Shown here one piece after another: positions 1 through 64,000 of a stretch of 64,000 bases of DNA (the first letter of the stretch is position 1; every line of letters starts with the position of its first letter). The notes beneath the pieces are model-generated. The model was not told the origin of the DNA. It saw only the letters and a program-made list of their open reading frames with translations, and ran no database searches. The DNA is from Posidoniimonas polymericola. Lineage in GTDB: Bacteria; Planctomycetota; Planctomycetia; Pirellulales; Lacipirellulaceae. The stretch lies in the NCBI RefSeq assembly GCF_007859935.1, contig NZ_SJPO01000007.1, positions 186,001 through 250,000 on the forward strand. Direction: 5' to 3'. A program made the position numbers and the translations under genes.

Positions 1-471
1 CCGCCGCGTGTGCAGATCACCTACGACGTCGAGACCAACGGCGCCATGGAGCAGAAAGAGCTGCCCTTCGTGGTGGGCGTCATGTCGGAACTCGCCGGCG
101 ATCAGGAAGAGCCGCCGAAGCCGCTCAAGGAGCGGAAGTTCGTGCCGATTGACCGCGACAACTTCAACGAGGTGCTGGCCAAGGTCGGCCCGCGTCTGGC
201 CCTGAAGGTCCCCAACCGTCTGAGCGACGAAGAGGGCACCAACCTGTCGGCCGAGCTCCGCTTCGAGGAGATCTCCGACTTCGAGCCGCAGAACGTCGCC
301 AAGCAGGTGCCGGCGCTCAAGAGCATGCTGGACGCCCGCCACAAGCTGCGTCAGATCCTCAGCACGATGGAAGGCAACGACTCGTACGCCGACCTGCTGC
401 AGGAGGTGCTCTCGGACGCCGAGGCCGCCAAGTCGCTGAAGGACGAACTGGGCTCGGAAGAGTCCAAGTAG
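1..471 (+). CDS. tssB: TssB (VipA), T6SS contractile sheath small subunit, 5' partial
   Basis: Small subunit of the contractile sheath, which assembles with TssC around the Hcp tube in the cytoplasm. The reading frame is open to the first base of the window. The first residues, PPRVQITYDVET, match the conserved N-terminal region of TssB, so the true start lies upstream and roughly 15-20 residues are missing. The conserved ELPFVVGVMSELAG and RKFVPIDRDNF blocks follow, and the helical C-terminus is complete. tssC starts 58 bp downstream, the usual tssB-tssC order. The family call is secure; only the 5' end is lost. Confidence 0.95.
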   Translation, partial: PPRVQITYDVETNGAMEQKELPFVVGVMSELAGDQEEPPKPLKERKFVPIDRDNFNEVLAKVGPRLALKVPNRLSDEEGTNLSAELRFEEISDFEPQNVAKQVPALKSMLDARHKLRQILSTMEGNDSYADLLQEVLSDAEAAKSLKDELGSEESK

Positions 472-529
472 GCCCGCAGCCCGCCCCCCAAACCAACACG
501 CACACCGACCCCCTTGGGAGAACCAAATA

Positions 530-1999
530 ATGGCGACCGCCGACGCAACCGTTGACGCGGCTGATGTGGAAGAACTCAGCCTGCTCGAAAAACTGCTCCA
601 GAACTCGCGCGCCCTCGACGACACCGAGCTGGAGCACCAGCGGGACTACCTGCAGGAGTTCCTGAACCACGTGGTCGACGCCGACCAGGTGACCAGCCAG
701 GACGCCGCCGCCGAGATCAATCATTGGATCGCCAAGATCGATGAGAAGATCTCGGAGCAGCTCAACGAGATCATGCACGACGATAAGTTCCAGAAGCTCG
801 AGGGGAGCTGGCGCGGGCTGCACTACCTGGTGCACCAGTCCGAGACCGGCACGACCCTCAAGATCCGCGTGCTGAACGCGACCAAGCGGGAGCTGCTCAA
901 GGACCTCGAGACCGCGGTCGAGTTCGACCAGAGCGCCCTGTTCAAGAAGGTCTACGAGGAAGAGTACGGCCAGCTCGGCGGCGCCCCCTACGGCATGCTG
1001 GTTGGCGACTACGAGTTCAGCCGGCACCCAGAGGACGTGAACCTCCTGAGCCTGATCTCGAATGTGGCTGCCGGAGCGCACGCCCCGTTCGTCACGGCCG
1101 CCTCGCCGGCGCTGCTGAACCTGACCAGCTTTACCGAGCTGCCCAACCCGCGTGACCTGGCCAAGATCTTCGAGTCGGCGGCCCACACCTCGTGGCGTTC
1201 GTTCCGCGACTCGGAGGACTCCCGCTACGTGGCGTTGTGCATGCCCCGCGTGCTCGGCCGCCTGCCCTACGGCAAGGACTTCAAGAGCGTCGAGGAGTTC
1301 GACTTCGAGGAGTTCGTCGACGGCCGCGACCACAGCAAGTACCTGTGGATGAACGCCGCCTGGGCGTACGCCACCCGCGTGACCGACGCGTTCAGCAAGT
1401 ACGGCTGGTACGCCAAGGTCCGCGGCGTCGAGGGCGGCGGCAAGGTCGAGGGCCTGCCGGTGCACACCTTCAACACCGACGACGGCGACGTCGCGATGAA
1501 GTGCCCGACCGAGATCGCGATCTCGGACCGCCGCGAGTTCGAGCTCTCGACGCTCGGCTTCCTGCCGCTGCTGCACTCCAAGAACACCGATTTTGCCGTG
1601 TTCATGGGCGCCCAGTCGGCCCAGAAGCAGAAGACCTACTTCGACGACTCGGCCACGGCCAACGCGGACCTGTCGACGAAGATCAACTTCTTGCTGTGCG
1701 TCTCGCGCTTCGCCCACTACCTGAAGGTGATGGCCCGCGACAAGGTCGGCTCGATGCTCGAGGCCAACGAGTGCGAGAAGTGGCTGAACGACTGGATCGC
1801 CAACTACGTGTGCGACCCGTCCATGGCCGGCGACGTCACCAAGGCCAAGTGCCCGCTCTCGGACGCCACGGTTGAGGTCCGCGAGATCCCCGGCAAGCCC
1901 GGCTGGTACGAGGCGATCGCCTGGCTGCGGCCCCACTTCCAGCTCGAGACGCTCAGCGCCAGCATGCGGCTGGTTGCCGAGGTTCCTAAGAAGGGCTAA
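530..1999 (+). CDS. tssC: TssC (VipB), T6SS contractile sheath large subunit
   Basis: Large sheath subunit, 489 residues, the normal length for the family. It forms the TssB/TssC heterodimer whose contraction drives the Hcp tube outward. The diagnostic middle region is present: an LEGSWRGLHYLV block near residue 95, GMLVGDYEFS near 160 and FMGAQSAQKQKTYFDD near 360, followed by the conserved C-terminal segment with the KCPLSDATVEV block. The ATG at 530 follows a GGGAG ribosome-binding site. The gene lies between tssB and a DUF4157 gene, with an 11-bp GC-rich hairpin directly after the stop. Confidence 0.97.
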   Translation: MATADATVDAADVEELSLLEKLLQNSRALDDTELEHQRDYLQEFLNHVVDADQVTSQDAAAEINHWIAKIDEKISEQLNEIMHDDKFQKLEGSWRGLHYLVHQSETGTTLKIRVLNATKRELLKDLETAVEFDQSALFKKVYEEEYGQLGGAPYGMLVGDYEFSRHPEDVNLLSLISNVAAGAHAPFVTAASPALLNLTSFTELPNPRDLAKIFESAAHTSWRSFRDSEDSRYVALCMPRVLGRLPYGKDFKSVEEFDFEEFVDGRDHSKYLWMNAAWAYATRVTDAFSKYGWYAKVRGVEGGGKVEGLPVHTFNTDDGDVAMKCPTEIAISDRREFELSTLGFLPLLHSKNTDFAVFMGAQSAQKQKTYFDDSATANADLSTKINFLLCVSRFAHYLKVMARDKVGSMLEANECEKWLNDWIANYVCDPSMAGDVTKAKCPLSDATVEVREIPGKPGWYEAIAWLRPHFQLETLSASMRLVAEVPKKG

Positions 2000-2018
2000 T
2001 TCAGCTCCCGCGTTGCGT

Positions 2019-2045
2019 CCCGCCCCCGGCTCTTCCGGGGGCGGG
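2019..2045 (+). terminator. GC-rich hairpin after tssC
   Basis: A perfect 11-bp inverted repeat (2019-2029 with 2035-2045) has a 5-base loop. It lies 20 bases after the tssC stop and 34 before the DUF4157 start. No T-run follows, so it may protect the 3' end, mark a processing site or partly terminate, rather than act as a classical intrinsic terminator. Confidence 0.5.
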
Positions 2046-2078
2046 GCACGGGAGCGTCAACAGGAGCGGAGGTGAACT

Positions 2079-2405
2079 ATGGCGGAAAACAATACCGGCA
2101 TGCCGGACCAACTCAAGTCCGGCATCGAGAGCCTTAGCGGAATCGATGTCAGCGACGTCCGCGTTCATCGCAATAGCGGCCGTCCGGCTCAGGTAGGCGC
2201 TGTTGCGTTCACCCAAGGCACGGACATCTTTGTCGGCCCTGGAGACGACAACTGTCGGCGCCTCGCGCACGAGCTGTGGCACGTTGTGCAGCAGCGTCAG
2301 GGCCGGATCAAGCCAACCGCTCACGTGAACGGCATTTTGGTCAACGACGATCCAGGCCTCGAGAGGGAAGCCGACATCATGGGCGCCAAGGCGCTCGCGA
2401 CGTAG
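2079..2405 (+). CDS. Small DUF4157 (eCIS-core-type) zinc-protease-like protein in the T6SS operon
   Basis: A 108-residue protein made up almost entirely of a DUF4157 domain. The zinc-metalloprotease signature HELWH at about residues 66-70 is followed by VVQQRQGR, and a later acidic residue in the DPGLEREADIMG block could supply the third zinc ligand. In the family the first block is usually HELTHVVQQ, so the Trp is a variation. DUF4157 is best known from extracellular contractile injection system (eCIS) loci, where it is often fused to effectors. Here it stands alone between tssC and hcp, with a GGAGG Shine-Dalgarno 7-8 bases before the ATG. It has no signal peptide or membrane segment. Its role is unknown; a tube- or spike-associated protein, a cargo adaptor or a small effector are all possible. 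Confidence 0.8.
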   Translation: MAENNTGMPDQLKSGIESLSGIDVSDVRVHRNSGRPAQVGAVAFTQGTDIFVGPGDDNCRRLAHELWHVVQQRQGRIKPTAHVNGILVNDDPGLEREADIMGAKALAT

Positions 2406-2452
2406 ATACGAATCCAAACCTAAACAAAAAAAGATAGACTGGAGAAGCTACG

Positions 2453-2956
2453 GTGGAAAACAAGAACGACAACGGATCGATCGACTACTTCCTGAAGATC
2501 GATGGCATCGAGGGCGAGTCGAAAGACTCGAAGCACGCCAAAGAAATTCAGATCCTTGGCTTTAACTGGGGCGAGACCCAGCCGGTGAGCATCCCGTTCA
2601 CCTCGGGCGGCGGTTCGGGCAAGGTCTGCATGCAGGACCTCACCTTCACCATGTACGCCTGCAAGGCGTCGCCGAAGCTGTTCCTGTCGTGCGCCAAGGG
2701 CGAGCACATCAAGGACGCCACGCTCGTCGCCCGCAAGGCCGGCGGCGATCAGGAAGAGTTCTACCAGATCAAGCTGGAAGAGGTGCTGGTGTCGTCCTAC
2801 AACACCGGCGGCGGGTCTGGCAACGCGCTGCCGATGGACACCGTGACCCTCGCCTTCAACAAGATCAACTACCAGTACCGCCCGCAGAAGGACAAGGGCG
2901 CCCTCGACACGCCGGTCAAGGCGGGCTGGAACCTGGAAGAGAACAAGACCATTTAG
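2453..2956 (+). CDS. hcp: Hcp, T6SS inner tube protein
   Basis: Hcp family protein of 167 residues that stacks as hexameric rings to form the expelled tube and can carry small effectors. The N-terminal DYFLKIDGIEGES block and the following beta-barrel strands, with the KEIQILGFNWGETQP segment, are characteristic. The start is GTG at 2453, preceded by GGAG at 2441-2444; no better in-frame ATG exists. A strong intrinsic terminator follows the stop, consistent with hcp being made in excess of the baseplate genes downstream. Confidence 0.95.
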   Translation: MENKNDNGSIDYFLKIDGIEGESKDSKHAKEIQILGFNWGETQPVSIPFTSGGGSGKVCMQDLTFTMYACKASPKLFLSCAKGEHIKDATLVARKAGGDQEEFYQIKLEEVLVSSYNTGGGSGNALPMDTVTLAFNKINYQYRPQKDKGALDTPVKAGWNLEENKTI

Positions 2957-2973
2957 TTTGGTCTGAGCTACGC

Positions 2974-3015
2974 CGGGCCGCGGCCGCCGCTAGGGCGCGC
3001 CGCGGCCCGTTTTTT
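2974..3015 (+). terminator. Intrinsic terminator after hcp
   Basis: A 10-bp GC-rich stem (2974-2983 with 3000-3009) is followed directly by six T residues (3010-3015). The 16-base loop can pair further internally. It lies 17 bases after the hcp stop and 20 before tssE, so partial read-through would lower baseplate gene expression relative to hcp. Confidence 0.85.
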
Positions 3016-3035
3016 GTACTGCCGGATCGGCGCGC

Positions 3036-3497
3036 ATGAGCACTCCCTACCCAACGCTGGCGCCCTCGCTGCTCGACCGCCTGGTCGACGCCTGCTGCGG
3101 CGTTGCCGAACCACGCCCCGGTGGCGTCGGCAGCCTGGCCGACGACATCGAGGACCTGCTGAACACGTGCAGCGTCGCGGCTGGCCCTAAGCTGGCCGGC
3201 TGCCCCGAAGCGTCCGAGTCACTGCTGACCTACGGTGCGCCGCCGCCGACCTCGTTGTCGCTGGCCACCAACGCCGAACGCCTGGCAACTGCGCGTCAGC
3301 TCGAGCAAACCATCGCCCGCTTTGAGCCCCGCCTGGAGAATGTCCGCGTGCGGGCCGAGGCGCCCAACGCCGTCAGCAACGAGGGCCGGTTCGAGATCCG
3401 CGGCGCGTTGCGGGCCGAGCCTGGCCGGGCCTTCACCATGATGATCCGAGTCCGCAGCACCAGCGGCCGGACCCACGTCACGACGGAGCGGGCATGA
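3036..3497 (+). CDS. tssE: TssE, T6SS baseplate protein (gp25-like)
   Basis: A 153-residue protein of the GPW/gp25 baseplate-wedge family, which links sheath to baseplate. The SLADDIEDLLNT region near residue 30 corresponds to the conserved part where family members initiate sheath polymerisation. A C-terminal beta-rich segment from about residue 105 completes the fold. The stop overlaps the tssF start (ATGA), implying translational coupling. Sequence identity to better-known TssE proteins looks modest; position between hcp and tssF supports the call. Confidence 0.88.
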   Translation: MSTPYPTLAPSLLDRLVDACCGVAEPRPGGVGSLADDIEDLLNTCSVAAGPKLAGCPEASESLLTYGAPPPTSLSLATNAERLATARQLEQTIARFEPRLENVRVRAEAPNAVSNEGRFEIRGALRAEPGRAFTMMIRVRSTSGRTHVTTERA

Positions 3498-5344
3498 GCG
3501 ACGCGCTGTACCCCTACTACGAAGAGCAGCTGCACTACATCCGCCGCGAGGCGGAGGAGTTCGCCAAGCAGTACCCGGCCGCGGCCGGCCAGCTGCTGCT
3601 CGAGCGCAACCAGAGCCGCGACCCGCACGTCGAGCGGTTGATCGAGGCCTTCGCCCTGCTTAGTGCGAGGGTCGAGAAGAAGCTCGACGACGAGTTCCCC
3701 GAGATCACCGACGGCCTGCTGTCGACGCTCTACCCCCAGTACCTGGCCCCGATCCCGTCGATGGCGATCGCCCAGTTCGAGGCCGACCCGGCCAGCCCGC
3801 AGCCGACCGGCGTGAAGCTGGCCCGTGGCGCGGGGGTGCGGACGCAGCCGGTGGACGGATCGCCGTGCCGGTACCGGACCTGCTACCCGGTCACGCTGTG
3901 GCCGATTGACGTGGTCGACGCGGCGATCGAGTTCCCGCCGTTCGACCGCTCGCTAACGCCCCCCGCGAACACCGCGGCGGTGCTGCGGATCAGCCTGCAG
4001 ACCCACGCCGATCTGATGTTTGGCGAGCTGTCGCTGGATACTTTGCGGTTCCGGCTCGAGGGCGACGACGCCCTCATGGCGAGTCTGTACGAGGCCATGC
4101 TGAACAAGGCCTCGCGCGTCGAGGTGCGGACCTGCGAGGCGGACGGACGACGGCTGCTGATGTCGGCGTCGGCGGAGCAGACGCTGCACCCGGTTGGTTT
4201 CGGCGACGACGAGTCGCTGCTGCCGACGCCGCCGCAATCGGGCAAGGCCTACCAGCTGCTCACCGAGTTGTTCGCCTTCCCGGAAAAGTTTGGGTTCATT
4301 GACATCGCCGGCCTGGCCGGGGCGCTTCCCAACGCGGGGCGGCGGATCGACCTGGTGATCTTCCTTGAGGAAGCCGACGAACGCCTAGCCCGAGAGGTCA
4401 ACGCCGGCGTGTTCCGCCTCGGCTGCACGCCGATCGTGAACCTGTTCGAAAAGGTCTGCGAGCCGATCCGGCTGACGCACACCAAGCACGAGTACCCCAT
4501 CCTCCCGGACGTGCACCAACGGGAGATAATCGAGGTCTACAGCGTCGACCGCGTGACCGGCGTCGCGCCCGGCGTGCAGACGCGGTTCGCACCCCTGTAC
4601 GGCTTGAACCATGAGAACTCCTGGTCGGGCGAAGAAGAAGCGCGGGCGTTCTGGCACACCCGCCGCAGGCCGAGCCAGCGGCCCGACGACCACGGGACCG
4701 ACCTGGCGTTGCGGCTGGTCGACCTCGATTTCAAGCCCACGATGCCCGCCGAGCAGACCGTGACCGTGCACGCAACGTGCACCAATCGGGGCCTGCCGAG
4801 GAGGATTTCCGCCAGCCCGTCGGCGCTCGAACTGCAGATGGAGACCGCCACGCCCGTGCGTTCGGCCCGCTGCCTGCGGAAGCCGACCGCACCGATCAAC
4901 CCGCCGCTTGGCGCCGCGGCGTACTGGCGGTTGGTGTCGCATCTGTCGCTGAACCACCTGTCGCTGACCGACGGCCGTCTGGCTCTGCCCGCCTTCCAAG
5001 AGATCCTGCGGCTGTACGACTTCGTCGACGGCGCCACCAACCGCACCCGGGCGATCGCCAACAGCGAGATGATCGACGGCGTACTATCGCTGTCCGCTGG
5101 GCGGACCGTGTGCCGGATCGGCGACGCCGCCAACGGCGGTGTCTGCCGCGGCATCGGGGTCGAGCTAGAGCTGGACGAACAGAACTTCCGTGGCGTGGGC
5201 GCGTTCCTGTTTGGTTCCGTGCTGGAGCGGTTCTTTGCCGAGTACGCCACGATCAACTCATTCACGCGTCTGACCCTCACCACAAAGCAACGCGGCGTCG
5301 TGAAGGCCTGGTCGCCTCGCTCGGGCGGGATTGAGCTGCTATGA
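3494..5344 (+). CDS. tssF: TssF (VasA), T6SS baseplate subunit
   Basis: Baseplate wedge protein of 616 residues, close to the family norm. The N-terminal YPYYEEQLHYIRREAEEFA block followed by DPHVERLIEAFALLSARV is diagnostic of TssF. TssF forms the wedge with TssG and TssE, around the VgrG spike. The gene overlaps tssE by four bases at its start and tssG by four bases at its end (ATGA), so the three are probably translated as a coupled unit. Confidence 0.95.
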   Translation: MSDALYPYYEEQLHYIRREAEEFAKQYPAAAGQLLLERNQSRDPHVERLIEAFALLSARVEKKLDDEFPEITDGLLSTLYPQYLAPIPSMAIAQFEADPASPQPTGVKLARGAGVRTQPVDGSPCRYRTCYPVTLWPIDVVDAAIEFPPFDRSLTPPANTAAVLRISLQTHADLMFGELSLDTLRFRLEGDDALMASLYEAMLNKASRVEVRTCEADGRRLLMSASAEQTLHPVGFGDDESLLPTPPQSGKAYQLLTELFAFPEKFGFIDIAGLAGALPNAGRRIDLVIFLEEADERLAREVNAGVFRLGCTPIVNLFEKVCEPIRLTHTKHEYPILPDVHQREIIEVYSVDRVTGVAPGVQTRFAPLYGLNHENSWSGEEEARAFWHTRRRPSQRPDDHGTDLALRLVDLDFKPTMPAEQTVTVHATCTNRGLPRRISASPSALELQMETATPVRSARCLRKPTAPINPPLGAAAYWRLVSHLSLNHLSLTDGRLALPAFQEILRLYDFVDGATNRTRAIANSEMIDGVLSLSAGRTVCRIGDAANGGVCRGIGVELELDEQNFRGVGAFLFGSVLERFFAEYATINSFTRLTLTTKQRGVVKAWSPRSGGIELL

Positions 5345-6444
5345 GTATGGCCGCCGACAAGCCGAACACGGGGCAGCCGAAGTGCTCGGTCGAGCAGCAG
5401 CTCTTTGCCGACCCCTGCGCGTTCGACTTCTTCCAGGCGGTGTCGCTGCTAGAGAAACGTCAGTCGGCCGAACGGACTCCGGGCACGCCCGCCGCTAAGT
5501 TCGCTACGCCGGCCTCAACCGCGTTCCCGGCGAGCGCTATCGAGGCACTGGAGCACGGCGAGAGCCCGGCCGAGCCGCCGCGGATGACGGTGAATTTCAT
5601 GGGGCTGACAGGCCCCAGTGGCGTGCTGCCGCGGCACTACACCGAGCTGCTGGTGCAGATCGAGAGCCGGCTCCGCGATGCCACCAAGCGGACGCTGGGC
5701 GCCTGGTACGACCTGTTCAGCAACCGTTTCGTGGCCCAGTTCTTCCGCGGGTGGGCCAAGTGCCGGATCGACCGTGGCGTGGCCGATGGCCGCGCCGAGC
5801 TGGTCAAGCCCGACGCGTTCACGGGATCGCTCTACAGCCTGATCGGCCTCGGCCAGGCGCGGCTCCGCGACCGGCTGAGCGTCGCCGACGCCAACGGGAC
5901 GGTCCGCGACCGCGTCCGCGATCCCGCCCTGGTGCGGCACGCCGGGCTGCTGTCCGGCCGACGCCGTCCGGCCCGGGAAGTTGCCGCGATGCTTTCGGAC
6001 TACTTCCAGGCGCCAATCACGATCTTGCAGTTCCAGGGGCAGTGGCTCGAGCTGGCCGCGTGCGACCGCTCGCGGATCGGCGTGAACGGCGCCGCGAACC
6101 GGCTGGGGGTCGACTGTGTGCTGGGGCAGCGGGTCTGGGACCGCCAGAGCCGCGTCCGGGTGCGGGTGGGACCGCTCTGCGGTGAGCGGTTCAAGGAGTT
6201 CTTGCCCGCGGTCAACGACGCCGACGCCCGCCCGCGGTTTGTGTCGTTGTGTCAGATGGTGCGGCTGGCGATCGGTTCGGAACTCGACTTCGACGTGCAG
6301 CTAGTGCTCCGCGAGCAAGACGCGCCCCGCCTAGAGGCCCGCACAGAGCAGCCCGCAGCGCGGCTCGGCTGGAACAGCTGGCTCTCGGCCGGCCCGTTGG
6401 GACGCGACGGCGACGACCCTGTGTTCGAGCCCATCGAGTCATAA
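5341..6444 (+). CDS. tssG: TssG (VasB), T6SS baseplate subunit
   Basis: Baseplate wedge protein of 367 residues, partner of TssF. Conserved blocks are FDFFQAVSLLEK near residue 30, VNFMGLTGPSGVLPRHYTEL near 85 and a C-terminal FxxFLP-type segment. The ATG at 5341 overlaps the tssF stop; a second ATG two codons on could also serve. It is the last gene of the + strand T6SS run and faces tssK tail to tail across 36 bases. Confidence 0.94.
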   Translation: MSMAADKPNTGQPKCSVEQQLFADPCAFDFFQAVSLLEKRQSAERTPGTPAAKFATPASTAFPASAIEALEHGESPAEPPRMTVNFMGLTGPSGVLPRHYTELLVQIESRLRDATKRTLGAWYDLFSNRFVAQFFRGWAKCRIDRGVADGRAELVKPDAFTGSLYSLIGLGQARLRDRLSVADANGTVRDRVRDPALVRHAGLLSGRRRPAREVAAMLSDYFQAPITILQFQGQWLELAACDRSRIGVNGAANRLGVDCVLGQRVWDRQSRVRVRVGPLCGERFKEFLPAVNDADARPRFVSLCQMVRLAIGSELDFDVQLVLREQDAPRLEARTEQPAARLGWNSWLSAGPLGRDGDDPVFEPIES

Positions 6445-6480
6445 CGCGTCGACGCCGCCCAGTAGCGGCGCCCGGCGACC

Positions 6481-7959
6481 CTAGAGGGCCGCCAGCTCGG
6501 CCGGCTCATTTGCTTCCACGCCGGTCGGGGCGCCGGCGGTCTCGTCCTCAACCGCGAACAGCGACATCCTGAGCGTCGCCGCCTTGCCGTCGACATCGAT
6601 AACCACCGAGCCACTGTCGGCAAACTCGTCGACCAGCAGCTGCTCGCTCAGCCGGGCGGCGACCGTCATCGAACGCTCGACGTGCCGCCACTCCTCCGGC
6701 GCCGCGTCGGCCGACAGCGTGTAGAACTGCAGGCCCTTGCGGACCGGCAGCGCCCGCGGCGTGTGCACGACGCGCCGCGGCTCAAGGCCCGCCTGCCCCA
6801 TCAGGAACAGCGAGTCCGCACGGTTCGCGCAGCCGAACTTGATGTTGCGACCCGTCGATAGCAACCGCTCGACCTCGTCCGCGGGGAGCGAGCTCTGAAC
6901 GCCGACAAACAGCGACCGCCCCGAGTGCAGCCAGGCCGGGTCGAGGTCGGCCCGCAGCAGCATCTCCTTGCGGGTGAACAGCCGCTCTTGGTAAGCGGGC
7001 TGGGTGACCCGCTCGAGCAGCCCCTCGATCGCCGCCCGCACGGCGAGGAAGCAGCCGGCCAGGTCGTCGTGGTCGTACGCCGGCAGTGGCGTTAGCTGGC
7101 CCCTTGGTCCGAAGATCGACAACCGACCCACCACCCGGGCGAGCTCGCGGTACAGCGTCAGTGGGGCGACGCCCTGTGAAGTAGCGTCGATGCGGAGCAC
7201 GGCGGTCGCGGCGTTGAGCTCGCGGAGCTGCTCGAGCATGAGCCGCTCGCCGGGGCCCGCGCTGTCGAAGCCGATCTGCCGGGCGGCGGCCTGCGAACCA
7301 ATCACCTCGGCCTTCTTCTCAATCCGGTCGAGCAGCCGTCCCAGCACACCCTGGTGCAGCGGGGGCCAGGCGTCGCAGGAAAGCAGCGGCGGGATGAACT
7401 CGTGGTCGACTACTGGGCTGCCGGTCGACGATTCCGACCGCCGGACGCCGCCGATCGGCAGCACCACGAAGCCAGCGAGGTCGTCGCCGGTCACCAGCAG
7501 CCTGGCGTTGGGCCGCAGCACCTGGATCGGCTGCGGCTGGTCGCCGGAGTTCTCGTCGAGTGTCTGCCGGGTGTCGATCACGCGGCGGGCGACCAGGTCG
7601 GCGCCGTTGGCGGTGGTGTTGGGGCGGGTGTCGTTCTCTAGCGGCAGGGCGAGGTAGATGGTGACCCGCTCGTGCTTCCGCAGGGCTGCCTGGAGGTCGA
7701 GCACCGGCAGGCTGGCGTCCTCGGGGAAGGACAGCAGCTCGCCGTCCGGCATCCGCGCCCTCAGGCGGCGGACCACCAGCCGGTGGTTGGCCAGGGCGTC
7801 GGCGTCGATCTCGACGGCGCGGAGGCCCCAGTTGTAGTGCGAGTCCCACTGCGACCCCAGCTGCCGCAGCTGGGCGTTGCGTCGGTCGGCCGCCTGGAAG
7901 TGGTGCGGCGTGAGAAACATCCCCTCGTGCCAATGGACGGAGTGCTCGCACATGCTCAT
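6481..7959 (-). CDS. tssK: TssK, T6SS baseplate-membrane complex adaptor
   Basis: TssK connects the cytoplasmic baseplate to the TssJLM membrane complex. The N-terminus holds the diagnostic VHWHEGMFLTPHHFQ block, typical of TssK starts. The start at 7959 (492 residues) was chosen because the reading frame further upstream has no similarity to the family; an ATG two codons in is equally possible. Family members are usually about 445-450 residues, so this copy has a modest extension, mostly at the C-terminus. It is transcribed toward tssG, so it needs its own promoter upstream of 7960. The membrane-complex genes tssJ, tssL and tssM and tssH/clpV are not in this window. Confidence 0.93.
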   Translation of the reverse strand: MSMCEHSVHWHEGMFLTPHHFQAADRRNAQLRQLGSQWDSHYNWGLRAVEIDADALANHRLVVRRLRARMPDGELLSFPEDASLPVLDLQAALRKHERVTIYLALPLENDTRPNTTANGADLVARRVIDTRQTLDENSGDQPQPIQVLRPNARLLVTGDDLAGFVVLPIGGVRRSESSTGSPVVDHEFIPPLLSCDAWPPLHQGVLGRLLDRIEKKAEVIGSQAAARQIGFDSAGPGERLMLEQLRELNAATAVLRIDATSQGVAPLTLYRELARVVGRLSIFGPRGQLTPLPAYDHDDLAGCFLAVRAAIEGLLERVTQPAYQERLFTRKEMLLRADLDPAWLHSGRSLFVGVQSSLPADEVERLLSTGRNIKFGCANRADSLFLMGQAGLEPRRVVHTPRALPVRKGLQFYTLSADAAPEEWRHVERSMTVAARLSEQLLVDEFADSGSVVIDVDGKAATLRMSLFAVEDETAGAPTGVEANEPAELAAL

Positions 7960-8129
7960 CTTGGGGACGCTCTGCGACGGGGAATCGGGAGGACAACCGC
8001 TACTCAGAAGCAGTTCATCGTTCCTGATCGCATGGGTCCGCCAAGCAAAGTTGAGATTGCCGGGGGCGCGGGTGGCGCCGGTTGCGCGGAGTCGTCTGGT
8101 TTGCAGGGAACGCGGGCGGGCCGGCGGCG

Positions 8130-9002
8130 CTAGGCGACCAGGCGCAGGACGATCGCGTCCTTCGCGCCGTTCTTCACCTCGTACATCAGCTCGTCGGCGC
8201 CGTGGATGAGCTCGTCGACCGACAGCGGCGGGGTCTCGTAGACGGCCACGCCGATGCTGAAGGTTACCGGCCAATTGTTCTCCTTCATCACACCGTCGAG
8301 GTGAGCCTGCATCCGCTCGATCACGAGCTGGGCCTGCTCCTCGCTGGTCTCGGGAAGCAGGACGGCGAACTCGTCGCCACCCATGCGGGCCGGCACGTCC
8401 ATCTTGCGGACAGTGGCGCGGATGCCGGCGGCGATCGCCTTCAGAAGCCGGTCGCCTTCGAGGTGGCCGAGCGTGTCGTTGACGGTCTTGAAGTTGTCGC
8501 AGTCGATGAACGCCGCGGAAACGGTCGTCTCACGACGCACGGCGCGGGCGATCTCGTCCTCGGCCCGCTCGCGGAACGCCATCGGGTTGATCAGACCTGT
8601 CAGGCCGTCGGTGCGGGCGAGGGTGCGTTCGTTCTCATGGGCCGCCCTCAGGCGGACCAGCATGCCGAGGAACACGGCGAAGAAGCAGCCGTGCACCGAC
8701 GCCAGCCAGATCTCAGCGGCCGTGACGCCGCCGCCCTCTAACGACAGGATGTCGTCGACCAGCCAGGCCGTGCAGCAGGTCGCGGCAAGCAGGGTGCCCA
8801 CCATCAGGCTGCTCACCCAGGTGACCACCAGCACGGGCGGCAGGTAGCACACGATCATCGGGATCTCGTCGCCGGTGGCAAAGTCGAGCACCGCGACCAG
8901 CGAGGCGAACGCGAGCGACAGGGCAATCGAGCGGGCCGGACGTTCACGGCAGCGGTCCAACCAGTTCTCGATTGCGATGGCGGTGGAGTTCAGGTCGGTC
9001 AT
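8130..9002 (-). CDS. Membrane-anchored GGDEF diguanylate cyclase
   Basis: A 290-residue protein that should synthesise cyclic di-GMP from two GTP. The N-terminal part (about residues 20-130) holds several hydrophobic segments that anchor it in the membrane. The C-terminal GGDEF domain begins at LARTDGLTGLINPMAF, and the active-site signature is intact as GGDEF within ARMGGDEFAVLLP. No obvious RxxD inhibitory site is seen five residues upstream of the signature. The start at 9002 (MTDLNST) was preferred over a longer frame reaching 9119, whose extra residues are basic and not family-like. It lies 170 bp upstream of tssK on the same strand; any link to T6SS control is only positional. Confidence 0.9.
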   Translation of the reverse strand: MTDLNSTAIAIENWLDRCRERPARSIALSLAFASLVAVLDFATGDEIPMIVCYLPPVLVVTWVSSLMVGTLLAATCCTAWLVDDILSLEGGGVTAAEIWLASVHGCFFAVFLGMLVRLRAAHENERTLARTDGLTGLINPMAFRERAEDEIARAVRRETTVSAAFIDCDNFKTVNDTLGHLEGDRLLKAIAAGIRATVRKMDVPARMGGDEFAVLLPETSEEQAQLVIERMQAHLDGVMKENNWPVTFSIGVAVYETPPLSVDELIHGADELMYEVKNGAKDAIVLRLVA

Positions 9003-9251
9003 GGCGGCGTCTCGGACGTAGGCGTCGGGGCGAGATTGACAGGCTAAGGTTCGCAAAAACCTAGCTCTCTCGCCGCCGCTACGCTTCGGGGAGACGCACA
9101 TTGATCCCAAAATAGCCAACCCCCAGCAGGCGGACCGCTGGCGTTCGCCGCAGATGTGGGCAGAATCGTCACAACCGGAATAGCCGGTGCGGTCGTGTCC
9201 TCATCGCTCGATTGCGGCGGAGCGACCGCGATCCACGACCCCGCGGACCCG

Positions 9252-10136
9252 CTAGCTACGCAGCACGCGGTCCATCCGCTCCGAGATGTCGGCCAGGCGC
9301 TCTTCGCCCCCGCCGGCGACCTCAGCGGTCGCCCAGCCTGAATAGCCGATCTCGCGGAGCGCCTCGCGGACGGCTGGCCAGTTGACGTCGCCGTCGCCGA
9401 TCTTGCAGAACCCGTTGCTGGCGCCCCAGTCCTTCACGTCAAGCTTGACGATGCGGTGGGCGAGCGTGCGGATCCAGTCTTCGCTTGGGCCAAACTTGCG
9501 GACGTTGCCGATATCGAAATACGAGCCAACCCACGGGCTGTCGATCTCGTCGAGGTAGTCGCGGAGCTGCTCGGGCGTTTCGCAGAAGCCATTCCAGACG
9601 TTCTCGATCAGCATCCGCACGCCGAGGCGGCTCGCCAACGGCAGCGTCTTGCGGATCTCGGTGATCGAGCGTTGCCAGACGTGGTCGTGGGTCTCTTCGG
9701 GGCCGCTCACCTTGCCGGGGACCAGCAGCACCGAGTCGCCGCCGTAGGCCTTGGCGTCGCGGAGCGCCTGCTCGAGGATCGCCCGGCCGCGGTCGCGGAC
9801 CGCTGCGTCGGGCGATGAGAGCCGCGTGCCCCAGTGTTCCATGTCGACCAGCCCGTGCACAGGCATGCCGGTCGCTTCGGTGGCGGCGCGGGCCTCTGCG
9901 GTGGTGGGGCCGCCGGGGCTGACAAGCTCCATGCCGTGGTAGCCGAGCCGCTTGCAGAGCTCAAACTTATCGAGCACTGAACCGTCGGTATTGATCATGC
10001 CCCATTTCACCGCCTTGTAGATTGGCGGCGTGGCCAGGTCGGCGGACGACTTGCTGATGTCGGCCAGGACGCGTGCTGAGGTCGAGAGTGTCGCGGACGC
10101 TGCCGCGGCAGTCGCCAGGAAAGCTCTGCGGTGCAT
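9252..10136 (-). CDS. Tat-exported sugar phosphate isomerase/epimerase-like TIM-barrel protein
   Basis: A 294-residue protein of the xylose-isomerase-like TIM-barrel (AP endonuclease 2) family. The N-terminus carries a twin-arginine motif, MHRRAFL, followed by an Ala-rich hydrophobic stretch, so export folded by the Tat route is likely. Family features are GYHGMELVSPGG near residue 55, MLIENVWNGF near 175 (a metal-ligand Glu), SYFDIGNVRKFG near 205 and a C-terminal TAEVAGGGEERL with another conserved Glu. Planctomycetes carry many such proteins, often annotated as hydroxypyruvate isomerase-like; the substrate cannot be read from sequence. Start at 10136 was chosen for the Tat signal. Confidence 0.85.
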   Translation of the reverse strand: MHRRAFLATAAAASATLSTSARVLADISKSSADLATPPIYKAVKWGMINTDGSVLDKFELCKRLGYHGMELVSPGGPTTAEARAATEATGMPVHGLVDMEHWGTRLSSPDAAVRDRGRAILEQALRDAKAYGGDSVLLVPGKVSGPEETHDHVWQRSITEIRKTLPLASRLGVRMLIENVWNGFCETPEQLRDYLDEIDSPWVGSYFDIGNVRKFGPSEDWIRTLAHRIVKLDVKDWGASNGFCKIGDGDVNWPAVREALREIGYSGWATAEVAGGGEERLADISERMDRVLRS

Positions 10137-10379
10137 GGGACGCCATTGTGGGAGTTGGGGGCGAGTTGGTCGCAATCTCGAGTTTACCGGCCGTTGCGCC
10201 GGAGTGGCAAGCTTGGCGGATCGTCGAATGCTTGTGGCGGCTTTGGCGGATGGCCTCCTATTCGGTAACGGGAGTTAGCCGCGGGACTTGACGCAGAAAA
10301 TGCCAAGTTTGCGAATAAACAGCGAATTGCCGGCGGGGCTGCCTGCGGCAGCACGAAAGGAGCTCGCACTGGCGGCCGG

Positions 10380-11357
10380 CTACTCGGGGTAGATGACGCC
10401 CCAATCTTGTTTCATGTCGACCACGTTCCAGCCCCTGTCCGGCGCGGCGTCGAGTGCTCGGTCGAGCTGGCCGACGTGCGAGTCGCGGTCGTACGCCCAC
10501 TCCCGATCGGCGTCGGTGTGGTGGACGATCATGCCGAACCGCGGCCCCTCGCCTGCGGTGGTCCACTCGAGCATCTGGAAGTCGCCGTCGGAGTTGCCGG
10601 CGGCGAAGATCGGGCGGCGGCCGATGTGGCCCTGGATGCCGACCGGCTTGCCGGCCTTGTCGTCGATGAGGTCGATCTCGGCAAGCTTTAGGATGACAGG
10701 CGTGCCGTCGCGGACCTCGTACTTCATCTTCAGGCTGCTGCCGACGACCTGCTCCGGGGGGATGCCGTAGGTCGCCTCGGCCCAGGGACGGATGAACTCG
10801 ATGCCGCCCCCGGAGACGATAAAGGTCTTGAAGCCGTTGGCTCGCAGGTAGTCGAGCAGCTCCAGCATCGGCTGGAAGACCATCTCGGTGTAACGCTTGC
10901 CGGTCTGCGGGTGGGTGGCCTCGGCCATCCACGCCGAGACCTCGGCGGTGAACTCCTCGGTGGTCATGCCGGCGTGGGTCGCCGCCACTAGCTGCATCAG
11001 GCCCTTCTCGCCCGACGCGGCGACCGCCTTGAGGTCGCCCTTGAGCACCGACGCGAACGCCTCCTCGGTCTGCCACTCGGGGTGATCGCCGGCCGTCGCG
11101 CGGACGCGGTCGATAGCGAAAAAGAGCTGGAAGTAGGCGGGCTGCTCTGACCACAGGCAGCCGTCGTTGTCGAAGGTAGCGATCCGCTCGGCCGGCGGAA
11201 CGTAGTCGGGGGAGCCCTCGGTGGTGACCCGCTCGACGAAGTTGACGATCGCCTGTTTCGCGGGACTATCGTTCCAGCTGGGGAGCGACTCGGCCGCCGA
11301 CGAGGCAGCTGCGCAGGCGATCCACAGGGAGGCGGTGGTTAGTGAGATCTTGCTCAT
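10380..11357 (-). CDS. Secreted HAD-family phosphatase
   Basis: A 325-residue protein with an N-terminal signal peptide (cleavage probably after the SSAAE region, about residue 22) and a haloacid dehalogenase fold. Motif I is ATFDNDGCLW, with the nucleophile and acid/base aspartates two residues apart. Motif II is the FIVSGGG segment, and motif IV is AAGNSDGD with its metal-binding acidic pair. This arrangement resembles the phosphoserine-phosphatase branch (PF12710), with a large alpha-helical cap between motifs I and II. It probably hydrolyses a phosphomonoester outside the cytoplasm. It lies downstream of a sulfatase on the same strand, but a terminator separates the two, so it is probably transcribed alone. 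Confidence 0.85.
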   Translation of the reverse strand: MSKISLTTASLWIACAAASSAAESLPSWNDSPAKQAIVNFVERVTTEGSPDYVPPAERIATFDNDGCLWSEQPAYFQLFFAIDRVRATAGDHPEWQTEEAFASVLKGDLKAVAASGEKGLMQLVAATHAGMTTEEFTAEVSAWMAEATHPQTGKRYTEMVFQPMLELLDYLRANGFKTFIVSGGGIEFIRPWAEATYGIPPEQVVGSSLKMKYEVRDGTPVILKLAEIDLIDDKAGKPVGIQGHIGRRPIFAAGNSDGDFQMLEWTTAGEGPRFGMIVHHTDADREWAYDRDSHVGQLDRALDAAPDRGWNVVDMKQDWGVIYPE

Positions 11358-11457
11358 GGAGGTTGGCTTGCAGGGCTTAGGCGTGGGAACGCGAGGACCA
11401 GGGTGGGCTGGGGTTCTGATTGGCCAAGGCGGCTAGCCGTACTTAAGGCGCGCCGCT

Positions 11458-11597
11458 GGGTTTTGTCCGCTGGATTTTGTCCGAAACCTCGAGCGGAGGG
11501 GACAAAACCCCCACGACATTTCTCGCTCAGGTTCGTTTTCGACTTGTTTCACTGGGTACTTCGCGGCTGAGGGCGGCGGAGCCCGGGAGTTTTGTCC
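11458..11597. repeat. Four TTTTGTCC octamers, two forming an 11-bp inverted repeat
   Basis: TTTTGTCC occurs at 11461-11468, 11475-11482 and 11590-11597, and its complement GGACAAAA at 11500-11507. The first and the inverted copy extend to a perfect 11-bp inverted repeat, GGGTTTTGTCC (11458-11468) and GGACAAAACCC (11500-11510). Confidence 0.75.
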
Positions 11598-11625
11598 TCA
11601 GGTTAGAACCCCAAACACCCACCAC

Positions 11626-11710
11626 GCCGCCTCCGTTAGGCGGCTTGCGGCCGGCGCCGACCGCGCAGGAGCGAGCCCCGACGGAGCTGTGGAAAACGCC
11701 GTCTCGGCGT
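11626..11710. repeat. Three tandem short hairpins
   Basis: GCCGCCT/AGGCGGC (11626-11632 with 11638-11644, loop 5), an interrupted GCGG-CGG/CCG-CCGC stem (11647-11664), and ACGCCG/CGGCGT (11696-11701 with 11705-11710, loop 3). Similar strings of short hairpins occur at 24544-24599 and 27091-27170. Confidence 0.6.
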
Positions 11711-11931
11711 GGTGTTGTTTCATTGGACGAGTCTTATTTGACCACACCGGGCGGCTGATTTCTACAAAGAAGCGGGCCGACAGCCGTCCCTGTTCCAACC
11801 GACTGCTCTCGATGAACTTCGTTCCCGGAGGCGTCCTTAGGCTCCCCTACGGCTACTAAACAGAAGGCAACAACGAGAACGAAGCCTCGACGCGAGTGCT
11901 TCGGACGACATCCTGGTTCATCGGTGGAACC

Positions 11932-11966
11932 AAAAAAAAGCCGCCGGCCCGATACGGGCCGGCGGC
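11932..11966 (-). terminator. Strong intrinsic terminator of the sulfatase gene
   Basis: An 11-bp perfect stem (11940-11950 with 11956-11966) with a 5-base loop is followed, on the - strand, by eight T residues (A-run at 11932-11939). It lies 17 bases beyond the sulfatase stop codon. Confidence 0.93.
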
Positions 11967-11983
11967 TGGTTGGGGCCGGTAAG

Positions 11984-13582
11984 TTATTTCCCGCCGACGT
12001 TCATCATCTTGATCTTCTCTTCCAGCGTCGAGAGGCTCCAGTCTCCCGGCGCCTGGCTCGGCGGGAACTCCTTGAGCGTCATCAGGAACTTGCTGGCGAC
12101 CACCTGCATCGGACCGAGGACGTAGGCGCGGTCGATCATCCAGTCGTGGTAGGTGTTGGAGTTGTGCTGCGACTTCTCGAACGGGTCGCGGCGCAGGTTG
12201 AAGAGCAGCGGCATCCGCAGCTTGATAAACGGCTCACGCCAGATCTGAAGCTGGTGAGCGCGGTTCTCGAGGTAGACGGCCTTCCAGTCGCCCACCCGAA
12301 TCGCGCAGATCTCTCCGGAGTCGGCCGGGTAGATGAACTCCTTGCGTGGCGACGCCTGCTGATCCTCGATGATGGTCTTGAACGTGCCGGCCTTCTGCAG
12401 GTAGTCCAGCATGTTGTAGCCGTCGATGTAGTTCTTGTACTTGCGGCCGTTGAGCTCGACTCCTGACTTCAGCTTTTCCTTGATATCGGGGGCTCCAGCG
12501 GCGGCGGCAAAGGTGGGCAGCCAGTCCTCGTGCGAGACGATGCCGTTGACCGTCGTGCCGGCCGGGAACTTGCCAGGCCAGCGGACGAACGCGGGCACGC
12601 GGTAGGCGCCTTCCCAGTTGGAGTTCTTCTCGTTGCGGAACGGCGTGGTGCCGGCGTCGGGCCAGGTGTTGTAGTGCGGACCGTTGTCCGTCGAGTACAT
12701 CACGATGGTGTTGTCGGCGATGCCGAGTTCATCGATAAGAGCCAGCAGCTCGCCCACCTGCATGTCGTGCTCGACCATGCCGTCGGAGTACTCATCCGAA
12801 TTGGGGCCGGCCAGGTTCTTGTGCTCCTTCTTCACGTGCGTGCGGAAGTGCATGCGGGTGGCGTTCCACCAGCAAAAGAACGGGGCGTCGTCGTCGTTCT
12901 TGCGCTTGATGAAGTCCTTGGCGGCGGCCAGCGTCTCTTCGTCGATCGTCTCCATCCGCTTCTTGGTAAGCGGGCCGGTGTCCTCGATCGTCTGGGTGCC
13001 GTCGCCGTTGGCCGTGCACTTGAGAACCCCACGCGGGCCGAATTGCTCGCGGAAGGTCTTGCCATTCGCCAGCACCATATCGCCCGGGTAGTCACGGTGC
13101 TCGGGCTCTTCCTCGGCATTCAGGTGGTAGAGGTTGCCGAGGAATTCATCGAAACCGTGCATGGTCGGCAGGTGCTCGTCGCGGTCGCCCTGGTGGTTCT
13201 TTCCGAACTGCCCGGTCGCGTACCCCTGGCTCTTGAGCACCGTAGCCATGGTGACGTCGGTTTTCTGCCAGCCTTCCGGCGCCGCCGGCATGCCGACCTT
13301 GGTCATCCCGGAGCGGATGGGGACGCTGCCCCCTATGAACGCCGCGCGGCCCGCCGTGCAGCTCTGCTGCGCATAGTAGTCGGTAAAGGCGATGCCCTCT
13401 GCCGCGACGCGGTCGATGTTCGGCGTCCTGTAGCCCATCATGCCGCGGTTGTTGTGGCTGATGTTCCAGGTGCCGATGTCGTCGCCCCAGATGACCAGGA
13501 TGTTCGGTTTGTCGGCCGCCAGCGCGGCGGACGCGGCTAGGCACACTGCGAGTGTGCCTAGCAAGGTGGCAATTCGATTCAT
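11984..13582 (-). CDS. Secreted formylglycine-dependent sulfatase (arylsulfatase)
   Basis: A 532-residue sulfatase that hydrolyses sulfate esters after export. It has a signal peptide ending near ALAAD (residue 24), then KPNILVIWGDDIG with the metal-binding aspartates. The modification motif is SCTAGR at residues 74-79, where Cys75 fits the (C/S)-x-(P/A)-x-R consensus for conversion to formylglycine. A second metal/sulfate site block, VMYSTDNGPHYNTWPD, lies near residue 300. The start at 13582 gives the signal peptide; upstream residues in the same frame are not family-like. It has its own terminator. The substrate is unknown; planctomycetes use such enzymes on sulfated algal polysaccharides. 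It is divergent from the OprB porin gene, which could import the product. Confidence 0.93.
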   Translation of the reverse strand: MNRIATLLGTLAVCLAASAALAADKPNILVIWGDDIGTWNISHNNRGMMGYRTPNIDRVAAEGIAFTDYYAQQSCTAGRAAFIGGSVPIRSGMTKVGMPAAPEGWQKTDVTMATVLKSQGYATGQFGKNHQGDRDEHLPTMHGFDEFLGNLYHLNAEEEPEHRDYPGDMVLANGKTFREQFGPRGVLKCTANGDGTQTIEDTGPLTKKRMETIDEETLAAAKDFIKRKNDDDAPFFCWWNATRMHFRTHVKKEHKNLAGPNSDEYSDGMVEHDMQVGELLALIDELGIADNTIVMYSTDNGPHYNTWPDAGTTPFRNEKNSNWEGAYRVPAFVRWPGKFPAGTTVNGIVSHEDWLPTFAAAAGAPDIKEKLKSGVELNGRKYKNYIDGYNMLDYLQKAGTFKTIIEDQQASPRKEFIYPADSGEICAIRVGDWKAVYLENRAHQLQIWREPFIKLRMPLLFNLRRDPFEKSQHNSNTYHDWMIDRAYVLGPMQVVASKFLMTLKEFPPSQAPGDWSLSTLEEKIKMMNVGGK

Positions 13583-14021
13583 TGTGTTGCTCTCGGGAGG
13601 TGTGAACCGGGTGAATGAGGGAACGCTAGGTCGCGGTCGGACGCAATTGTGACCGGTTGGCGCGCCTAAGTAAACAATTCGCCCGACGCAATCTCGGGAC
13701 AGGGGAGACCGGATCGTGGCCGCCAACTGCGGCGGTCGCAGGTTAAGACGAGCGCGTTCGGGTCCGAAGATTCCATGAAGGCGGCCGCGGGATGGGCGGC
13801 GAGAAAGCGAAGTTGGGCGGTGGCCTATTCCTAACAGAGCCCGATAAGCGGGCGGGTACCAGGCCACTGTAGAGGTTAGCTCACTTCTGCCAAGAATGCG
13901 CAAGCGTGCACGCTAAACCCCGCGGGCTGCAACGGTTGTGCCGGCAGAATCGCCTCCGGCACGGCGGCCGCCCGTTCGGTGACGATGAGTACAGAGGACC
14001 CCGCCTCCAGGAAACCGTTCA
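13583..14021. other. Divergent intergenic region between sulfatase and porin genes
   Basis: This 439-bp interval must hold the promoters for both genes. I see no coding frame with family features and no clear sigma-70 promoter or palindrome. An AT-richer stretch at about 13640-13685 is the likeliest promoter area for the sulfatase. A basic reading frame seen in part of it looks like random high-GC sequence. Confidence 0.4.
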
Positions 14022-15251
14022 ATGCGACGACCAATCGCCCTGCTGCTCAACATGGTGTTGCTCGCCTCAGCGGCGTCGGCCCAGTCGCCTGCTCCGCTGA
14101 CCGGCGACTGGCTCGGCAACCGCGCCTGGCTGGCCGAGCACGGCGTGACGTTCAACCTGGACGTCGCGAATTTCTACATGGGCGTCGCGTCGGGGGGGCT
14201 CGAGCGGCACTTCCCCTACGGCGGCCATGGCGACTACGTGACGAACGTTGACTTCGGCAAGCTGTGCGGCCGGGAGGGGCTGTTCCTCAAGATCCGCGCC
14301 GAGCACCGTTTTGGTGAGAACATCAACCGCAGCACCGGCGCCTTTTTGCCAGCCGCCGTGCTGGCCGACCTGCCGGTGGCAGACAGCGAGCAGCTGCTGC
14401 TGACCAACGTGCTGTTCACGCAGGCGTTGTCGGAGCGGTTCGCGGTGTTCTTCGGCAAGCTCGACACCCTCGACGGCGACGCCAACGCGTTTGCCCATGG
14501 GCGTGGCAAGACCCAGTTCTCTAACGTTGGCTTTGTCGCCAACCCGATTGCGTTGCGGACTGTTCCCTACTCGACACTCGGCTGTGGGTTCGCCGTGCTG
14601 GGCGAGGGGGGTGAGCCGGTCTTCTCCTACATGGTGCTCAACCCAACCGACACCGCCGATACCGATGGCTTCGACGAGCTGTTCGCCGAGGGGGTCGCGA
14701 TGGCGGCCGAACTGCGGCTGCCGACCAATTTCGCCGGCATGCCCGGCCACCAGTTGTTCGCCGCGACGTGGAACAGTCGCGATTATGTCTCGCTGGGTCA
14801 GGACCCCCGCGTAGTGTTCCCCAACGTGCCGATCAATGAAGTTACCGGATCCTGGTCGGCCTACTGGAACTTCGACCAGTACCTCGTGCACAGCGGCTGC
14901 GACCCGACGGTCGGCTGGGGCGTGTTCGGACGGGCGGGCGTCGCCGACGATCGCGCGAACCCGCTGGCGTGGTTCCTGAGCTTCGGCGTCGGCGGCCACA
15001 ACATGATGGCCGGGCACGAGGCCGATACGTTCGGGGCCGGCTGGTTCATCTCGGGGACCAGCAACGAGGTCGGCCCGTTGCTGCAGGCCACGCTCGGCCC
15101 GCTCGGCGACGGGCAGGGCGTCGAGCTGTTCTACAACTGGCAGGCAACGCCGTGGCTCAATGTAACGCCGGACCTGCAGGTCATCGTCCCCGCTCGGGAG
15201 CAGGTCGACACGGCGCTCGCGCTCGGTGTGCGTGCGGTGGTCACGCTCTAG
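14022..15251 (+). CDS. OprB-type carbohydrate-selective porin
   Basis: A 409-residue outer-membrane beta-barrel protein of the OprB family. It has a signal peptide (residues 1-20, cleavage at ASAQ) and the typical start of the mature protein, LTGDWLGNRAWLAEHGVTF. The strands alternate with aromatic girdles, and the chain ends in a hydrophobic strand finishing AVVTL, as expected for barrel insertion. OprB porins let monosaccharides and small oligosaccharides diffuse across the outer membrane. It is divergent from the sulfatase gene. The ATG at 14022 was chosen because the signal peptide follows directly. Confidence 0.88.
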   Translation: MRRPIALLLNMVLLASAASAQSPAPLTGDWLGNRAWLAEHGVTFNLDVANFYMGVASGGLERHFPYGGHGDYVTNVDFGKLCGREGLFLKIRAEHRFGENINRSTGAFLPAAVLADLPVADSEQLLLTNVLFTQALSERFAVFFGKLDTLDGDANAFAHGRGKTQFSNVGFVANPIALRTVPYSTLGCGFAVLGEGGEPVFSYMVLNPTDTADTDGFDELFAEGVAMAAELRLPTNFAGMPGHQLFAATWNSRDYVSLGQDPRVVFPNVPINEVTGSWSAYWNFDQYLVHSGCDPTVGWGVFGRAGVADDRANPLAWFLSFGVGGHNMMAGHEADTFGAGWFISGTSNEVGPLLQATLGPLGDGQGVELFYNWQATPWLNVTPDLQVIVPAREQVDTALALGVRAVVTL

Positions 15252-15431
15252 CCGTTTTCTTCGCTAGCACGCCTGGCGAGCAGCCCCTGGTCGCTGCGCG
15301 CCCGGTTTGGTCGCCAAGCCCACGTATCTTGGGGCCGGCGTGGCCCGGTACGTGAGTTGCTTTCCCGGGTAGCGTTGACACGCGTCGCCAGGACTTCGGT
15401 GCGGCGCATCCTCCCGACCGAAAGCGTAACT

Positions 15432-15968
15432 ATGAGCACCCACAGCGCCACCACGACGCCGGAAAAACTCGATGAACTATACGAACTGATCGATGGCATG
15501 GAGACCGCCCTGATGACCACCCGCCGCCCCGACGGCACGATGGTCACGCGGCCGATGGCGACTCAGGACCGCGGGCCGCTAGCCGATTTGTGGTTCGTCA
15601 CCAGTATTGACACGCACAAGGTTGAAGAGATCGAGGCCGACCCGCACGTCTGCCTCGGCTACTACAACGACAGCACCAAGGAGTGGGTGTCGGTCAGCGG
15701 TAAGGCGACCATCTCACAGGACCGCGACAAGATCCGCGAGCTCCACAAGCCCGATTGGGAGATGTGGTTCCCCAACGAGGGCGGCAACCGCGACGGCGGG
15801 CCGGACGACCCGCGGCTGGCGCTGATCTTCGTCGAAGCACTCTCGGTCCACTACATGAAGGCCAAGCACTCCAAGCCGGTCGCGTTGTTCGAGATCGCCA
15901 AGGGCATGATGACCGGCAGTCGCCCCGACCTGGGACGCGAAGAAGAGCTGAGTCGCGCCGAGTTGTAG
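15432..15968 (+). CDS. PPOX-fold (pyridoxamine 5'-phosphate oxidase-like) general stress protein
   Basis: A 178-residue cytoplasmic protein with the split-barrel FMN-binding fold of the general stress protein 26 group. Features are ETALMTTRRPDGTMVTRPMA near residue 25, ADLWFVTSIDTHKVEEI near 50 and VCLGYYNDSTKEWVSVSGKA near 75. The C-terminal part carries the conserved MEMWFPNEG-like segment, here EMWFPNEGGNRDGGPDD. The enzyme activity of this group is not well defined; it binds flavin or a related cofactor. The start at 15432 follows the family; the frame is open further upstream but without similarity. Confidence 0.88.
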   Translation: MSTHSATTTPEKLDELYELIDGMETALMTTRRPDGTMVTRPMATQDRGPLADLWFVTSIDTHKVEEIEADPHVCLGYYNDSTKEWVSVSGKATISQDRDKIRELHKPDWEMWFPNEGGNRDGGPDDPRLALIFVEALSVHYMKAKHSKPVALFEIAKGMMTGSRPDLGREEELSRAEL

Positions 15969-15981
15969 CGGCGGCAGGTCG

Positions 15982-17541
15982 CTACTCCGGGAATCCCTTG
16001 TCAACCGCGTCGGCCTGGTAGATCGGCATGTAGCGGTAGTAAACCTCGAGTGTCATCGTGGCGAGCGAGGTCATGTACAGCCGGCCGCCGGAGTCGTTGT
16101 GCTGGCCGTCGACATACCAGCTGCCCTTGGCGTGACCGGTCGTGGCCTGCTGGCTGATCAGCTGCTCACGGAGATCGGTGTTCCACTTCCGCCAGACGGC
16201 GCCCTTGCCGCCGGTGTATTGGAAAAGCACCTGCGAGGCGTAGTAATTGTAGTAGTAGTTGTTTTCCGACGGTCCGACGGCGGCGATCTTCAGCGCACCC
16301 TCGCGGAGCGATTCGTTCTCGCGATTCCATCCGAGGTACATCCGGCACAGCAGCCCGATCGAGGATCGCGTGGGCGAGGTCGCGTTGTCCGAAGCCAGGT
16401 AGGTGTACTCCGTGCCGTTCGCCCGCGCCACCGTGTTAAGGAACTGGCTCGCCCCCGCCACGGTGACCGGTGGGACCTGCAGGTGAGCCAGGTAGGCGCT
16501 CTTTAGGGCCATCACCTGCCAGCCGACCACCGAGGTGTCGCCCAGGGGGTCGCGGGGCCGGTACCGCCAGCCGCCGTCGGCGCCCTGCGATGCGATGATG
16601 TGATCGACCGCGGCCTGCGCGAGCGAGCCCAGCACCGAGTCGCCGGTCATGCCGTACGCCTCGGAGAGCGCGATGGCCGAGATGCCGTGCGAGTAAGCGC
16701 CGGCTCCGCCCGGGTCGCGCCACGACGCGCCCTGGTCTTCGTTCTTCGCCAGCCGGGCCATCGCTTCGAGGCCGCGGTTCACCACCCGCTTGTACTTGCC
16801 GTCCTTGTGCGTCTGACCAGCGCCGAGGAACGGCAGCAGCGCCAGCCCGGTGCCCGCCCGCAACGATTCGGCGGCGCCGCGGTTTGATGGGTTGGGGCAG
16901 CGGCCCTGGCACGGCCCGGCGGTGTGCACCAGTGTCCAGCTGCCGTCGGGGTTCTGGTGCTCGGCGATCCAGCGGAGGGCGTTCTCGATAGCCTCTTCAC
17001 TCTCGGCGCTGCCGCCCGCCTTGGCGATGGCCGCGAGCGACATCTTGCCGCGGCCGGTTGTGCCGACGCCAGAAAAGCCAAGGGCGTCATTCGGGATTGA
17101 CGGCGCGGCCGGCGTTAGGCCGACGTCCGACAGCTCGGTGAAGGTCGGCGCCGCAGTCAGGTCTTCGAAGGTCGACAGGCTTACCTCCTCGGCCAGCTCT
17201 TCGATCTCCGGTTGCAGCTCGAACTCGACCGGCTCGCTCTCGAGCTCCGCCTGATCGAGGTTGATCTCTTCGAAGTCGTCGAGGTTCTCGTCCTCGGTGC
17301 TCGGTTCTGACAGCAGCAGGTTCTTGCTTAGCTCCGGCAGCGATGGGAGCGACCACAGGGCAAGCAGGATCACCACGACCATGTGCAGCGCCAGGCTGGT
17401 CAGCCAGCTCGGGCTGCCGTGTACGATCTCGGCCCACGCTTCGCCAACGGCCGAGCGCTCGCGCGGGTCTTGCTCCGCTTGTGCGGCGGCGGCCGGCGGC
17501 GCTACGATCGGCGGGGTTGGCTGGTTGGTGGGTGCTGACAT
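15982..17541 (-). CDS. Membrane-anchored alpha/alpha-toroid protein (prenyltransferase/squalene-oxidase repeats)
   Basis: A 519-residue protein with a short cytoplasmic Pro/Ala-rich head, one transmembrane helix at about residues 46-66, an acidic spacer of roughly 75 residues (rich in Glu and Asp) and an alpha/alpha toroid from about residue 175 on. The toroid shows repeated ALRWIAEHQNPDGSW- and ASQGADGGWRY-type repeats, the QW-like pattern of squalene-hopene cyclases and prenyltransferases. The DxDD catalytic motif of cyclases is not seen, so enzymatic activity is doubtful. Planctomycetes encode many such anchored toroid proteins of unknown role. It ends 13 bp from the end of the convergent flavoprotein gene. 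Confidence 0.8.
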   Translation of the reverse strand: MSAPTNQPTPPIVAPPAAAAQAEQDPRERSAVGEAWAEIVHGSPSWLTSLALHMVVVILLALWSLPSLPELSKNLLLSEPSTEDENLDDFEEINLDQAELESEPVEFELQPEIEELAEEVSLSTFEDLTAAPTFTELSDVGLTPAAPSIPNDALGFSGVGTTGRGKMSLAAIAKAGGSAESEEAIENALRWIAEHQNPDGSWTLVHTAGPCQGRCPNPSNRGAAESLRAGTGLALLPFLGAGQTHKDGKYKRVVNRGLEAMARLAKNEDQGASWRDPGGAGAYSHGISAIALSEAYGMTGDSVLGSLAQAAVDHIIASQGADGGWRYRPRDPLGDTSVVGWQVMALKSAYLAHLQVPPVTVAGASQFLNTVARANGTEYTYLASDNATSPTRSSIGLLCRMYLGWNRENESLREGALKIAAVGPSENNYYYNYYASQVLFQYTGGKGAVWRKWNTDLREQLISQQATTGHAKGSWYVDGQHNDSGGRLYMTSLATMTLEVYYRYMPIYQADAVDKGFPE

Positions 17542-17754
17542 GCAGGTGCCGCGCGGCTTGGGCCTGCCAAGCGGGCCGAGCGGAGTTGCTGTTCCAAGAG
17601 AGAGGAGGTCGGCGAAGCGGCGACGAATCCGCAGCCGACGCGCGACTTCTCCATTTAGCTTAGCCGACGGCCCTGTAATCCGCCAGAAATCGAGAGCAGC
17701 GGCAATCTGGGTGGCCTAGGAGCGAATACGCTTGTACGCTTCTGCGCGTTTGCT

Positions 17755-17783
17755 TTGCCCGACGGTAGCAGCGGCCCTATAAT
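17755..17783 (+). promoter_or_regulatory. Sigma-70-like promoter of the NfeD-FloA operon
   Basis: TTGCCC at 17755-17760 and a perfect TATAAT at 17778-17783 are separated by 17 bases. The expected transcription start is about 25 bases before the NfeD ATG at 17817, giving a short leader. Confidence 0.7.
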
Positions 17784-17816
17784 TCCTTCGACCCAAACCC
17801 AAACCCTACTGCCCGA

Positions 17817-20144
17817 ATGACCGCACCCACGTTCGACGCAGGCCGATCGTGCCCCGCTAGGTTGCCCTCGGTGGCCGCCAGTCTGGTCCTCTGCCTAGCT
17901 GCGGTAGGCGTAATCGCGTTCGGCGCACGCCCGGTATCGGCGGCTGACGATCCGGTTGGGGCGTTGGTTCGGGTGCGGCTTCCCATCACCGGCGCCGATG
18001 ACCAGACAATGCAGGGGGTGCTGAAGCGAGCGGCCGACAAGGTGGTGCGGCAGGCCGCGGACGAAGGGGCTGGTCGCCCGACGCTCATCCTCCAGTTCGA
18101 CAACAGAGCCGCCGGCGAGTCGGAATTCGAACGCTGCTTGTCGCTCGCCCGGTTCTTGCTCCGCGACATGACCGGCGTTAAGACGGTCGCGTATGTCCCG
18201 CAGACGGTCACGGGGCACGCGGTGCTGGTGGCGCTGGCGTGCGAGGAGATCGCCATGGCGCCGGAGGCCGAACTCGGCGACGCGGCCGCCGGCGAGGACC
18301 CCGCCCGGCCAATCGAGCCCGGCATGGCGGCCGTCTACCAAGAGGTCGCCGCCGCCCGCCGCAACGTGCCGGCGGCGGTCGCCCAGGGGATGATCGATCG
18401 TCGGCTCGAGGTGCTGCAGGTCGAGGACGAGACCGGCGTCGACTTTATCCTGAGCAGCCAACTCGACGAGCTGAAGGAACAACGGCAGATTGTCGAGACT
18501 CAAATCCTCTCTGCCGCGGGGGCCCCGCTGCTGCTCTCCGGACGCGAAGCCCGCGAGCTCGGCTTTGCCAAGTACCTGGTCAACAGCGGCTCGCTGGCGC
18601 GGGTGCTCGGACTGCCGGAGCGGGCGGCGCAGGAGGATCAAACCACGCTAGCGGATTGGAAGCCGGCCATCATCGAGCTCGACGGTGAGCTGACCGAACG
18701 GCGGCTCAGTCAGATCAAGAAGCTGCTGGGCAGCGAGCTTGAGCAGGGCGGCGCGAATTGGATCTGCCTGCGGATTAACTCCGGCGGCGGCCGCATGGAC
18801 CGCTGCGTCGAGTTGGCCGCGACCCTCGCCGAACTCAACAAGGACGACGTCCGCACGGTCGCCTACGTGCCGGTCGAGGCGTCGGGCGGCGCGGCGTTGG
18901 TGGCGCTCGCCTGCGACCAGCTGGTGATGCACCCCAGCGCAACCCTGGGCGGTGGCCTCACGATCGCCAAGCCAGAAGGCGGAGCCGACAACCGAAAGCC
19001 GCCGCCGCCCGGCGCGCCGCAACCCGGGCCGCCTCGCTTCGGTGGCCCGCCTAGAGGACCCGGTCCGGCCGAGGAGGCCCAACCAAACCAGCTGTCGCCC
19101 GACCAACTCGCCGCCGCGCTGGCCGGCGTCCGTGGGCCGCTGGCCGAGAACACGAACCATGGCTGGTCGCTGTTGGCGGCGATGATTGATCCGGGGGAGA
19201 CCCTGCACGTCTACACCAGCCGCGAGACCGGCCGCCAGGCCTTGTTCAACGACGCCGAGCTCGCCGAGCAGCCCAACAGTGACCAGTGGCGGCAGGGCGA
19301 GCAGCTGTCGGGCCCCGACGCGGTGCTGACGCTCGACGCCGTCGAGGCCGAGAAGCTCGGCGTCGCGTTTGCGGTGGTCGAGGACTACGACGGGCTGAAG
19401 CAGCTGTACGGCTTCGACGCCGACCCGCCGGTCGCCAAGCCCAACTGGGCGCTCGAACTGGTCGAGGCGCTCGCCAACCCGTGGCTCGCCGGCCTGCTGC
19501 TAGTGATCGGCTTCGGCGGGGTCTACCTCGAACTCAACGCGCCCGGGCTGGGCGTCGGCGGATTTGTGGCGAGCGTCGCGTTCCTGCTGTTCTTCTGGAG
19601 CCATTTCCTGTCGGGCACGGCGGAGTGGCTCGAGGTGCTGCTGTTCGTTGTTGGGCTATTCTTCATCCTGATGGAGGCCTTCGTGCTGCCGGGTTTCGGC
19701 ATCTTTGGTCTGGGCGGGATGGCGATGGTGCTGGCCTCGCTGGTGCTGGTAAGCCAGACGTTTATTATTCCCAAGACGCAGGGCCAGCTGGTCGAGCTCC
19801 GCGAGTCGGTCACGCTGGTAGTGATGTCGATGCTCGGATGCCTGGTCGCGGCTTTCGCGTTCCGCCGGTACCTGCCGCACGCGCCGGGCGTGAACCGCAT
19901 GATGCTGGCGCCGGCAGACGAGGTCGAGCTGGCCGAGCTGGAGCACCGTGAGTCGTTCGCCGACTACGCGCACTTGGTGGGGCAAGCCGGGGTCGCCGCC
20001 ACCAACCTAATCCCGAGCGGCAAGGCCGAGTTCGGCGGCGAGCTGCTCGACGTGATCGCCGACGGTCAGGTGATCGACCGCGGCGAGGCGATTGTTGTCA
20101 CCAAAGCAAAGGGGAGCCGCGTGCTGGTCCAGAAGAAGCGTTAG
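17817..20144 (+). CDS. Long NfeD-family membrane protein with two ClpP-like domains
   Basis: A 775-residue protein with an N-terminal hydrophobic segment (about 20-43), two tandem ClpP/crotonase-like domains (about 46-255 and 283-550), several transmembrane helices (about 554-680) and a C-terminal OB-like NfeD domain (about 690-775). The two ClpP-like domains align with each other: TVAYVPQTVTGHAVLVALAC and TVAYVPVEASGGAALVALAC. In active NfeD proteases a Ser stands ten residues before the Asp/Glu of this helix; both copies have Gly there, so proteolysis may be lost. A Pro/Gly-rich insert of about 40 residues interrupts the second domain. Such proteins act with flotillin-like FloA in membrane microdomains; floA is two genes downstream. 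Confidence 0.85.
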   Translation: MTAPTFDAGRSCPARLPSVAASLVLCLAAVGVIAFGARPVSAADDPVGALVRVRLPITGADDQTMQGVLKRAADKVVRQAADEGAGRPTLILQFDNRAAGESEFERCLSLARFLLRDMTGVKTVAYVPQTVTGHAVLVALACEEIAMAPEAELGDAAAGEDPARPIEPGMAAVYQEVAAARRNVPAAVAQGMIDRRLEVLQVEDETGVDFILSSQLDELKEQRQIVETQILSAAGAPLLLSGREARELGFAKYLVNSGSLARVLGLPERAAQEDQTTLADWKPAIIELDGELTERRLSQIKKLLGSELEQGGANWICLRINSGGGRMDRCVELAATLAELNKDDVRTVAYVPVEASGGAALVALACDQLVMHPSATLGGGLTIAKPEGGADNRKPPPPGAPQPGPPRFGGPPRGPGPAEEAQPNQLSPDQLAAALAGVRGPLAENTNHGWSLLAAMIDPGETLHVYTSRETGRQALFNDAELAEQPNSDQWRQGEQLSGPDAVLTLDAVEAEKLGVAFAVVEDYDGLKQLYGFDADPPVAKPNWALELVEALANPWLAGLLLVIGFGGVYLELNAPGLGVGGFVASVAFLLFFWSHFLSGTAEWLEVLLFVVGLFFILMEAFVLPGFGIFGLGGMAMVLASLVLVSQTFIIPKTQGQLVELRESVTLVVMSMLGCLVAAFAFRRYLPHAPGVNRMMLAPADEVELAELEHRESFADYAHLVGQAGVAATNLIPSGKAEFGGELLDVIADGQVIDRGEAIVVTKAKGSRVLVQKKR

Positions 20145-20211
20145 GCCTGCGGCGCCGGTCGGCGCGGCTCGACTCTACTCAAGAACAGCCAACCCCGCTA
20201 CGCTTAGCACC

Positions 20212-20808
20212 ATGCCGCTCGCCGATTTCAACCTGCTCACGCCGCTCGGCCTCGCGATGATGCTGGCGATGATTGGCTGTTTGTTGATCGTTGCGGAGGT
20301 GCTGATTCCCTCGGGTGGGATCATCGGCTTCTTCGCGACCTGCAGCCTGATTGCCAGCATCTACTACGCCTACCAGGCGGCCGGCGTGACCGGCGGGCTG
20401 GGGTTTGGTTTGGGGCTGGTTGTCGTGGTGCCGCTGCTGCTGATCAGCGCGTTCAAGGTGCTGCCCCACACGCCGATGGGGCGCGCGATGCTCGGCTCGG
20501 CGCCGCGTGAAGAGGACGTGTTGGTCGACGACCCCCGGCACGCGCTGGTCGGCCGCGTCGGCGTGGCGCGGTCGAAGATGCTCCCCAGCGGCGCCGTCGA
20601 GATCGACGGCCAGATGATCGACGCCGTCAGCCAGGGCAGGGCGATCGACCCGGGCCAGTACGTTAAGGTGGTCGAGGTCCGCGGCAACCGGGTGATGGTC
20701 CGCCCCGCCGGCGAGGGCGACCGGCCCGCCAACCCCAATGCGGACGACCTGCTCGCCCGCCCGATCGAGGAGCTGGGGATCGACTCGCTCGAGGACCCGC
20801 TGGCCTAG
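20212..20808 (+). CDS. Short NfeD-like membrane protein
   Basis: A 198-residue protein with two to three transmembrane helices in residues 12-85 and a C-terminal OB-fold NfeD domain (about 100-160, containing ALVGRVGVARSKMLPSGAVEIDG), then a short polar tail. It lacks the ClpP-like domain. It lies between the long NfeD and floA, the known arrangement of short NfeD with flotillin-like genes. The start at 20212 was chosen because the membrane segment follows within ten residues; the frame is open upstream but only overlaps the previous gene. Confidence 0.85.
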   Translation: MPLADFNLLTPLGLAMMLAMIGCLLIVAEVLIPSGGIIGFFATCSLIASIYYAYQAAGVTGGLGFGLGLVVVVPLLLISAFKVLPHTPMGRAMLGSAPREEDVLVDDPRHALVGRVGVARSKMLPSGAVEIDGQMIDAVSQGRAIDPGQYVKVVEVRGNRVMVRPAGEGDRPANPNADDLLARPIEELGIDSLEDPLA

Positions 20809-20903
20809 GTGTTTCGGGTTTGCTCCCGCCCCTGGCAACCTTGAACTCGCGACCGCGAAGTCCTACAACGTAGCTGGATACCCACCCACACGGACCTCCC
20901 GAA

Positions 20904-21929
20904 ATGCTCCTCCCGCTCGCTCAAGGCGAAACTTTCTGGCTCGTCATCACCGTTGGGGTGATGCTGTTCTTGCTGCTGGTCTTCGCCATACTGGCGCGGT
21001 TCTTCCGCTTGTGGATCCAGTCGGTCACGACCGGCGCCGGCATTGGTCTGTTCGACCTGTTCTGGATGTGGATTCGCAAGGTCAACCCGGCGGTGATCGT
21101 GCGGAGCAAGATCATGGCCGTGCAGGCCGGCATCACCGACGCCGAGGGGGTCACCTCCGGCGCCCTGCAGGCCCACTACATGGCGGGCGGCAACGTGCCG
21201 CTGGTCATCCGCTCGATGATCGCCGCCCGCAAGGCAAAGATCATCGACCTCGACTTCAAACGCGCCACGGCGATCGACCTGGCTGGCCGCAACATCCTTG
21301 AGGCCGTCCAGACGAGCGTCTACCCTCGCGTGATCGACTGCCCCGCGAAGGACAGCAAACGCGCGTCGCTCGACGCGATTGCCAAGAACGGCATCCAGCT
21401 GAAGGTGAAGGCCCGCGTGACCGTGCGGGCGAACCTCGACCAGCTGATCGGCGGCGCCACCGAGGAGACCATCATCGCCCGCGTCGGCGAGGGCATCGTC
21501 AGCGCAATCGGCTCGGCCGACACCCACAAGGACGTGCTGGAGAACCCCGACCGGATCAGCCGCGCGGTGCTCGCCAAGAAACTCGACTCGCAGACCGCGT
21601 TTGAGATTGTCTCAATCGATATCGCCGACATCGACGTCGGCGACAACATCGGCGCCCGGCTGCAGGCCGACCAGGCCGAGGCCGACACCCGCGTCGCCCG
21701 GGCCCAGGCCGAGGGCCGCCGCGCCATCGCCGTGGCGAAGGAGCAGGAGAACTTCTCGACGATCGAAGAGAGCCGCGCCAAGCTGGTCGAAGCCGAAGCC
21801 CTGGTGCCCCGCGCTATGGCCGAGGCGTTCCAGACCGGCAAGCTCGGCATCCTCGACTACTACAAGCTGCAGAACGTCCAGGCCGATACCGACATGCGCG
21901 AAGCAATTGCCAAGGCTGGCAAGCGTTAG
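20904..21929 (+). CDS. floA: FloA, flotillin-like membrane scaffold protein
   Basis: A 341-residue flotillin-like protein of the YqfA/FloA type, near the usual 330 residues. An N-terminal hydrophobic hairpin (residues 8-35) inserts into the membrane. The SPFH-like region follows, with the conserved [23 protein letters not shown]- type and [20 protein letters not shown]-type blocks. The C-terminal part is a charged coiled coil rich in Glu-Ala repeats ([19 protein letters not shown]). FloA forms membrane foci and influences membrane fluidity. The co-directional NfeD pair upstream is the expected partner set. Confidence 0.95.
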
Positions 21930-22010
21930 TGTTGGTTCGTGGGCTGCTCCCCGGGCGGACGACCGGGGCTCGTGTGTGGCCAACATCCGATCCCATCCTC
22001 GACACGACCA

Positions 22011-22718
22011 ATGCCGCACCTACTGCCGATCGCCGACGGATTGCCGCTCGCCGCCTGGGGTGACGTGATCGGCTATTTGGTCGTGATCGTGTTTGTGGTG
22101 CTCCGGTACCTGCTGAGTGAAATGGGGGGGGAGAAGAAGCCGAAGCCGGCACGCCCCCGGCCGGCGCCGCAGCCCCGCCCAGTGGGGCCGCCGCAGGACG
22201 ACTTGCGGTCGGAGGTCGACGAGTTCCTGCGCCGTGCCAAAGGACTGCCACCCCGCGAGCAGGAGCCCGCCCCGCAGCGGTCCCTGGAACCGGCGGCCGA
22301 GCCGATCATCATCGAGCCAAACCGTCCCCGCCAGGGGCAGCGTTCGCGCGCCGCTGGCCGGCAAGCCATGCCGGCGGCGGGCCGCTCCGAGCCCGACCCG
22401 CACCTCGGCGGCTCGGTGCAGGAGCACGTGTCGCAGCATGTCGGGCATTTGGCCGAATCGCAACTGGCCGAGAACGCCGCCCGCCTGGGCGAGGACCTCG
22501 GCCAGACCGACGAGCGACTAGAAGCCCGGCTGAAGGCCAAGTTCGAGCACAGGTTGGGCAGGCTCAAACAGCAGGAAGAGGCGCCACTCCCGGAGGTTGA
22601 CCCACTGGGAAACGTCCTCGACGCTCGGCAGCTTGCCGCCCTGCTGGCCAGCCCCGAGGGGGTCCGCAACGCCGTGGTGCTCAACGAGATCCTGAAACGG
22701 CCGATCGACCGCTGGTAG
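22011..22718 (+). CDS. Single-pass membrane protein of the floA operon, function unknown
   Basis: A 235-residue protein with one transmembrane helix (about residues 14-33), then a long Pro/Arg-rich, probably disordered segment and a charged helical stretch (about 155-195). The last 50 residues, PLGNVLDARQLAALLASPEGVRNAVVLNEILKRP, look like a small folded tail. It lies 81 bp after floA on the same strand, ending at an 11-bp inverted repeat. I do not recognise a named family. Context suggests a microdomain-associated protein. Confidence 0.7.
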   Translation: MPHLLPIADGLPLAAWGDVIGYLVVIVFVVLRYLLSEMGGEKKPKPARPRPAPQPRPVGPPQDDLRSEVDEFLRRAKGLPPREQEPAPQRSLEPAAEPIIIEPNRPRQGQRSRAAGRQAMPAAGRSEPDPHLGGSVQEHVSQHVGHLAESQLAENAARLGEDLGQTDERLEARLKAKFEHRLGRLKQQEEAPLPEVDPLGNVLDARQLAALLASPEGVRNAVVLNEILKRPIDRW

Positions 22719-22751
22719 CGAATCGGGCTGACAGTGCTGCCCCGATTCGCT
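22717..22751 (+). terminator. Inverted repeat ending the NfeD-FloA operon
   Basis: A perfect 11-bp stem, AGCGAATCGGG with CCCGATTCGCT (22717-22727 and 22741-22751), starts inside the stop codon of the last gene. The loop is 13 bases. There is no T-run after it, so termination may need Rho or the hairpin may only protect the 3' end. Confidence 0.55.
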
Positions 22752-23068
22752 GGGGCGGCGATTGAGCATCACGCCGACTGTCGTCTCAGGCCGACCAGCG
22801 GGTGGCCGGTTTCTGCGTTCGCAGGACTGGCGGCAGCGGTTCGTCCGCTGCGCTATAATTGCTGGGAAACCATTGCTTAATCTTCGTCGTAGGAATCCCA
22901 GAAACCCGTATTTATTAAGCGCGGATAGTGAGGTGCTACCCCGACCCGACGAGCACCGTAACGACGGGGTTCTGTCGCCAGCAGTTTTACCCACGCGACC
23001 AGCGACTAGACAGGCCATTGGGCGCTGATTGCTGGCCGTTTTCTCCATTTCCTGCCGTCCTGACCGAT
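22752..23068. other. Gene-free interval with a TATAAT box
   Basis: No coding frame with family features. A perfect TATAAT at 22854-22859 stands in an otherwise GC-rich context, but the -35 area is poor. It may drive the FmdB gene with a leader of about 200 bases, or a small RNA. An AT-richer stretch continues to about 22920. Confidence 0.3.
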
Positions 23069-23293
23069 ATGCCCCTCTACGAATACCTATGCCGCGACTG
23101 TGAAAAAGCCGCGGAGCTGCTGATCCGTGGCGACGAGAAGCCGGTTTGCCCTGCTTGCGGCGGTCAGCAATTGATGAAGCTGCTGAGTGTTCCCGCCGCC
23201 CCGTCGACTAGCGGTGGCGGCGTGGAGCCCCGCAATCCGGGCCCCGCGGGGGGCTCCTGCGGTTCGGGTTGCGCCTGTTTTCCGGGGGGCTGA
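23069..23293 (+). CDS. FmdB-family zinc-ribbon protein
   Basis: A 74-residue protein beginning MPLYEYLCRDC, the hallmark of the FmdB/CxxC_CXXC_SSSS family. The first knuckle is CRDC and the second is CPAC, forming one zinc ribbon in residues 9-33. The tail is Gly/Ser/Pro-rich and ends in a Cys-rich GSCGSGCACFPGG, common in this family. Members are small, probably regulatory, and otherwise poorly characterised. The start at 23069 matches the family N-terminus. Confidence 0.88.
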   Translation: MPLYEYLCRDCEKAAELLIRGDEKPVCPACGGQQLMKLLSVPAAPSTSGGGVEPRNPGPAGGSCGSGCACFPGG

Positions 23294-23380
23294 TCGCCGG
23301 GCTGGCAGACTTGGCTGGCGCTGCCGTTACAACCGGCGCCGAAGCCCTTATGCCGCCTTGGTTTACGCAGAACGCTTAAA

Positions 23381-23410
23381 TTGACACCCCGGAAACGGGC
23401 TGACTATACT
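23381..23410 (+). promoter_or_regulatory. Near-consensus sigma-70 promoter
   Basis: TTGACA at 23381-23386 and TATACT at 23405-23410 with an 18-base spacer. It is the best match to consensus in the window and lies about 155 bases before the gene at 23571, implying a 5' leader of about 150 bases. Confidence 0.8.
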
Positions 23411-23570
23411 GAGGTTTCCTCGCGGGACACTGGTCACCGCTAGGGCCGCGTTGGGACCGACGCGGCAGGTAACGCATGGCGGCGCACGGCACGGAACCCG
23501 GGGCGCCCAGCCCCAGGCCGCAGGGACAGAGAATCACCCGGCAGCGGCCCCAGGAACACCGGAAGCAACG

Positions 23571-24410
23571 ATGAACTTCATTGGCAAGATCTTCGTCGTG
23601 TTCATCTTGATCATGAGCATCATTTTCATGACGCTCGCGGCCGTGGTGTACGCAACGCACCGCGACTGGGAAAAGAAGGCGAACACGGCCACGAAGCAGC
23701 TGCAGGACGCCCGCGCCGAGGCCTCCCGCCAAGAGAACGAGTACAACCGCCTGAAGAGCGAGCTCGAGGCCCAGAAGGAGGCCTCGCTGCAGCAGGTCCG
23801 CAAGCTCGAGAGCGAGCGGGACGTGCTGGCCGGCCGCACCACGAACCTGCAACGCGAGGTCGACGACCTCCGCGGCCAGTGGACCGAGGCGACCGCTGCC
23901 GTGGCGAGCACGCAGAAGAGCAACAACCTGACCACGCAAGAGAACCAGCAGCTGCGGGACGACATCCGCGTCGCCCTGAACCGGACCGACACCGCGATCA
24001 ATCGCGCGCTGGCGGCCACCGACGACCTGCACCAGACGCAGCAGAAGCTGGAGAACGCCGCCGAGCAGCGTGACAGCCTGCTGAACCAGGTGTCCGACAT
24101 GACCGGCGTGATGGAGGCCGAGGGCCTCGACCCGAGCGCCACACTCGACCAGGTCACCCCGCGGATCGACGGCGTCGTGACCGGCGTCGCCCGCCGCGGC
24201 TCGACCGTGCTGATCCAGGTCTCGATCGGCGAGGACGACGGCCTCCGCAAGGGCCACACCGTGGAGATCTTCCGCGGCACCCGCTACCTGGGCCGCGCCG
24301 AGATCCTGTCGACCGAACCCGACCGGGCCATCGGCCGCATTGACCCCCGTTTCCAAGAAGGCCGAATCCAGGAGAGTGACCGTGTCGCAACTCGACTCAA
24401 CCTCGGCTAA
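23571..24410 (+). CDS. Membrane-anchored coiled-coil protein, function unknown
   Basis: A 279-residue protein. Residues 5-28 form an N-terminal transmembrane helix, followed by a long coiled coil (about 35-190) with heptad-like Leu, Gln and Glu spacing, then a compact C-terminal domain (about 195-279) containing GVVTGVARRGSTVLIQVSIGEDDGLRKG-type strands that looks beta-rich. A coiled coil followed by a small beta domain resembles MreC in outline, but the sequence is not clearly MreC. It is transcribed from the strong promoter at 23381 and overlaps the start of a 52-residue membrane protein. The start at 23571 gives the helix at once. Confidence 0.75.
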   Translation: MNFIGKIFVVFILIMSIIFMTLAAVVYATHRDWEKKANTATKQLQDARAEASRQENEYNRLKSELEAQKEASLQQVRKLESERDVLAGRTTNLQREVDDLRGQWTEATAAVASTQKSNNLTTQENQQLRDDIRVALNRTDTAINRALAATDDLHQTQQKLENAAEQRDSLLNQVSDMTGVMEAEGLDPSATLDQVTPRIDGVVTGVARRGSTVLIQVSIGEDDGLRKGHTVEIFRGTRYLGRAEILSTEPDRAIGRIDPRFQEGRIQESDRVATRLNLG

Positions 24411-24540
24411 TTCGCCGCGGGGCGTTCTGGTCCAGAAGCCCAAGACGAACATCTACACGGTGATGCTGATCATCGCCTTCCTGTCGATGCTGTTCGGCTG
24501 CCTGTTTATGTACCTCGAGCTGGCCCGCTTCAGCGGCTAG
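24382..24540 (+). CDS. Small single-pass membrane protein (52 aa) coupled to the upstream gene
   Basis: A 52-residue protein with one transmembrane helix in its C-terminal half (VMLIIAFLSMLFGCLFMYLEL). The GTG at 24382 is preferred because AGGAG at 24370-24374 sits 7 bases upstream, inside the end of the preceding gene; the reading frames overlap by 29 bases, so translation is probably coupled. An ATG at 24340 would give a longer, poorly supported N-terminus. The two proteins probably act together at the membrane. Confidence 0.75.
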   Translation: MSQLDSTSANSPRGVLVQKPKTNIYTVMLIIAFLSMLFGCLFMYLELARFSG

Positions 24541-24543
24541 CAT

Positions 24544-24599
24544 GAGCCGGCAGGCTCGCCGCCGAGCCTCGCCACGGAGGCTCGCGCGACGGAGTCGCG
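24544..24599. repeat. Three tandem short hairpins after the small membrane protein gene
   Basis: GAGCC/GGCTC (24544-24548 with 24553-24557, loop 4), CGAGCCTC/GAGGCTCG (24563-24570 with 24577-24584, loop 6) and CGCGAC/GTCGCG (24585-24590 with 24594-24599, loop 3). They follow the stop of the preceding gene directly. Confidence 0.7.
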
Positions 24600-24649
24600 A
24601 TGCGTCACGGCCCACCGCGGCTATCGATCGGCGGTGGGCAGATACCGCG

Positions 24650-25345
24650 ATGCGTGCGGGCATTGGCGCTAGGGAGAGCAAGCTGAACTACTTTGCCCAC
24701 GCGTTGCCGCTCCTCCGCGACCCAGACCGCACCGAGTACGCGCTGGCCGGTATCGCCGTGCCCGACTGGCTGGGCGTCGCCGCGAAGCGGACCAAGTGCC
24801 GCACCCGCCACGCCGAGCCCTACCTGCAGCACGCCGACACCCGGCTGTCCGAGTTCGCCTGGGGCGTCGCCCGGCACCACGCCGACGACCAGTGGTTCCA
24901 CGAGTCGGCCGCCTTCGCGCAGCTCTCGCTCGACTTCGCCCGCCGGCTCCGCGAGGCCTTCGCCGACGCCGACGGCATGCGGCCCTGGTTCCTGGGGCAC
25001 ATCCTGGTCGAGCTGCTGCTCGACGCGTCGCTCATCGCCCGCGAGCCGTCGCTGCTGGACGAGTACTACGAGCAGGTCGCCACGGTCGACGCAGCGTTCG
25101 TCGAGCAGACGGTCGAGCAGATGACCGGCCGCCCCGCGGGTGACCTCGCCTGGTTCATCGGCAAGTACGTCGAGATCCGGTTCCTGGCCGACTACGCCGA
25201 CGACCACCGCCTGCTGCACCGGTTGAACCAGGTGATGAAACGGGTCACCCTGCCGGAGATCCCGCTCGAGTTTCTTGAACTTCTGCCCGGCATGCGGGAC
25301 GCGGTCGACGCCGCTACCGACGCGCTGACCTTGAGACCTGCGTAA
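24650..25345 (+). CDS. Conserved protein of unknown function (NYFAHALPLL type)
   Basis: A mostly helical cytoplasmic protein of about 220-231 residues. The start is uncertain. ATG at 24650 gives 231 residues, but similarity seems to begin at KLNYFAHALPLL, and a CTG at 24683 directly before NYFAHA has AGGGAG six bases upstream; the family would then begin (M)NYFAHA. The chain is rich in His and Asp (TRLSEFAWGVARHHADDQWFH, GHILVELLLDASL), a pattern seen in metal-dependent helical hydrolases such as ACP phosphodiesterase (which begins MNFLAH), but I cannot assign it. The three hairpins upstream argue against any start before 24600. Confidence 0.7.
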   Translation: MRAGIGARESKLNYFAHALPLLRDPDRTEYALAGIAVPDWLGVAAKRTKCRTRHAEPYLQHADTRLSEFAWGVARHHADDQWFHESAAFAQLSLDFARRLREAFADADGMRPWFLGHILVELLLDASLIAREPSLLDEYYEQVATVDAAFVEQTVEQMTGRPAGDLAWFIGKYVEIRFLADYADDHRLLHRLNQVMKRVTLPEIPLEFLELLPGMRDAVDAATDALTLRPA

Positions 25346-25484
25346 AGTGGGAGGCCGATCGCAGTGGCCCAGTGCCGTACGGCTTGCTTCGCCGGGCGTG
25401 ATCCGCGATAGTGACATCTGTACAGCACAGCCCGGTCGCCTGGCCAGGTTGTCGTCCACGAATCCGAAGAACGGAGTCCTTCGC

Positions 25485-27071
25485 ATGTCGCTCTTCCCCG
25501 ACCTCGACGACGACAACGACGACACCACGCTCGAGGACCACCCGCTCGAGTCGGCTTCGCTGATGCGGCTAGAGCTGCACGTCCGTGACCGCGAGACGCT
25601 CGACGCCCTGGCAGAGGTGCCCGAGGGCCGCCGCCGCAGCGAGTTCGCGCTGGACGCGCTGCGGATCGGCGTCCTGGCGCTGCGGCACGCCAACAGCCGG
25701 ATTGACGTCGACCTCGTGAAGAACGCCAGCGCCGAGCTGCTCGAGGGGCTGCAGAAGACGCTCTCCGAGCACGGCGACAAGACGCAGGAACGCACCGCCG
25801 TGGTGCTGAAGGAGTACTTCGACCCCTCCAGCGGCCGGCTGCCCGAGCGGCTGCAGCGGCTGGTGAGCGAGGACGGCGAGCTGGCCCGCTTTTTCGAGGT
25901 GCAGCTGCACGGCGAGGGCTCGCCGTTCGCCAAGCGGGTCGAGGCGATGGTCGGCCCACTGCTCAAGCAACTCGACCCGCAGCAGTCCGAGGGGCTGCTC
26001 GCGACGCTCCGCAGGACGGTCGATGCCGAGCTGACCAAGCAGCAAGAGCTGATGCGGCGGGAGTTCTCCCTCGACAACCACGACGGCGCCCTGTTCAAGC
26101 TGGTCCGTGAGCTGACCGGCCGCCACGGCGACCTCAGCAAGGACCTGCAGGGCAAGATCGACGAGGTGGTCAAGGAGTTCGACCTCAACCAGGAAGACTC
26201 CGCCCTCAACCGCCTGGTTGGCAACGTCGAGCGGGCGCAGCGGACCATTACCAGCGAGTTCTCGCTGGACAACGAGCAGTCGTCGCTGACCCGATTGAAG
26301 CGTGAGCTGCTCACGATCCTCGAGGCCCACGTCAAGACCAACGCCGACTTCCAGGAGGAGGTCAAGGTCACGCTCGCTCGCCTGGCCCAGAAACGCGACT
26401 CCGACGCCCGCTCGCCGGAGCACGGCAACCTGTTCGAAGAAGCGGTCGCCGAGTTCGTGATGGACTTCGGCCAGCGGAGCGGCAACCTGGCCGACCGCAC
26501 CGGCGCCACCACGGGGGCGGTCCGCAACTGCAAGGTCGGCGATGTCGTAATCGAGTTGGGCCCCGAGTCGCAGGGCGCCGGCAGCCGGATTGTCGTCGAG
26601 GCGAAGGGCGACAAGCGGTACTCGGTCGCCTCGGCCCGCGAGGAGCTCGAGACCGCCCGCCGCAACCGCTCTGCCGACTTCGGCGTGTTTGTGTTCTCGC
26701 CGGCGTCTGCCCAGGCGCTGACGCGGCCGCTGATCCGCTTCCGCAACGACGTGCTGGTCGCGTGGGACCCGGAGGATCCGACCACTGACGCCTACCTGGC
26801 CGCGGCGCTCGAGATCGCCAAGGCGTGCGCCGTCGAGTTCCACCGCGGCGCCGACACCCAAGAGGCCGACTGGCCCACCATCGACAAGGCGATCAACAGC
26901 ATCGAGAAGAGCGCCCAGAACCTGGACAAGATCCGCAAGCCGGCCGAGACCATCAAGTCGTCCAGCGAGACGATCCTCGACCGCGTGCGGATCGAGCAGG
27001 CGAGCTTCGAGCGGCAGCTGACGCAGCTGCGGGAGAAGCTCGCGGCGCTGCGGACCTCGGGTGAGGGGTAG
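25485..27071 (+). CDS. Coiled-coil protein with a PD-(D/E)XK nuclease-like C-terminal core
   Basis: A 528-residue soluble protein. The first 300 residues are charged and helical, with spaced FSLDN repeats (REFSLDNHDGALFKLV, SEFSLDNEQSSLTRLK) and a related FDLNQEDSALNRLV, suggesting three degenerate repeats of about 45 residues. A compact domain follows: Glu318/Glu319 in GNLFEEAV, Asp353 in KVGDVVIEL, then Glu372 and Lys374 in IVVEAKGDKRY. The spacing of E, D and ExK fits a PD-(D/E)XK restriction-endonuclease-like core. The tail is again coiled coil. No methylase, helicase or toxin-antitoxin partner is adjacent. Nuclease activity is inferred, not shown. The start at 25485 was chosen because the frame upstream runs into the preceding intergenic sequence. 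Confidence 0.65.
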   Translation: MSLFPDLDDDNDDTTLEDHPLESASLMRLELHVRDRETLDALAEVPEGRRRSEFALDALRIGVLALRHANSRIDVDLVKNASAELLEGLQKTLSEHGDKTQERTAVVLKEYFDPSSGRLPERLQRLVSEDGELARFFEVQLHGEGSPFAKRVEAMVGPLLKQLDPQQSEGLLATLRRTVDAELTKQQELMRREFSLDNHDGALFKLVRELTGRHGDLSKDLQGKIDEVVKEFDLNQEDSALNRLVGNVERAQRTITSEFSLDNEQSSLTRLKRELLTILEAHVKTNADFQEEVKVTLARLAQKRDSDARSPEHGNLFEEAVAEFVMDFGQRSGNLADRTGATTGAVRNCKVGDVVIELGPESQGAGSRIVVEAKGDKRYSVASAREELETARRNRSADFGVFVFSPASAQALTRPLIRFRNDVLVAWDPEDPTTDAYLAAALEIAKACAVEFHRGADTQEADWPTIDKAINSIEKSAQNLDKIRKPAETIKSSSETILDRVRIEQASFERQLTQLREKLAALRTSGEG

Positions 27072-27090
27072 TCTCGGGCTTCTAACTGAG

Positions 27091-27170
27091 GTTGGCCGTT
27101 GGCCAACGACACGCGGCAAGAACTTGGCCGAAGGCCATGATCAACGTAGCCTGGGGCATCGCCCTAGGCT
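27091..27170. repeat. Three tandem short hairpins between convergent genes
   Basis: GTTGGCC/GGCCAAC (27091-27097 with 27101-27107, loop 3), TGGCC/GGCCA (27125-27129 with 27133-27137, loop 3) and a 10-bp stem with one G-U pair (27148-27157 with 27161-27170, loop 3). They fill the gap between two convergent genes and probably end both transcripts. Confidence 0.7.
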
Positions 27171-27172
27171 GA

Positions 27173-27445
27173 CTAGATCCCCAACTGCGCCAGTGCGTCG
27201 GCGATCCGCCCAATCATCGCCGAGATCTGCGGGTGCTCGACCTCGAACTCGGTGACCATGCCGTTGAGTCCCTCGCGGCCGGCGGCGGCGTCCTCGTCGG
27301 TGGTCGGCTGGTCGGGGTCGGTGACCCGCTGGATGTCGGCGGCCACCCGGGCGAACGCCTCGCGGGTCGACGCGTTGATGCTGTCGTCCTGGGCGAGTTC
27401 GGCTTGCAGCTTGTTGAGCGTGGCGACGAGTTCGTCGTGGGTCAT
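27173..27445 (-). CDS. DUF4404 family protein
   Basis: A 90-residue acidic, helical cytoplasmic protein starting MTHDELVATLNKLQAEL and ending VEHPQISAMIGRIADALAQLGI, the pattern of the DUF4404 family. The function of the family is unknown. The start at 27445 matches the family length; the frame extends upstream without similarity. It is convergent with the coiled-coil protein gene, with only the hairpin cluster between. Confidence 0.85.
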   Translation of the reverse strand: MTHDELVATLNKLQAELAQDDSINASTREAFARVAADIQRVTDPDQPTTDEDAAAGREGLNGMVTEFEVEHPQISAMIGRIADALAQLGI

Positions 27446-27622
27446 GTAGTTGGGCCTGTGGTCAGTTGTCGGCGGGCTGCAGTCTATTGTACCGTCGGTT
27501 CTGAGAACCATGAAATACAAGGGGGCGACCTCTCACGGAGCGGCCCGTCTGCTGAGGCGGCGGCCCGTCGTATCCCCGGCTCTCCGAGGGAGGTTTTGCC
27601 GTATCGGAGAGACGGAGTTACG

Positions 27623-28438
27623 CTAGCCAGCCGCGACCGGCGGCGACCAGCTGATCTCCTCGAACGCCTGCTCGACGGTTCCCGCGTCGACCGAATCGGC
27701 TCCGGCGCCCGCGCCCGCCAGCAGGGCAAAGTCGGCCAGCCGGACCACGTGGCGGGGCACGCCTGTGGTGAGCTCGAACAGCCGCAGGATCGCCTCGTCG
27801 TCGAAGATGGGCGTCAGTCGGCCGGCCTCGAAGAGGGCGTTCTGCAGGTAGCCGGTCGTGTCGTCCAGGGTCCAGGGGTAGAGGTCGATCCGCAGGTCGA
27901 TGGCGTGCAGCACGGCGTCGTCCAGGTAGGAGAGCCGGGCCGGGTCGGTCGCCAGGATCACGGTCCAGCGAGAGTCGGGGGCCGGGTCGATCCGCAGCAG
28001 CCGCACGAGCTGCCGCATCAGGTCGGCGCCGAGCTGCTCGACGTCGTCCACCATCAGCACGGCGTCGCGGCCCTGCCACTTGAGGTGCTGGGCCCGGTCG
28101 GACAGCCGTCGCCACAGCCGGCCCTCGTCGTCGGTCGGGTCGGGCTCGGCCTGGATGCCCTCGGCCACCTGCCACAGCAGCTCCCGCCGCGACAGCCCGA
28201 ACGCGTCGACGACGCACGCCGCCGCGCCCGACTGCTGCAGCCGACGCTGCATCACCGCCAGGGCCACCGACTTGCCAGCGCCACGCTCGCCTAGCAGCAC
28301 GCCGACGCGGCGACGCTCGGCGATCAGGTACTCGATCCGGGCGGTCGATTCACGCAGTGCTTCGGACGGGTAGGCCCGCTCGGCGTCGATCGTAGTGCGG
28401 AACGGAGAGTAGTCGAGGCGCCAGTGCTGGAGGTACAT
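27623..28438 (-). CDS. ExeA-like AAA ATPase
   Basis: A 271-residue P-loop ATPase of the ExeA/GspA-type AAA_22 group. The N-terminus HWRLDYSPFRTT is typical, the Walker A is GERGAGKS near residue 50 and the Walker B is VLMVDDVE near 125. Sensor-like ILATDP follows. The C-terminus lacks the membrane segment and peptidoglycan-binding domain of full ExeA, and no other secretion gene is nearby, so it is a stand-alone ATPase. Planctomycetes carry several such copies. The start at 28438 gives the family N-terminus MYLQHWRL. Confidence 0.82.
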   Translation of the reverse strand: MYLQHWRLDYSPFRTTIDAERAYPSEALRESTARIEYLIAERRRVGVLLGERGAGKSVALAVMQRRLQQSGAAACVVDAFGLSRRELLWQVAEGIQAEPDPTDDEGRLWRRLSDRAQHLKWQGRDAVLMVDDVEQLGADLMRQLVRLLRIDPAPDSRWTVILATDPARLSYLDDAVLHAIDLRIDLYPWTLDDTTGYLQNALFEAGRLTPIFDDEAILRLFELTTGVPRHVVRLADFALLAGAGAGADSVDAGTVEQAFEEISWSPPVAAG

Positions 28439-28669
28439 ACTCTTCTCTGTTGACGAACAATGATTGATGATTGCGCGGCAATTGGGCCTCTGATGCGACG
28501 CCCCTGAGCACGGAAACCGGCCTCCCGCTCGTCGGGCTAGGTGCATCGTTCACGCAGGGCGCAAAAAAAGGCCGGCGCCTGCGCGCGGTCGCGGCTGTTC
28601 GTCATAATCGGCGCCAACGGCGTTGCGACTCAACGTCAAACTCCCCCTCTCTCGACCCCGGCTGCTAGC

Positions 28670-29359
28670 GTGAGCGACCGATTCTTTTGCGAAGAGCCTG
28701 TTACCGGCGATTCCGCCTTGCTGAGTGGGGCCGAGGCCCACCACCTGCTGCACGTCATGCGGGCCAAGGCAGGTGACGCTATCACTCTGTTCGACGGCTC
28801 TGGCGCGGAATTCGACGCCGAAGTCGCTACGGCTAGCCGCTCGTCGGTTGAGGCGCGTGTGCTAGCGCGTCGCGAGGTCGACCGGGAGCGGCCCCGGCCG
28901 CTCGTGCTGGCGGTGGCCCTGCCGAAGGGGGATCGCCAGAAGGTGCTGGTCGAGAAGCTCACGGAGCTGGGCGTCTCGCGGCTGATCCCGCTGGTCACCG
29001 AGCGGACGGTCGCCAAGCTGTCGGGCGGGGCGCTCGACAAGCTTCGTCGGGGCGTGATCGAGGCCTCCAAGCAGTGCGGTCGCAATGTGCTGATGACGAT
29101 CGACGAGCCAATGTCTTTCGCCGACGCGATCGGCGCCGCCCCCGAAAACGCCAACCGGCTGGTCGCGCACCCCGGCGAAGCAGAAGCTGACGCCGGCCCC
29201 GACGCCGCGGAGTTGTGGCGTCTGGTGGGGCCCGAAGGGGGCTTCACCGACGCCGAGGTAGCGGCCGCCGAAGCCGCGGGCTGGTCGCGTGCGTCGCTCG
29301 GGCGGGCGATCCTGCGGACCGAAACGGCGGCCATCGCGCTGGCTGCCCGCGAGCCGTAA
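28670..29359 (+). CDS. rsmE: RsmE, 16S rRNA (uracil1498-N3)-methyltransferase
   Basis: A 229-residue SPOUT-class methyltransferase that modifies U1498 of 16S rRNA using S-adenosylmethionine. Family marks are an N-terminal PUA-like domain (EEPVTG, HHLLHVMRAKAGD), then QKVLVEKLTELGVSRLIPL, and the knot motifs WRLVGPEGGFTDAE and LGRAILRTETAAI at the C-terminus. The start is GTG at 28670, because MSDRFFCEEP matches the family start. Slightly short compared with the usual 240-250 residues. Confidence 0.93.
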   Translation: MSDRFFCEEPVTGDSALLSGAEAHHLLHVMRAKAGDAITLFDGSGAEFDAEVATASRSSVEARVLARREVDRERPRPLVLAVALPKGDRQKVLVEKLTELGVSRLIPLVTERTVAKLSGGALDKLRRGVIEASKQCGRNVLMTIDEPMSFADAIGAAPENANRLVAHPGEAEADAGPDAAELWRLVGPEGGFTDAEVAAAEAAGWSRASLGRAILRTETAAIALAAREP

Positions 29360-29400
29360 ATGCTGCGTCCCGGCAATATTAGGTGGAGTTGTGTTCCGCT

Positions 29401-31182
29401 CTAAACAACACCGTTTCCGGCCGGGTTGGCGGGCGGATCGTGCGGCGGGAGGTTGTCGTACCAGGTGAACTTCAGGAGCCCAACGCAGACGGCGGCCATC
29501 GCGCCGCAGGCTAGCGCCCGCGGATAGGCGTGCCCGACTAGGTACATTGGCGCGAGGTACGCCGATCCAATCGCGCCAATGCCGAGCAAGACGTTGAGCG
29601 TCGCCAGCAGGACGCTCTCGGAACGGGGCGGGGCGGCGCCCGACGCAGCGCACTCGCGGCGGATCGGGCCCCAGAACCCGAAGGGGCGGATGTTCTCAAA
29701 GAACTGGATTAGCACGGCGCGGTCGGTGGGCGAGGTCGCCAGGGTGCCCCCGATGGTCCCCACCAGCGAGACCAGGCTCACCACCGCGAACGACGCGTAC
29801 AGCGGCGCCAGCGCGTCGAAGAACGGGGTCGCCAGCGAGGCGGCCAGCCCGGCGAGCGTGCCGATGGCGTAGCCGTAGCCGTTGAGCCGCCACCAGTACC
29901 ACCGCAGGACGTTGGGAACCATGAACGCAGCGCCGAGCGCGCCCATGATCCAGTCGTACACGGCTCGGATAGAGTCCGCGTACAGTCCTACGATCGAACC
30001 CAGCACGACCAGCCCCACCGTCGAGGCGTAACTGAGCCGCATCAGCCATCGTTCGTCGGCGTGGGGATCGATCAGCGGTTGGTAGAGGTCCTTGACCACG
30101 TAAGACGCGCCGCTGTTCACCGTCGAACTGAAGGTCGACATGAACGCCGCCAGCAGCCCCGCGATAACCACGCCCCGCACCCCAACCGGCAGGTGCTCCT
30201 GCAGCACCAGCGGCATCACCTGCTCCGGGTCTTGGATGTTCTGGAAGCCGACCATCGCCAGCACGGCGATGCCCATCGCCATCCCCCACCGCAGCACCAG
30301 GAAGCAGCTCCAGGCGGCGCCGACCTTCGACGCGTCACGCGAGTCGCGGGCGGCGAGGAAGCGTTGGAAGTCGTAGAGCTGGGCCGGGCCACCCAGGTTG
30401 AGCAGCACGCCCTTAACGAGCCACGCGACCAGCATCAGGCCGAACAGCTCGTAGACCTCGTAACCGGTGCCCTGCACGCGGCTCATCTGTTCCGCGTCGA
30501 GGCGCCAGGGCGGAGTCAGCGACGCCCAGTCGCCCGGCATCGACTGCGCGACCTGCTCGGCCGAGACGTGTGTGAATGCGATCGCCATGATCACGATGCT
30601 CGCTAGTCCGAGAATGATGGTCTGCAGAACATCGGTCACCACGACGCTGTAGAGTCCGCCTAGCAGCACGTAGGTGGTGGTGATCGCAAAGATGCCGACG
30701 GCACAGTAGGCCGGGGGAAGGTCGACGTAGATGCTGGCGAATTTGCCGATGCCCTGGAACGCGTAGCCTACAAAGCCAACCGTAGTCACCACGGCAATCA
30801 GCGCGTAGGCGGTGCGGGCGTAGAGCCCCTCCCGGCCCGGCCCGAAGCGAGTGACCATCCACTCGGCGCCTGTCATTACGCCCGATCGGCGGATCCACTT
30901 GCCCATGTACGCCATGAAGAAGGCGCCCATCAGGAAGCCCCACATCCAGTGGTTCCACATCGACTTGACGCCGAACAGCGTGATCAGGGCCACGATCCAC
31001 ATCGTGCCGGTGATGTCGAAGTTCGACACCGACCCCGACATGGCCAGCGCCAGCCAATGGATCTGCTTGCCGCCTAGGAAGTAGTGCTCCAGGCTCTTGG
31101 ACGCCTTGCGCTGGTACCAGAAGCCGAGTCCGATCATCGCGAGGAAGTAGAGTACGACTACGGTCGTGTCGATCGCGTTCAT
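29401..31182 (-). CDS. Sodium:solute symporter (SSS family), last gene of the esterase/glycosidase operon
   Basis: A 593-residue inner-membrane transporter with about 13-15 transmembrane helices. The first helix, DTTVVVLYFLAMIGLGFWYQ, the YFLGGKQIHW loop and the SVSNFDITGTMWIV segment are typical of the SSS family, which couples sugar or organic solute uptake to sodium. It closes a - strand run (esterase, DUF4185, six-hairpin glycosidase, transporter), so it probably imports the released sugar. A paralogue with the same N-terminal layout lies at 52348. Confidence 0.92.
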   Translation of the reverse strand: MNAIDTTVVVLYFLAMIGLGFWYQRKASKSLEHYFLGGKQIHWLALAMSGSVSNFDITGTMWIVALITLFGVKSMWNHWMWGFLMGAFFMAYMGKWIRRSGVMTGAEWMVTRFGPGREGLYARTAYALIAVVTTVGFVGYAFQGIGKFASIYVDLPPAYCAVGIFAITTTYVLLGGLYSVVVTDVLQTIILGLASIVIMAIAFTHVSAEQVAQSMPGDWASLTPPWRLDAEQMSRVQGTGYEVYELFGLMLVAWLVKGVLLNLGGPAQLYDFQRFLAARDSRDASKVGAAWSCFLVLRWGMAMGIAVLAMVGFQNIQDPEQVMPLVLQEHLPVGVRGVVIAGLLAAFMSTFSSTVNSGASYVVKDLYQPLIDPHADERWLMRLSYASTVGLVVLGSIVGLYADSIRAVYDWIMGALGAAFMVPNVLRWYWWRLNGYGYAIGTLAGLAASLATPFFDALAPLYASFAVVSLVSLVGTIGGTLATSPTDRAVLIQFFENIRPFGFWGPIRRECAASGAAPPRSESVLLATLNVLLGIGAIGSAYLAPMYLVGHAYPRALACGAMAAVCVGLLKFTWYDNLPPHDPPANPAGNGVV

Positions 31183-31244
31183 GCAGGTCTCGGAGAAGAG
31201 GACGCCACGGCAGGCTGGAGGGGTCGAAAGCGGGTCGAGGATCG

Positions 31245-33353
31245 CTAGTCGGCCGGCAGCGTCCGCACGCCGCTGGCGTCGCTGACGAGGTCAACGCTGC
31301 GGCCGTGGAAGCCGACGTTGTAGAGCCGCCCGTTGAAACCACGCGGCTGCTGCGGCGCAAGCAGCTGCAGGTCTCGTCCAAGTTCCGGGGTGTAGCCGAA
31401 CAACGACTCGATCACCCACTCGGCGAAGGCGCCGCCGCCGACGCACTCCCGCAGGCACCACCCGCGGGCCGCGATGCGCAGGGGGGCGTCGGGCTGGTTG
31501 CGGTCGGGCCCGTAGAACTCGTGGGCCTGGCCGTAGACGCCCTCGTTGAGCACGGTGGAGGTGCTTCGTATGAACGAGACCGCCTCATCCCAGGCGCCCA
31601 GCCGGCACATCGTGTTGGCGGTCAGCGCCGGCCAGGCGTCGAAGGCGCCCATGGGGCCGTGGTCAGGTCGGTCAGAGATCTGGGCGGCCTCGTCACGCTG
31701 CGACATAGCGCGCATCCAGTGATGGGCTAGCAATTCCCGCTCGACAAAATCGACCATCTCGCGTTTGGTTTGCGGGGGCAGGTCGTCGGTCATGAATCGG
31801 CCGACGCAGACAAAGTCGTAGCAGTGCCGGAGTTCAACCCGCTCGCCATCGCGGTGCAGAGCGTGCCAGACGCCGTCGCCCGGTTTGTAGAGGTCGTTGA
31901 CCGCGGCCGCCACCTCGTCGGCCCAGCCACGCAGCTGGCTGGCTCGCTCGTGCTGGCCCGACTGTTCTCGGTAGTCGGCGACCACGCGCATCATCCACAC
32001 GTTCGCCGCGTTGAACGAGGGGACGCGGTGGATGTACCGCGGAGCGCACTCCAGCAGGTTCTCGTTCTCGCCGTAGTCCGCTAGGGCGACGCTCGGGTCC
32101 CGCCGCAGCTTGCGCCATCCGATGGCAAGCTTCTCGAGGTGATCGATCACTGTGCGGTCGGCGACCTGCTCGTGCAGAAACTCTTCGTCGCCGGTGACGG
32201 CAAGGTAGCTGTTGGCTAGGCGGAACATGGTCATATCGTTCGCCGCGTACCAGCCGGGGCCCTGCTTGCCGGTGTCCATGTTGTAGACAAAGCCGCCGTG
32301 CGGGTCGGCTTCCAGGAACAGTTTGAGCTGCTCCTTCATCGCCGCCGGCTCGAGCAGGGCGAAGAGCTTCGACCACATCGAGGTGTCCCAGTAGAACACA
32401 AAGCCCCGCTCACGCTCGCCGCTGGTGATGAACACGCGGTCGCTCATCGCCAGGTTGGTGCGGTGCAGCACCAGCAGGGTCAGCACGCTGCGGTAGTAGA
32501 TCTGACGGATTGCCGGGTCGTCGGTCACGAGCAGTGGGGCGTGCCCCGAGAAGTGAGTGTTGCCCGGCGTGAACGCCTGCAGCCATCGCTCGGCCCAGCG
32601 CCGCTGTACCGCGTCCCAAAAGCCCGCGAAGTCGTTGGCCCACTCACTGGCTCGCGTCGAGTCGGCAGCGGAATCTAGTGGTGAGTGAGCCATGACCAGC
32701 TCTAGGGTGCGGGCCTCGCCCGCCGCCAGCTCTACCCGCCACGCGGCGGCGGTGGTGGCGTCCGTGACTGTGAGCCGGTCGGGAGCTCGTGCGAAGCGGT
32801 GTTCGACCCGCATCCGCGGCTCCGAAGACTGGTAAACGATCGGTTGGCCTGCTCCCACGGCCGCCCCGGGCGCGGTGATCTCGACGCTCAGCTCTGTCGT
32901 CCTTTGACCGGGATTCGCCAGTCTAACGCGGTACAGGATGCCGGGCGCCTCGAATACGAGGCGGACCGTCGTTTCGATCTCGACGCCGTCTATCACTGCC
33001 CGGCGGACGGCCTGGTGAGGAAACCAGCGGCACGACTGGGCCGGCCGGGCCTTGCCGTTTATCCTCAGCTCGACCCGCGGCAGCGTGTCGTACTCGAGCC
33101 GGTGGCTCACCAGCTTTGCAGCGAACAGCCGGCCGCCCGGGTTGTAGTTCACCCCCAGCAAGGTTGGCTCGCAGGCGGCCATCTCGTGGAAGTTGTGCAG
33201 CGACGGCATGTGCACGACCTCGGCTGGGTCGAGCCACTCGGAGCCGAGTTCATCAAGCGAGGGGATCACGTCCTCGGGGGCCGGCCCAGCCAAGCAGGAG
33301 GGCGCCACCCACAGGGCGAACATGACCGCTGGCAGCAGGGGGGTGATTCTCAT
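31245..33353 (-). CDS. Secreted six-hairpin glycosidase-like protein
   Basis: A 702-residue protein with a signal peptide (cleavage after CLAGP, about residue 23), an N-terminal beta-sandwich (about 30-230) and an (alpha/alpha)6 barrel (about 260-620). Barrel landmarks are FVFYWDTSMWSKLFALL near 318, YNMDTGKQGPGWYAANDMTMF near 355 and DYGENENLLECAPRYIHRVPSFNAANVWM near 420, with acidic residues placed as in clan GH-G/GH63-like enzymes. It ends in a small beta domain. The glycosidase family and substrate are not certain. It lies 62 bp upstream of the symporter and 23 bp downstream of DUF4185, clearly in one operon. Confidence 0.72.
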   Translation of the reverse strand: MRITPLLPAVMFALWVAPSCLAGPAPEDVIPSLDELGSEWLDPAEVVHMPSLHNFHEMAACEPTLLGVNYNPGGRLFAAKLVSHRLEYDTLPRVELRINGKARPAQSCRWFPHQAVRRAVIDGVEIETTVRLVFEAPGILYRVRLANPGQRTTELSVEITAPGAAVGAGQPIVYQSSEPRMRVEHRFARAPDRLTVTDATTAAAWRVELAAGEARTLELVMAHSPLDSAADSTRASEWANDFAGFWDAVQRRWAERWLQAFTPGNTHFSGHAPLLVTDDPAIRQIYYRSVLTLLVLHRTNLAMSDRVFITSGERERGFVFYWDTSMWSKLFALLEPAAMKEQLKLFLEADPHGGFVYNMDTGKQGPGWYAANDMTMFRLANSYLAVTGDEEFLHEQVADRTVIDHLEKLAIGWRKLRRDPSVALADYGENENLLECAPRYIHRVPSFNAANVWMMRVVADYREQSGQHERASQLRGWADEVAAAVNDLYKPGDGVWHALHRDGERVELRHCYDFVCVGRFMTDDLPPQTKREMVDFVERELLAHHWMRAMSQRDEAAQISDRPDHGPMGAFDAWPALTANTMCRLGAWDEAVSFIRSTSTVLNEGVYGQAHEFYGPDRNQPDAPLRIAARGWCLRECVGGGAFAEWVIESLFGYTPELGRDLQLLAPQQPRGFNGRLYNVGFHGRSVDLVSDASGVRTLPAD

Positions 33354-33376
33354 GGTCAGGCGCCGCGGGGCGTTGG

Positions 33377-34534
33377 CTAGGGGGTCTCGGGGGCGTCCCT
33401 GTCGGTTGTCGCTGATTTCAAACGTAGCTTCAGGAATCGCGGGTAGTAGTACGACTCATTGGAGAAGACCTGCAAGTCGTTTTTGGTGTTGGTGCAGTAG
33501 GTCATGGCCAGGCCATCGGTCTGCTGTTCTGGGTGGGCCTTGGCGGAGTAGACAAACGTCCCCTCGGCCCAATGCGTTTCTACCGGTGTGTGCACGACTC
33601 TAGGCGCGGACCAAGAGGAAGTCAGGGCGTCGGCGGTGCGTACGGCAATCTTCCCAAGCGGAAACCCAAGCGTCTGGACCTGCAAGAACTGTTTGAGCCT
33701 CGCAGCGTAGTGTACCGAGTATTCTTCCTGGGCTTCGGTGAAGAGGGTCGTGAGTCCGTCGTCGGAGGGCGCCGGCACAGACTGCCACTCGTGGGCGGTG
33801 GTGTTCCAGAAGCTGGGTGCGGTCAGGTCGCCCTCAAGCACGTCCTCTCGGTCCCACCGCAGCACGATGCCGCTGTGCTTAGGAGACCGATTCGTTCCGA
33901 AGGCGTAAACAAAGTGAGTGTCCTGCAGCACGCTGGCGGCCAGGTTGACGTCGCCGGTGCTGGCGAGCGGAGGCAAATCAAGGTCGCGCCATCGCCACGC
34001 CGTTGGAGGGGCCGTAGGGTTCTCGACAAGGCGGGCTTCCCATCCCTCGATGACGAACTTGGGCCACGCCTCTTGTGGGGCGGCGCGCATGAAGAACAGC
34101 AGCAGACGCCCGTCGACCATCGCGCCGTGGCCGGGCCACACCCACTTGCCTTCGGCCGCCGAGAAAAAGTCCCGCGGGGCTTCCTCTGCGGTTTGAAAGT
34201 ACGGCTGAAACGTGGCCGTGGTGGGGTCGTATCCGGTCTGGATGGCGACCGAGTTGCGCAGGAAGGTCGAGCCTGCGCGTCGCGGGCTGTCGGCCGCCGC
34301 GATGAACGTGTCGCCGAACAGCCAGAGCACGCGTCCCTCGCCCAGGTCGATCGAGGCTGCCCCGTCGGCTCCCCGCCAGCGCGGGTCCCGGTGAAAGAGG
34401 GCTTCGGCTTCGGGCCAACGGACACAATCGAATGCTGTTGTCGCTGCTGGCGGGGTGGCATTGGCGATCGGCGCCCCGAAGCGCAGGGCAGCAACCAGGA
34501 TTACGAAGAAGCGAACCTGACGGAGCCTATTCAT
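33377..34534 (-). CDS. Secreted DUF4185-type beta-propeller protein
   Basis: A 385-residue protein with an N-terminal signal peptide (about 1-26) and a beta-propeller core. The WLFGDTFIAA block near residue 70, SVAIQTGYDPTTATF and WPGHGAMVDGRLLLFF fit DUF4185-like five-bladed propellers related to GH43/GH32-type glycosidases. A catalytic set cannot be named with certainty. It overlaps the stop-start region of the esterase gene by 8 bases, so it is co-translated with it. Probable role: binding or cleavage of a glycan outside the cytoplasm. Confidence 0.6.
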   Translation of the reverse strand: MNRLRQVRFFVILVAALRFGAPIANATPPAATTAFDCVRWPEAEALFHRDPRWRGADGAASIDLGEGRVLWLFGDTFIAAADSPRRAGSTFLRNSVAIQTGYDPTTATFQPYFQTAEEAPRDFFSAAEGKWVWPGHGAMVDGRLLLFFMRAAPQEAWPKFVIEGWEARLVENPTAPPTAWRWRDLDLPPLASTGDVNLAASVLQDTHFVYAFGTNRSPKHSGIVLRWDREDVLEGDLTAPSFWNTTAHEWQSVPAPSDDGLTTLFTEAQEEYSVHYAARLKQFLQVQTLGFPLGKIAVRTADALTSSWSAPRVVHTPVETHWAEGTFVYSAKAHPEQQTDGLAMTYCTNTKNDLQVFSNESYYYPRFLKLRLKSATTDRDAPETP

Positions 34535-36197
34535 TTACGGCTCCTGTCCGAGGCTGCACCACGCTGTCGATATAATCACCTACCAGCTCCGCCCATGCTT
34601 CACCGTGGGCCTTGAGGCCGCGCGGGCTGAAGTGGATGCCGCGTCCGCCGAGATCGCGGTGGTCACCCTGCAGTTGATCGGTGTCGGGGCCTTCGTGGGC
34701 GATGCCTTCCCGCCAGAGACGTTCCTGGGCCTTCCTGATGTGGTCAAAGGCGGGGTGCTCGGCGTTGTGATACGAGGCTTGGGCGACCATCCAAGGGACT
34801 TCCCAGCCAGCCTGCAGTCGGCTGCAGCAGATCGTCTCTCGGAGCCGAGAAAAGTAGACTTCGCCAGGAGTCAGGTAGTCGCTTTCACCCTGATGCCAAA
34901 GCAACGCACGAAATCCCGCCGGGCCCAAAGCTCGCATTCGAGAGACCGTTCCGTCCAGCAGATCCCCGTGGGGTCGCCACTGGGCGACCGACGTGCCGCC
35001 GAACCCGGTGCTAGCGATGCCGACCGGCAGACCGGTGCGGGCCGAGAGGGCGTCGCCGAAGGCCGGCCAACAGCTACCTCCCTGGGTGCGATCCGCGACG
35101 CCCGGGAGTGGATCGTTGGCGAGTGACCAGGCTGTTCCATCAAACGCCGCGACCAGGCCGCTCTGCTGGGTGGTGCGGTGCTCGCCGCTGTTGGTGGAAT
35201 TCGACTGGCCGGCGACCACGAACACCTCGCCAACGCCAAACCGCGCCACGCTCGTAGTTGACGACTTGCCTTCGGGTCCGGAGGTGCGGAGATCCAGACG
35301 ATACCAACCCCCGCTAGGTAGGTGGCGGACTTCATTGAACCGTCCCTGCGAATCGAACGTGAGTGGGCTCCAGTCAGGCAGGGGGGCCGCAGAGCCCGCG
35401 CCGCCTGCGACTCGGAACTCGCAACCAGTCGTCCCCGCAGACACTTGGCCGCTGACGAGCACCGGGCCGCTGTTGGGGGAAGTGCGTTGAAACACCTGGA
35501 ATTCCTGGGGCGAAGCAATCCTCGCCCGCCCCTCGTGCGCCCGTTGGGCGGCGACGTAGAGTTCCGCTATCGCCTCGCGTTCCTTGTCGGTGACGCGGTC
35601 GATGTGCAAGCCGACGCCGCGTGATTCGCCCGCCTCAAGTTTCACCTCCACCACCTGGTGCGTCCCTTGCCACGGGCCCCAGACGCGGTCCGCGCCGACA
35701 ATCTCGAGCACGGCATCGGAACGGTAGCAGCGCACTTCGTCCCACGCTGCCTCGGTAGCCTGGCGGCTCCAATCGCCGTTGGGCCCCTGCAGCGCGTCGA
35801 ACTGCTCGGCGAGCACAATGAAGAAGACTAGCGGTGCTTCTGAGCGGTTGCACAACGCCAGCTCAATCCCATCGTCTGCGAAGTGGTACTCGACGCCCGC
35901 GCGGTCCGACCGGCAGGTGATTCGATTGCGTGCAGGCAGAACGGTGGACATCGCCAATGGGCCGTTCTGGTAAAAGTAGGCGCCATTCGACACCGAAACC
36001 GCTGCGTCAAGAAACTCCAAGCCGTCAATCGCTAGGCTGGTAAGACATCCATCCGAGGCGACCTGTGCCGTGTACCGATCGGCGTTCACCGACGCGGGCG
36101 TGGCATGCGGAGTGACTACGGTGTCGGCAGCAAGTCGGATACTGCACAGGCAGCCCACGACGAGCGGTAGGTGCAGAAGCAGACCTCTTGCAACCAT
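34527..36197 (-). CDS. Secreted SASA-family carbohydrate esterase
   Basis: A 556-residue protein. A signal peptide (about 1-24) leads into an N-terminal beta-rich region (about 30-310) and then a SASA (sialate O-acetylesterase-type, SGNH) domain. The catalytic Ser lies in FVVAGQSNSTNSG near residue 332, the oxyanion block is LLWHQGESDY near 430, and the Asp/His dyad is probably supplied by the region ending GIHFSPRG near 525. It should remove acetyl groups from a polysaccharide or its side chains. It is the first gene of the - strand operon that runs through to the symporter, behind the promoter region at 36296-36359. Confidence 0.82.
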   Translation of the reverse strand: MVARGLLLHLPLVVGCLCSIRLAADTVVTPHATPASVNADRYTAQVASDGCLTSLAIDGLEFLDAAVSVSNGAYFYQNGPLAMSTVLPARNRITCRSDRAGVEYHFADDGIELALCNRSEAPLVFFIVLAEQFDALQGPNGDWSRQATEAAWDEVRCYRSDAVLEIVGADRVWGPWQGTHQVVEVKLEAGESRGVGLHIDRVTDKEREAIAELYVAAQRAHEGRARIASPQEFQVFQRTSPNSGPVLVSGQVSAGTTGCEFRVAGGAGSAAPLPDWSPLTFDSQGRFNEVRHLPSGGWYRLDLRTSGPEGKSSTTSVARFGVGEVFVVAGQSNSTNSGEHRTTQQSGLVAAFDGTAWSLANDPLPGVADRTQGGSCWPAFGDALSARTGLPVGIASTGFGGTSVAQWRPHGDLLDGTVSRMRALGPAGFRALLWHQGESDYLTPGEVYFSRLRETICCSRLQAGWEVPWMVAQASYHNAEHPAFDHIRKAQERLWREGIAHEGPDTDQLQGDHRDLGGRGIHFSPRGLKAHGEAWAELVGDYIDSVVQPRTGAVNE

Positions 36198-36295
36198 GGA
36201 CTTGGCGCCCGAGCAGGCAGTCGATGAGAAGGGAGAGAGAAGAGTCGTTGCGATCGTTCGTCACTCGCGGCGTGGCTGATAGCACCGCCGCAAAG

Positions 36296-36359
36296 TTGTT
36301 GCAACAAATATGACGCTAACATATTTTTCTTGACACAACAACTTGTTTTCCGTTATTGT
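36296..36359. promoter_or_regulatory. Divergent promoter region with two palindromic operator-like sites
   Basis: An AT-rich stretch between the esterase (-) and DUF1559 (+) genes. TTGTTGCAACAA at 36296-36307 is a perfect 12-bp palindrome, and AACAA-C-TTGTT at 36337-36347 is a palindrome of related half-sites. A + strand promoter is plausible with TTGACA at 36330-36335 and TATTGT at 36354-36359 (18-base spacer), so the second palindrome lies in the spacer. A regulator bound here could control both gene sets. Confidence 0.6.
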
Positions 36360-36438
36360 TTTCTTCGTTGGCGAACTCGCCAGCGAGCGGCGCGTCCTCC
36401 CGCGCACCTTTTCCCAACGTCTTCTCCTCCACGACAAG

Positions 36439-36459
36439 GCCCCCAACCCAAATGGGGGC
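36439..36459 (+). promoter_or_regulatory. Hairpin in the DUF1559 leader
   Basis: GCCCCC (36439-36444) pairs with GGGGGC (36454-36459) around a 9-base loop, 12 bases before the ATG at 36472. The G-run that could act as a ribosome-binding site lies in the stem, so the hairpin may limit initiation. Confidence 0.4.
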
Positions 36460-36471
36460 TGACGGCCTATC

Positions 36472-37515
36472 ATGAGCTACCGTCGCCCGGTCGTACGCGG
36501 TTTCACACTGGTTGAATTGCTAGTGGTGATCGCAATTATCGGCGTCTTGATTGCGCTGCTGCTCCCAGCAGTTCAAGCCGCGCGTGAGAGCGCCCGCCGA
36601 TCTCAGTGTCTAAACCACCTCAAGCAGATCGGACTCGGGTACGCCAATCACCACGACACGCACAGCTTCTTCCCGTCCGGCGGTTGGGCCGCGCAGTGGG
36701 TAGGCGACGCCGACCGCGGGTTTGGCAAGAAGCAGCCGGGGGGCTGGGTCTACCACATCCTGCCATTCGTCGAAGAGCAGCAGGTGTGGGATCTCCCTAG
36801 CGACGGCGATCCCAGCGGCCTCTACCAGCCGGTGCAGCTCGCCGGCGCGAAGCAGATGCAAGAAACCGCCATTAGCATCTTCAACTGCCCGAGCCGCCGG
36901 CGGGCCACGGCGTACCCCTACGTGATCGGCTCAGGCTTTTTCGCGGTCCGTAACTCCGACGAACCCGAGGCTGTCGCCCGCACCGACTACGCGGCCAACA
37001 GCGGTGACGGCGAGATGGGCGAGTGGTTCTACGACGAGGGCACCGACCAGTATCAGACGTTCTCGTTCCCCAATAACTACGCTCGGGTGGACCGCGGGAT
37101 CTACGCGTTCCCTCCTCAGAAAGGCCAGTCCGGAGTCTCGTTTTTGGGGAGCGAAGTCAAGATCAGCCAAGTTATCGACGGTACGAGCAAGACTGTGGTG
37201 GCCTCGGAGAAGTTTCTGACCCCGCTCTACTACGAGACCGGCGAGGGCGGAGCCGACAACCACAGCATGTACCAGGGCTACGATCGGGACATCTATCGTT
37301 GGGCATTCAAAGACCCTCAGGGCGCGGGGGACATAGGTCCTCTGCAGGACAACACGACGGCCGACCTGTGGTTCAATTTTGGCGCCGCCCACCCCGCTGT
37401 GTTCAACGCGGCGTTTGCCGACGGGTCGGTCCGCTCGATCGCCTACAGCGTGGACGTCTTGATGTTCAGCCGGGCGTGCAGCCGGTTTGACGGCGAGGTC
37501 ATGGACCTCCAATGA
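36472..37515 (+). CDS. DUF1559 prepilin-like protein
   Basis: A 347-residue DUF1559 protein. A type IV prepilin-type N-terminus ([20 protein letters not shown], cleaved after Gly at about residue 10) forms one hydrophobic helix, followed by [20 protein letters not shown] and a large surface domain. The C-terminus carries the family [20 protein letters not shown] motif near residue 300. Planctomycetes encode dozens of these; they are thought to be surface pseudopilins, with no proven role. It overlaps the EF-hand lipoprotein gene by four bases. Confidence 0.93.
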
Positions 37516-38162
37516 GCTGGAACGCCCCACGCACTTGCCATCGCTTGCACCCCCTGTTAATGCTCGCTTCGTGCTGCTCGCTCGGCTGCGGCAGTGGGAG
37601 TCCGGCCATCCCGATCCCGAAGGTAAACCCTGGCGGCGCCGCGGCAGCGGCCATGGAGATGTACGACGCCGACGCCGACGGCGCGCTCTCCACCGAGGAG
37701 ATCGCGGCGTGCCCCGGGCTCGAAGCGGCGGCCGCCCTCTACGACTCAGACGGGGATGGCGTCATCACTGCCGCCGAGATCAAGACCCGGCTCGGAAAAT
37801 GGCGGGACGCAAAGATCGCGATCGTCTCGCTGTCGTGCAAGGTGACCCTCGACGGCCGGCCCCTGTCCGACGCCACGGTGACGCTCACGCCAGAGGGCTA
37901 CCTGGGCGACCAGATCAATACCGCGAGCGGCGTCACGGGACGGCGTGGCTCCGCAGTAGTCTCGATCCCTGCGGAGGTCATGCCCGCGGGATCCGAGGGG
38001 TTCCGCGGAGTGAACTACGGCACCTACCGGGTGGCGATCGAGCACCCGAGCGTGTCGATCCCGGAGAGGTACCAGCGAACCTCCGTGCTGGGTCTCGAGG
38101 TTGCGCCGGACTGCGGCGCGCCCTACGCGAGCTTTGAGTTGCGGTCGGAGTCGAAAGGCTGA
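37512..38162 (+). CDS. EF-hand lipoprotein paired with DUF1559
   Basis: A 216-residue predicted lipoprotein: a signal peptide with [12 protein letters not shown] at about residues 18-29 supplies a lipobox Cys. Two EF-hand-like calcium loops follow, [12 protein letters not shown] near residue 51 and [12 protein letters not shown] near 77. The rest (about 105-216) is a beta-sandwich resembling a carboxypeptidase-regulatory or transthyretin-like domain. It overlaps the DUF1559 gene by four bases (ATGA). DUF1559 genes in this phylum are often followed by such small Cys-lipoproteins; a second pair is at 46559-48119. Confidence 0.8.
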
Positions 38163-38240
38163 GGAACGTCAGCAGTAAAGCAGAGATTGCGGGTGTGAGG
38201 CTCATCGTTGAATCTTTTCTACTCACCTGGAGACGCCTAC

Positions 38241-39074
38241 ATGCAAACCAACATTAACATGCCGGATGACAGCTGCGAGCGGCTCGGTCGACGGCTCGCC
38301 CGGTACGCGCTGATTGCAGGGGGCGTGGGCGCGGCGTCCGCTACCGACGCCTCGGCCGGAATAGTCGGGAACAGCGTTGTTACGCCGTTCGGCCTCAACG
38401 AGTCCGTGCAGATTGACCTCAACGGCGATGGCGAGATCGACTTCGAGATCGATCACGACCGCGCGCAGCTCAACGGCGCCGACATCGACTTCCTGCAGAT
38501 CGACAAGAACGACCAGGTCGGCCTGGCGTTGCCGGGCGTCGACTTCCCAGACGCGGGACCGGTCGGCATCAACGACGACCACGGCTACCTGACCGATATC
38601 TCCGGCAACTACCCAACAGCGCTCTCCGCGGGCGACACCATCGGGCTTGGGTCGAGCGGGCTGTTCGAGTTCCAGGAGTCTTCCAGCTACGTGGGCGGCG
38701 GAACGACAATCCGCGCCAACCGTCTGATCGACGAGGACGCCGGGCAGCTCGATGCCGATGCGGGCACGCTCACCACCCTGCCGGGCGGCGCAGCCGGGTG
38801 GACCGGTCTCAATGGCGACGTTGGCTACGTCGGGCTGGCAATCGACTTCAACGGGGGTTCTGACGCCCTTAGCTACGGCTGGGTGGGTGTGCGGATCACC
38901 AACGAGGCCGACGCCACGGGCGAGGTCGTTGGGTTCGCCTACAACGACGTCCCCGGCGAGCCGATACTGGCTGGCCAGGTCCCCGAGCCTAGCTCGCTGC
39001 TGATCGCAGGGGCGGCGGCTCTGGCATTGTTCGGGCGCCGCACGCTCGGCAGGACCCGCGGCCGGCGAGTCTAG
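38241..39074 (+). CDS. PEP-CTERM protein, first of two tandem paralogues
   Basis: A 277-residue secreted protein. An N-terminal export segment (about 18-45) leads to a domain with calcium-loop-like IDLNGDGEIDFEIDHD near residue 58. The C-terminus is the PEP-CTERM sorting signal VPEPSSLLIAGAAALALFG followed by a basic tail. GGAG at 38229-38232 lies 8 bases before the ATG. It is paralogous over most of its length with the next protein: both share FGLNESV/FGINESV, RLIDEDAGQLDA/RLIDEDMGQIDA and GWVGVRITNEADATG/GWIGVQITNEADATG. Function unknown; an exosortase-type enzyme would anchor it. Confidence 0.85.
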   Translation: MQTNINMPDDSCERLGRRLARYALIAGGVGAASATDASAGIVGNSVVTPFGLNESVQIDLNGDGEIDFEIDHDRAQLNGADIDFLQIDKNDQVGLALPGVDFPDAGPVGINDDHGYLTDISGNYPTALSAGDTIGLGSSGLFEFQESSSYVGGGTTIRANRLIDEDAGQLDADAGTLTTLPGGAAGWTGLNGDVGYVGLAIDFNGGSDALSYGWVGVRITNEADATGEVVGFAYNDVPGEPILAGQVPEPSSLLIAGAAALALFGRRTLGRTRGRRV

Positions 39075-39089
39075 TTTCGAATCTGCAGT

Positions 39090-39126
39090 TGGCGGTTGCG
39101 GGGTCGGCACGGCCCCGCGACCGCCA
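39090..39126 (+). terminator. Long hairpin between the two PEP-CTERM paralogues
   Basis: A 14-bp stem with one wobble pair (39090-39103 with 39113-39126) around a 9-base loop, 16 bases after the stop and without a T-run. It may separate or protect the transcripts of the two paralogues. Confidence 0.55.
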
Positions 39127-39180
39127 GCCGCTGCGCTTGAGTAAACGGCACCAACACCGACCCCATCAGGCAGGGCAACT

Positions 39181-40299
39181 ATGGCGCTCTCTTCACGCAA
39201 CACCGACGCGGGAAACAATCCGCTCGGCCGCAGGCTCGCGACCTACCTTTCAACCGTCGGGGCGGTGGGCCTTGCCGCCGGTCAGCGGGCAGACGGCGTG
39301 GTCATCGCCGACCTCACCGATCGGCCCTTCGGAATCAACGAGTCCGTTGACATCGATTTCGACGGTGACGGCAATGTCGAGTTCCAGTTGGATCACGACC
39401 GCGTCGAGCTAAACGGCGTTACGCTCGACTACCTGCAACTCGACAAGAACGACGTCAACGGCGCGCTGAGCGCCAATCCAGTCGCGTCCGAGCTGTCCCC
39501 CATCGACGCGTTCGCCACCTTCCCGGGAACCCCGCCCGACTACAGCGGGGACGACCTCTGGAACGCCGCCGACTACACCGTCTGGCGAGACAACCAGGGC
39601 CAGACCGGCGTGCCGGGTGACGGCAACCTCGATGGGCAGATCAACCAGGCCGACTATGACGTTTTCGTCAACAGCTACGGCAAGGCGCCCGCCGGCGGCA
39701 GCAAGGACCACGGCTACGTCAGCGACCAGCTGCTCTGCGGCCCGTTTGGCGGTGGGGGGTGCTACCCTTCGGCGCTCGAGGCGGGCTCCAGCATCGGCCC
39801 GGAGCTGGGCTACGAGTTCCAGGAGTCGGACAACGCATTTGGCAATGGCACCGTGCTGCGTACGAACCGACTCATTGATGAAGACATGGGGCAGATCGAC
39901 GCGTCGTTCGGTTCCAACCCAGAGACGATCTTCGACACGCCACAGTTCGCCGGGCTCGGCGGAGCCGAACGCTTCCTGGGCGTGCGGATCGACCTGAGCG
40001 ACGCGATTTACCCGGACAACCCGTTTCCCTCCATCAACGGACCCGACGACGTCGACGACCCAGCGAACTACGTCTACGGCTGGATCGGCGTGCAGATCAC
40101 CAACGAAGCCGACGCGACTGGGCTCGTTACCGGGTTTGCCTACGAGTCCGAGCCCGGGGTTGCGATCCAGGCAGGCGATGTCGGGGGCGGATTAGCCGTC
40201 GCGGCGCCGGAGCCGACTTCCATGCTGTTGGCCGCTCTCTGCCTGGTTGGCGTGGTTGGCATTCTGCTACGCAGAACCCGCCGAGCCATGCAGCCGTAG
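39181..40299 (+). CDS. PEP-CTERM protein with internal dockerin-like module, second paralogue
   Basis: A 372-residue secreted protein, paralogue of the preceding one. It has the same N-terminal and C-terminal halves but carries about 70 extra residues in the middle (about 105-175). That insert contains a dockerin-type pair: NAADYTVWRDN and then DGNLDGQINQADYDVFVNSYG near residues 147-167, with a calcium loop (the first loop is degenerate). The insert sits in the loop where the shorter paralogue reads LPGVDFPDAGPVG. The C-terminus is APEPTSMLLAALCLVGVVGI followed by arginines, a PEP-CTERM signal. Function unknown. Confidence 0.85.
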   Translation: MALSSRNTDAGNNPLGRRLATYLSTVGAVGLAAGQRADGVVIADLTDRPFGINESVDIDFDGDGNVEFQLDHDRVELNGVTLDYLQLDKNDVNGALSANPVASELSPIDAFATFPGTPPDYSGDDLWNAADYTVWRDNQGQTGVPGDGNLDGQINQADYDVFVNSYGKAPAGGSKDHGYVSDQLLCGPFGGGGCYPSALEAGSSIGPELGYEFQESDNAFGNGTVLRTNRLIDEDMGQIDASFGSNPETIFDTPQFAGLGGAERFLGVRIDLSDAIYPDNPFPSINGPDDVDDPANYVYGWIGVQITNEADATGLVTGFAYESEPGVAIQAGDVGGGLAVAAPEPTSMLLAALCLVGVVGILLRRTRRAMQP

Positions 40300-40347
40300 G
40301 CGGATTGCCGACCGATCCGCAGAAGACCTTGGGTAGCCGCCCTGCTT

Positions 40348-41262
40348 ATGTGTGCAAACTCGACAAGCATGAACAGCCAGCCAACTCGTCGCGAGCGTGA
40401 CGTGCGGCACCTCTTTGCGCTCGGATACCGCGATCCAGAGCAGGAGCGGAAGCAGGCGGTCGAGCAGCGCGAACGCCGGCGGACGGCTATGGCGGAGATT
40501 GAGCGGCGCGCCGCATCGGGCGAGATTACTCAGGCGAAGGAGGCCGCCGCCGCGCTCTTGCTGCAATCGCCGGACGACCTCGAGCTCAACTTGAGGGTAG
40601 CGAAGCTCTTTTACGCTCTAGGGGAGATGCGCCTTGCCTTGCCTTGCCTGGACACGCTAATGCACAGCGGGGTCGAGACTCCAAACGTGGTCCACCTGCG
40701 TGGCGCAGTCCTGCTTGGAATGCGGCAGCTGCCGATGGCTGCCGAGCAGCTGGAATACGCGAGGCATCTCGAGCCGTCGCGCCCCGAGCTGCACGCTCAG
40801 CTTGGCTGGGCGTACCTGCGGGTGGGGGCCGCCCAGCAGGCCGAGGAAGCCTTCAGACGCGAACTCGCCACAAATCCCCGCAGCTACTCCGCGCTGCACG
40901 GGATGGCAGCCGCGCTGTGCCGGCGGTCGGCATTCGAGCAGTCCGCGGAGCACGCCCTCGACGCGATCGAGCAGAGGCCGGGCGATTGGCGCACTCACTA
41001 CCGTTTGGGGGTTGCGCTGGTCCAACTCGGTCGAACCGACGACGCAGCCGGGGCGTTTCAAGCCGCAGTGAGGTTGGACCAGCGTTGCCTGGCGCCCCTG
41101 CGATGGCTAGCGGAATGCCTCGCAGAAGGCTCCCGCGGGCGGCAGGCCTGCCAGGACGAAACGCGGCGGCGCCTGGCGACTCGGCGGGCTCAGAGGATCC
41201 CCGGCGGCGGCGATCAGCGGGCCGACGGCCCGGCACGCTCGGCTCGACCCCATCAGCAGTGA
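40348..41262 (+). CDS. Tetratricopeptide-repeat protein
   Basis: A 304-residue soluble protein with a charged N-terminal helix (about 10-55) and five to six TPR units (about 55-265), including the AQLGWAYLRVGAAQQAEEAFRREL and HYRLGVALVQLGRTDDAAGAFQAAVRLD repeats. There is no signal peptide. A second ATG at 40369 could be the start. The Arg/Gln-rich tail after residue 270 is probably disordered. It lies between PEP-CTERM genes and the sugar regulator; its partner is unknown. Confidence 0.75.
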   Translation: MCANSTSMNSQPTRRERDVRHLFALGYRDPEQERKQAVEQRERRRTAMAEIERRAASGEITQAKEAAAALLLQSPDDLELNLRVAKLFYALGEMRLALPCLDTLMHSGVETPNVVHLRGAVLLGMRQLPMAAEQLEYARHLEPSRPELHAQLGWAYLRVGAAQQAEEAFRRELATNPRSYSALHGMAAALCRRSAFEQSAEHALDAIEQRPGDWRTHYRLGVALVQLGRTDDAAGAFQAAVRLDQRCLAPLRWLAECLAEGSRGRQACQDETRRRLATRRAQRIPGGGDQRADGPARSARPHQQ

Positions 41263-41405
41263 GCGATACGATCATCAACAGAACCGAAAACCCCGATCGA
41301 GTGCGCGGGATCGCTGCAAGCGGGCGTCGCCGCGTGGTGTTGGAGAGGCGTAACAACCGCAGTCGTGACGACCGCCTGCGCGGCGGCGAAGAAGGTCAGA
41401 AGGTA

Positions 41406-42554
41406 GTGGACAAGCGAAAGCCATTGCACCGCGTCGTGTTCGACGAAATCGCCGACGCGATCTCCCGCGGCGACTACGCGCCCGGTGACCGGCTGCCAAC
41501 CGAGGCGGGTTTGTCGAAGCAGTTTGCGGCGTCGCGGACCACGGTGGCCCGGGCCCTGAGGGACCTGGGGCATTCGGGGATGGTGGTCCGCAAGCAGGGG
41601 TCGGGCACGTTTGTCGCCGGCGGCGATGACGGCGCAACGACCATCCGAGCCTCGTCGATCGCGTACTGCCCATTGTTTGTCGGCTCGCTCTCGGAACTGC
41701 CCTACGTGGAAGGTGAGATTCACCACCACCTGGCCGATCTGGCCGCGGCGGACAACGTTCAGCTGGTGTTGCAGTGTCTCACGAGTCGGCTGCCCGATCG
41801 ACGGGAGGCGATGCTGCGGACCGCCGAAGAGCTCGCTTCGCGGCCGGTCCGAGGGGTGCTGTACTACGCCGCGGAAATGCCGGTGGACGAGGCGGCCGTG
41901 AACCAGGAGGTGGTGGATCTGCTGCGGGCCGCCGGCAAGGCGGTGGTGCTGGTCGACCGAGATATCGTCGCCTACCCAGACCGCAGCGACCTCATCCGGG
42001 TTGGTTTCGACAACCGACGCGCGGCGGCTATCGCGACTCGGCACCTGATCGAACGCGGCTGCCGCCGGATCGCGTTTGTTGGCATCCCTGAACGCTCGAC
42101 CGCTGTGCACGAGCGGTTGCTGGGCTACCGCGAGGGTCTTGGCTCTAACGGCCTCTCGATCGACGAGGACCTGGCGTTCTTCCCAGACCAGGTGGACGCG
42201 GGTTTTTGCCGCGGGTTGATCAATTCGCACAAGGTAGACGGCGTCTTGTGCAAGAGCGATCGGATGGCGGCCTCTGTGGCGCGGGGCCTCAGCGAGGCGG
42301 GCGTCCTCGTGGGCGACTCAGTGTTGCTGGCCGGTTTCGATGACGACCCGGTCGCCGCTCTGCTGCCGGTGCCGCTGACAACGACTCGGTTACCCGCGGA
42401 TCAGCTCGCGGCGGCCGCGTACGACGCGCTGCTGAAGCTGCTCGCCGGTGGCGACGCGTTCCCAAAGCAGGTGCTGATCGACACCCAGCTGGTTGTCCGC
42501 GAGTCGACCGCTGGTTCGTCCGATGGATTCAATAGGACTGGGCGGAGCCAATGA
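41406..42554 (+). CDS. GntR-type winged-helix regulator with LacI-type sugar-binding domain
   Basis: A 382-residue transcription factor. The N-terminus is a GntR winged helix: LHRVVFDEIADAISRGDYAPG, LPTEAGLSKQFAASRTTVARAL and MVVRKQGSGTFV. The C-terminal 290 residues are a periplasmic-binding-protein-like effector domain with RAAAIATRHLIERGCRRIAFVG and VLLAGFDDDPVA, as in AraR. The start is GTG at 41406 (VDKRKPLHRVV), chosen because the frame further upstream overlaps the TPR gene and lacks homology; AAGG lies upstream. It overlaps the kinase gene by four bases, so it probably controls its own operon in response to a sugar. Confidence 0.87.
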   Translation: MDKRKPLHRVVFDEIADAISRGDYAPGDRLPTEAGLSKQFAASRTTVARALRDLGHSGMVVRKQGSGTFVAGGDDGATTIRASSIAYCPLFVGSLSELPYVEGEIHHHLADLAAADNVQLVLQCLTSRLPDRREAMLRTAEELASRPVRGVLYYAAEMPVDEAAVNQEVVDLLRAAGKAVVLVDRDIVAYPDRSDLIRVGFDNRRAAAIATRHLIERGCRRIAFVGIPERSTAVHERLLGYREGLGSNGLSIDEDLAFFPDQVDAGFCRGLINSHKVDGVLCKSDRMAASVARGLSEAGVLVGDSVLLAGFDDDPVAALLPVPLTTTRLPADQLAAAAYDALLKLLAGGDAFPKQVLIDTQLVVRESTAGSSDGFNRTGRSQ

Positions 42555-43612
42555 ACAGCGCGGAATCTGATCCCGCCCTGACGATCATCGGCGTCGACGG
42601 CGGCGGCACCCAGACCCGGGTGGCCGTCTGCGGGAGCGCCGGCGCGTTCTACGGAGTCGGCTCCGCAGGCCCGGGCAACTACCACAACGTTGGGGCTGCC
42701 GTGGTGCGCGACAACATCGCCCACGCCCTGGGCGAGGCCTGGCGCAACGCCGGCGTGGCGCCCAGGCGGGCCGACTCCGCGTTCCTTGGTCTGGGGAGCG
42801 TTGTGACCGACCAAGATCGGGCGTGCATCCACCGGATCGCGAACGAACTGCGCATGGCGCCCGCCGACAAGATTCAAGTCGACCACGACCTCCGTGCCGC
42901 CGCCGCTGGTGCGTTCTCTGGCGGGGAGGGCATCGTCCTCGTGGCCGGAACTGGTTCGGCGGCGTTCGGCGTAAGCCGAGCCGGAGAGACGTGGCGATCG
43001 GGGGGATGGGGCCCGACCATTGATGACGCGGGGAGCGCGTACTGGCTTGGATTGCAGGCGGTCAGACACGCGGTGATGGCTGACGACGGCAGGGGCCGCC
43101 GGACGTCTCTCGCGGAGGCCGTCAAGAAGCATTTCGACGTTGCCGATCTGAACGAACTCATGTTTCTGCTGGACGCCCACTCGACCGGCCGCCGGATGAT
43201 AGCGGCGCTGGCCCAGCGGGTGGTTCGTCACGCCGCCGACGGGGACGCCGTCGCCCGCGACCTGATCGCGTCGGCCGCCCGCGATTTGGCTCTGTGTGTG
43301 AGGGCGGTGCGGTCGAACCTCGACTTTAGCGAAAAAAACCTCCGAATCGCTGTGGTGGGTGGCCTGGTCAAAGCAGGGCCAGTATTCATGGAGCCGCTTC
43401 GCGAGGCGCTGCTTGCGCAATCGCCGGGGACTCAGATCGTCGAGCCCGATATGCCGCCGGTCGATGGCGCGCTGCTGCTGGCCGCCGGGATGGTTCATCC
43501 AGCGGCCGGCGCCAAGGCGCGCGGTTGGTTCCGCGCGGACGCGGGGCACTCCGGACCAGCGGCGCCGCCGTCGGCGCCGACCCTGAATCAGCCCCAAGCC
43601 GCAACCGAATAG
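42551..43612 (+). CDS. BadF/BadG-type ATPase, probable sugar kinase (GlcNAc-kinase-like)
   Basis: A 353-residue ASKHA-fold protein. The phosphate-1 motif is IIGVDGGGTQTRVAV at residue 12, a phosphate-2 loop is ILVAGTGSAAFG-like (IVLVAGTGSAAFGVSR, about 134) and the adenosine region is VVGGLVKAGP near 278. This family includes N-acetylglucosamine kinases and CoA-linked dehydratase activators; the SSS and mannose context favours a hexose or amino-sugar kinase. It lies between the GntR-type regulator and mannose-6-phosphate isomerase genes in one operon. The last 40 residues are Pro/Ala-rich. Confidence 0.82.
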   Translation: MNSAESDPALTIIGVDGGGTQTRVAVCGSAGAFYGVGSAGPGNYHNVGAAVVRDNIAHALGEAWRNAGVAPRRADSAFLGLGSVVTDQDRACIHRIANELRMAPADKIQVDHDLRAAAAGAFSGGEGIVLVAGTGSAAFGVSRAGETWRSGGWGPTIDDAGSAYWLGLQAVRHAVMADDGRGRRTSLAEAVKKHFDVADLNELMFLLDAHSTGRRMIAALAQRVVRHAADGDAVARDLIASAARDLALCVRAVRSNLDFSEKNLRIAVVGGLVKAGPVFMEPLREALLAQSPGTQIVEPDMPPVDGALLLAAGMVHPAAGAKARGWFRADAGHSGPAAPPSAPTLNQPQAATE

Positions 43613-43618
43613 GGCCGC

Positions 43619-45403
43619 ATGTCCGAGGCAACCGAGCGACGCTTTCGTCACACCGAACAGCGGCTGATGCGCAGCGAGGCAACCGGGGCGCCAAGCAATG
43701 GGTACCACCTCTACCCGACGCACCCCGTCCCCGAGGGGTCGATATCCGTCGGCCACCGCCGCATCGCGGAGTTGTTGCAGGGCCAGACCGTGGCGACGTT
43801 TGACGGCTATGTCGGCGTGTTGTGGGACGAGTTCCGTGCGCGACTGGACGCCGAGCTGGCGGCGATGGGCATCCAGGCCGAGTGGCACGACGCCAGCGAT
43901 TGGCTGCGGGGGACAGACGAGATCGACCAACTCGTCGAACCGTTTCTGGGGGGCGACGATCCGCTGTTTGGGACGCGTTTCAGTGGGACGCTCGCCAACT
44001 TCTTCGCTGAACTCCCTGGCGAGCCCACCGTAAACGCGGGGGCCGCCTGCTTGGCGATTGCGTACGGCTGTGGCGCGGCGCTAGCCGAGTGGTCGGGGCC
44101 GTTGTTCTACCTCGACCTCCCCAAGAACGAGTTGCAGTTTCGATCCCGCGCCGGGGTGGTGCGAAACCTGGGCGCTACTTCGGCGGCGCCGCCGAAGCCT
44201 CAGTACAAACGGTTCTACTTCGTCGACTGGCCGGCGCTCAACCGGCACAAACGCGATCTGGCGCCCCGTCTGACCTGGCTCGTCGATGAGCAGGATCCCG
44301 ATGCGCCAGCTGTCATCGCGGCTGAGACCTTCCGCGACGCGCTCCGGGAACAGGCGACCTCGGTCTTCCGTGTGCGGCCGTGGTTCGAGCCGGGGCCGTG
44401 GGGAGGGCAGTGGCTCCGAGAGCTGGCGCCCGAGTTGCCCGGCGAGCCCCCCAACTACGCGTGGTCGTTCGAACTGATCGTGCCGGAGAACGGTCTAGTA
44501 ATCTGCGACGGGGCGAGTCGGCTGGAGTTTTCGTTCGACTGGCTGATGCACGCCCATCACCGAGAAGTGCTCGGCCGCTGCGCAGACAGGTTTGGGTTCG
44601 AGTTCCCGATCCGGTTCGATTACCTCGACACGATGGACGGCGGCAATCTGTCGGTGCAGTGCCACCCCCGCCCCGACTACATCCGCAAGCAGTTCGGGGA
44701 ACTCTTCACGCAGGACGAGTGCTACTACCTGATGGACTGCAGGCCGGGGGCGAAGGTCTTCCTGGGCTTCCAACCCGACATCGACCCCGACGCCTTCCGA
44801 AAGGAGCTTGAGCACAGCCGGGAGACCGGCGCCGAGGTCGACGTCGAACGGCACGTCCGTCCTCACCCGGCGGAGAAGCACGGCTTGTACCTGATCCCGA
44901 GCGGGACGGTGCACTGTTCGGGAGCCGACTGTGTAGTGCTCGAAATCAGCGCGACGCCCTACATCTTTACCTTCAAAATGTACGACTGGCTGCGACTCGA
45001 CCTCGAGGGCAAGCCACGCCCACTCAATATCGAGCGAGCGTACGCGAACCTGGACTTCGGACGCCGCGGCCAGCGTGCCGACACGGAGCTGATCAGTCAG
45101 CACGCTGAAATAGATCGCGGCGATGGCTGGCGGATAGTGCACTTGCCCACCCACGCAGAGCATTTCTACGATGTGCACCGGGTCGAGTTTTCTGAGGCGG
45201 TCGAAGTGGGCGCGGACGGTTCGCCCCACGTGCTCATGCTGGTCGAGGGGGAGGCTGTCGAGGTCGAGGCGGGCGGGCGGAGCGTGCGGTACGCCTACGG
45301 CGAGACGTTTGTCGTTCCGGCTGCCGCGGGATCTTACCGCCTGGTCAACGTCGGCGATGGCGAAGCGCGGGTGATCAAGGCGTTTGTTAAGCACGGGGCG
45401 TGA
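43619..45403 (+). CDS. Class I mannose-6-phosphate isomerase-like protein
   Basis: A 594-residue cytoplasmic protein. The C-terminal half carries the type I phosphomannose isomerase zinc-site pattern: QCHPRPDYIRKQF near residue 344 (the QxHP ligands), then GTVHCSGADCVVLEIS near 430. The N-terminal half (about 40-250) is a helical/adenylation-like region not found in short isomerases. A C-terminal cupin follows. It should interconvert mannose-6-phosphate and fructose-6-phosphate. Only six bases separate it from the kinase gene, so the two probably handle the same sugar. Some long members of the family lack activity; the specificity is inferred. Confidence 0.82.
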   Translation: MSEATERRFRHTEQRLMRSEATGAPSNGYHLYPTHPVPEGSISVGHRRIAELLQGQTVATFDGYVGVLWDEFRARLDAELAAMGIQAEWHDASDWLRGTDEIDQLVEPFLGGDDPLFGTRFSGTLANFFAELPGEPTVNAGAACLAIAYGCGAALAEWSGPLFYLDLPKNELQFRSRAGVVRNLGATSAAPPKPQYKRFYFVDWPALNRHKRDLAPRLTWLVDEQDPDAPAVIAAETFRDALREQATSVFRVRPWFEPGPWGGQWLRELAPELPGEPPNYAWSFELIVPENGLVICDGASRLEFSFDWLMHAHHREVLGRCADRFGFEFPIRFDYLDTMDGGNLSVQCHPRPDYIRKQFGELFTQDECYYLMDCRPGAKVFLGFQPDIDPDAFRKELEHSRETGAEVDVERHVRPHPAEKHGLYLIPSGTVHCSGADCVVLEISATPYIFTFKMYDWLRLDLEGKPRPLNIERAYANLDFGRRGQRADTELISQHAEIDRGDGWRIVHLPTHAEHFYDVHRVEFSEAVEVGADGSPHVLMLVEGEAVEVEAGGRSVRYAYGETFVVPAAAGSYRLVNVGDGEARVIKAFVKHGA

Positions 45404-45440
45404 TTGCCCTGCCACAAGGGCGACCCACGCGAGCACGGTA

Positions 45441-46337
45441 ATGCATGTGAACTTCGATCTAGCACGCTCGGGGTTCTCGATCGAGTCGTGCGACGCCTCG
45501 GATCGCGCCATTAGAATGCTGCTCCCTCCGCTCGGACGCGGGGCAACCTGCCTGGCCGCGGTGGAGGGCGAGCACGGGCTGGTAGTTGGCGCCGCCGGCC
45601 TGACCGCCGAATTCCGCGGTCAGGACCCTGTCGGTCCCGGGGTAGCGATCCACGTGATCTCTCCTTGTCGACGCCGCGGCGTCGGATCGGCCTTGCTTGT
45701 CGCCCTTGAGGGGCTTGCCCAATCGCGTGGCGGCCGAGCACTCTACGCTTCGCAGCGTGTAGACGCGGACAGTGGCGACGCAGAGGACTGGCGGCGGTTA
45801 GGCTTTTCTCCCTGTGCGAGGGTCGAGACGCACTCGCTTCCGCTGCAGCAATTTGAGCCGCGGCTCGGGCCGTTGCTGGAACGTATGGTGAGCCGCGGCC
45901 GCGTTCCCGAAGACGCCAGAATCGTTCCGCTACACGTAGCGGATGCCGACCAGGTCGTGGGGCTTCACGTCCGCTGCCTGGGTGGGGAGAGCGAGGTCCT
46001 TGCGGCGCGGGTCCGCGGCGAGGCGCCGGACGCGTTCCACCCCAGGTACTCTCGGGTGCTGCTGCTTGGCGGGCGGGTGGTGGGTTGCATCCTCGCCCAT
46101 CGGGTCTCGAGGGACGTTGCGGCCGTGGACGCTAATTGCGTGGCGGAAGAGGTGCGGGGGGGGTGGGCGAATATCTGGCTGAAGCTCGAAGCCACCCGCG
46201 GCGCCCAGTCGCTTGGCGTCAAGAGGTTCGAGTTCACGACTTTCGATCAGTACGCCGACACCCGCAGTTTTACGGCCCGCATGGGCGGGGTCACCACACG
46301 CACGATGCTCCTGATGCGAAAGATGATCCAAGGCTAA
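45441..46337 (+). CDS. GNAT-family acetyltransferase-like protein
   Basis: A 298-residue protein with GNAT features. The acetyl-CoA motif is VISPCRRRGVGSALLVALEGLA near residue 73, and a weaker second GNAT-like half follows (about 145-295), so it may be a tandem-domain protein. No signal peptide. It is the last gene of the regulator-kinase-isomerase operon, 37 bp after the isomerase. An acetylation target cannot be read from sequence; acetylation of an amino sugar is possible but not supported. Confidence 0.75.
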   Translation: MHVNFDLARSGFSIESCDASDRAIRMLLPPLGRGATCLAAVEGEHGLVVGAAGLTAEFRGQDPVGPGVAIHVISPCRRRGVGSALLVALEGLAQSRGGRALYASQRVDADSGDAEDWRRLGFSPCARVETHSLPLQQFEPRLGPLLERMVSRGRVPEDARIVPLHVADADQVVGLHVRCLGGESEVLAARVRGEAPDAFHPRYSRVLLLGGRVVGCILAHRVSRDVAAVDANCVAEEVRGGWANIWLKLEATRGAQSLGVKRFEFTTFDQYADTRSFTARMGGVTTRTMLLMRKMIQG

Positions 46338-46474
46338 GTCGCTCGCAACAGGCGCCGCGTTCTAAACGGTTGGCATCCACTTCTCAAGACGCTCGCCTCG
46401 CTCCGAGTGGAACTGGTAGACCTGCCACGACATCGACGAAGACGGTTGAACGGACACGCGGCATTTGGGTTTGC

Positions 46475-46490
46475 CGCCCCGTTTGGGGCG
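46475..46490. terminator. Short hairpin between convergent genes
   Basis: CGCCCC (46475-46480) pairs with GGGGCG (46485-46490) around GTTT, in the 221-bp gap between the GNAT gene and the convergent lipoprotein gene. There is no T-run. Nothing else recognisable lies in the gap. Confidence 0.45.
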
Positions 46491-46558
46491 ACTTCACCCG
46501 CAGGGGGCGCCGCCGTGGCTGTCTCGCGTCGAGCCGCGGCTAGGAAGAGGCGTGTGAT

Positions 46559-47002
46559 TTAGAGGGGCGGCCGCGGGACTTTGAGCTCGAGTGCGCCTCG
46601 CCGTGAGACCTCAACCTCCAGCGGGCTGGTTTCCGACGCGAGGTACTCTGGCGGAACGAGCGGCCTGCCGTCGGGGCCACGGCCAATTTTCAGGTAGACC
46701 CGCTGCTTGCCGACGATTAGCCCGTCCTGGTACTTGTGGGTCGTGGCGGCGGAAAATGCGCCTTTGGAATCCACAATCGCGGTCCCTACCCTGGGGAACT
46801 GCACGCCGTCTGGCGATTCGACTTGCGGGACGAACTTCAGCTCGTAGTTGCTCGCGGGGATTACGCTGCCGTCCTCGTAGCGGACACTTCCCGTCACGGG
46901 CACGAGATCGAACGGGCCCCCGCCGCACCCTAGCGTAGACCCCAGTAGGGACAAGAGGGTGAAAAGCATGGGCCTAAGCGCGGCCGGTCTAGCGGGGGGC
47001 AT
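46559..47002 (-). CDS. Small lipoprotein paired with DUF1559
   Basis: A 147-residue predicted lipoprotein: hydrophobic N-terminus ending LLGSTLGCGGG with a lipobox Cys near residue 26. The body is a small beta-sandwich (VTGSVRYEDGSVIPASNYELKF and GLIVGKQRVYLKIG), like carboxypeptidase-regulatory domains. It follows a DUF1559 gene on the same strand by 31 bp, a frequent planctomycete pairing, and repeats the DUF1559-lipoprotein arrangement seen at 36472-38162. Confidence 0.75.
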   Translation of the reverse strand: MPPARPAALRPMLFTLLSLLGSTLGCGGGPFDLVPVTGSVRYEDGSVIPASNYELKFVPQVESPDGVQFPRVGTAIVDSKGAFSAATTHKYQDGLIVGKQRVYLKIGRGPDGRPLVPPEYLASETSPLEVEVSRRGALELKVPRPPL

Positions 47003-47033
47003 TGGCTCGTTAACCGATGGGGGCGCGCTCGAA

Positions 47034-48119
47034 CTAGAAGTTGGAGACCGGCAGAGAGTCGCGGCCCACGTTCATCCGCTGCCAGATCAGGAACTTGTCT
47101 TCGCTGGTCTGGTCGACGCGGACGCTGCCCCCCAGGGGGAAATCGCCCGCCTCGACGAAGTCGGAGACGAAGTGCACGCTGGCGTCCGCCATCGCCGCGA
47201 CCGCCCCACCGGGGTGGCTGCTCCGGACCACGGACTGGCCGCTCGCATCGACCCCGAGGTCGGCGCCCATGCACTGGGCGAGCATGCCGTCGATGCCGAC
47301 CTGGCTCTCGATTTTCTTCACCTCGTAGACGTCGTCGTTGAATCCGCCGCAGTCGTTCGGTGGGAACGCCATGTGCCGGCAGTGGAAGCTGGAGCCGCAC
47401 ATGCCCATCGCCCAGACGCCGCGTCGGTCGTTTTCTGATATGCCCGCCCGCATCTCGGCGATCAGGATAGTCTTTGATGCGCCGTCGGTGATCTTGCTGA
47501 GGCTCAGGGCCTGGTTGGTTTGGCCGTCGCTGAAGCCGCTGATGCCGATCTGGTACTGCATGTCCGCCTTGCCGGGGCTGGGCGACTTGATGTCTCGCCA
47601 GTACTGGCTGGGCCAGTACTGCATGCCGTTGAGGCCGTAGTTGGTGCGGGCCCAGTTGCCGTTGCTCCCCTCAAAGTGCGAACGGTTTTCTGGGTCGCTG
47701 GGGCACAGCATGATAGGGATATCCGTTCCCCGGGCGACAAAGTTGCGATCGCCGTTGGGGTCGTCGCTGACGCGGCTGGTCGCGCTGATGTCGAACAAGT
47801 CGAAGAGCTGCTGCTCCTCGATGTAGGGGAGGATCCGGATCGCCCAGTTGTGGAAGAGCGACTTGTCCTTCAGCGGGTTCCAGTTTTTGTCGTTGGGAAA
47901 ATCCGCCGCCGCCGGGAACCGCCCGATCGTGTCGTGGTAGTTGTGCAGCGCCAACGCCAGGTTCTTGACGTTGCTTACGCAGGCCGATCGCCGGGCCGCC
48001 TCGCGCGCCGACTGGACCGCCGGCAGCAGCAGAGAAACAAGCACCCCGATGATGGCGATCACCACCAAGAGTTCGACGAGCGTGAAGGCAAGACGTGGTT
48101 GTTGGCGTTTGAGTCGCAT
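47034..48119 (-). CDS. DUF1559 prepilin-like protein, second copy
   Basis: A 361-residue DUF1559 protein. The prepilin-type segment is [20 protein letters not shown] at about residues 12-31. SAREAARRSACVSNVKNLALALHNYHD follows, then the surface domain, with the SSHPGGAVAAMADASVHFVSD motif near the C-terminus. The start at 48119 follows the family; residues further upstream in frame fall in the leader. It lies 44 bp after the PEP-CTERM/dockerin gene and 31 bp before the lipoprotein gene, all on the - strand. Confidence 0.93.
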   Translation of the reverse strand: MRLKRQQPRLAFTLVELLVVIAIIGVLVSLLLPAVQSAREAARRSACVSNVKNLALALHNYHDTIGRFPAAADFPNDKNWNPLKDKSLFHNWAIRILPYIEEQQLFDLFDISATSRVSDDPNGDRNFVARGTDIPIMLCPSDPENRSHFEGSNGNWARTNYGLNGMQYWPSQYWRDIKSPSPGKADMQYQIGISGFSDGQTNQALSLSKITDGASKTILIAEMRAGISENDRRGVWAMGMCGSSFHCRHMAFPPNDCGGFNDDVYEVKKIESQVGIDGMLAQCMGADLGVDASGQSVVRSSHPGGAVAAMADASVHFVSDFVEAGDFPLGGSVRVDQTSEDKFLIWQRMNVGRDSLPVSNF

Positions 48120-48163
48120 GATTCCGTTCAGTCCCTGATCGTGTGCATGGAGGCCCGACGGGG

Positions 48164-49672
48164 TCAGGCGGACGGGTGGCGGAGGCGCATCGCCAGCGAC
48201 CCAGCCAGCAAGAGGCACAGGGCGAGTGATCCTGGCTCCGGCGCGGCCTCGGCCGACGATGACGGCCCGCCGGCCGCAAAGTTAGCGACCCACGTGGCGT
48301 ACTGAGCCTGCCCGATCGCAACGCTGTTCGGGTCGTTAGGGAGAGTCCCCGCCGAGGCGCCGACGTTATCGCGCCAAATGGTGTAGTCGGCCGCGTCAAC
48401 GACCCCGTCGTCGTTGTAGTCGCCGGCCAGCCCGGCAAACTCAGGAGCCAGCAGCCGCACGTTGTCGATTGAGATATCAACCGCGTCGTCCGAGTTGGTG
48501 CCCAGCGCCAGCCGGAAGAAGCCCCCGGGCTGAAGTCCACCCGCCGCGGGAAGACTGACCCCACTCGCAATAAAGGACGACAGCGGGAACTCCAGCGTCA
48601 CGGTCTGTCCGGCAAGATCGGTCGGGTCGCCCGCGTTCTGGGTCGCCTGGTAGAAGGCGCCCGTGAAGTCGGAGAGGTTCAGCGTGATCGATTCGTAGGT
48701 CGGCGAGGCGGGGAAGGGGTCGTCGCCAAACGTGACGTCCAGCGCTAAGATCTCGGCCTTGTTCACCTCCGTAATCAGCTGATCGACCAGCGGCTGCAGG
48801 GCCGGGTCGCCGGTCTCGACGCTGGCGTCGATCGCAAACTGGCTTCCCCACGCGAAGCCGGCCTGGGGCGAGCCGACGCCCAGCGCGTTGGCGCCGTCGG
48901 TCGCGCCGCTGCTGGTAATCGTGCGGGTGTGTTGGTACGGCGCGTTGCTGAAGCCGTCCTGCCAGCCCTCGAATCTCTCGTCGACGCCGGGCGTGGAGGG
49001 GTTGTCGGGGGTCTCCCAAGAGAACAGTGTGGTCTCGACGTACTGCGGGACCTCGGTGAAGCGGAAATTGTCCAAGTAGTAGGTGACACCCACATTGGTG
49101 TCGGCGTTGAAATGGTTGCTATTGGTTGTGACCCCCAGCTGGTAGTACGAAGAGTCCGGCGTCAGCGACAGTTGCGAGGCCGGCATGGTGAGGTGGTAGC
49201 TGCCCGCGACCCCAGGAGACGCGTTGACGATGTTGTTGACTTCCTCAAACCCAACCGCCGCGTCGCTGTTGGAGAAGACGCTGAAGAGGAAGTAGGTGCC
49301 GACATCGCTGACTTGTGTCCAGCTGGACTCAGTGAACGTGATGTCGAAGTCGAGCGTGTACAGCGAAGGGTCCGCCGAGACCTGATTGAAGATGTCGTAC
49401 ACCGGGCCCGTGCTAAGGCTCACCCGCGCGCCGCGGCCGAAGTCGTAGCTCGTCTCGACGCCCATCGCCATGGCGCCCTCGGTGGCGCCGGTGGTCGTCT
49501 GAAAGTGGTTGATGTAAGGGCCGGCGGAGGTGGGGCCCACCCAACCATCCAGTCCCGACTCAAACGAGAACAGCAGCTGTGCACTGGCGCTGCCGGCGAC
49601 GCCAAAGGCGGCGGTCAGCGCTAGGAGGCCAAGCATGCGACGGGAGCAAGCAACGGGCGCCATGATTGTCAT
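48164..49672 (-). CDS. PEP-CTERM/dockerin protein with duplicated beta-sandwich
   Basis: A 502-residue secreted protein with a signal peptide (about 1-31). Two similar beta-sandwich domains follow: FSFESGLDGWVGPTSAGPY (about 33) with FQTTTGATEGAMAMGVETSYDFGRG, and FSWETPDNPSTPGVDERFEGWQDG (about 213) with TITSSGATDGANALGVGSPQAG, so the region is an internal duplication that may bind carbohydrate. A dockerin-like segment (DYNDDGVVDAADYTIWRDN near 438) and the C-terminal PEP-CTERM signal APEPGSLALCLLLAGSLAM follow. It is the first gene of a - strand cassette and is preceded by a promoter overlapping LacI-type half-sites. Confidence 0.85.
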   Translation of the reverse strand: MTIMAPVACSRRMLGLLALTAAFGVAGSASAQLLFSFESGLDGWVGPTSAGPYINHFQTTTGATEGAMAMGVETSYDFGRGARVSLSTGPVYDIFNQVSADPSLYTLDFDITFTESSWTQVSDVGTYFLFSVFSNSDAAVGFEEVNNIVNASPGVAGSYHLTMPASQLSLTPDSSYYQLGVTTNSNHFNADTNVGVTYYLDNFRFTEVPQYVETTLFSWETPDNPSTPGVDERFEGWQDGFSNAPYQHTRTITSSGATDGANALGVGSPQAGFAWGSQFAIDASVETGDPALQPLVDQLITEVNKAEILALDVTFGDDPFPASPTYESITLNLSDFTGAFYQATQNAGDPTDLAGQTVTLEFPLSSFIASGVSLPAAGGLQPGGFFRLALGTNSDDAVDISIDNVRLLAPEFAGLAGDYNDDGVVDAADYTIWRDNVGASAGTLPNDPNSVAIGQAQYATWVANFAAGGPSSSAEAAPEPGSLALCLLLAGSLAMRLRHPSA

Positions 49673-49893
49673 TGAAGAGACTCCGCCTCGTATGGTGTAA
49701 GAAAACGCCACTTGATTCGATTCAATCGGCGGCCGCCGGTGCAGGCTGATTGCCAGCCCACGCCACGTCTGCATGGATGTCGAAAGGCCGCCGGTTGCCG
49801 ATTAGATAAGGACAAGGAAAGCAACTGCGTCCGGTAGAGCCCAACCAGCTCGGTTAACCGTGGCGCAGCAGCTTTTACTCAGCTCTGTTTGCG

Positions 49894-49929
49894 ATGGTAA
49901 AGTACTTGAGCACGGGAGTCAAGTATTTT
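49894..49929 (-). promoter_or_regulatory. Promoter and LacI-type operator upstream of the PEP-CTERM/dockerin gene
   Basis: Reading the - strand, TTGACT (49917-49922) and TACCAT (49894-49899) are 17 bases apart. Half-sites TACTTGA (49903-49909) and TCAAGTA (49919-49925) form an inverted repeat with a 9-base centre across the -35 and spacer. The 12-mer TACTTGAGCACG at 49903-49914 recurs at 51074-51085, on the far side of the LacI gene. Confidence 0.6.
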
Positions 49930-49944
49930 CGGAGCCGACAAATA

Positions 49945-51003
49945 TCAGCGGGCGGGAGGCGCTGAGGAATCCCTGAGAATCAGGTCGGCGTCGATGCGAG
50001 CCTGCTCTGAGGGCCCTCCATCGCTTCGGCCTTCCAGGCGGTCAAGCACCAGCGACGCGGCTTTGACGCCGATCTCGTCGGGGCGTTGGCGCACGGTTGT
50101 GAGCGGGGGAACCAGGTGGGACGAGAAGTCCAAGTCGGCAAACCCGACGACCGAAAGGTCCTGCGGGATGCTGAGTCCCAGGGTCACTGCGGCGTCGTAG
50201 ACATGCATGGCCTCGTGGTCGCTCACGGCGAACACCGCCGTCGGGCGGAACGGGTCGGTCAGCAGCTTCGTCGCGACCTCCAGTCCGTCCGTTCCGGTGC
50301 GATTGAGCCGCCAGCTCTTCACCTCGGCGTCGGAGGCAACCTGCACGGCGCGCTCGAACTCCTGCCGCCGCTCCCAGGCCCAGGTCTGAGATTTCGTCTC
50401 TCGGCTAGATATACAGGCGATCCTGCGGTGTCCAAGGTCGAGCAGGTGCTTGGCCACCATCTTTGCGGCCTGGGTTTCGTTGGTGGTGACGGTGTCGCCG
50501 AAGGGCGGGTCGCTGCGGTAGTCGATCACGACTACCGGCAGGTTCCGCTCCGCGAGGTCAACCAGATGGTCCTGGTAGGCGACGCCGAACGCCGGCCACA
50601 TGATCAGCGCGTCGACGCGGCGGTCGAGCAGGCGGTTGATCTGCCGGGCGCCTTCTTTCTCGTCGACTTCAAAATGGGGCATCCGACCAAGGTCGCCCTG
50701 CCAAACCGTGATGGGGAGGTAGTCGGCCTCGGCCAGGCGGCGGTGGATCCCTGAGAGGACATTGACCCAGAACGAATCGTACGGCGGGATCATCACCCCG
50801 ATCGTCTTGGTGCGACCTGTCTGGATGCCCGAGACAAGGAGGTTGCGGCGCCAACCGAGTGCCTTGGCGGCGTCGATGACGCGCTGGCAGGTATCGGCGC
50901 CAAACCTCGCCTGATCCCCGCGGAGGATCTTCGAGGCCGCGCTTACCGAGACGTTCGCCGCTTCGGCGACATCTTTCAATCGTGGGACGCCTTTCTGGTT
51001 CAT
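49945..51003 (-). CDS. LacI-family transcriptional regulator
   Basis: A 352-residue LacI/GalR-type regulator. The N-terminal helix-turn-helix is RLKDVAEAANVSVSAASKIL at about residues 8-27, with the hinge near residue 55. The effector domain (about 65-335) has AKMVAKHLLDLGHRRIACISS and LSVVGFADLDFSSHLVPPLTTV. It is divergent from the GH130 gene and lies next to the PEP-CTERM/dockerin cassette. Both neighbouring promoters carry the same TACTTGAGCACG sequence, so it is a good candidate repressor of GH130-symporter-GH5 and of the cassette. The sugar inducer is unknown. Confidence 0.93.
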   Translation of the reverse strand: MNQKGVPRLKDVAEAANVSVSAASKILRGDQARFGADTCQRVIDAAKALGWRRNLLVSGIQTGRTKTIGVMIPPYDSFWVNVLSGIHRRLAEADYLPITVWQGDLGRMPHFEVDEKEGARQINRLLDRRVDALIMWPAFGVAYQDHLVDLAERNLPVVVIDYRSDPPFGDTVTTNETQAAKMVAKHLLDLGHRRIACISSRETKSQTWAWERRQEFERAVQVASDAEVKSWRLNRTGTDGLEVATKLLTDPFRPTAVFAVSDHEAMHVYDAAVTLGLSIPQDLSVVGFADLDFSSHLVPPLTTVRQRPDEIGVKAASLVLDRLEGRSDGGPSEQARIDADLILRDSSAPPAR

Positions 51004-51068
51004 AGCTTCAGGTTACACGAGGTCGATCGCGGATGCAGCAGGAAAGCGAGGAGCCCGAAATGGCTAGG

Positions 51069-51105
51069 TCAACTACTTGAGCACGCGGCGGTCCGCGGCT
51101 ACGAT
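51069..51105 (+). promoter_or_regulatory. Promoter and LacI-type operator upstream of GH130
   Basis: TTGAGC at 51077-51082 and TACGAT at 51100-51105 are 17 bases apart. The palindrome TCAA-CTAC-TTGA (51069-51080) overlaps the -35 box, the expected place for repression. Confidence 0.6.
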
Positions 51106-51195
51106 AGTCGGGAGGCGGCCAACTCTCGATGGAATTGTCAGCGAGTCGGGCAGGCCTACCACTACTGAGCCCCGGACGCGTTGAGGACCCCGACT

Positions 51196-52239
51196 ATGAC
51201 CCCTGCCGATACCGCCGATCGCCAAGCCGCCGAACGGACGGGAGGGGCAGCCGCTCAGAGCGGCGCCGATCAGCGATCGTTCCCCTGGCAAGATCGTCCC
51301 GCGGCGGTCCAGGATGCCGTGTGGCGAGACTCGCGGAACCCGATTATCGCCCGGCGTCCGATGCCTGGAATCCAGGGGATCTACAACAGCGCGGTGGCGC
51401 CGTTCGGCGACGCCTACGTGGGGGTTTTCCGCACGGAGGACTACAACCGCTTTCCCCACCTGCGAGTGGGTTGGAGCCGAGACGCAATCGAGTGGAAATT
51501 TGAATCCGACCCGATCCTGTTCGCCAACCAGGACCACGACCCGGCCGACTACGCGTACGATCCGCGTGTGGTTCAGATCGACGGGGTTTACTACATCACC
51601 TGGTGCGGCGGGCACAATGGGCCGACCATCAGCATCGCCCGCACCGAGGATTTCCGGACTTTCGAGCGGATGGACAACGCATTCCTGCCGTTCAACCGCA
51701 ACGGGGTATTGTTCCCTCGCAAGTTGGGCGGCAAGTACCTGATGCTGAGCCGGCCGAGCGACGACGGCCACACCCCGTTCGGTGACATCTACCTCAGCGA
51801 GAGCCCCGACATGGTCCACTGGGGCAAGCACCGCCTGGTGATGCGTCGGGGCGGCGGCGAGCACGGCCAGTGGTGGCAGCGGACCAAGATCGGCGCCGGC
51901 CCGATCCCGATCGAGACCGCCGACGGCTGGCTGATGATCTACCACGGCGTGATCGACACCTGCAATGGGTTCGTCTACAGCATGGGGGCGGCAGTCCTGT
52001 GCAAGGACGATCCGGCCCGCGTGCTGTACCGCACGAACCGCCACTTGTTGACTCCCGACGAAGACTACGAGGTATTCGGCCACGTCCCGAACGTGGTGTT
52101 CCCCTGTGCGGCGCTGCACGATGAAGCGACCGGCCGGCTTGCGATCTACTACGGTGCGGCCGATACTTGCACGTGCGTCGTCTACAGCACCGTGGATCGC
52201 ATTGTTGAGTTCACGAAGGCGAACTCGACCGTCTTCTGA
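51196..52239 (+). CDS. GH130 glycoside phosphorylase (beta-mannoside type)
   Basis: A 347-residue five-bladed-propeller enzyme of family GH130, which splits beta-mannosides by phosphorolysis. Family marks are DSRNPIIARRP near residue 50, GIYNSAVAPFGDAYVGVFRTED, then YDPRVVQIDGVYYITWC near 120, in which the Asp of DPRV is the family's proton donor. GAGPIPIETADGWLMIYHG follows near 235. No signal peptide, so it acts in the cytoplasm on imported oligosaccharides and yields mannose-1-phosphate. The ATG at 51196 follows GAGG at 51183-51186; a TTG at 51181 is a less likely start. Confidence 0.92.
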   Translation: MTPADTADRQAAERTGGAAAQSGADQRSFPWQDRPAAVQDAVWRDSRNPIIARRPMPGIQGIYNSAVAPFGDAYVGVFRTEDYNRFPHLRVGWSRDAIEWKFESDPILFANQDHDPADYAYDPRVVQIDGVYYITWCGGHNGPTISIARTEDFRTFERMDNAFLPFNRNGVLFPRKLGGKYLMLSRPSDDGHTPFGDIYLSESPDMVHWGKHRLVMRRGGGEHGQWWQRTKIGAGPIPIETADGWLMIYHGVIDTCNGFVYSMGAAVLCKDDPARVLYRTNRHLLTPDEDYEVFGHVPNVVFPCAALHDEATGRLAIYYGAADTCTCVVYSTVDRIVEFTKANSTVF

Positions 52240-52347
52240 AGGGCCGCTGGCTGCTGATGGGCTGTAGGCGGACCCGCTCGGCGTACGACCTCTTATCCCT
52301 GCAATCGCCCGCCTGCTGACGGCCGGCGTTCCTACGGCGCTGGTCTG

Positions 52348-54201
52348 ATGGATAGATACCACACTGTCGACCTCGTCATCTTGGCGGTCTACCTCGCGGT
52401 CACGATCGGCATCGGCGTTTGGTGCGCCCGCTTCGCCTCCCGCAGCATGGGTGCGTATTTCCTCGGCGGGAACCGCATCCCGTGGTACATGCTCGGGCTG
52501 TCGAACGCGTCGGGCATGTTCGATATCAGCGGCACGATGTGGATGGTCTACCTGCTCTTCGTCTACGGGCTGAAGAGCGCGTGGATACCGTGGCTGTGGC
52601 CGGTGTTTAATCAGGTCTTCATGATGGTGTACCTGTCGGTTTGGCTGCGGCGTTCGGGGGTGATGACCGGCGCCGAGTGGATCCGCTTCCGCTTTGGCGA
52701 CGGTCGGGGGTCGCAGCTGGCGCACCTGATTGTCGTCTTGTTTGCGCTGATCAACGTGGTCGGGTTTCTCGCCTACGGGTTCATTGGCATCGGCAAGTTT
52801 GCCGCGACCTTCGTCCCCTACCAGCTCGCCGCCGACCCGACGACCAATGTGAACCTCTACGGCCTGCTCATCACCGGCGTCACGACGCTCTACGTCGTGA
52901 AGGGCGGGATGATGAGCGTGGTGTTCACCGAGGTGCTGCAGTTCTTCGTGATGACCGTCGCGTGTGTGTGGGTCGGGCTGCTCGCGATGACGATGGTGTC
53001 GCCGGAGATGCTCTCCGACCGCGTCCCCGCCGGCTGGGGCCGGTTGTGGTTCGGCTGGCGGTTGGACCTCGACTGGGCCGGCGTCATGGACGCCGCGAAC
53101 TCCAAGATCGAGTCCGACGGCTGGCAGATATTCTCCGCTTTTGTGATGATGATGCTGGCCAAGGGGTGGCTGCAGAGCATGGCCGGGCCAGCCCCCAACT
53201 ACGACATGCAGCGGGTGCTCTCTTCCCGATCGCCCCGGGAGGCGGCCCTGATGAGCGGACTGGTGAGTCTGGTGCTGCTGATCCCCCGCTACATGCTGAT
53301 CACCGGTTTGACCGTGCTCGCGCTCGCGTTCTTCTCCGACCAGCTGAACGCCATGGGCGAGCAGGTGGACTTCGAGCTGATCCTGCCGATCGCCATGCGA
53401 GAGTTCGTGCCGGTGGGGCTGTTCGGTCTGCTGATCGCGGCGCTGCTGGCCGCCTTCATGTCGACCTACGCGGCGACTGTCAACGCGGCGCCCGCCTACG
53501 TCGTGAACGACATTTACAAGCGGTACTTCAACGCGGACGCTTCCGAGAAGACCTACGTGCGGATGAGCTACGCGGTTTCCGTAGCGGTGGTGGTGGTGGG
53601 CACGGCGTTGGGGTTCGCGGTCGACTCGCTCAACTCGGTCGTGCAGTGGATCGTGGCGGCGCTCTACGGCGGCTACACCGCCGCCAACGTGCTGAAGTGG
53701 CACTGGTGGCGTTTCAACGGCTACGGCTACTTCTACGGAATGCTGGCCGGGATTGTTGCGGCTGGGGTCGTGCCGGCGAGCCTCCCGGCGGTCTCTCCGA
53801 TCTACACATTCCCGATCATCTTCGCGGCCTCGCTGGTGGGGTGTGTCGCCGGCAGCCTGCTGACGCCCGCCGACGAGCCAGCCGTCATCGATGCGTTTTA
53901 TCTGCGGGTCCGGCCGTGGGGGGCGTGGGGGCCGGTGCGGGAGCGTCTGGCCGCGAGCGGCGTCGAGGTTGAGCCCAACCGCCACTTCCGCCGCGACATG
54001 AGCAACGTCGCGGTGGGGATCGTCTGGCAGACTAGTCTCACGGTGGTGGGGATCTACCTCGTCCTGCGAGACTATTCTGCGCTCGCGGTGGCGCTGCTGG
54101 TTGTCGCGGCCTGCACTCTCTACTTAAAGTTCTACTGGTACGACAAACTCGAGGAGTACCCGCCCGAGCCCGCGTCTGTCGGGGCGGCGACGCCGAGCTA
54201 G
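52348..54201 (+). CDS. Sodium:solute symporter (SSS family), mannan cluster
   Basis: A 617-residue inner-membrane transporter with about 14 helices. The N-terminus, VDLVILAVYLAVTIGIGVWCA, YFLGGNRIPWYML and MFDISGTMWMV match the symporter at 29401. It lies between GH130 and GH5, so it probably imports manno-oligosaccharides or mannose with sodium. This pairing of SSS transporter, GH130 and GH5 differs from the SusC/SusD systems of Bacteroidetes. Confidence 0.93.
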   Translation: MDRYHTVDLVILAVYLAVTIGIGVWCARFASRSMGAYFLGGNRIPWYMLGLSNASGMFDISGTMWMVYLLFVYGLKSAWIPWLWPVFNQVFMMVYLSVWLRRSGVMTGAEWIRFRFGDGRGSQLAHLIVVLFALINVVGFLAYGFIGIGKFAATFVPYQLAADPTTNVNLYGLLITGVTTLYVVKGGMMSVVFTEVLQFFVMTVACVWVGLLAMTMVSPEMLSDRVPAGWGRLWFGWRLDLDWAGVMDAANSKIESDGWQIFSAFVMMMLAKGWLQSMAGPAPNYDMQRVLSSRSPREAALMSGLVSLVLLIPRYMLITGLTVLALAFFSDQLNAMGEQVDFELILPIAMREFVPVGLFGLLIAALLAAFMSTYAATVNAAPAYVVNDIYKRYFNADASEKTYVRMSYAVSVAVVVVGTALGFAVDSLNSVVQWIVAALYGGYTAANVLKWHWWRFNGYGYFYGMLAGIVAAGVVPASLPAVSPIYTFPIIFAASLVGCVAGSLLTPADEPAVIDAFYLRVRPWGAWGPVRERLAASGVEVEPNRHFRRDMSNVAVGIVWQTSLTVVGIYLVLRDYSALAVALLVVAACTLYLKFYWYDKLEEYPPEPASVGAATPS

Positions 54202-54217
54202 CTAGGAGTCGAGGGGA

Positions 54218-56065
54218 ATGCGCATTAAGGTCCAGCGAGAATTGTTGCTGGCGCTCTCGGCTTGCTTGCTCGCCCTAGGCGATTCGAGGGCGGTCGCGTT
54301 CGAGCACTTTGTCACCCGCCAGCAGCACCGGCTCTACGACGGCGACTCGCCGTACCGGTTTGTATCCTGGAACGTCCCCAACCTGCATTGCGTTGAAGAC
54401 TCTCTCAACTTCCTGGGCGGCTCGCCCTGGCGGTGGCCCGATGAGTTCGAGGTCCGCGACGCGCTGCGGTCGGTCTCGCAGATGGGTGGCCGGGCGGCTC
54501 GAAGCTACGTGATCAGCGTCCGCCGTGACCAGGGCGACATGGGCGATCACGTGCACGTGCTGGGCCCCGGCAGGTTCAACGAGCAGGCGTTCCAGGCGCT
54601 CGACCTGGTCATCAAAGTGGCCGAGGAGGAGGGTGTCCGGCTCATCATCCCACTTGTCGACAACTGGCACTGGTGGGGGGGCGTTAAGCAGTACGAGGCG
54701 TTCCGCGGTCGTCCCGAGGGCGCCTTCTGGAGCGACCCGCAGCTGGTTGAGGACTTCAAGCAGACCGTGCGGCATGTCGTCCAGCGACGCAACACGTTGA
54801 CCGGCGAACGGTACAGCGACTCCCAGGCGATCCTTGCCTGGGAAACCGGCAACGAACTAGACGCGACCGCCGAGTGGACGCGTAAAGTCGCGGCCTACAT
54901 CAAGCAGCTCGACCCCAACCACCTGGTCATCGACGGGTGCTCGCTGCACGGCCCGCCGCTGCAGTCGATCGACGACCCCGGCATCGACATCGTCACGACC
55001 CACCACTACCCCAACGTCGGCAACAACAACGCCGCCAGTGTGGTGGAGGCGGCGCATCAGGTCGCCGGCCGCAAGGCGTACTTGGTAGGCGAGTTCGGTT
55101 TTCTGCCGGTCGACGAAGCGCGGCGGGTCCTCGACGCTGTGATCGAGAGTGAAGCGGTCGGGGCGCTCTACTGGAGCCTGAGGTTCCACCGCCGCGAGGG
55201 CGGCTTCTACTGGCACGACGAACCATCGGGGCAGGGCGTCTTCAAGGCGTTCCACTGGCCCGGCTTCACTTCCGGCGACGGCTACCGCGAGCGTGAAGTG
55301 TTCCAGATGGTGCGCGGCGCCGCCTACCGGATCCGGGGGGAGCAGCCGCCCACGCTGCCAGTCCCAGTTCCCCCCAAGCTACTCCCCTGCCCGCGGCCGC
55401 TCACGCTATCCTGGCAGGGGTCGGCTGGGGCGAGCGGCTACGACGTCTACCGCGGTCTGTCGGCTGCGGGCCCCTGGGAGCGGATCGCTGAGCGGGTGAG
55501 CGACGCACGCTACCCCTACCAACCGCTGCTTGCAGACGAGGAAGCGGAAGTCGGGACGCAGGCCTATTACCGGGTAGTCGCCCGCAACGCGGCTGGCGAC
55601 TCCACCCCGTCAAACGTGCTGGGGCCGATCGAGGTCGCGTCGCGGCTGCTGGTGGACGAGTTCAGCGAGCCCCGACCCGAGCGTGCTCTGCAGGGTGCCC
55701 ACGAACAGACGAGCGCCAGGGCACGGCAGGCCCTGGAGGATTTCCACCGGCTCTTGCTGCAACCTGGCGCCAGCGTCACCTACCACGTCGCCGGCAATAT
55801 CGCGAACGTAATGGTGTGGGCGTTCTCTAGTGCCCCCAATGACGAATTGACGGTCGAACTGTCGGCCGACGGCGTGCATTTCACCGCGGCAGAGGTCGCG
55901 TTGAAACAGGCAGACCGTGGAGCTAGTGATTACGCCTACCTTGTTCCCCAGCTGGTCGAAGCGGCAGTCTCCGCGCCGGGGTGGAAGTATGTGAGGGTTT
56001 CTGTCGCAGCGGGGGGCTCGGAAACCGAGCTGTCGCGTGTCGAAGTGCGCTATCTGCCCGAATAG
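54218..56065 (+). CDS. Secreted GH5-like endo-beta-mannanase with C-terminal accessory domain
   Basis: A 615-residue protein with a signal peptide (about 1-27). The (beta/alpha)8 GH5-type domain (about 30-370) holds the acid/base Glu213 in WETGNELD and the nucleophile Glu292 in VGEFGF. RFVSWNVPNLHCVED near residue 47 and LVDNWHWWGGVKQYE near 145 fit GH5 subfamily 7-type mannanases. A fibronectin-III-like segment (about 385-470) with VTLSWQGSAGASGYDVYRG and a C-terminal beta domain follow. It is the extracellular enzyme of the GH130-symporter-GH5 set. Start is 16 bp after the symporter stop. Confidence 0.87.
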   Translation: MRIKVQRELLLALSACLLALGDSRAVAFEHFVTRQQHRLYDGDSPYRFVSWNVPNLHCVEDSLNFLGGSPWRWPDEFEVRDALRSVSQMGGRAARSYVISVRRDQGDMGDHVHVLGPGRFNEQAFQALDLVIKVAEEEGVRLIIPLVDNWHWWGGVKQYEAFRGRPEGAFWSDPQLVEDFKQTVRHVVQRRNTLTGERYSDSQAILAWETGNELDATAEWTRKVAAYIKQLDPNHLVIDGCSLHGPPLQSIDDPGIDIVTTHHYPNVGNNNAASVVEAAHQVAGRKAYLVGEFGFLPVDEARRVLDAVIESEAVGALYWSLRFHRREGGFYWHDEPSGQGVFKAFHWPGFTSGDGYREREVFQMVRGAAYRIRGEQPPTLPVPVPPKLLPCPRPLTLSWQGSAGASGYDVYRGLSAAGPWERIAERVSDARYPYQPLLADEEAEVGTQAYYRVVARNAAGDSTPSNVLGPIEVASRLLVDEFSEPRPERALQGAHEQTSARARQALEDFHRLLLQPGASVTYHVAGNIANVMVWAFSSAPNDELTVELSADGVHFTAAEVALKQADRGASDYAYLVPQLVEAAVSAPGWKYVRVSVAAGGSETELSRVEVRYLPE

Positions 56066-56392
56066 GGGCCGGGGACGCCATCGATTCTACGCCCTGCTGG
56101 GGGCTGCAAGCGGGGTCCTCTTGAACGCCCTCCTTACCAAGCGGGGCATTGGCTGCGAGAATCGGTGGAAATGACTCTTGGCGCCTAACGATTGGTCGGA
56201 ATCGGTCAAAGCCTCGGCCCATCAAGTAAACCTCCTGAGGGAAGATTGCACGGTATTAGCAGAGTTTCATCAGTTCCCTGGCCGAACAAGGACCGGGAGT
56301 AAGTCGGACCTGCTAACTCCTGCAGGCGTAGCGCCCGATTGATTCTGTAACCTTAATGATTCGTAACCGCTGGCGCGGCAATCGGTTCTCAC
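56066..56392. other. Gene-free interval before pta
   Basis: No coding frame with family features and no clear hairpin terminator. An AT-richer stretch at about 56335-56370 is the likely pta promoter area, but no convincing pair of boxes is seen. A lone TCAAGTA at 56222-56228 looks accidental. Confidence 0.35.
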
Positions 56393-58495
56393 ATGTCAAA
56401 CTCTGCCTACGTCCTCGCCTACGAGCCCCGCAGCGGCAAGTCGCTCGTGGTCCTTGGCATGATGGAGATCCTTTCCCGGCGTGTCGAGCGACTCGCCTAC
56501 TTCCGGCCTCTCGTCAGTGGCGACCCCGCGGACAACGCCCACATCCAGCTGGTGCGGGACCGCTACCGTATCAAGGCCACCCCCGAGCAGATGGTCGGGA
56601 TGCGGCTGGACCGCGCCCAGCAGCTCATTGCCGACGGGCAGAAGGATATCCTGTTTGGCGAACTGCTGAACCGCTACCACGCCCTAGCCCGCGACGCAGA
56701 ATTTATCCTCTGCGAGGGGACCGACTACTCGGGGCTCGGCGCTTCGTTTGAGTTCGAGTTCAACGCCGGCCTGGCCATCCATTTGCGGTGCCCGATCGTC
56801 CTGGTCGGCTCGGCGGCGGGCCGGTCCGTGGCGGAAACCATGCGGACTCTGCGGACCGCCCGCGCTTCGCTCGAGCAGCTCGGCGACACAGTCGCAGCGA
56901 CCTTCGTGAACCGCGCCTCGGCGGCGCAGGCAGAAGAGATCCGGGCGGAGCTCGACCTCCATCCGGAAACCGACGGGCCCTCCTGGGTGCTGCCCGAGAC
57001 GCCCGCCCTTGCGCGGCCCACGGTCGCCCAGGTTGCCGCAGCCGTTGGCGCCGAGTGGCTGCACGACCCGGGCGACGCGGCCCAACGCGATATCGCGACT
57101 TACCGCGTCGCCGCGATGCAGCTTCCCAACGCGCTGTCGCGGACGGCGGAGGGATCACTCATCATCACCCCCGGCGACCGGGCGGACATCCTGGTCGGAG
57201 CGATCGCCTCGGTCATCAGCGAGGGCTTCGCGACGCCCGCGGCGGTGCTCCTGACCGGCGGGCTGGAGCCGCCGCCAGCGGTTATGCGGCTGCTCGACGG
57301 AATGCGGCGGTGGCTGCCGCCGATCCTCCTGGTCGAGGGGGACACCTTCACCGCCGCGATGGGGGTCGAGGGAACGCAGGCGGTGCTGACCGCGGACAAC
57401 ACCCCGAAGATTGCCGCGGCGCTGGGAGCGTTTGAGAGCAGCGTCGATATCGAGGCCCTGCTGAAGCGCGTCGCGGTCGCGCGATCGGAACGCGTCACGC
57501 CGCTGATGTTCGAGAACGACCTCATCGAGAAGGCGCGTCGCGACCGCAAGACGATCGTGCTCCCCGAGGGGTCCGACGACCGCGTGCTCCGCGCCGCGGC
57601 CGTGCTGGCTCGCCGCGAGGTCGCCTCGCTGGTCTTGCTCGGCAAGCCAGAAGAGATCGCAACCCGCGCCGCGACGCTGGGCGTCGACCTGCTGACGACC
57701 AAGATCATCGATCCCGTCTCGTCTCCGGACCGCCAGCACTACGCCGAGGTGTTCTACGAAGCGAGGAAGCACAAGGGGGTCACGCTGCAGGATGCGCTCG
57801 ACCAGGTCGAAGACGTCAACTGTTTTGGGACAATCATGGTCCACCTCGGCGACGCCGACGGCATGGTTTCCGGCGCCGCCCACACCACCGCCCAGACGAT
57901 TCGGCCAGCGCTGCAGATCATTCGCACCGCCAAGGGGGTGTCGGTGGTGTCGAGCGTGTTCCTGATGTGCCTGCCCGACCGGGTGCTGGTCTACGGTGAC
58001 TGCGCGGTGAACCCCGACCCGACGCCCGCCGAGCTCGCCGACATCGCTATCGGATCCGCCGCAACCGCGGCCCAGTTTGGGGTGCCGCCGCGGGTGGCGA
58101 TGCTCTCCTACTCCACCGGCGACTCCGGCAGCGGTGCCGCGGTCGAGAAGGTCCGGGAGGCGACGCGGATCGCCCGCGAGCGGGCGCCCAACCTGTCGAT
58201 CGAGGGTCCCATGCAGTACGACGCCGCGATCGACCCGAGCGTAGCGGCCTCGAAGCTGCCCGGCAGCAGCGTCGCCGGCAAAGCCACGGTCTTTATCTTC
58301 CCGGACCTCGATTCGGGCAACAACACCTACAAGGCCGTGCAGCGGTCGGCCAGCGCTGTCGCCATCGGCCCGGTGCTGCAGGGACTCCGCAAACCGGTGA
58401 ACGATCTGAGCCGCGGGTGCACGGTAGCCGACATCGTGAACACCGTTGCGATCACCGCGATTCAGGCCCAGGCGGGGGCGGGGGCGGCAGAATGA
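56393..58495 (+). CDS. pta: Phosphate acetyltransferase, long form
   Basis: A 700-residue enzyme that interconverts acetyl-CoA and acetyl phosphate. The N-terminal P-loop/BioD-like region begins YVLAYEPRSGKSLVVLGMME, a DRTGG-type regulatory domain lies at about 210-320, and the catalytic PTA_PTB domain (about 375-690) has IVLPEGSDDRVLRAAAVLA, GLVSGAAHTT-like MVSGAAHTTAQTIRPALQ and LSYSTGDSGSG. The length matches long Pta forms such as that of E. coli. It overlaps ackA by four bases, so acetate formation from acetyl-CoA is encoded as a coupled unit. Confidence 0.95.
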   Translation: MSNSAYVLAYEPRSGKSLVVLGMMEILSRRVERLAYFRPLVSGDPADNAHIQLVRDRYRIKATPEQMVGMRLDRAQQLIADGQKDILFGELLNRYHALARDAEFILCEGTDYSGLGASFEFEFNAGLAIHLRCPIVLVGSAAGRSVAETMRTLRTARASLEQLGDTVAATFVNRASAAQAEEIRAELDLHPETDGPSWVLPETPALARPTVAQVAAAVGAEWLHDPGDAAQRDIATYRVAAMQLPNALSRTAEGSLIITPGDRADILVGAIASVISEGFATPAAVLLTGGLEPPPAVMRLLDGMRRWLPPILLVEGDTFTAAMGVEGTQAVLTADNTPKIAAALGAFESSVDIEALLKRVAVARSERVTPLMFENDLIEKARRDRKTIVLPEGSDDRVLRAAAVLARREVASLVLLGKPEEIATRAATLGVDLLTTKIIDPVSSPDRQHYAEVFYEARKHKGVTLQDALDQVEDVNCFGTIMVHLGDADGMVSGAAHTTAQTIRPALQIIRTAKGVSVVSSVFLMCLPDRVLVYGDCAVNPDPTPAELADIAIGSAATAAQFGVPPRVAMLSYSTGDSGSGAAVEKVREATRIARERAPNLSIEGPMQYDAAIDPSVAASKLPGSSVAGKATVFIFPDLDSGNNTYKAVQRSASAVAIGPVLQGLRKPVNDLSRGCTVADIVNTVAITAIQAQAGAGAAE

Positions 58496-59610
58496 GGGTC
58501 CTCGTCATCAACTGCGGAAGCTCATCCATCAAGCACCGCAGTTACGACATGCCAGCCGAGCAGCAGGTTGGCGGCGGCGCGGTGGAGGGTATCGGTACAG
58601 CCGACGGGCCCGCGAGCCACGACGCCGGGATCGAGGCGGTCTGCTCGCAATCGGACACCGCGCCAGACATCATCGCCCACCGTGTGGTCCACGGCGGCGA
58701 CCGGTTCAGCGGGGCCGCCCTCGTTACCCCCGACGCGCTGGCGGCGATCGCCGAACTAGAGCCGCTCGCACCGCTGCACAACCCCGCCAACCTGCTCGGC
58801 GTCCGCATCACGACCCAGCGGTTCCCCAACGTCCCGCAGGTCGTGGTTTTCGACACCGCCTTCCACCAGACCATCCCCCAGTACGCTTCGCAGTACGCGA
58901 TCCCCCGCGACCTGGCGGAGCGGTACGGGATCAAGAAGTACGGCTTCCATGGGACTTCGCACCGCTGGGCATCCGAGAGGGCGGCCGCGATGCTCTCCAG
59001 GCCGGTAGGCGAGCTCAAGGCCGTGGTGCTCCACCTCGGCGCCGGGGCAAGCGCGTGCGCGGTAAACGGCGGCAAGTCGGTCGACACCTCGATGGGCTTC
59101 ACGCCGCTGGCGGGTCTCATCATGGCGACCCGCGCCGGCGACATCGACCCCGGGGTGCTCACCTTCCTCGCCCGCGAGGGCGGGCTGACTCCCGACCAGA
59201 TCGATGCTTTGCTCAATCGCGAGAGCGGGCTCAAGGGACTCGCCGGCGACCCCGACCTGAGGAATGTGATCGCGCGGGCCGAAGACGGTGACGCCGTCGC
59301 CCAACTGGCGTTGGACGCCTACGTCTACCGCATTGCGCGCACGGTAGGCGGCTACCTGGTCGCGCTCGACGGCCTCGACGCCCTGGTTTTCACCGGCGGC
59401 GTCGGCGAACGCAGCGCGGTGGTGCGAGCGGCGGTCTGCGAGCGGTTGGCGATCTTGGGCGTCACGCTGGACGCGCAAAAGAACGCGGTTGGCCTAACCG
59501 AGAACGACAGCCGCATCGAAGCCGTCGGCAGCCGGGTCGCGGTCTGCATCGTGGCGGCGAACGAAGAGCTGCAGATCGCCCGCGAGGCGGCCGCCTGCAT
59601 CGGCGGGTAG
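58492..59610 (+). CDS. ackA: Acetate kinase
   Basis: A 372-residue ASKHA-fold acetate kinase, converting acetyl phosphate and ADP to acetate and ATP. Present are VINCGSSSIK at the start, AHRVVHGGDRF near 60, YGIKKYGFHGTSH near 145, HLGAGASACAV near 181, DTSMGFTPLAGLIMATRAGDIDPG and FTGGVGERSAVVR near 300, with the C-terminal AANEEL carrying the conserved Glu. It is somewhat shorter than the usual 395-410 residues. Position 184 in the HLGxG loop is Ala where most acetate kinases have Asn. The start at 58492 overlaps the pta stop (ATGA). The call is secure, although the loop change is worth checking. Confidence 0.92.
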   Translation: MRVLVINCGSSSIKHRSYDMPAEQQVGGGAVEGIGTADGPASHDAGIEAVCSQSDTAPDIIAHRVVHGGDRFSGAALVTPDALAAIAELEPLAPLHNPANLLGVRITTQRFPNVPQVVVFDTAFHQTIPQYASQYAIPRDLAERYGIKKYGFHGTSHRWASERAAAMLSRPVGELKAVVLHLGAGASACAVNGGKSVDTSMGFTPLAGLIMATRAGDIDPGVLTFLAREGGLTPDQIDALLNRESGLKGLAGDPDLRNVIARAEDGDAVAQLALDAYVYRIARTVGGYLVALDGLDALVFTGGVGERSAVVRAAVCERLAILGVTLDAQKNAVGLTENDSRIEAVGSRVAVCIVAANEELQIAREAAACIGG

Positions 59611-59655
59611 ATTGTCACGCGTGATGCCAACGACTCCTGGCGCAGTCTGACTCCC

Positions 59656-60396
59656 TCAGGCCGACCGACGATTGGTCGTCCGCGCGAGCCCGGCCGCGAC
59701 GCAGGCCAATACAAGCGTTGCCGCGGTCGACGGTTCCGGCGTCGATGTGGCGGCGCCGATCGGCGAGTCGTATGTGGCGGCCCAGATGTCATAGTCGGCG
59801 GTGTTGATCACATTGTCGCCGTTGGCGTCGGCCCGCAGGTCCTCGGTCGAGTCGAGCGTGTCCCGCCAGATCGTGTAGTCGGCGGCGTCGACCAGGCCGT
59901 CAGAATTAAAATCGCCGTTGGCTGTCAGCGGGGTCGACCGGATATACGCGAAGCTCCCCCCGGCGCCGCTCCCTTGCCCCCACTCGGTGAACTGGAGGTC
60001 GAAGTAGATGTCGTCGGAAACCAGGTGAACGACAAAGTCGACGCCAACCGAGTTGGGCGGCCCACCGATGGACGAGCTAAGCCCAACCGTATTCAGCCAG
60101 GTATCGAACGAGAGCGAGCCAAGGTCCGTGGTGGTGCCGACCGCCCACTGCGTGCCCGCAGGACTGTCATCGCCCTGGAAAATCTCGGACACGGCGTTGT
60201 ACAGGCCGCGGGTATTGGTCCGCGTGATCCAGATGTCGTCGGTCAGGCGATCCTGGTTTTCGGGGAGCGACGAGTCGGCGAAAGGAGCCTTGGAAAAAGT
60301 GGTCGACGGGCCGTTCCAGACGACCGCCTTAGCGGATCCGCAGGCCAGGTTGGCCGCTAGCGTCGCGATGATCGCAAGCGTCTTGAGTTTCTTCAT
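59656..60396 (-). CDS. PEP-CTERM protein with a dockerin-like module
   Basis: A 246-residue secreted protein with a signal peptide (about 1-24) and a beta-rich domain (about 25-155) with FSKAPFADSSLPENQDRLTDD and VDFVVHLVSDDIYFDLQFTEWGQG. A full dockerin type I pair follows: DFNSDGLVDAADYTIWRD near residue 162 and DANGDNVINTADYDIWAATY near 189, each with a calcium-binding loop. The C-terminus is STPEPSTAATLVLACVAAG and a basic tail, a PEP-CTERM signal. It is directly downstream of the GH39 gene (6 bp), so it belongs to the arabinose/xylose-type cluster and may display on the cell surface. Confidence 0.87.
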   Translation of the reverse strand: MKKLKTLAIIATLAANLACGSAKAVVWNGPSTTFSKAPFADSSLPENQDRLTDDIWITRTNTRGLYNAVSEIFQGDDSPAGTQWAVGTTTDLGSLSFDTWLNTVGLSSSIGGPPNSVGVDFVVHLVSDDIYFDLQFTEWGQGSGAGGSFAYIRSTPLTANGDFNSDGLVDAADYTIWRDTLDSTEDLRADANGDNVINTADYDIWAATYDSPIGAATSTPEPSTAATLVLACVAAGLARTTNRRSA

Positions 60397-60402
60397 TGGT
60401 TG

Positions 60403-62091
60403 TTATCCGTCGCTCTTCGCAAGCTCAAACTCGAACAACGCCACCCCCTGCCGAGGCACGATTGTCGAGAGTTCAGCCCGCTTGCCTTCTGTGTTCCTAA
60501 GCTCGGTTCCGGGCAGGGCCTCTAGTCGCGACGCGGCCTGCAGCCGCCGATACTGCTCGCTGTTTGGGGCTCCAGGCGACCCCATCGCTTGCCACGCCGC
60601 GTAGCTGTTGGCGTGATCCTCATCGACTCGCCAGGCGTTGGCGACGCGCTGCACGCTGTCGGATGGCAGGCTCACGGTGACGCTCGCGTCGGCGCCGGGA
60701 AGGTCGTCGTCGTGGTAGTGCCACACGAGCACCCACAGCCGTTCCCCTTGAACGCTTGCGAGGCAACCCACATCGGGCCGGTCCCGCACACCTTTCTCGA
60801 TTATCTCATCAAGCGGCGTCTGGTGCGAGCTTTCGCTGGCGACCCGTTCGCCCCCCATCCGCGAAAACAGGCGAAACACGTTCAGCACTGGCAACGCCAC
60901 GCCGTTCGAGGCGAGTTGCCGGAAGCCCGCGAAGTACGGCTGGTCCTCGAACTCGAACGCCCAGGTGAGGGCGCCTTCGAGCCGCACGCCGCGCTTGTCC
61001 GCCAGCTGGTGCAGCCTGGCGAAGCTTGCTGCCGTGTAGCTCGAGTAGACCGTGCCGTTGCGGTAGCTGAACTGTCGCCCCTGGCACGCCGCACACCCCT
61101 CCGGATCGCACTCGCCAATTATAATCGGAGTTTCGCGGAGTTCAGGGAATGAGGCGACAATCTTGAAACCGCGGTCAACGGTCGCCAGCTGCTGGGCGAT
61201 CCCCATGCGGATGTGGTCGTCCTCCCACCGGGGCGCCCCTTTGGCGTGGAATGCGATGAAATCGAGCGGGGTCCCCTCCCCGCCGGTGGCGGCATTCTTC
61301 CCCCGCAGGCAGTGTTCGAGGAACGCCCGGGTAAACTCGCCGCCGTCGCCGGCCGAGTGCGGACCGCCGACCCGGGCCTCCGGCAGCGCCCTCCGCACGC
61401 CGGCGATGGTGTGGTCGTGAAGCCGGAGGAACTCCTCCCGCGTCCCACCCCAGTAACCGCCGGGGTGCATGTTGGCCTCGTTCCAGGTCTCCCAATACCA
61501 GGAGGCCGCCTCCTGGGCGCCGTACCTCTCGGCGCAGTGCTTCGCCATCTCGTAGACAAGGTTTTCCCACTCGGCGAAGTCCTTGGGCGGCTGGCGCCAG
61601 CCGGTCATGATATCGCTGTAGGGGAGACCCGGCCGCCACTCGTGGCGGTACGGGGTCGGCTGGCGTGACAGGACCTCCGGCATGAAACCAACCTCGACGT
61701 AAGGCTTCACTCCGCCCGCGATCAGCGTGTCAAAGATCCGATCGACGACTTCCCAGTCGTAGACCGGCCGGCCATCGTTGTCGTAGGTGTAGGCGTTCGA
61801 GCTGCCCCACTTCAGGGCGGGCGTCTTGTCGCCGCTGGTGAGCAGGTTGTGCGGGCGGAAGAAGACCGAACCTGGCCGCAAGGCGCCCAGCTCGCCGGTA
61901 AGCTTCTCGCCGTCCTTCATGTAGACGTAGTTGGGCTCGTCGGCGCCGAAGAACCGCCAAATCGGCCGCAGCGGCCCGATGGTCTCCGCGGGGTCGATCG
62001 AAACCTGCACGTCGAACGGTTCGGCCGCCGACAGCGGGGCGAGCGGCGTCAGCAGCAACGCCGCAGCTAGCGTCATACTCAGGTTATTCAT
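60403..62091 (-). CDS. Secreted GH39-like glycosidase
   Basis: A 562-residue secreted protein with a signal peptide (about 1-22, cleaved near LSAAE). The (beta/alpha)8 domain (about 45-390) has GHxxF-like WRFFGADEPNYVYMKDGEKL near residue 45, then the acid/base Glu in WETWNEANMHPG near 200 and the likely nucleophile Glu in IIIGECDPEG near 310, the layout of GH39 beta-xylosidases/alpha-iduronidases. A C-terminal beta-sandwich follows. Substrate is not certain; the neighbouring GH43 and GH51 genes point to arabinoxylan or a related glycan. GGAG lies seven bases before the ATG. The small secreted protein gene ends 11 bp upstream. Confidence 0.82.
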   Translation of the reverse strand: MNNLSMTLAAALLLTPLAPLSAAEPFDVQVSIDPAETIGPLRPIWRFFGADEPNYVYMKDGEKLTGELGALRPGSVFFRPHNLLTSGDKTPALKWGSSNAYTYDNDGRPVYDWEVVDRIFDTLIAGGVKPYVEVGFMPEVLSRQPTPYRHEWRPGLPYSDIMTGWRQPPKDFAEWENLVYEMAKHCAERYGAQEAASWYWETWNEANMHPGGYWGGTREEFLRLHDHTIAGVRRALPEARVGGPHSAGDGGEFTRAFLEHCLRGKNAATGGEGTPLDFIAFHAKGAPRWEDDHIRMGIAQQLATVDRGFKIVASFPELRETPIIIGECDPEGCAACQGRQFSYRNGTVYSSYTAASFARLHQLADKRGVRLEGALTWAFEFEDQPYFAGFRQLASNGVALPVLNVFRLFSRMGGERVASESSHQTPLDEIIEKGVRDRPDVGCLASVQGERLWVLVWHYHDDDLPGADASVTVSLPSDSVQRVANAWRVDEDHANSYAAWQAMGSPGAPNSEQYRRLQAASRLEALPGTELRNTEGKRAELSTIVPRQGVALFEFELAKSDG

Positions 62092-62102
62092 GATGCTCTC
62101 CG

Positions 62103-62402
62103 TCAATGAATTGGGGATGCCGCGAACGCCGCCGGTACAAGCAGAGCAGCGCCGGGCGAGAGCACGCCATACGGGTTGACCATGATGGTGTCGGCGATGG
62201 TCAGCAACGGGTTATTGTAGTCGACCTGCCCGGTGTTGCGGTCGTCGACAACGATCCGCCCCTCAGACAAGGCGATGGGGTCGCCGTCCGACGAGACGCC
62301 TCCGAGCTCCGCAACGAAGATCTTGTCCCCGATCCCGAGGACCGGCGTGGCGCCGAGCGCCAAGCCGACGAGCAGGCCGCAAGAGAGCAGGGGTGTTCTC
62401 AT
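62103..62402 (-). CDS. Small secreted protein of unknown function
   Basis: A 99-residue protein with a signal peptide (about 1-23: LLSCGLLVGLALGATPVLG). The mature part, about 75 residues, has short beta-type segments such as VAELGGVSSDGDPIALSEGRIVVDDRN. The C-terminus is hydrophobic (AALLVPAAFAASPIH) but carries no PEP motif. It may be a truncated relative of the PEP-CTERM proteins around it. It sits between GH39 and GH43 genes on the same strand, close to both. I do not recognise a family. Confidence 0.55.
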   Translation of the reverse strand: MRTPLLSCGLLVGLALGATPVLGIGDKIFVAELGGVSSDGDPIALSEGRIVVDDRNTGQVDYNNPLLTIADTIMVNPYGVLSPGAALLVPAAFAASPIH

Positions 62403-62450
62403 CGTGTGCAATCTATTTGGAGCAGGACGCGGCGCGGGCTACGGCTGAGG

Positions 62451-63500
62451 TCAGGGCTCGGGAGGATTCGGACCGCTGGACGATGCCGCGGGCTGCGGGG
62501 GACGCCGCCGCGGTCGGCGAGGAGTGGTGTCATTGGCGACTAGCTGGACGTTGGTCGCTTGCGGCCAGTTGTCGTCCGACCAGGCGAACTCGGCGAGCCC
62601 CAGCTTCGAGCGTCCCCGGTCGTCGCGGTCGTAGTAGTGGAATCCGAAACGCCGCTGCTCGCCGTCCTGAACCATCGCGACATGGCCCGGCCCGATCCGC
62701 CGGCCGAGCGTCTCGAGCACCAGCGTCCCGCCACCCTCCAGCAGCGGCGTGCCGTCGCGGTCGAGGTAGGGGCCGGTCACCGCTTCGCTGCGGCCTACCA
62801 GGATGCGGTAGGTGCTCTCCACGCCGCGGCAGCAAAGGCCGTGGTTCACAAACAGAAAATAAACACCGTCACGCTTAATTAGTGTCGGCGCTTCGATCAT
62901 TTCTGCCCAAGCGAGGCGTGTCTTGTCTGCCCCCTTGAGTGACAGCCCGGTCGCCGGGTCGAGTTCCACCAGGTACAGGCCCTGCCAGTACGATCCAAAC
63001 GCCATCCAGTGGCGTCCGTCGTCGTCGACGAGGACCGACGGGTCGATGGCGTTGTAGGGCGCGTCGGGGTTAGAAGTCACCACCGCGCCGCGGTCGACCC
63101 AGCTATAGTCTTTGGATTCCGGATCGAGCGAGCGTGTCGCCACGAGGCCGATGCCGGAGTTCTGCTTGCCAAACTGCGAAGCAGAGTAGTACAGCCGGTA
63201 TTCGTCGCCGACCCGCACGATGTCGGGCGCCCAGTAGTGGCCCCGGAAGCCCGGGACCAACTCGGGGATCCACGCCGGGCGGCTCTCCTGGGCAAAAACG
63301 CCCGGCCCGGAGGTCCAGTTCTCAAGATCGGGCGAGGTGAGCGACTGCACCCCCCAGCCGGTCGAGAACAGCCGCCAGTGACCACCCTCGCGGACAATCG
63401 ACGAAGGGTCGTGCACGCGTACGTGCCCCGAGAGCACCGCTTCGTCGGCTGCCGCTGCGGCGCAGCACGCGAGCACGCAACACCCGGGGGCCCAATGCAT
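62451..63500 (-). CDS. Secreted GH43-family arabinanase-like enzyme
   Basis: A 349-residue five-bladed-propeller enzyme of family GH43 with a signal peptide (about 1-19). The catalytic base is Asp31 in VHDPSSIV, the pKa-modulating Asp is Asp153 in NAIDPSVLVDDDG, and the general acid is Glu204 in MIEAPTLIKRDG. WAPDIVRVGDEYRLYYS near residue 90 is typical of endo-arabinanases and related GH43 proteins. The last 30 residues are Arg/Pro-rich and probably disordered. It shares one base with the upstream gene (TAATG), so the two are translated together. Confidence 0.9.
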   Translation of the reverse strand: MHWAPGCCVLACCAAAAADEAVLSGHVRVHDPSSIVREGGHWRLFSTGWGVQSLTSPDLENWTSGPGVFAQESRPAWIPELVPGFRGHYWAPDIVRVGDEYRLYYSASQFGKQNSGIGLVATRSLDPESKDYSWVDRGAVVTSNPDAPYNAIDPSVLVDDDGRHWMAFGSYWQGLYLVELDPATGLSLKGADKTRLAWAEMIEAPTLIKRDGVYFLFVNHGLCCRGVESTYRILVGRSEAVTGPYLDRDGTPLLEGGGTLVLETLGRRIGPGHVAMVQDGEQRRFGFHYYDRDDRGRSKLGLAEFAWSDDNWPQATNVQLVANDTTPRRPRRRPPQPAASSSGPNPPEP

Positions 63501-64000
63501 TACTGGGCTCCCTTGGTCGTCGTCCTCAAAATCGTAAAGGAGTGTGGTGGCAGGTCGATTGTCGAGTCGGCGCCCGAGAGGCGCTGCCGCGACGCTTGGG
63601 GCGAAACCTGTTGGGGCGCGTCGATTGAGTTTTCGTCTTCCGGATCGCCCGAGAGCCGGATCACCTGGGCCTCGCGGGGGCCGCCGGCGAGGCCGTTGAG
63701 CTGCAGCCGCACCGTGGTTGGTTCATCGGTGGGATTCACGAGTTTGACAATCGCCTTGCCGCCATCATCGGCAGTCGAAGCCCCAGCGAACACGCGGTCA
63801 ATCTGTGGCCTCGGGATTTCGACGTCGTGCACGACCTCCCCGTCGAGTGAGCAGATTACCCGTTCGCCCTGCACCACGACCTTGACGTCGTACCAGCGGC
63901 CGGTCTCGATCGTGCCCTCGGCGTCAACGACCTGCCGCGGGGTGGTCGAGTGGGCCGCTTGCTGATCGATCAGCCCGTGCCGCTTGTTGTTCCAGCCGCC
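63500..64000 (-). CDS. GH51-like alpha-L-arabinofuranosidase, C-terminal part (5' cut by window edge)
   Basis: The reading frame is open to the last base of the window, so only about 166 C-terminal residues are seen. The segment GGWNNKRHGLI, then TGRWYDVKVVVQGERVICSLDG (a concanavalin-like module), AIVKLVNPTDEPTTVRLQLNG and the end PPHSFTILR match the C-terminal part of GH51 alpha-L-arabinofuranosidases. The catalytic domain lies outside the window. It is the first visible gene of the GH51-GH43-GH39 cluster and overlaps GH43 by one base. Confidence 0.78.
   Translation of the reverse strand, partial: GGWNNKRHGLIDQQAAHSTTPRQVVDAEGTIETGRWYDVKVVVQGERVICSLDGEVVHDVEIPRPQIDRVFAGASTADDGGKAIVKLVNPTDEPTTVRLQLNGLAGGPREAQVIRLSGDPEDENSIDAPQQVSPQASRQRLSGADSTIDLPPHSFTILRTTTKGAQ

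Follow-up and report, generated by a model that had tools for sequence, protein, structure and literature searches.

Type I dockerins consist of two F-hand-like calcium loops with following helices, each calcium loop having D-, N-, or S-type ligands at positions 1, 3, and 5 and D at position 12. The dockerins of cellulosomes (PF00404) are about 55 to 60 residues long and mostly lie near the C terminus of the protein that carries them. Internal dockerins as such are already known, as the counts given for Ruminococcus flavefaciens FD-1 make clear (156 C-terminal, 32 internal, and 19 N-terminal; PMC2930009). Noncellulosomal dockerins of planctomycetes appear in the “planctosome” proposal for Nemodlikiaceae, a model with cohesin-bearing anchor and adaptor proteins and peptidases (PMC6461901). 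PEP-CTERM/exosortase substrates (PF07589) are recognized by an N-terminal signal-like helix and a C-terminal PEP motif followed by a hydrophobic helix and arginines (PMC1569441). The main text of the latter paper uses the word “dockerin” 0 times and describes no link between dockerins and PEP-CTERM proteins, and we found no paper containing both terms in a literature search whose scope excluded most subscription journals and all bioRxiv preprints.

We analyzed a tandem pair of genes, A and B, in a 64,000-nt stretch of the Posidoniimonas polymericola genome (here called the window). Both products resemble the exosortase substrates described above, and B additionally carries a dockerin-like module of the type I kind in a loop. 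The resemblance to cellulosomal dockerins has limits: the module is carried by a small PEP-CTERM protein without a Pfam enzymatic domain, it scores below the PF00404 and NCBIfam cutoffs, and Pfam cohesins occur in just 7 of 43 genomes of the family (6 of them above the cutoff; divergent cohesins could be missed). The scarcity of cohesin matches and the PEP-CTERM nature of the carriers also set this system apart from the planctosome as it is modeled in PMC6461901. Finally, the position of the module differs between orthologues and between paralogues, a further difference from cellulosomal dockerins. The best overall explanation, and in our judgment the probable one, is that the module of B was relocated from the C terminus to the loop in the lineage shared by the window and one other genome, G019. 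Features of the locus are listed in Table 1.

Table 1. Coordinates of proteins A and B, their sequence features, and conserved neighbors in the window
Feature	Position	Strand	Basis
Conserved neighbor: DUF1559 protein with N-terminal methylation motif	36472..37515	+	Pfam; matched in 10/12 other pair loci
Conserved neighbor: EF-hand protein, lipoprotein by the look of its N terminus	37512..38162	+	Pfam; 10/12 other pair loci
Protein A, 277 aa, first of the tandem pair; PEP-CTERM, lacking a dockerin	38241..39074	+	no dockerin at E<0.05
PEP-CTERM exosortase signal of A, residues 246-267	38976..39041	+	Pfam PF07589, 24 bits, cutoff 20.7
Protein B, 372 aa, second of the pair; PEP-CTERM, with an internal dockerin	39181..40299	+	
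Dockerin-like module in loop of B, about residues 117-174, read as relocated	39529..39702	+	HMM
First calcium loop of B module, DYSGDDLWNAAD, residues 120-131	39538..39573	+	read from sequence
Second calcium loop of B module, DGNLDGQINQAD, residues 147-158	39619..39654	+	read from sequence
Linker stub DVGGGLAVA of B, residues 333-341, read as remnant of a lost C-terminal dockerin	40177..40203	+	alignment
PEP-CTERM signal of B, residues 341-365	40201..40275	+	Pfam 19.9 bits, slightly below cutoff of 20.7
Conserved neighbor: TPR protein	40348..41262	+	Pfam; matched in 11/12 other pair loci

An earlier note on this DNA had described two adjacent open reading frames whose products align at both ends. 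This was confirmed, with 51% identity over 77 residues at the N terminus and 38% over 256 columns in the remainder (E = 5e-34). A belongs to the PEP-CTERM class by its PF07589 score and B, just under the cutoff, by a motif that is plain in the sequence; the same genome has three matches to the exosortase model PF09721, above the cutoff (best E = 2.4e-34). B exceeds A by 95 residues overall, a figure that includes other small loop extensions. The note was right to place an extra segment in a loop, and its estimate of about 70 residues was slightly high for the module alone, which spans about 58. The core of A has a DxNxDG loop of its own at residues 57 to 69 (Pfam EF-hand_5, E = 0.012, below the cutoff), so calcium may matter to the core as well. 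Around the pair, the DUF1559, EF-hand, and TPR genes recur in varying order, and the misses are two short contigs of one genome (G039). In two scanned relatives the TPR protein carries a fused type I phosphodiesterase domain (L046:8371-10425 and L051:3839-5821; Pfam), while the window copy has TPR-type matches only.

The extra segment of B holds both dockerin calcium loops (D120-D131 and D147-D158), with ligands D, S, D, and D in the first and D, N, D, and D in the second. The dockerin-type calcium loop that had been noticed in the second protein is thus one of two, and B carries a full two-repeat module; a single-loop remnant is ruled out. When residues 118 to 170 were compared with a hidden Markov model whose 102 training modules came from the same genome but did not include the window's own, the match had an E value of 1.8e-16, which rules out chance. 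The genome contains 117 further matches. General models did not recognize it: Pfam gave no dockerin (PF00404) match to B or its insert at E ≤ 1, and the NCBIfam model dockerin_GC reached only 14 bits (cutoff, 29). PF00404 nevertheless has 47 matches in this genome at E ≤ 0.001, and by the own-genome model, the module of B is homologous to same-genome dockerin-like modules of which some match PF00404. Scores of B copies from other genomes straddle the PF00404 cutoff of 22.9 bits: of three copies with C-terminal modules, L041 (29.9) and L044 (25.1) pass and L042 (18.5) fails, and the internal module of the G019 copy (L051) had no match at E ≤ 0.1.

As the earlier note had stated for dockerins in general, the usual place for these modules is near the C terminus: 91 of the 117 others in the genome end no more than 80 residues from the end of the frame, and a PEP motif, called by pattern, lies downstream of 68. 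By eye, some of the remaining 26 are in large proteins with other tails and some are in fused frames, and a few lie inside small PEP-CTERM proteins. In a DNA comparison of same-genome modules, no recent source of the window module stood out clearly; the best match, 91% over 55 bases, does not identify one, as that much similarity can arise from conserved residues encoded by GC-rich codons. The best pairs among other modules match mostly inside the module, and some matches are longer or extend to the flanks. The GC3 of the insert (0.90, versus 0.82 in the rest of the gene) is suggestive at most.

The A/B pair is old and conserved. A search of 43 genomes of the family (Lacipirellulaceae) with A as the query found tandem pairs in 11 other genomes, and a contig scan added a metagenome-assembled genome, JALHQZ, for a total of 13 pairs. 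In G041, the sole other genome labeled as the same genus, the match was short. A profile search across the order, which covered 396 genomes out of a larger group and scored six candidates per genome, yielded no full-length match outside the family at E ≤ 1e-10; its two out-of-family matches (G071 and G229) were short and C-terminal only. We scored module position with the own-genome model (E < 0.05) in 27 proteins, made up of the 13 pairs and one further B copy. No A copy carried a module (0/13), so the homologues do not show a short form that arose by loss of an ancestral insert, the history that the earlier note had set against its own. All 14 B copies carried one. In 12 it is C-terminal, directly before the PEP-CTERM signal and with tails of 39 to 43 residues, and in 2, those of the window and of G019, it is internal. 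None of the 14 had modules in both places, and no two-module intermediate was seen. JALH_B has two overlapping matches at the C-terminal place, and the C-terminal modules of G011_B and G012_B are short and weak (E = 0.0085 and 0.025, respectively).

The alignment also preserves a trace at the C terminus of B. In all 13 A copies, the sequence AG (MG in G019) runs directly into xPEP with no linker. In the 12 B copies with C-terminal modules, AG[DEQ][TIVF][GA]... precedes the dockerin. The two internal forms retain a stub of this linker (AGDVG-GGLAVA in the window and AGDTG-VPPLGA in G019). Conversely, the region of the insert is a gap in 13/13 A copies and in 12/12 B copies with C-terminal dockerins. 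G019 is labeled as another genus and shares the internal-module architecture of the window, including the loop junction AFATFPG. The host cores of the two proteins are 50% identical; their internal modules are 31.6% identical, and the loops differ in length.

Trees were built from 280 columns after removal of the module columns. The window and G019 B copies were sisters (95/85) within a group of eight B copies, the other six being C-terminal forms, and they remained sisters (96/86) when the long-branched A copy of G019 was left out; parsimony required three state changes in both trees. In AU tests, the P values of which are indicative because the groups were named after the tree had been seen, a sister relationship of window A and window B was rejected (P = 0.0002), as was a clade of window B, window A, JALH A, and G019 A (P = 0.027), while a single clade of all B copies was not (P = 0.10). 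Window A paired with JALH A (93/72; 100/100 without the long branch), and the corresponding pairing of window B with JALH B was rejected (P = 0.003). The B copies of g12 and G027 clustered with A copies, and gene conversion or noise therefore blurs the history of A and B. In G025 (L041:5575-7942), A and B are nearly identical from VNIDFNGDGQ to the DKND region. Judged from this stretch and from the B copies that group with A copies, gene conversion between the tandem genes is possible.

Differences in module position are found in another family as well. Families F7, F17, and F2 were chosen because they have internal modules in the window genome and hence yield no rate of switching. Of the matches listed for F7 (G000:C7:285411), 30 loci were scored: 23 were internal, 4 were C-terminal, and 3 were without a module. 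The C-terminal forms fall at two places in the tree, one of them a case called by eye. The other is a paralogue clade of G008, G011, and G012 (100/100), joined to four internal forms at 96/87; these three genomes hold both F7 forms. The case called by eye, L184 of G019, is C-terminal, and its nearest relative by identity (64%, in G020) is internal; it could be a mirror image of the window case, but its module is degenerate and its place in the tree unsupported. F2 (C2:248811), with two internal forms and one C-terminal form, hints weakly at a switch in a third family, the C-terminal member sharing only 52 aligned residues. The eight loci of F17 (C17:33767) comprise four that are internal by the model, one degenerate and internal by eye, one cut by a contig end, and two without a module. 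Two control families with C-terminal modules, chosen because they are located in the window, showed no internal form: in K1, 18 of 19 loci were C-terminal (two of them being one frame) and one frame had no module, and in K2, 3 of 9 loci were C-terminal and 6 were without a module.

Relocation is favored because the two internal forms are sisters nested among C-terminal forms and because both retain a linker stub that A copies lack; on the simplest history, then, B lost its C-terminal module and gained one in the loop. The relocation, its confinement to a single clade, the stub, and the position differences in another family are supported by the data presented here. The earlier note had proposed a recent insertion after gene duplication, implying that a dockerin landed in a dockerin-free copy. 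Within the window this is what one would see, with A lacking the module, B having it, and the two aligning at both ends. It is nonetheless very improbable given the rejection of window A and B as sisters, the existence of 13 pairs, and the C-terminal dockerins and stub of B. What survives of that proposal is that the internal dockerin is best read as derived and as later than the A/B duplication; the word “recent” does not survive. An equally remote prospect, in our estimation, is that the internal position is ancestral for B and that C-terminal forms were derived several times. In F7 the internal form is the commoner one and a C-terminal clade adjoins internal forms, so there the move may run from internal to C-terminal, but on the B tree that direction needs more changes, and the internal B forms carry the stub of a C-terminal linker.

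Two further readings concern how the window and G019 copies came to share an architecture. If loop insertions had occurred independently at the same site in the two lineages, each insertion following or accompanying the loss of the C-terminal module, the low identity of the internal modules and their different loop lengths would be explained. The window module is also nearer to five other-family modules of its own genome (0.28 to 0.45) than to other B modules (mean, 0.24; the value against other families in other genomes is 0.23). We consider such independent insertions unlikely; the single host clade, the common junction, and the 50% identical cores make drift of the module, or its later replacement in place, the simpler account of the divergence. 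A stronger contender, plausible if short of probable, is that the two internal-form B copies were horizontally transferred or represent a third paralogous lineage, in which case their architecture says nothing about vertical age. The pairing of window A, and not of window B, with its JALH counterpart points this way, as do the genus label of G019 and the gene order, A-B in the window and B-A in G019. Both copies, however, sit in the conserved neighborhood beside A and the TPR gene, and this reading is compatible with relocation, conflicting only with its dating.

For relocation itself, we envisage that A and B, both exported PEP-CTERM proteins, have long formed a tandem pair in which B carries the dockerin. 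The ancestor of B would have had its module at the C terminus, directly before the sorting signal. On the window/G019 branch, the C-terminal module would have been lost, leaving the linker stub, and a module would have arisen in the loop after AFATFPG, a site that appears tolerant because A and the other B copies have only a short spacer there. The route that we infer is recombination: in the likeliest version, another gene of the same genome supplied a copy of its module to the loop and the redundant C-terminal module was then deleted, although the reverse order is also allowed. Modules of the same genome reach 56% identity to that of the window, in a set collected with the window module as the query, and these better matches, together with the low identity between the two internal modules, suggest that the window and G019 modules may have had different donors.

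We compared module likeness in two ways. In the first test, a module's own genome was the single best background in 7 of 15 cases and exceeded the orthologue mean in 8 of 15 (label permutation, P = 5e-5), but this test is biased, because the background of the window genome was collected with the window module and the others came from a PF00404 listing (6 to 20 modules each), and relatedness of genomes was not removed. The second, with 67 modules of six families and permutation within families, likewise without removal of relatedness, gave a likeness of 0.420 for modules of different families in the same genome (n = 65 pairs) and 0.322 for those in different genomes (n = 1,582; P = 0.0003). Even modules of the same family, compared between genomes, averaged 0.369 (n = 558), below the value for different families within a genome. 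By eye, styles include AADYTVWRDN in the window genome, DGADFLIWQR in G034, G012, and G011, and AADYxVWR in G029; G011 and G012 have short-form modules in three families (B, F7, and K1). As far as sequences can tell, the within-genome likeness fits either copying within genomes or selection by a shared partner. Rather tentatively, and with more doubt than confidence, we suggest that the Lacipirellulaceae module may be a genome-internal mobile domain, copied among more than 100 genes for exported proteins and swapped between C terminus and loops, with one kept per protein and a lineage style maintained by copying or by a shared noncohesin partner. If so, it would serve exosortase substrates generally as a tag for docking or sorting, whatever its place in the protein.

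That orthologues retain one module while shifting its place suggests that the presence of the module is selected and its position is not; selection would have kept one dockerin per B protein wherever it lay. This favors a docking or calcium handle over a structural role at the C terminus or a part in the sorting signal. The function that we infer is accordingly that of a position-independent, calcium-dependent handle by which exported proteins processed by exosortase would be held to a shared partner on the surface or in the matrix; in most genomes of the family, this partner would be something other than a Pfam-recognizable cohesin. The search for a cohesin partner that the earlier note had recommended gave two matches in one 2,104-residue frame of the window genome and none in G019; cohesin, the expected partner of the abundant dockerin-like modules of these planctomycetes, is thus recognized by Pfam in few of the family genomes. 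The sole frame with cohesin matches in the window genome (L080, G000:C1:924897-926105) has a dockerin 138 residues from its end and, by pattern, no PEP motif after it.

AlphaFold predicted a beta-rich core for window B, with confident strands within residues 41 to 88, 263 to 270, and 298 to 322, and a C-terminal helix at residues 345 to 370. The internal module was modeled with low confidence (block means of 34 to 45 for residues 101 to 170), as only one row of the alignment has a module at that place. The Lacipirellula limnantheis B model (mean, 74.3) showed two helices in its C-terminal module at a pLDDT of about 60 to 70. A PDB fold search with the window B model returned no match at E ≤ 0.001. 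With an identical type of core and the same kind of module in two places, the window and L. limnantheis B proteins form a direct test pair.

Some frames of the window genome look like PEP-CTERM polyproteins (L124, L085, L145, L072, L077, L089, L108, L118, L133, and L150), in which the frame continues past an internal PEP-helix-RRR segment, with no stop codon, into a signal-peptide-like segment and further sequence. The literature search, with the same scope as above, found no paper with both “PEP-CTERM” and “polyprotein.” A pattern scan of 85 dockerin loci and the window gave 128 distinct matches, 17 of them with at least 100 residues after the motif; by eye, 12 of these look real and 5 resemble wrong-frame noise. 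Should the arrangement prove genuine, cleavage by exosortase and signal peptidase could release several exported proteins from a single chain. In L145, a methionine precedes the second segment.
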